Assembly (NCBI GenBank): GCA_022825185.1
Contig: JAJDYK010000163.1
Span: 1-15,926 of the forward strand
Reading direction: 5' to 3'
DNA: 15,926 nt
From: Candidatus Latescibacterota bacterium
GTDB lineage: Bacteria > Latescibacterota > UBA2968 > UBA8231
Every line of letters starts with the position of its first letter. Position 1 is the first letter of the stretch. Positions 1-15,926 of this stretch are shown in pieces. A program made the position numbers and the translations under genes. The notes below the pieces were generated by a model that saw nothing but the letters and a program-made list of their open reading frames with translations, was not told where the DNA came from and did not search any database.

Positions 1-142
1 TCGAAAGTCGCATAGGCTGTGCCATCCTCAATCGAATGATCCATTTGGGCAAACCCCAATCGGAGCGGATCGAAAAAAGCAACTGACAAACGAACAACAG
101 GCTAAAACCATACCTACGATAGGATTCATGCAACAACGCCCC
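1..142. mobile_element. Possible end of a second insertion sequence, running off the window
   Basis: Read on the minus strand, the recognisable transposase coding sequence stops matching its family at about position 142. There it enters GGGGCGTTGTTGCATGAATC, which resembles the G-rich, TTGCA-containing terminal repeats of IS5- or IS6-like elements. The leftward sequence up to the window edge has no gene I recognise. A short open frame beginning MDHSIEDG near position 41 on the minus strand could be the start of that element's own transposase. This is inference from a remembered terminal-repeat style; the other end and any target duplication lie outside the window. Confidence 0.35.
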
Positions 143-381
143 GAAAAACTATCAGTTCGGCCAGCCTCTATGCGAACTAATCCCCCACGTTGCTTAATGC
201 CAATGACGGGTGTCTTACCGGCCGTCCCGCGTCCAGCGCGGAGTTTCTTAGAAGCGTGTTTATTACTTTCTTGACCACCCACAAAAGTCTCGTCCACTTC
301 GACCACCCCCTCCATATTCAGCCTCCCGATCCTCGCCTTCTTTACCTTGCTTTGGTGGTGGCTTACGAGGCCCCATGTTAA
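143..381 (-). pseudogene. IS1595/ISXO2-type transposase fragment
   Basis: The minus-strand frame gives VEVDETFVGGQESNKH, then KLRAGRGTAGKTPVIGI, which are hallmarks of the DDE catalytic domain of IS1595-family (ISXO2-like) transposases; the first catalytic Asp is the D of VDET. Family members are roughly 250-350 residues, but only about 60 are recognisable here. The N-terminal zinc-ribbon part is missing: fewer than 210 bp separate this fragment from the start of the next gene. An overlapping frame reads NMGPRKPPPKQGK, like the basic linker that usually precedes this domain, which suggests a frameshift near position 340. The 3' side is lost after RTDSF, where the putative second element begins. 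The gene is broken and cannot make an active transposase. Confidence 0.75.
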
Positions 382-510
382 AAGGTCGCCCCATAAATGG
401 AAAGGGACTAGCCCCCTTATGGACTGGCTTGGCGAATTACTATGGAGGTTTATCGCGCTGATCCTTTTTCTACTGCTGATCGGCGCATCGGGATAGTGTA
501 GTATCTAACT

Positions 511-516
511 AAGGAG
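511..516 (+). promoter_or_regulatory. Ribosome binding site of the metalloprotease gene
   Basis: AAGGAG lies 9 bases before the ATG at 526. It fixes this start, which is immediately followed by a signal peptide. No convincing -35/-10 pair was found in 400-510. Confidence 0.7.
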
Positions 517-525
517 TTTGAGGAT

Positions 526-3189
526 ATGAAAGTAGCAATTAGTATTCTCATTGGTTTGGCGTTAAGTGTTAGCGTCAGTGCTAAACCCCTCATTGAGGGT
601 CGAGTGCGGCTGGACTCTGGCGAACCCATCGCCGACGCTAAGGTGCGGCTATTCGATATGACCGATCTACGGCGGGGAGCTATTGCCCAAGCCACGACCG
701 ATGGGGCCGGGTATTTCGCGCTGCCGTTATCGGCCCTAACAGGAAGCGCCCTACCCGAAGGCTTCACCCTAGGGCTGAACTACCCCAATCCATTCAATCC
801 CTCGACGATCATACCCTATCAACTGGCGGCTTCGTCCCAAGTGCGGCTAGAGGTGTTCAACCTATTAGGGCAGCGCATTGCTACGCTAGTGGATGGGGAG
901 CGTCCGGCTGGCTCTCATACGGCGACGTGGACGGCTACGGATGCAGCGGGGCGTGCCGTAGGGGCCGGGGTGTATATCTACCGGATGACGGTGGGCGTGG
1001 CCAGCCAGACGGGGCGGATGGTGCTGATCGACGGGCAGGCAGGCGTCGCAGCTAATGGCGTGGCTTCTGTTTGGTCGGGTGTATCCGGTGGCGGTGGGTC
1101 TGATGGAGCAGGTGAACAAGCATATGGATTGATCGTTTCTGGTGAAGGGTTAGTTCCTTATGTGGATTCGGCTTTTCGGGTTGAAGCGGGCATGGCTCCG
1201 GTGGAGTTAGTCGTATCGCCGGGCGTGTATTCAGCGGGTAAATCCACAGATGACGACTGTGCCTTATGTGACCTTTTCGACGTGTCCAACGAGGCGGAGT
1301 CTCTGATTGTGTACGCTTCGGTCAGCGATAACACTCCGACGCCGGGGCAACTATTCATACTAAAGGCGAGGGTCCAAAATCAAGGGGCCGATGAGTTCCA
1401 AAACCTCGTCCTGTCATACTACCGCTCTACGGATGCAACGATTTCCACGCAGGATATGCTATTGGGCACTGATGAAGTGGGTAGCCTTGACACGTCTAGC
1501 ACCAGTGGGGACGAGTTAATCAGCCTAAAGGCCTCCTCTACTTCTGGCACTTACTACTACGGGGCCTGTGTGGCCAGCGTCAGCGACGAAGGCGATACAC
1601 TCAACTACTGCTCTACTAGCGTACGTGTAATCGTCGCGGACAAGGAGGATCAGGTGACTATCCCCGACGCCAACCTGCGGGCGGCGATTGAGGATGCTCT
1701 GGGCAAGGCAAAAGGTGCGACGATAACCGTGGCGGAAATGAAGACTCTGCACCCCCTAGATGCGGCCAATCAAGGCATCAGCGATTTGACCGGACTAGAG
1801 TTTGCTACCAAACTGGCAACCCTGAATCTTAACTACAACAACATTTCGGACATATCGCCACTTACGGGATTGACCAAGCTAACAGAGCTGGATCTTTGGA
1901 GCAACAACATTCAGGACATATCGCCACTTATAGGCTTGACCAACATACAGTGGCTGTACCTTGGGTACAACAACATTCAGGACATGTCGCCACTTACGGG
2001 CTTGACCGAGCTAATAAATCTGGAGCTTGGGCACAACAACTTCATGGACATATCGCCACTTATAGGCTTGACCAACCTACAGTGGCTGGATCTTGAGTAC
2101 AACAACATTCAGGACATGTCGCCACTTACAGGCTTGACCAACCTACAGTGGCTGTACCTTAGGTACAACAACATTCGGGACATATCGCCACTTACGGGCT
2201 TGACCGAGCTAATAAATCTGGAGCTTGGGTTCAACAACCTCATGGACATATCGCCACTTACGGGCTTGACCAACCTACAGCGGCTGGATCTTGTGGGAAA
2301 CGCTCTGAACTCTTTCTCCATTAACGATCATATTACTGCCCTTGAGCATAACGGCACTACGGTATTATTTGACCTGCTGCTCTCTGAGAGCGATTTCGAC
2401 ATCGAACTAGTTTTCCTCGACGACCACTTCGATGAGAAACACAAAAGGGTGATCCAATATGCCGCCCGGCGCTGGATGTCTATTATTCGGGAGGACCTGC
2501 CGGACTTTACATTTACTAGCGGCTGGTCGTGGCCGTGCGGCGATCAGTCGTATGCGATTCCGTCCGGGGAGTGGATAGACGACCTGCGAATCTATGTAGT
2601 TAGCTTCAACGACTACGCCCCCTACGGGTGGGGTAGCCCAAACGTGTTGCGCGAGACCTCCCATCTGCCCGTCGTAGGATGTATGGGGTTCAATTTGGCT
2701 TATAATTATGTTTCCCTCTCGACAGCCCTGCACGAGATAGGGCACGTGCTGGGGATCGGGACAGAGCCTTGGAGCTATAACGGCTTCGTTCAGGAGTCGT
2801 CTGGCGACATGCATTTCAACGGCCCGCTGGCGATTGCCGCGTTTAACGACGCGGGCGGATGGAACTACACCGGCAAGAAGGTACCGTTGGAGGAAAATTG
2901 GGCACACTGGCGGGCTTCCGTGTTCAGGGACGAACTCATGTCTCCTGCTGGTGGGGAGGGGGGGGTGAGCGCGATCACGATTCAGGCCCTAGCCGATCTC
3001 GGCTATGTCGTTGATGTCACGCAAGCGAATCCATACACCATACTTGATGCCGCCGCAAAGGCCAGCGCGAAGATCGCAGCCCACCCCACTCATGCAGAGC
3101 CGGAGTGGTCATGCGGCGTTGGCCAACAGCAGGAGCCGATCTATGTGGTTGATCCGCAGGGGCACATCGTCCGCACCCTGCACAGGTAA
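526..3189 (+). CDS. Secreted leucine-rich-repeat zinc metalloprotease with an N-proximal FlgD-like/sorting-type domain
   Basis: An 887-residue exported protein. Residues 1-19 form a signal peptide ending SVSA. Residues 24-75 look like a carboxypeptidase-regulatory-type beta-sandwich. Residues 84-169 (LNYPNPFNPST ... GVYIYRM) match the FlgD-like/type IX sorting family. Residues about 262-372 are CARDB-like. Residues about 385-600 are internalin-like 22-residue leucine-rich repeats (NNIQDISPLTGLT). The last 260 residues are a metzincin-type protease: HEIGHVLGIG at H736-E737-H740, a probable third zinc ligand H794 (AHWR) and a Met-turn at M805 (ELMSP), as in leishmanolysin-like enzymes. The tail is QEPIYVVD. 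It probably acts outside the cell, with the repeats as a docking surface; the substrate is unknown. Similar LRR-protease proteins are, from memory, common in Poribacteria and other sponge-associated bacteria. The domain calls are visible in the sequence; the function is inference. Confidence 0.88.
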   Translation: MKVAISILIGLALSVSVSAKPLIEGRVRLDSGEPIADAKVRLFDMTDLRRGAIAQATTDGAGYFALPLSALTGSALPEGFTLGLNYPNPFNPSTIIPYQLAASSQVRLEVFNLLGQRIATLVDGERPAGSHTATWTATDAAGRAVGAGVYIYRMTVGVASQTGRMVLIDGQAGVAANGVASVWSGVSGGGGSDGAGEQAYGLIVSGEGLVPYVDSAFRVEAGMAPVELVVSPGVYSAGKSTDDDCALCDLFDVSNEAESLIVYASVSDNTPTPGQLFILKARVQNQGADEFQNLVLSYYRSTDATISTQDMLLGTDEVGSLDTSSTSGDELISLKASSTSGTYYYGACVASVSDEGDTLNYCSTSVRVIVADKEDQVTIPDANLRAAIEDALGKAKGATITVAEMKTLHPLDAANQGISDLTGLEFATKLATLNLNYNNISDISPLTGLTKLTELDLWSNNIQDISPLIGLTNIQWLYLGYNNIQDMSPLTGLTELINLELGHNNFMDISPLIGLTNLQWLDLEYNNIQDMSPLTGLTNLQWLYLRYNNIRDISPLTGLTELINLELGFNNLMDISPLTGLTNLQRLDLVGNALNSFSINDHITALEHNGTTVLFDLLLSESDFDIELVFLDDHFDEKHKRVIQYAARRWMSIIREDLPDFTFTSGWSWPCGDQSYAIPSGEWIDDLRIYVVSFNDYAPYGWGSPNVLRETSHLPVVGCMGFNLAYNYVSLSTALHEIGHVLGIGTEPWSYNGFVQESSGDMHFNGPLAIAAFNDAGGWNYTGKKVPLEENWAHWRASVFRDELMSPAGGEGGVSAITIQALADLGYVVDVTQANPYTILDAAAKASAKIAAHPTHAEPEWSCGVGQQQEPIYVVDPQGHIVRTLHR
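1753..2310 (+). repeat. 66-bp leucine-rich-repeat array with a 198-bp higher-order duplication
   Basis: Each 66-bp unit encodes one 22-residue repeat. Clear units start at 1819, 1885, 1951, 2017, 2083, 2149 and 2215, with degenerate units at both edges. A three-repeat block at 1951-2148 recurs almost base for base from 2149 to about 2300 (both begin TGGCTGTACCTT and contain GAGCTAATAAATCTGGAGC). This indicates recent segmental duplication inside the coding region, kept in frame. Confidence 0.9.
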
Positions 3190-3254
3190 GCGTATTATTG
3201 TGGTGGCCCACCTGAATAGTCGATGGGATGAACCTTTAAAGAGGCGATGCAAAA

Positions 3255-3458
3255 ATGACTAAGCATCAACAGGATCCACTATACGAAGTAACACAGGTAA
3301 AGATAAGAAAAGTCAAGGGAGATGTCGTTATGAACCTTGAATTTAAGGTTACTTCTATTCCGGGTATTGAGGGCCTTATGGGGATGGCTTTTTCTTTAAA
3401 GAATGTGGACCTGTCTGAGCTGTCTGCGTCCATTCTTGAGCAAGTAGATAGTCCATAG
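3255..3458 (+). CDS. Small hypothetical protein (67 aa)
   Basis: I do not recognise this protein. It follows the metalloprotease gene by 65 bases, on the same strand. AAAGAGG at 3238-3244 gives a plausible ribosome binding site 10 bases before the ATG. The product has alternating hydrophobic and charged residues (VTQVKIRKVKGDVVMNLEFKV) suggesting two beta strands, then a possible short amphipathic stretch (LSELSASILEQV). It has no signal peptide, membrane segment or cysteine. Base composition is more AT-rich than the neighbours, consistent with a recently acquired or fast-evolving segment beside the tRNA. It could be a chance ORF; the recognisable start signal and sensible composition favour a real gene, with moderate confidence. 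Confidence 0.5.
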   Translation: MTKHQQDPLYEVTQVKIRKVKGDVVMNLEFKVTSIPGIEGLMGMAFSLKNVDLSELSASILEQVDSP

Positions 3459-3521
3459 GGCTTACCTCACTGCCTTCTCGGATTCCACAAAGCTCAGCGA
3501 CGGCTGTTGACGAATTCCTTA

Positions 3522-3527
3522 TATAAA
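3522..3527 (+). promoter_or_regulatory. Possible -10 element of the tRNA-Thr promoter
   Basis: TATAAA lies in the AT-rich stretch about 40 bases before the tRNA. TTGACG at 3507-3512 is only 9 bases upstream, too close to be a canonical -35 partner, so only the -10-like element is proposed. Confidence 0.25.
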
Positions 3528-3564
3528 TCGAAATTCAAAGGCGTTCCACGATCTTATTGGCTAA

Positions 3565-3640
3565 GCCACCTTAGCTCAGCAGGTAGAGCATCCGCCTTGT
3601 AAGCGGCAGGTCCTCGGTTCGATTCCGGGAGGTGGCTCCA
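3565..3640 (+). tRNA. tRNA-Thr (anticodon UGU)
   Basis: A full cloverleaf can be folded by eye. The acceptor stem is GCCACCT with AGGTGGC, the D arm is GCTC/GAGC, and the anticodon loop CTTGTAA carries TGT at 3598-3600. The T arm is CTCGG-TTCGATT-CCGGG. The discriminator base is T3637 and the 3' CCA is encoded at 3638-3640. The outermost anticodon-stem pair (T3591 with C3607) is mismatched, which many bacterial tRNAs tolerate. It reads ACA and, by wobble, other Thr codons. No partial copy of its 3' end, which would mark an attachment site, is seen elsewhere in the window. Confidence 0.95.
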
Positions 3641-3707
3641 ATAAAAACAAGAGGTCTTGTCGCTATTTGGTCGTGGGCTCCTTTGAAATTTGAGAAAACC
3701 GAAAAAC

Positions 3708-3743
3708 CCCCGTGCCGAGAAATTTGGCACGGGGATTTTCTTT
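3708..3743. terminator. Bidirectional intrinsic terminator
   Basis: The stem CCCCGTGCC (3708-3716) pairs perfectly with GGCACGGGG (3726-3734) around a 9-base loop. ATTTTCTTT follows on the plus strand, and the A-rich GAAAAA before the stem gives a U-run on the minus strand. It sits between the plus-strand tRNA and the converging minus-strand carbohydrate operon and can serve both. Confidence 0.85.
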
Positions 3744-3786
3744 AAAACAGCCCTCGTCAAAAAAATTATTTTCGTCAAATAGTTAT

Positions 3787-4725
3787 TTAAGTCCCGCTCA
3801 ATGGGTCTTTCCAGTGGGCGGTGCCGATGGCGTAATACTTGTGGACGAAAGGTGGTGCCGGACGCGAGGCGTACCAGATGCGGAGGGAGCCGTCGTCGAG
3901 GCGCAGTATTGATTGGCTGGTAGTGTAGTGGGATTCCCAGGCACGCGACGGATCGGGAGCGAAAACGGGATTGTCGGGATCCTTGTGCCAACGCAAGCCG
4001 TCTTCGCTGTACGCGCAGCCAATAGCGGTTTTCATTTCCGCGCTGCCGTGCTGGCTGTAGCTGCCGTACCACATCCAGTACTGGCCGTTGATGGCGACAA
4101 CCGTGGGATAGACGAGGCGATTGTGTTCCCAGGATTGGTCGAGCGTCAGGACCGGGTCGGCCGCGACCTGCCAGTCGCACCCGTCGGCGCTTTGGGCATA
4201 GCGTATGCTCCAGGGCAGCGCCCGGACGTCGGTGTACCAGAGTTTGTAGTGGTCGGCTTCTTTGATAAGGGTCGGTGCATACGCGTGTTCGAGTTGCGGA
4301 GCCGATGGCGCATCCCACTTGATGCCGTCGTCGCTGGCAGTTTCGTGCAGGGTGTGCATCCGGTCGCCGGAAGGGAAGTCGCAGGAGGAAAACCACAGAC
4401 GCAGGCGGCCTTGCTCCCTGCACACCGAGCCGTTGGAGTGGCGGAGGAGCGTCGGGGTTAGAATCGAGCGCGTGCCCGTGAAGCGGCACACTGGCGAGCG
4501 CGGATCTTTGGTAAAGCGGACGCCGTCGGTGGAAGTTGCCAAGCCGAGGGTGAAGGCGCGATTGTCCGCGCGGTTGCTGACGTTGTGGCGCGATCCGCTA
4601 TACCACATCGAGTACACCCCATCCTCGTAGGCGACGCAGGGGGCGAAGAGGTGCATGTCATCGAAGGCTCCTTCAGAACCTAGGGCGATGCAGGGGCCTT
4701 CGTCGCGCTGCCAATGCTGGATCAT
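3787..4725 (-). CDS. Five-bladed beta-propeller glycosidase-like protein (GH43/GH130/GH32-like fold)
   Basis: A 312-residue protein, probably cytoplasmic because no signal peptide is seen. It has about five repeats of the blade pattern 'aromatic strand, then D-G-W': MWYSGS ... STDGVRFTKD, LWFSS ... SDDGIKWD, LWYTDV ... SADGCDWQ, MWYGSY ... SEDGLRWHKD and IWYAS. This is the signature of the five-bladed propeller shared by GH32, GH43, GH62, GH68 and GH130. Acidic catalytic residues cannot be assigned by eye, so hydrolase versus phosphorylase is open. AGGAGA at 4732-4737 supports the ATG. It is the last gene of a minus-strand operon, 42 bases after the 628-aa gene, and ends before the bidirectional terminator. 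It probably trims sugars supplied by the same pathway as its neighbours. Confidence 0.72.
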   Translation of the reverse strand: MIQHWQRDEGPCIALGSEGAFDDMHLFAPCVAYEDGVYSMWYSGSRHNVSNRADNRAFTLGLATSTDGVRFTKDPRSPVCRFTGTRSILTPTLLRHSNGSVCREQGRLRLWFSSCDFPSGDRMHTLHETASDDGIKWDAPSAPQLEHAYAPTLIKEADHYKLWYTDVRALPWSIRYAQSADGCDWQVAADPVLTLDQSWEHNRLVYPTVVAINGQYWMWYGSYSQHGSAEMKTAIGCAYSEDGLRWHKDPDNPVFAPDPSRAWESHYTTSQSILRLDDGSLRIWYASRPAPPFVHKYYAIGTAHWKDPLSGT

Positions 4726-4767
4726 GCGTTTTCTCCTGTGTATGGATGCTCTATAGCGCTTCGACTT

Positions 4768-6654
4768 TCACCACGGTGGGGCCAGACTCGGCTCGTGGAC
4801 GAAGCGCTTCATGCCTAGCACGAGTCGGGCTTGGGTGCGCGGTGGCAGAGCTAGCGCGAGCGTCTTGCCGCTCACCGGAACGCGCTGGAATGTCTCGTCG
4901 CCCCCGACCTCGGTGAACTCGTGCTCTCCCATGCCCCCCGCTTGGATCAGCATCTCCCGGCGCTCGGTCGGGCTTATGTTCACCACGGTCAGTTCGGCCC
5001 GGTCGTCGCTCAGCCCCGACACCAGTGCAGCCACGTCGGGCGGAAGCCCCGGACGATGGCGCTGGGCGTCGAAGTGGCGCAGTCTCGTGACCAGCAGGCC
5101 CCCGTTGTAGTGGGGGAGGGGGGCACCCATGGTGAGTTGCACTAGGCCTTCACAAGTAACGGGATTTCGCTGCTGGAAATAGGCGTCGTTATAGGTGGCC
5201 GGGTCTTGCTCGTCCTGCGCCATGAAATCGAGGCGCGCTTGCACTTGGTCCAGATTGTGTTCGAGGATCCGCTCTGGATACTCGGGGAATTCGCCGTGTA
5301 GGTAGGCCATCCAGCCCCAGTCGTGCCCGCCTTGATCCTTGGTGTGGTGCCACGAGTTGACGGCGAACGGATCGCCCGACCGCTTGCGGGTCTGCTCGAA
5401 TCGCCGCGAATCGGACCGGGCCATCGACATGCACCACAGATGGGCGATGTCGGACGGGTACATGGGCATGAACTCGAACCAGCCATCCTGCTGCAAAGTG
5501 GTGCCGTCTTCCTTGCGAATCGGGTACCACATCCACTCGCCCAACTCGTAGTTGACCAGCCCGGGATCATCGTACTTGTGAGGCACGTAGAGCTGATCGT
5601 CGCGCTCGATCCCGCGGGAAATGAGGACGTCGATCTGCGCCCGCGGAAAGTCCATGTACTCCAGTCGTCGCGTCAGCAGGGCGCAGTTCTGGGCTGCGAC
5701 CCCCACGGCCTGCCCCACGCTGTGCCAACCGTGGGGCCAGGCCCAGCCGTAGCTCGATCCATACCACTTGCCGTTGGTGTGTTCGCCCACGATGCCGGAG
5801 AGGCCGACATTGTCGGGCACAATGCCGCTGTTGGCGTCGGCGCGCTCCATCCAGGCCTCAGTGTATTCGAGGACCCAGTCGCGGTACTTTCCGTCCGCCG
5901 TCAGCAGGTAGGCGTTGGCCCCCAGGGTAGTCGCTAGGAGGTTGACCACGGCGTCGCCGCGGCCCATGCGATCGCGCATGGCTTGGCCCAGCCGCGCGGC
6001 CAACTCGGGACTACCTCGCACCACCTCGTGATTGGTGCATCCCGGCACGTCGTAGAAGGGCAGGTTGTACCCCTCATAGGGCCAATGCGGGCCTTCCTCA
6101 AAGGCCCAGTAGGCCGGCCCCTTGCTGCCGTTTCTCGCGCACCGGATGATCCGGTGTTCCGGGTCGTAGTTGGGTGCCTCTGGATCCTCACCAAGGAACA
6201 GCCCGGCAAAGCGCCGGGCCCGTTCGATGTTGGCCCCGTTGGTTGGATCGGCCATGCAGAGCATGTAGAACAGGTAGTTGCCCTCGCCCTGATGGAACCA
6301 GTCGTAGCCCGGCTGGTACTCCCGCACCACCATGGGGTAGCCGTGTCCCGTCCCGTGCTGGCTCATCTGCTCATTGATGACGTCGAATTCCCGCTGGGCG
6401 TCGGCTAGGAACCGGTCGCTGCCGCCGAGAAGGTAAAAGAGCGGCCAGTTGTGGAAGCTCTCGTAGCAGTCATCCAGCGCGTCGATGCTCTCGAAGGCGG
6501 GACTGGGGGGCCAGAGCAGGCGTCCATCTGGATGGGTGTACCTTTCGAGCGCCTGTGGAGCGGCGTCCTCGATTGCGTCGAAGAGTTGGCGCTGAAGCAG
6601 GGCCCACTTCGGTGGTGTCTGGGCCGATTCGCGCACCTCTAAGGAGACTGCCAT
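4768..6654 (-). CDS. Uncharacterised 628-aa protein, probable alpha/alpha-toroid glycosidase- or lyase-like
   Basis: I do not recognise a named family. Most of the protein (about residues 15-520) is rich in helix-forming stretches with aromatic and acidic patches typical of (alpha/alpha)6-barrel carbohydrate enzymes: CYESFHNWPLFYLLGG, DWFHQGEGNYLFYML, YGSSYGWAWPHGWHSVGQ, WYPIRKEDGTT and HTKDQGGHDWGWMAYLHG. The last ~90 residues (ELTVVNISPTERREMLIQAG ... LALALPPRTQARLVLGM) look like a C-terminal beta-sandwich, as in many polysaccharide lyases and unsaturated-uronidase relatives. There is no signal peptide, so it probably acts on imported oligosaccharides. The start follows the DUF4432 gene by 11 bases with a weak AAGGCGAG site, implying translational coupling. 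Its role in carbohydrate breakdown is inferred from fold and context only. Confidence 0.65.
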   Translation of the reverse strand: MAVSLEVRESAQTPPKWALLQRQLFDAIEDAAPQALERYTHPDGRLLWPPSPAFESIDALDDCYESFHNWPLFYLLGGSDRFLADAQREFDVINEQMSQHGTGHGYPMVVREYQPGYDWFHQGEGNYLFYMLCMADPTNGANIERARRFAGLFLGEDPEAPNYDPEHRIIRCARNGSKGPAYWAFEEGPHWPYEGYNLPFYDVPGCTNHEVVRGSPELAARLGQAMRDRMGRGDAVVNLLATTLGANAYLLTADGKYRDWVLEYTEAWMERADANSGIVPDNVGLSGIVGEHTNGKWYGSSYGWAWPHGWHSVGQAVGVAAQNCALLTRRLEYMDFPRAQIDVLISRGIERDDQLYVPHKYDDPGLVNYELGEWMWYPIRKEDGTTLQQDGWFEFMPMYPSDIAHLWCMSMARSDSRRFEQTRKRSGDPFAVNSWHHTKDQGGHDWGWMAYLHGEFPEYPERILEHNLDQVQARLDFMAQDEQDPATYNDAYFQQRNPVTCEGLVQLTMGAPLPHYNGGLLVTRLRHFDAQRHRPGLPPDVAALVSGLSDDRAELTVVNISPTERREMLIQAGGMGEHEFTEVGGDETFQRVPVSGKTLALALPPRTQARLVLGMKRFVHEPSLAPPW

Positions 6655-6665
6655 GGTCGCTCGCC

Positions 6666-7754
6666 TTACTTGGCCAAGCCCCGCTTGACCTTCCGCTCAA
6701 ACTCGCGCATCTCATCTGCCCCGTCTAACACGCCGATTTCCATATTGAACTCGCGCACCTCTCCCGGTTCGATGTACTGCAAGGTCCCGTGCTTGCGGTT
6801 CCAAGCGCGGCCGAGTACCGAGCAGTTGCCCGGCTCAATGCCGGTGACGTAGGTGCCCTTGTGGAAGTGCTGCCAGTGGTTGACGATGGGGATCTCGCTG
6901 TGCTTGAACCGCCAGTACAATCCCAAGCCTAACTTTTCGTTGAGCAGGCCGACGTGGACGCGCCCTTGGCGGTCGGTGCGGGGCCGATGCACGTACACAT
7001 CGTCGTGGGCGCGCGGTTGCGGCCCTTTGGCCACGGCGTAGTCTCCGGGGCCGACGGGGCGGTCCGCGGTCCACTCGGTGCTTTTGCGGCTGTGGAGGAC
7101 GAGGCGGGTTCCTTCGTCGAGGAGGGGGAAGCCGGGGTTGCAGTGATACACGAACATGAGCGGCGAGCGGTCGGCGGCGAGGTTTTCGATGCGGTCGCGG
7201 ATGTGGATGCTCCGCTCGCCGAGCACGGTTGAGAGCTCGCGCGACAGCTCTAGGTTTTCGGCAAAGACCTCGGCCTGGCGCATTTGGCCGCGGATGCGGA
7301 CGACGTAATCCGCGCCCTCCCAGCCCGCCTCAATGCCGACGTTCTTCGCCGGGATGTACGAGAGGCGACCGTGCAGCGGCATCTCGGCGTTTTCTTCTTC
7401 GGGATCGACTTCTGGGTGGCCGACGAAGTCGAGGCCGCAAGAGGTAACTAGCCCGCCGAACCAGCCGCGCCCCCATTTGAAGCCCTCTGGCTCGTAGAAG
7501 GCTGGCCCGACATCTCCCGGGCCGGAGCGGAAGCACAGCGACTGGCCCTTGTAGTGGGCCGAGGCAATGTCGAGGGCGCGGCCGGGCAGGACGGAAAACC
7601 CCAAGCCCGAGGCGTTGAATACGTCGATGAGGTCGGCACCGCGCTCGAATCCTTCGCGGCGCTCGGCGCGGCGGGCGTACATGAGCTGGCTGATGTCGCC
7701 GACGCGGTTGAGCAGTTGGCGGCGGGTGAAGTTGCGGCCGAAGAGCTTGGGCAT
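6666..7754 (-). CDS. DUF4432 / aldose-1-epimerase-superfamily protein
   Basis: A 362-residue protein matching the DUF4432 branch of the galactose-mutarotase-like superfamily. It starts LFGRNFTRRQLLNRVGDISQ, followed by ERGADLIDVFNASGLGFSVLPGRALDI, GLVTSCGLDFVG, PLHGRLS, YHCNPGFPLLDEG and TGIEPGNC. In the superfamily, conserved His and Glu/Asp residues around PLHGR, YHCNPG and TGIEPG line the sugar pocket; the exact catalytic pair is not assigned here. It likely interconverts sugar anomers or a related sugar derivative. It is the first gene of the minus-strand carbohydrate operon and starts at an ATG 6 bases after AGGAGG (7761-7766). The intergenic region 7755-7868, divergent from the ABC transporter, must hold its promoter. 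Confidence 0.82.
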   Translation of the reverse strand: MPKLFGRNFTRRQLLNRVGDISQLMYARRAERREGFERGADLIDVFNASGLGFSVLPGRALDIASAHYKGQSLCFRSGPGDVGPAFYEPEGFKWGRGWFGGLVTSCGLDFVGHPEVDPEEENAEMPLHGRLSYIPAKNVGIEAGWEGADYVVRIRGQMRQAEVFAENLELSRELSTVLGERSIHIRDRIENLAADRSPLMFVYHCNPGFPLLDEGTRLVLHSRKSTEWTADRPVGPGDYAVAKGPQPRAHDDVYVHRPRTDRQGRVHVGLLNEKLGLGLYWRFKHSEIPIVNHWQHFHKGTYVTGIEPGNCSVLGRAWNRKHGTLQYIEPGEVREFNMEIGVLDGADEMREFERKVKRGLAK

Positions 7755-7790
7755 GAGGAACCTCCTAGATAAAATGCTCAGATGCGATTG

Positions 7791-7829
7791 ATAGGCTTTG
7801 CACGGTAAAACAATACATATAGGTTTTGC
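7791..7829. repeat. Direct repeat ATAGGYTTTGC in the divergent promoter region
   Basis: ATAGGCTTTGC at 7791-7801 recurs as ATAGGTTTTGC at 7819-7829, 28 bases apart start to start, between the divergent DUF4432 and ABC transporter genes. It could be a paired regulator site. I found no well-spaced -35/-10 pair in this 114-bp gap. Confidence 0.3.
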
Positions 7830-7868
7830 TTGCCAACCCGAACCTATTGAGGAAGGAGTGCAGAAGGC

Positions 7869-8780
7869 ATGGCTTTTTCAACGGCAGTGCAGCTCGAAGA
7901 CGTGTGGAAGCGCTTCGGCGCGGTCGAGGCCGTGCGCGGAGTGTCGCTGCGCGTGCCCGCCGGATGTATCTACGGGTTGTTGGGTCCCAACGGCGCGGGT
8001 AAGACGACGCTTATCCGCATGATTATGAGCATCTTCTTCGCCGACTCCGGCCGCATCGGCCTGCTGGATGGGCAAAAAACCCTCGCGGTCAAAGACCAGC
8101 TCGGCTATCTGCCCGAGGAAAAGGGTTTGTACAAGAAGATGAAGGTCGCCGAGGTGATGATCTATTTCGCGCGGCTCAAAGGGGTTGCCATGGACGTGGC
8201 ACAGCAGCGGGCCGCCGAGTTGTTGCAGCGCTATGGCCTCGGCGATTATCAGGATCGGCGCTGCGAGGTGCTGTCCAAGGGCATGGAGCAAAAGGTGCAA
8301 TTGCTCTCAGCGCTGATCCACGAGCCCGAGTTGGTCATTCTCGACGAGCCTTTTTCCGGGCTGGACCCGGTCAACCGCGATCTGATGCGGGACGTCATCT
8401 TGCAGATGCGCCGCGATGGCAAGACGGTGATCTTCTCGACCCACCTGATGGAGCAGGCCGAGCAGCTATGCGACTTTGTCGCGCTGATCAACAAGGGGCA
8501 GAAGGTCGTCGATGGCCCGTTGGGCCAAGTGCTCGCCAGCGGGGGGCGCGCCGCAGTGCTCGACTACGATGGAGATGGGCATCTGCTGCGCGACCTGCCG
8601 GGCGTGACCCGGGTAAACGACTCGGGCAAGCGGGCCGAGCTTTTTCTGGCTGAGGACGCGGACTCGCAAGCGCTGTTGGCCGCGCTCGTCCCCAAGGTGC
8701 AAATACGGGGTTTTGCCCTGCGCACGGCCTCTTTGCACGAGATCTTCATCCGCGCCATAGGGGAGGCCGACGATGCGTAA
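7869..8780 (+). CDS. ABC transporter ATP-binding protein (NatA-like, ABC-2 type exporter)
   Basis: A 303-residue cytoplasmic ATPase energising the membrane protein encoded next. Walker A GPNGAGKTT is at about residues 39-47, the ABC signature LSKGMEQK at about 135, Walker B LVILDEP at 155-161 with catalytic E160, and the switch His of STHLMEQ at about 192. The signature is LSKGM rather than LSGGQ, a variant common in the NatA branch. The last ~80 residues (VLASGGRAAVLDYDGDGHLL ... LHEIFIRAIGEADDA) fit the C-terminal domain typical of these exporters. GGAAGGAG at 7851-7858 supports the ATG. The gene overlaps the permease by 8 bases, so the two are translated together. The substrate is unknown; homologues export Na+, drugs or peptides. 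Confidence 0.93.
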   Translation: MAFSTAVQLEDVWKRFGAVEAVRGVSLRVPAGCIYGLLGPNGAGKTTLIRMIMSIFFADSGRIGLLDGQKTLAVKDQLGYLPEEKGLYKKMKVAEVMIYFARLKGVAMDVAQQRAAELLQRYGLGDYQDRRCEVLSKGMEQKVQLLSALIHEPELVILDEPFSGLDPVNRDLMRDVILQMRRDGKTVIFSTHLMEQAEQLCDFVALINKGQKVVDGPLGQVLASGGRAAVLDYDGDGHLLRDLPGVTRVNDSGKRAELFLAEDADSQALLAALVPKVQIRGFALRTASLHEIFIRAIGEADDA

Positions 8781-10299
8781 AATTGCTTTAGTTGCCCGGC
8801 GCGAATACGCGGAGCACGTCCGCACCAAGGGGTTTTGGATTGGCGTCTTGGCCTTCCCGCTCATCCTCGCGTTGAGCGTTGTGGTGCCCGTGCTGTTGAG
8901 CGGAACCAAACAGGCGCGGACTTATGCTGTGATCGACCACTCGGGTTTTGTGCTACAGGAGGTGGAGAAGAGTATTTTGGCCGAAGATCTGGGCATAGTG
9001 CTGCGGGACGCGGCGGAGCGCTACCGCGATGGCGGTCAGACTTGGGAACGCTTGCCGGATGCGGTCCGGGCCGCCGCGAAGGGCTATGTGAGCGTGGACG
9101 AAGCGGAGCGGCCGGCGTTGGTCCAGGACCTCGCTGCGGGCGAAGATGAGATTTCGGCTGGCCTCGTCGAGTGGTGGCAGCAAGTGTCGGCTGAAGAGTT
9201 AGAGGGCCTCGACTTGGAACTCTCGCGCAGCCGCTATGCCCGGGTGGAGGTCGGCGACGATCCGCCAGCCGCGCTCAATCGCATGGTGAACGACGGCTCG
9301 CTCTTTGCGTACTTCGTCATCTCCCCAGATCCAGTCGCCAGCGACGAGGGATGCAAATACATCTCTTTGAACCTGACCGACCAGGACTTACGCCGTTGGT
9401 TTGCAGACGAGGTGTTCCAAGTGGTGCGGGCGCGGCGCATTGAACAGGCGGGCCTCGACGCAGAAACGAGCGACTGGTTGCAGTCCTCAGTGCATTTTGC
9501 GGAGCGCAAGGTCGATAAGCGCGGCGACGAGGCCGAAGTTTCCACAGTCGATAGGGTCCAGCAGTGGGCCGTTGTACCGTTCGTTTATCTATTGTGGATG
9601 GCGATATTTATCAACGCGCAGACGCTTATGACCAATACTGTGGAGGAGAAGTCGTCGCGCCTCATCGAAGTGCTGCTGTCCGCGCTCTCGCCCTTTGAAC
9701 TGATGGCTGGCAAGATCGCCGGTACGGCTGCGGTTGGGCTGACCTTGGTCTTTACTTGGGTCGCGTGCGTTGTGGTGGGGGTGGTCGTCGCGCCAGTCGC
9801 GATGGGGGACGATGCGGCCTCCATCGTCGGCATTGCCAGCACGCCGCTGTACTTGTGGTCCTTTGTTTTTTACTTCTTGGCTGGCTTTCTGCTATACGCT
9901 TGTCTGTTGGTGGGGGCCGGTTCGCTGTGCAATAGCTTGAAAGACGCGCAGAGCCTGATGTTGCCGCTCCTCGTACCGCTGATCGTGCCGTTGCTCACCA
10001 TGATACCCATCACCGAAGACCCCAACGGCACCTTGGCGCGGGTTATGTCCTACATCCCGCTCTTCACCCCTTTTGTCATGATGAATCGGGCCGCTGGCTC
10101 ACTACCGCTGTGGGAGTATTTGGCGACCACAGTGCTGCTTTTGTTGTCCATCTATTTCGCAGTGCAGGGGGCGGGCAAGGTATTTCGCATCGGCATCTTG
10201 ATGACGGGCAAGCCGCCGCGCTTGGGAGAGGTCATGCGCTGGTTGACAGCCAAAGAAGACATCAGCCCGGCAGAGCGCGAAGCGGATCAGGTCAGTTGA
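8773..10299 (+). CDS. ABC-2 type permease (NatB-like)
   Basis: A 508-residue inner-membrane partner of the preceding ATPase. A first membrane segment at about residues 25-46 (GVLAFPLILALSVVVPVLL) is followed by a large soluble, presumably periplasmic domain (about 50-270). Then come five or six membrane segments: VVPFVYLLWMAIFINA, VGLTLVFTWVACVVVGVVV, LWSFVFYFLAGFLLYACLL, LPLLVPLIVPLLTMI and YLATTVLLLLSIYFAV. Between segments two and three, EEKSSRLIEVLLSALSPFEL is the conserved cytoplasmic coupling motif of NatB/YhaP-type permeases. The start overlaps the ATPase stop. Its 3' end overlaps the convergent SirB1-type gene by 8 bases, so no terminator fits between them. Confidence 0.92.
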   Translation: MRKIALVARREYAEHVRTKGFWIGVLAFPLILALSVVVPVLLSGTKQARTYAVIDHSGFVLQEVEKSILAEDLGIVLRDAAERYRDGGQTWERLPDAVRAAAKGYVSVDEAERPALVQDLAAGEDEISAGLVEWWQQVSAEELEGLDLELSRSRYARVEVGDDPPAALNRMVNDGSLFAYFVISPDPVASDEGCKYISLNLTDQDLRRWFADEVFQVVRARRIEQAGLDAETSDWLQSSVHFAERKVDKRGDEAEVSTVDRVQQWAVVPFVYLLWMAIFINAQTLMTNTVEEKSSRLIEVLLSALSPFELMAGKIAGTAAVGLTLVFTWVACVVVGVVVAPVAMGDDAASIVGIASTPLYLWSFVFYFLAGFLLYACLLVGAGSLCNSLKDAQSLMLPLLVPLIVPLLTMIPITEDPNGTLARVMSYIPLFTPFVMMNRAAGSLPLWEYLATTVLLLLSIYFAVQGAGKVFRIGILMTGKPPRLGEVMRWLTAKEDISPAEREADQVS

Positions 10300-11134
10300 G
10301 CGGAATCAGGCGATTGGCGAGAACGCGGATGTTGTGCTCGATGGTGGAGGCGTCTGGGGCGTCGTCGGCTTGGCGGAGGTACTGGTTAAAGGCCTCAATG
10401 GCCTTGAGGTACTCGCGGGTGTGGTGGTAGAGGAAGCCGAGGTCGCGGTAGTTTTCGGCTTCGGTCGGTTGTAGGTAGGCGATTTTCTCGGCCCAGTGGA
10501 TGGCGATAGAGAACTCGCGGGCTTGGAAGTGGAGGCGTTTGAGGTTGCGGAGCATACGCGCCAAGATGTGCAGCGACGAGGCCGGCTCGATGAACTCGGG
10601 GACCAATTCGAGCCGGCGTCCCTCAATGACCGGTAGCCGCTCGCCCAAGGACTTGTCATCGACAAAAGCACCGTCGGCAAAGGGATCGACAAAGAGCGGC
10701 TCGTCGCCTTGGGTGCTGCGCACGAGGAAGTGATGCGGAAAATTGACTCCTGCGAGGGGGAAGGACAGCCGCTTGCCCAGCTCTAGATAGACGACCGCGA
10801 GGGTGATGGGAATGCCGAGGCGGCGGTCGAGGACCTCGTTGAGGTAGCTGTTGCGGGGATCGTCGTAGTGGGTGCGGTTGCCGCGGAAGCCGAGATCGCC
10901 GAACACGTATTGGCTCAGGTTGGCCAGCGAGGCCGGCAGGGAATCGGTCGCGGCATAGCGGGTGCGGAAGTCCTCGCTCAGCGCGTCGAGTTGCCGCAGG
11001 TAGTGTTCAATATCGAGGTCGGGATAGGCTTGCAGGGCGATGAGTAAGGCCCCGTGGGCGAGGTCGATCTCACCGGAGGCGTCACGTGCCTTTTGGACGA
11101 GCGCGAAAAAAGGGTCGGAAGGCCGTGGACGCAT
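10292..11134 (-). CDS. SirB1-type transglutaminase-like protein with C-terminal TPR region
   Basis: A 280-residue protein matching the SirB1/UPF0162 family. The N-terminal helical part leads to the conserved block FGDLGFRGNRTHYDDPRNSY, then LDRRLGIPITLAVVYLELGKRL, VNFPHHFLVR and PLFVDPF, the His-to-Asp core of a transglutaminase-like fold. The usual catalytic Cys position is not evident, as is common in this family, so it may be non-enzymatic. About residues 185-270 form helix pairs typical of tetratricopeptide repeats (AIHWAEKIAYLQPTEAENYRDLG, then YLKAIEAFNQYL), suggesting protein-protein contacts. The biochemical role is not established. The gene follows the desaturase by 15 bases on the same strand, probably as one transcript. 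The ribosome binding site before the ATG is weak. Confidence 0.85.
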   Translation of the reverse strand: MRPRPSDPFFALVQKARDASGEIDLAHGALLIALQAYPDLDIEHYLRQLDALSEDFRTRYAATDSLPASLANLSQYVFGDLGFRGNRTHYDDPRNSYLNEVLDRRLGIPITLAVVYLELGKRLSFPLAGVNFPHHFLVRSTQGDEPLFVDPFADGAFVDDKSLGERLPVIEGRRLELVPEFIEPASSLHILARMLRNLKRLHFQAREFSIAIHWAEKIAYLQPTEAENYRDLGFLYHHTREYLKAIEAFNQYLRQADDAPDASTIEHNIRVLANRLIPLN

Positions 11135-11149
11135 AAGCTGCGGCCCCGA

Positions 11150-12142
11150 TTAGACGCTGCGGTTGTGGATCCAACTAAATCGCAGTGGTGCGGTGTGCTG
11201 CTGTAGCCGTCGCTCGTTGCGCTCGGCCAGCTTGGCGTAGCGCGGCCCGAGCGTGCACAAGTAGTCTTGGGCGGCGGCCGCTTCGTCGGTGAGGCCGCAG
11301 AGCGAATCCAATTCCCACTGGCGGACTAGGTGCTGGATGATTTCGGCGTAGTGCTTGGCCGTGTACACCCCGAGCCGCTGGGCCACTATTGAGAAGTGTT
11401 CAAAGAGGTCGGGATCTTGCCCATCGGTCATCAGGTGAGCGGGCATTACTACTTGGTGTTTCATCAGGTCGCGGAAGGCCAATATTGCACCAGTGGGATC
11501 TAGCTCGAAAATTTTCTTAATAAAGTTCGTGTACGCTTTTTCGTGGCGGGCTTCGTCGCCGGCCACCACGCCGCAGATGGTCTTGAGGTGCGAATCGCCA
11601 GCCCTTTGCGCCAAGCGGGCCACGTTGCTGTGGGAGATGCGGGTCGCCCGCTCTTGGAAGGACGTATAGACGAAGCCTTTGTAGGGGTCTTGGGCAGCCT
11701 GCGGGTTGAAGCCATTGCGCAGCAGGTATTGGATCGTCGTCTCGATGGCGCGCATATCGACGCGACCGGTGAGAAAGAGGTACTTGTTGAGTAGGTCGCC
11801 GTGGCGGTTTTCCTCGGCCGTCCAACCGCGCGACCACTGGGCCCACGGGCTGGGGTCCGTGCCGGTGGTGTCCGACACGCCTTCAAAGCTGTTGAGCAAG
11901 GTCTGGTAGGTGGGCAGGGCTTCCTCGGTGATCATGTCGCCGACGAGGACGACGAGGACATCGTCGGGGAGCGCTTGAGCGCGGGCGTGGAATTCGCGGA
12001 TGGAGTCTTCCCAGTTTTCCGCGCCCACATTCGGAAGAAAATCGTCGGGCTGCCAACTGTCCTCTACGGATTTGAGCAACTTGAGCTGGCCCCTGACAAA
12101 ATCCTCCATGCTCGCGATGACTTCTCTCTTGTGCGGATTCAA
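11150..12142 (-). CDS. Soluble (plant-type) acyl-[acyl-carrier-protein] desaturase
   Basis: A 330-residue di-iron desaturase that introduces a double bond into saturated fatty-acyl chains bound to ACP, using O2 and ferredoxin. All six iron ligands can be placed: E73 (MITEEALPTY), E111 and H114 (EENRHG), E164 (SFQERA), and E197 and H200 (DEARHE). Their spacings (38, 53 and 33 residues) equal those remembered for the castor stearoyl-ACP Delta9 enzyme. PAHLMTDGQDPDLFEHFSIVAQRLGVYTA is also characteristic. The start is TTG at 12142, chosen because GGAGAAA sits about 8 bases upstream; the ATG at residue 12 has no such site. An AT-rich stretch at 12195-12235 is a likely promoter region. It implies aerobic unsaturated fatty acid synthesis. 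Confidence 0.93.
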   Translation of the reverse strand: MNPHKREVIASMEDFVRGQLKLLKSVEDSWQPDDFLPNVGAENWEDSIREFHARAQALPDDVLVVLVGDMITEEALPTYQTLLNSFEGVSDTTGTDPSPWAQWSRGWTAEENRHGDLLNKYLFLTGRVDMRAIETTIQYLLRNGFNPQAAQDPYKGFVYTSFQERATRISHSNVARLAQRAGDSHLKTICGVVAGDEARHEKAYTNFIKKIFELDPTGAILAFRDLMKHQVVMPAHLMTDGQDPDLFEHFSIVAQRLGVYTAKHYAEIIQHLVRQWELDSLCGLTDEAAAAQDYLCTLGPRYAKLAERNERRLQQHTAPLRFSWIHNRSV

Positions 12143-12194
12143 CGGAATTTCTCCATCAGTGAGTGTTTGAAAGATACCGCAGACGGCATGGGTT

Positions 12195-12235
12195 TATATA
12201 TAAATATGAATATAAGACAAAATGGACAAATTGAG
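12195..12235 (-). promoter_or_regulatory. AT-rich candidate promoter for the desaturase gene
   Basis: On the minus strand TTGTCC is followed after 17 bases by TATTTA, in a stretch much richer in A and T than its surroundings and 50-90 bases before the TTG start. The match to consensus is only fair. Confidence 0.3.
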
Positions 12236-12285
12236 CTATGGATTCAAGCAGTGTTTCCTCGGTAAGCCCTTGTTTGACGTACCGC

Positions 12286-12319
12286 TGGCGGCTCGCGCCA
12301 AAAGTGGCGCACGCCGCCA
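12286..12319. other. Strong GC-rich hairpin between the desaturase gene and the psp operon
   Basis: TGGCGGC pairs with GCCGCCA (outer 7 bp). After a 2-by-2 internal loop, GCGCCA pairs with TGGCGC around AAAG. It lies in the 316-bp gap (12143-12458) that otherwise holds only regulatory sequence. No U-run follows directly on either strand, so it is not a standard terminator. It may be a REP-like element or a divider between the two promoter regions. Confidence 0.6.
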
Positions 12320-12362
12320 TAAATGCGGACGATTTTTATATAGCTATTAGGATCCTATCTAC

Positions 12363-12398
12363 TTGTTTTGCAAATAAGTTGTGAATCATGCAAAACAA
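12363..12398. promoter_or_regulatory. Perfect 10-bp inverted repeat beside the psp sigma-54 promoter
   Basis: TTGTTTTGCA (12363-12372) is mirrored perfectly by TGCAAAACAA (12389-12398) across a 16-base spacer. The right half ends directly against the -24 element, at about -27 from the predicted start site. The position suits a repressor or autoregulatory operator better than a remote enhancer for an AAA+ activator. The small Fis-type HTH protein encoded first in the operon is a candidate binder (inference). Confidence 0.6.
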
Positions 12399-12414
12399 CG
12401 GCACGCTCTTTGCT
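12399..12414 (+). promoter_or_regulatory. Sigma-54 (-24/-12) promoter of the psp operon
   Basis: CGGCACGCTCTTTGCT matches the RpoN consensus TGGCACG-N4-TTGCW at every fixed base except the first T. GG (12400-12401) and GC (12412-12413) are exactly 12 bases apart. Predicted transcription start is near 12425, about 34 bases before the first gene. psp operons of proteobacteria are known to use sigma-54 with the activator PspF, which supports the call. Confidence 0.8.
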
Positions 12415-12458
12415 AATAAACGGGGTGAATCCCTTACCCCAACAAGGAGGATACCTTG

Positions 12459-12647
12459 GTGAACAAAGGATTTAGCAGGGAGCAGATCGAGCGCGTCGCG
12501 CGGATGTACAAATGCAATCAGGACGCCAGCCGGGCGCTGGGGATTACGATCCGCAGTTTTAGCCGGCTCTGCCGCAAATACGATATTGAATCGCCTTTTG
12601 CGCGGCGGCGGCGCTGTCAGGTGGCCAAAAGCACTAACCCCGCATAG
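12459..12647 (+). CDS. Small Fis-type helix-turn-helix protein, first gene of the psp operon
   Basis: A 62-residue basic protein. Residues about 9-45 (EQIERVARMYKCNQDASRAL, then GITIRSFSRLCRKYDI) look like the Fis-type HTH found at the C-terminus of sigma-54 activators: helix, A-x-x-L-G-I, recognition helix ending K-Y-x-I. A basic tail (ARRRRCQVAK) follows. No AAA+ or receiver domain is present, so it cannot by itself drive sigma-54 promoters; it may autoregulate, dimerise with an activator elsewhere, or act as an architectural protein. The GTG start at 12459 lies 8 bases after AAGGAGG (12444-12450); a TTG at 12456 is an alternative. Its stop overlaps the pspA ribosome binding site, so the two are coupled. 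Residues are plain to see; the role is inference. Confidence 0.75.
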   Translation: MNKGFSREQIERVARMYKCNQDASRALGITIRSFSRLCRKYDIESPFARRRRCQVAKSTNPA

Positions 12648-12657
12648 GAGGCATATC

Positions 12658-13323
12658 ATGGGAGCAATAGAGCGGATCGCCGCCATCTGGAAGGCGAACC
12701 TCAACGAAGTGCTAGACCGGATCGAGAATCCGGCGAAGATGGTGGATCAGATCGTCCGCGACGCAGAACGCGCCGTTGACCAAGCCGTAGATTCTTTAGT
12801 CAAGGCTCGGGCCACTAAGCGGCGTCTAGAGCGCGATCTCGAGCGCAACGCCGAGCAGATGCAGATGTGGCAAGACAAAGCCGCCGCCGCAGTGGAAGCT
12901 GGAAACGACGAAGGGGCACGGCTCGCCTTGATACAGAAGACGGAGCTGGATCAGGCGCACGGGCGGCTGGAACCGGCCCTCGCAGAGAGCTGCGACACTG
13001 TGGCCGAGCTAGAGGAGCAGGTCGAGATCCTGCGCCAAAAGCTGCGCGATATCCGCGCGCGGCGGGGCAAGCTGATCGCCCGCTGTTGCGCCGAGCGCGA
13101 GCGCGGTGTAGCATTCGGAGAGGACGCGCCGGCGCTCCGCTTTGACGCGATCGCGCAGCGGGTGCAGCAAAGCGAACGCGAGTTGGCGCGCTTTGAGGAG
13201 CAGGTTGATCAGGCCGTCGCCGAGGCCGAAGTGCTGCGCGAATTAGCCGCTAAGCGCCGAGCCGAGCGCGATGACAAGGTCGCGGAGGAACTGGCTGCGC
13301 TGAAAGCAGAAAAGACATCGTAA
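12658..13323 (+). CDS. pspA: Phage shock protein A (PspA/IM30 family)
   Basis: A 221-residue almost wholly helical, charged coiled-coil protein of the PspA/IM30 (ESCRT-III-like) family. It begins MGAIERIAAIWKANLNEVLD, then RIENPAKMVDQIVRDAE, the typical amphipathic first helix and the family's 'DP/NP-x-K-M-hydrophobic-x-Q' turn. Long heptad-rich helices follow (RRLERDLERNAEQMQMWQDK). The length equals that of E. coli PspA. It binds stressed or damaged inner membrane and helps keep it intact. The start is ATG at 12658, with AGGAGG at 12646-12651; an upstream in-frame extension has no site and overlaps the HTH gene. It is transcribed from the sigma-54 promoter upstream, with the small membrane protein gene 12 bases downstream. 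Confidence 0.92.
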   Translation: MGAIERIAAIWKANLNEVLDRIENPAKMVDQIVRDAERAVDQAVDSLVKARATKRRLERDLERNAEQMQMWQDKAAAAVEAGNDEGARLALIQKTELDQAHGRLEPALAESCDTVAELEEQVEILRQKLRDIRARRGKLIARCCAERERGVAFGEDAPALRFDAIAQRVQQSERELARFEEQVDQAVAEAEVLRELAAKRRAERDDKVAEELAALKAEKTS

Positions 13324-13335
13324 AGGAGGCCGGTC

Positions 13336-13695
13336 ATGTTGGCCAGAATACTAGGTGTGCTATTGATAATTGGGGGCGTTGCTTGGGGGATCGACCTGAT
13401 TTGGCCCGTGTTCGGCAGCCTCTTTGGTTTGCTCGGCGCGGTCGCGGTTGGCCTCTTGGCTGCCGGAGCATTCTACATCGGTCTGCGCTGGCTGCGCGGC
13501 GAGAGCATCTTGGGGCGGGTCGTCGGGGCCTTGGCCCTACTCGCTGGAATCTGGCTGGCATTTTGGGCCGCGTTGAGCTTGGTGTCCGGCGTCTTTGGGG
13601 CGGCGTTTTTGCTGTTGCAGGTCGCCGCGGTGCTGGCGATCCTCTACGTGGGCTGGAGGTGGCTGGACAACGGCGAGTTTAGCCTGCGGAGATAG
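13336..13695 (+). CDS. Small multi-pass membrane protein of the psp operon
   Basis: A 119-residue hydrophobic protein with about four membrane segments: ILGVLLIIGGVAWGIDLIW, LLGAVAVGLLAAGAFYIGL, VVGALALLAGIWLAFWAAL and LLQVAAVLAILYVGWRW, with short charged connectors (RWLRGES) and a basic C-terminus (LRR). It does not match PspB or PspC by eye. It may be the membrane partner that recruits or senses PspA, as PspB/C, PspG or LiaI-type proteins do elsewhere. AGGAGG at 13324-13329, directly after the pspA stop, gives ideal spacing to the ATG. It is the last gene of the operon; no intrinsic terminator with a U-run was found between it and the next promoter. Confidence 0.8.
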   Translation: MLARILGVLLIIGGVAWGIDLIWPVFGSLFGLLGAVAVGLLAAGAFYIGLRWLRGESILGRVVGALALLAGIWLAFWAALSLVSGVFGAAFLLLQVAAVLAILYVGWRWLDNGEFSLRR

Positions 13696-13740
13696 AGAAT
13701 TTGAGGGCGAAAAAAAACGCGTTACAAGGGATTAAATTGC

Positions 13741-13769
13741 TTGACAACTGCACTTCTGTTCAGTATGTT
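13741..13769 (+). promoter_or_regulatory. Consensus sigma-70-type promoter of the 98-aa gene
   Basis: TTGACA (13741-13746) and TATGTT (13764-13769) are separated by exactly 17 bases. Predicted start is near 13776. The spacer is almost entirely occupied by the first CTG-N10-CAG box. Confidence 0.75.
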
Positions 13770-13792
13770 TTAATTGCTGAACAAAAGTGCAG
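13748..13792. promoter_or_regulatory. Two inverted CTG-N10-CAG boxes, LexA/SOS-like operators
   Basis: CTGCACTTCTGTTCAG (13748-13763) and its inverted copy CTGAACAAAAGTGCAG (13777-13792) match at 15 of 16 positions. Each has the CTG-N10-CAG frame of the gamma-proteobacterial LexA box with a following TA. Each also fits nearly all of the GTTCAG-ended Myxococcus LexA consensus as I recall it. Box 1 fills the -35/-10 spacer and box 2 covers about +2 to +17, the arrangement expected for tight LexA repression. Another dimeric repressor remains possible. Confidence 0.6.
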
Positions 13793-13815
13793 TAAAGCGA
13801 TTTCCCAAGTCCTCT

Positions 13816-13837
13816 CTGGCGCACCCCCGAGCGCCAG
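13816..13837 (+). other. Leader hairpin upstream of the 98-aa gene
   Basis: CTGGCGC (13816-13822) pairs perfectly with GCGCCAG (13831-13837) around an 8-base loop, within the roughly 80-base untranslated leader and 9 bases before the AGGAGG at 13847-13852. It may stabilise the message or tune translation; with no U-run it is not a terminator. Confidence 0.5.
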
Positions 13838-13858
13838 CACTCCCTCAGGAGGTTTCCA

Positions 13859-14155
13859 ATGCACAGGCAGCGCGCATCATTCCCCACATCCCCCTCTATA
13901 TCCCGTCTGGGCGGCGAGCTCAGCGCGGTCATTAATCGGGTGCGAAGCGCTTTCGGCCCCATTCCCATGGGCGGCTCGGCCGCCCGTCCCCGAGTCCAAC
14001 GGGCCGAGCAAGTAGTAGATCAAACCGCTCGTCAGCTCCTGCGCGGCGAAGCGGATCTGAGCGCTTGGTATCGGGTGCTGCGTCAGTACGAAGATGCTTG
14101 GATGCTAGAGTTGGAAAGGGTGCGCGATGCGCGGGCCGAGCGCTGTGCAGCTTAG
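13859..14155 (+). CDS. Hypothetical 98-aa protein, possibly SOS-regulated
   Basis: I do not recognise this protein. The ATG lies 6 bases after AGGAGG (13847-13852), a very good start. The first 45 residues are Pro/Ser/Gly-rich and probably flexible (SFPTSPSISRLGGEL ... FGPIPMGGSAARP). The rest is charged and helical (RAEQVVDQTARQLLRGEADL, then WYRVLRQYEDAWMLELERV). It has no signal peptide, membrane segment or enzyme motif; the only Cys is near the end. The C-terminal half has a loose FliE-like pattern (LL-GE-DL ... VR), too weak to name. It has its own promoter with two LexA-like boxes and a leader hairpin, and it converges with the third BMC vertex gene with a 4-bp overlap. If DNA-damage control is real, a role in division arrest or repair would be natural, but that is inference. 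Confidence 0.7.
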   Translation: MHRQRASFPTSPSISRLGGELSAVINRVRSAFGPIPMGGSAARPRVQRAEQVVDQTARQLLRGEADLSAWYRVLRQYEDAWMLELERVRDARAERCAA

Positions 14156-14415
14156 CTGAGGTGTATCTCGTCCGCCTTGCCGACGATAGCTGCGTCCACA
14201 GGCAATGGAGGGTCAAAGGCGTTGCAGGCTTCGCGTGCGACCTCGACGATCACCGCGTCTCCCTCGCGCAGGGCCGCCCACGTCGCGCAGACCTCGGCCT
14301 CGCCCATAGGCTCTAAACGCTCGTCGATGTCTTGGGTCAGGTGCAGTATCTGGCCGCGGAATGGCTCAATGCACTGCGAAAGCACTACGGTGCCCACTAC
14401 CTTGGCTAGCTTCAC
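14152..14415 (-). CDS. EutN/CcmL-family microcompartment vertex protein (BMC-P), third copy
   Basis: An 87-residue protein with the EutN/CcmL beta-barrel pattern: VKLAKVVGTVVLSQCIEPF, then GQILHLTQDID, LREGDAVIVEV and a closing PVDAAIVGKADEI. BMC-P pentamers cap the vertices of bacterial microcompartment shells. This copy is the most divergent of the three, with an Ala/Trp-rich loop (CATWAAL) in place of the usual VDGVQAG. The start is GTG at 14415, sharing GTGA with the preceding stop; a longer in-frame start at 14460 would add 15 basic residues unlike the family. It is the last gene of the ispH-BMC-P operon and overlaps the convergent 98-aa gene by 4 bp. Confidence in the family is lower than for the other two copies. 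Confidence 0.8.
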   Translation of the reverse strand: MKLAKVVGTVVLSQCIEPFRGQILHLTQDIDERLEPMGEAEVCATWAALREGDAVIVEVAREACNAFDPPLPVDAAIVGKADEIHLS

Positions 14416-14672
14416 GCGGCAGTCCCTTCGTCGATAATTCCCACGATTACGCTCCTGCACGGCGGCCGCTTGGCTCCGGTCACCTCGGCCCCGGCGGCCC
14501 CTGACTGCACGACCAGCACTTTGCTACCGATTCCCGCTTGGACCCCATCCACCGCCACCTGCAAAGCGCCACTCGCCTCGTCTTCAGGACGCACTACCAT
14601 GATCTTTTGCCCGGCGAGCAAGGGATGTTTGCTGCTGGCGACTACGTGGCCAATGACGCGGCAGACCCTCAT
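14412..14672 (-). CDS. EutN/CcmL-family microcompartment vertex protein (BMC-P), second copy
   Basis: An 86-residue protein of the usual family length. It opens MRVCRVIGHVVASSKHPLLAGQ, then KIMVVRPED, followed by VAVDGVQAGIGSKVLVVQSGAA and SVIVGIIDEG. These are the classic EutN/CcmL strands: GxVxxTxKxxxLxGxKLLxV, DxVGAGxGxxVLVxxGSxA and IVGIID. It should form pentamers at microcompartment shell vertices. The ATG overlaps the first copy's stop as ATGA, so the genes are translationally coupled. Copies two and three share only family-level similarity, so they are old paralogues that probably fill different vertex roles rather than a recent duplication. Confidence 0.93.
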   Translation of the reverse strand: MRVCRVIGHVVASSKHPLLAGQKIMVVRPEDEASGALQVAVDGVQAGIGSKVLVVQSGAAGAEVTGAKRPPCRSVIVGIIDEGTAA

Positions 14673-14971
14673 GCGACTTGTTTTTCTATTGGGCGTCCAA
14701 ACGCCTGTAGCGAATCCACGATGCCGATGATCAGAGCATCTACTGGCATCTGATCCATGCCCGGTGCCTGCCGCGCCGAGCTACCCTGTACGACGACGAC
14801 GAGTTCGCCCTCGCCCGCTTGCACGCCGTCAATGCAGACGAGGTGTTTTTGCGTGCGCTGCAAACCTTCGGGTGTGGCGGCGAGAATTTCGACTATTAAG
14901 AGTTTCTCGCCCTCGATGGCATCTACCTTGGCGCTGGAGACCACGTGCCCTTTGACGAGGCCGAGTATCAC
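14669..14971 (-). CDS. EutN/CcmL-family microcompartment vertex protein (BMC-P), first copy
   Basis: A 100-residue protein: MILGLVKGHVVSSAKVDAIE, then EKLLIVEIL, CIDGVQAGEGELVVVVQGSSARQA and DALIIGIVDSLQAF. This is a textbook EutN/CcmL sequence with a somewhat longer loop (TPEGLQRTQKHLV) and a short C-terminal tail. It forms pentameric caps of microcompartment shells. The start is GTG at 14971, sharing GTGA with the ispH stop. No hexameric BMC-H shell gene or encapsulated enzyme lies in the window, so the rest of the compartment, if any, must be encoded elsewhere, possibly upstream beyond the right edge. PVC-type fucose/rhamnose microcompartment loci are known to carry three BMC-P genes, which fits this trio. 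Confidence 0.94.
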   Translation of the reverse strand: MILGLVKGHVVSSAKVDAIEGEKLLIVEILAATPEGLQRTQKHLVCIDGVQAGEGELVVVVQGSSARQAPGMDQMPVDALIIGIVDSLQAFGRPIEKQVA

Positions 14972-15926
14972 GGGCTTTCCTCAAAAAGCTGCAGGCTGGC
15001 ACCGTCAAGTTCTTGTGCGTCGTACCCGTATAAGCCGGCGACCTTCTCTAGCACTTGGTTCATGAGGATATCCGGGCAGGACGCACCCGAGGTGATGATC
15101 AGCCGCACGGGCAGGGGACGCGGCAGCCAGTCTTCACTCTCGGTTATTTTCTTAGTGTGGACATCGAAATGGCGGATGCGCTGGTCCGATAGGATTTCGT
15201 CGCTGTTGGCGATGAGGAAGCTCGGCATGGATTGGAGGCACAGCTCGACTAAATGCGAGGTGTTCGAGCTATTGTAGCCGCCGACAACCAGCGCCAAATC
15301 AGCGCCGGAACTTAGCAGCGAGCGCGTAGCGTTTTGGTTTTGGTGGGTGGCGTAGCACAAGGTGTCGTTGGTGTCGGCGCAGTGGTAGTCGAGGTTTTCT
15401 TCGCCATAGCGCTGGCGCATGGCGCGGCGCAAAATGGCGGCCACTTCCTGCGTTTCCTCGGCGAGCATGGTCGTCTGGTTGACCACGGCCACTCGCTCTA
15501 GGTCCTTTTGTGGGTCGAAACCCTCTGAGCTTTTGCCGGCAAAGGTGCGCTCAAAGTCGGCGAACGGCATCACTCCCGTGATGTACGCGGCTACCTTCTC
15601 GGCTTCGGCGGCGTCGAACACCACTAGGGTTTTGGTGTGTTCATCGGTGTGCGAATGAGTCGCTTGGGTCTCTGCGTGGTTGTACTTGCCGTGGATGATG
15701 ATAGTATAGCCTTGACGGCCTAGCTCCTCGCCGCGCTTCCACACCTTGGACACAAAGGGGCAGGTGGTATCGTAGTTTTCTCGGTATTCCTCGGATTCGA
15801 TGTCGATGCCGCTTTGGCGGAGCGAGTCCTCGATCTGCATGGTGGTGCCAAAGGCCGGGATGAGCGCGATGTCGTCGCTGCTCATCTCCTCTTCGGAGAC
15901 TTGGCGGTCCCCCTCGGGGTCGTAGA
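14968..15926 (-). CDS. ispH: 4-hydroxy-3-methylbut-2-enyl diphosphate reductase (IspH/LytB), N-terminus outside the window
   Basis: This is the final enzyme of the MEP isoprenoid pathway. It reduces HMBPP to IPP and DMAPP with a [4Fe-4S] cluster. The frame is open to the right edge; 318 residues and the stop are visible. Motifs include LIPAFGTT, YDTTCPFVSKVW, IIHGKYNHAETQAT, VVNQTTMLAEET, CYATHQNQNA, LALVVGGYNSSNTSHL and TSGASCPD. Of the three cluster cysteines, those of DTTCP and CYATHQNQ are seen; the first must lie outside. The insert between the HGKYNHAETQAT block and NQTTM (with FAGKSSEGFDPQKDLE) marks the longer plant/cyanobacterial-type IspH rather than the E. coli type. It shares 4-bp overlaps with three BMC-P genes downstream, so it heads or sits within one operon with them. 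The ATG at 15885 is internal, not the start. Confidence 0.94.
   Translation of the reverse strand, partial: YDPEGDRQVSEEEMSSDDIALIPAFGTTMQIEDSLRQSGIDIESEEYRENYDTTCPFVSKVWKRGEELGRQGYTIIIHGKYNHAETQATHSHTDEHTKTLVVFDAAEAEKVAAYITGVMPFADFERTFAGKSSEGFDPQKDLERVAVVNQTTMLAEETQEVAAILRRAMRQRYGEENLDYHCADTNDTLCYATHQNQNATRSLLSSGADLALVVGGYNSSNTSHLVELCLQSMPSFLIANSDEILSDQRIRHFDVHTKKITESEDWLPRPLPVRLIITSGASCPDILMNQVLEKVAGLYGYDAQELDGASLQLFEESP

Follow-up and report, generated by a model that had tools for sequence, protein, structure and literature searches.

A lineage-specific small protein under predicted LexA operators in Latescibacterota, with a likely built-in Ala-Ala degron

In Escherichia coli and other bacteria, the genes of the LexA regulon carry an operator palindrome inside the core promoter, and the shared members include lexA, recA, uvrA and other repair and replication genes. 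The operator itself varies, with 17 LexA motifs reported by 2021 in passages of PMC8565304. Small division inhibitors induced by the SOS response also differ by lineage, as set out for SulA, SidA, YneA and SosA in part of PMC9578287. For the removal of proteins by ClpXP, sections of PMC7652416 name the terminal Ala-Ala-COO− as the most important element in ssrA recognition, and describe other cellular proteins with degrons ending in Ala-Ala that are directed to the same protease.

We analysed a stretch of 15,926 nucleotides from a Candidatus Latescibacterota bacterium (contig JAJDYK010000163.1; hereafter the window), which encodes a 98 amino acid protein behind a promoter that, like those of the LexA regulon, holds an operator palindrome within its core. 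The protein resembles SulA, the E. coli division inhibitor, in its predicted SOS control, solubility, small size and likely proteolytic removal, but has no sequence match to it (Pfam, NCBIfam), is modelled as all-helical and has a C-terminal Ala-Ala of its own; SulA is mainly a Lon substrate. SidA, YneA and SosA are likewise lineage-specific small SOS proteins but are membrane division inhibitors, whereas the 98 amino acid protein has no transmembrane segment by hydropathy (maximum 19-residue mean 0.58). With the tmRNA (ssrA) tag and other Ala-Ala-ended ClpXP substrates the family shares a free C-terminal Ala-Ala, although its tail is encoded in the gene and reads mostly R-C/H-A-A or S-R-A-A rather than A-L-A-A. 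The operator of Latescibacterota, [A/C]TGMAC-N4-GTKCA[G/C], differs from the E. coli form given in PMC8565304 (CTGT-N8-ACAG, in the passages on that motif).

The promoter comprises a −35 hexamer, TTGACA (13741..13746, plus strand), and a −10 hexamer, TATGTT (13764..13769, plus strand), with a 17-bp spacer; the former and the first three letters of the latter are invariant in an alignment of the window with seven relatives. Operator 1, CTGCACTTCTGTTCAG (13748..13763, plus strand), fills spacer positions 2–17, and operator 2, CTGAACAAAAGTGCAG (13777..13792, minus strand), lies just past the inferred start site as an inverted copy identical at 15 of 16 positions. The original prediction had described a promoter with two inverted 16-bp boxes, which is confirmed at 13741–13792 and is of the sigma-70 type, and the ribosome site lies where it had been placed: a Shine-Dalgarno AGGAGG (13847..13852, plus strand) stands 6 nt before the ATG, with GGAGG kept in the seven relatives. 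A 5′ UTR hairpin, CTGGCGC-N8-GCGCCAG (13816..13837, plus strand), has a 7-bp stem 9 bases ahead of the ribosome site; the stem is largely invariant in the same alignment, and the RNA fold is weak (z −1.74). The gene (13859..14155, plus strand) runs from an ATG at 13859 to a stop at 14153–14155, and its product ends RCAA. The gene is real and conserved, and six comparisons with the window sequence, giving a dN/dS of about 0.06–0.16, place it under purifying selection. Elsewhere in the window, three EutN/CcmL-family genes of the microcompartment vertex type lie in a row on the minus strand at 14155–14971, adjoining a LytB/IspH-type gene.

Two matches to the box with up to three mismatches were present in the window, against 0.17 expected from shuffles (two or more in 4 of 200), a test that takes no account of pairing, inversion or placement. 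The stronger evidence for the boxes is their conservation in relatives. Both align in all seven relatives from named genomes; CTG-N10-CAG is strict in both boxes in six, and the second box of the seventh (L005) reads GTG-N10-CAG. For the wider family we scored 46 upstream regions, those of the window and 45 further loci (L048–L092; one more copy, L093, was left out). Operator 1 occupied the −35/−10 position in 44 of these, distant paralogues included, at 16 or more of the 18 positions of the composite of box and promoter hexamers, although the 46 rows are not independent, as L048–L054 repeat the genus genomes and many of the rest are closely related. The two misses were L090 (14/18) and L062, where only 94 bases precede a contig end. 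Mononucleotide shuffles of these promoters, which preserve base composition only, reached 16/18 once in 2760, and random segments of the same loci did so 118 times in 3000, a control contaminated by the promoters themselves, which leaves the shuffles as the comparison relied on. Paralogues near the detection limit of the profile (29–43 bits) still have TTGACACCTGTTCTTTTGTTTAGTA-like promoters. No second box of at least 10/12 stands at that place in homologues outside the window's genus (L057 has a 9/12 match). Thus, the expectation that homologues keep the operator upstream held at the same position in 44 of 46 promoters, with a clear second box in the window's genus only.

The identity of the operator was read in the genomes of Latescibacterota relatives, rather than at the window's own lexA. 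Each of the seven nearest genomes has one LexA-domain match of at least 70 bits, and in six of them another match falls short of the cut-off. In all seven, ATGAACTAATGTGCAG or ATGAACGAATGTGCAG lies a short way upstream of lexA, matching 11 of the 12 fixed positions of CTGMAC-N4-GTKCAG; at L019 the box begins 73 bases before the ATG. Two recA copies are found in each of the seven genus genomes (loci L025–L036). One copy has CTGAACATTGATTCAC upstream (10/12) in every genome, and the other showed no upstream box of at least 10/12 in the five loci fetched. When the search was extended to 30 more genomes, a lexA scoring 73–88 bits was present in 29 and an additional, weaker LexA-domain match over the cut-off in ten. 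Taking these 29 lexA upstream regions with two from the first seven genomes, 29 of 31 carry a box scoring 10/12 or better no more than 220 bp away, compared with 55 of 3100 mononucleotide shuffles; the misses are L095 (9/12) and L096 (7/12), for which the lexA start was wrongly set. The box takes the same position in lexA and recA promoters as operator 1 does in the window, and most of the promoters inspected embed it as TTGAC-NN(N)-box-TAT, a geometry that matches the window. Judged by these promoters, the box is the LexA operator in Latescibacterota relatives of the window, and we take its form to be intermediate between GAAC-N4-GTTC of Gram-positive bacteria and TGCNC-N4-GTGCA of Fibrobacter. 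LexA-like boxes had been foreseen at lexA and recA of the host type; their presence at lexA and at one recA copy in all seven of the nearest searchable genomes, together with the homologue promoters, supports the proposal of a new SOS protein under a LexA operator. On this evidence it is very likely that DNA damage induces the 98 amino acid gene by way of LexA.

At one mismatch, the plain box was not in excess across the genome, with counts of 30 versus 28 and 29 versus 32 for box and reversed control, since so short a palindrome does not stand out. In six genomes the composite of box and promoter hexamers, TTGACNNNTGMACNNNNGTKYASTA, matched at 45 places with up to two mismatches, whereas its reversed control matched at 2; the second box of the 98 amino acid gene accounts for three of the 45, and the pattern was composed after some of these promoters had been inspected. 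Genes were read behind 13 composite places and ten of their proteins family-tested, two being the already known LexA and RecA. LexA, RecA, UvrA, DNA polymerase I and SSB exceeded NCBIfam cut-offs, so that the operator foreseen at uvrA is present in relatives' genomes. A second UvrA-type protein, incomplete at the end of the fetched stretch, scored above TIGR00630 and below NF001503, and a sigma-70-family factor passed an NCBIfam cut-off for the superfamily model only. Pfam cut-offs were passed by a Pol-beta-type nucleotidyltransferase, a Rieske-domain protein and a topoisomerase/gyrase B-type protein, the last below NCBIfam cut-offs. The polA and sigma-factor operators come from one genome each, and where operators recur in other genomes the gene behind them was read only in the loci named; some composite matches, L170 and L171 among them, appear to be chance hits. 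Both G001 and G011 have the GyrB/ParE-type topoisomerase subunit (610 amino acids) downstream of a LexA-type promoter (L161 and L166; family tested for L161), and we know of no SOS gene for such a subunit.

Two further small reading frames were observed. A 27 amino acid hydrophobic membrane peptide lies under a LexA-type promoter (16–18/18) in six genomes (G005, G009, G003, G004, G007 and G002; L193–L198), with MRREIISQGLMYALVSLFVFAVKPLLN in five and a close variant in G002. It begins 113–115 bases after the start of the TTGAC-box-TA promoter, behind a ribosome site AAGGAG (CAGGAG in one), and in L173 ssb is located downstream of it. In L159 and L160, a perfect box without a good −35 hexamer is followed, 284 and 296 bases on, by a 30 amino acid relative. 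In size, the 27 amino acid peptide presumably resembles TisB or SidA. In the window itself, a 63 amino acid helix-turn-helix reading frame upstream of pspA (12456–12647; weak Pfam matches to RWP-RK and HTH_28) has 58% identity over 48 residues to one that lies 283 bases past the beginning of the operator in a LexA-controlled G001 locus (L162); that locus also encodes an SSB-like protein.

A search with the 98 amino acid protein yielded 47 homologues at E 0.01, and one with a profile 94 at E 0.1, the last three weak. The family is present in 32 of 64 phylum genomes and 7 of 11 genus genomes by profile, with a divergent second copy in many. The titles of the seven named-genome loci give Latescibacterota or Latescibacteria in five cases and Gemmatimonadetes or Gemmatimonadota in two, and the genome collection places all seven in a single genus; the closest (L001) has 98% protein identity and a dS of 0.08. 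Two of the four genus genomes without the gene keep the upstream 119 amino acid gene with another gene directly behind it, and the syntenic place was not found in the other two. The gene has therefore been gained or lost and is dispensable rather than essential. As sampled by these searches, the family is lineage-specific, found here in Latescibacterota only.

The product had been described as matching no known family, and this holds: the window protein hit no Pfam family at E 0.1, three family members hit no NCBIfam family at E 1, PHROG gave matches at chance level only and PDB sequences no convincing match. An AlphaFold2 model from 74 sequences (mean pLDDT 89.6, pTM 0.78) has helices at residues 14–32, 44–61 and 67–97, and the product is accordingly predicted to be a soluble three-helix bundle. 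Foldseek and VIA-align searches with this model returned no match better than is to be expected of helical bundles in general, and thus no known fold. The protein is 11 kDa and basic, with a pI of about 10.9. Conservation peaks at AVINRVRRAFG in helix 1 and at W70, L74, Y77, E78 and W81 in helix 3.

As a whole, these data are best explained by a LexA-repressed SOS gene for a temporary checkpoint effector that is removed by ClpXP, a reading that we consider probable. In undamaged cells, LexA dimers on operator 1 in the spacer and operator 2 past the start would keep the promoter shut, the two operators together suggesting tight repression. On damage, RecA filaments would trigger LexA self-cleavage, and the strong promoter would produce the 11-kDa soluble helical protein, which would bind a partner, most likely in the division, replication or recombination machinery. 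After repair, LexA would again shut off transcription, and ClpXP, acting on the C-terminal Ala-Ala, would clear what is left of the protein. In the portion of PMC12700426 on Caulobacter, LexA box properties gave no prediction of induction timing, and the presence of two boxes is thus no sign by itself that induction comes late.

Analogy with known SOS proteins is our ground for guessing at a checkpoint role, of which several versions can be weighed. We tentatively entertain an effector particular to Latescibacterota, namely a new three-helix protein with one or two LexA operators and a built-in tmRNA-like degron, beside which the 27 amino acid peptide would act; comparable weight may be given to some role outside division and outside the control of RecA, recombination or replication. 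A soluble division inhibitor, acting on FtsZ or the divisome as SulA does while unrelated to it in sequence, is possible but somewhat doubtful. The double operator, near-consensus promoter, small size and likely rapid proteolysis would fit such a protein, as would the differences between the inhibitors of different lineages (passages of PMC9578287), but it has neither a Pfam match nor, being modelled as all-helical, a fold that points that way, it lacks the membrane segment of SidA, YneA and SosA by hydropathy, and the 27 amino acid membrane peptide in the same regulon fits the SidA type better. Rather unlikely, by a small step more, is a modulator of RecA, recombination or replication with a DinI- or RecX-like role and a new fold, which might bind its partner through the AVINRVRRAFG helix and the W70/Y77/W81 face; in its favour, several regulon members are repair genes, the most conserved residues of the family include N26, R27, R29, W70, Y77, E78 and W81, and the protein is strongly basic.

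Whichever partner the checkpoint effector might bind, its C-terminus bears on how it would be removed. Among 91 homologues (the 94 profile matches minus the three weakest), 82 end in Ala-Ala, as RCAA (40), RHAA (21), SRAA (8) and others, and the nine that do not include visibly short or altered copies. Split by subfamily, the window's own has the ending in 24 of 26 rows, retained there while the preceding residues vary in kind and number, and the divergent group has it in 2 of 20 (L075, SLAA; L090, TMAA), most of its rows ending RNN or similar. The tmRNA tags of the phylum end ALAA or AMAA in eight of eight genomes (DETNTYALAA, ADDNTYAMAA, ADDTYAMAA and ANDNTYALAA). ClpX keeps its RKH and GYVG loops in eight of eight copies; its pore-2 loop reads T-R-D-V in five, G-R-D-V in two and S-R-D-V in one, with at least one Thr copy in each of five genomes. 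G001 and G002 have two clpX copies each (L185, L186, L190 and L191), with Gly at the variable pore-2 position in one and Thr in the other; this position presumably corresponds to E. coli Thr199, and the Gly-type copy is perhaps specialised for other substrates. Because the Ala-Ala is kept, the tmRNA tags are alike and Ala-Ala is central to ssrA recognition (PMC7652416, in the sections on that signal), a built-in degron is the best reading of the tail. We conclude that a ClpXP-type degron is likely to be built into the window's subfamily and that the 98 amino acid product is probably short-lived. That the protein is instead stable, its terminal Ala-Ala serving binding rather than proteolysis, seems improbable: 18 of 20 divergent-group rows do without the ending, which would suit this idea, but in the window's subfamily it persists despite variable preceding residues, and it is common to the host tmRNA tags.

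That the boxes at 13748–13792 bind a repressor other than LexA is very improbable, for although the lexA promoters come from relatives and not from the window's own genome, and a weaker LexA-domain protein passes the cut-off beside the first in ten of the 30 further genomes, the same composite stands before lexA, recA, uvrA and a polA, and the seven nearest genomes have a single LexA over the cut-off each.

A literature search for Latescibacter with the SOS response or LexA found no relevant work. Lineage-specific SOS proteins are a kind already known, and the 98 amino acid gene is a new one. The results provide the phylum Latescibacterota with a LexA code and with the outline of an SOS regulon, and place in that regulon one conserved candidate effector of no known family. 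Lineage-specific SOS effectors have more than once revealed new ways of stopping division. If the protein is indeed an effector particular to Latescibacterota with its own degron, arrest would last only as long as synthesis, and the encoded Ala-Ala end would offer a simple handle on how the SOS response is switched off.
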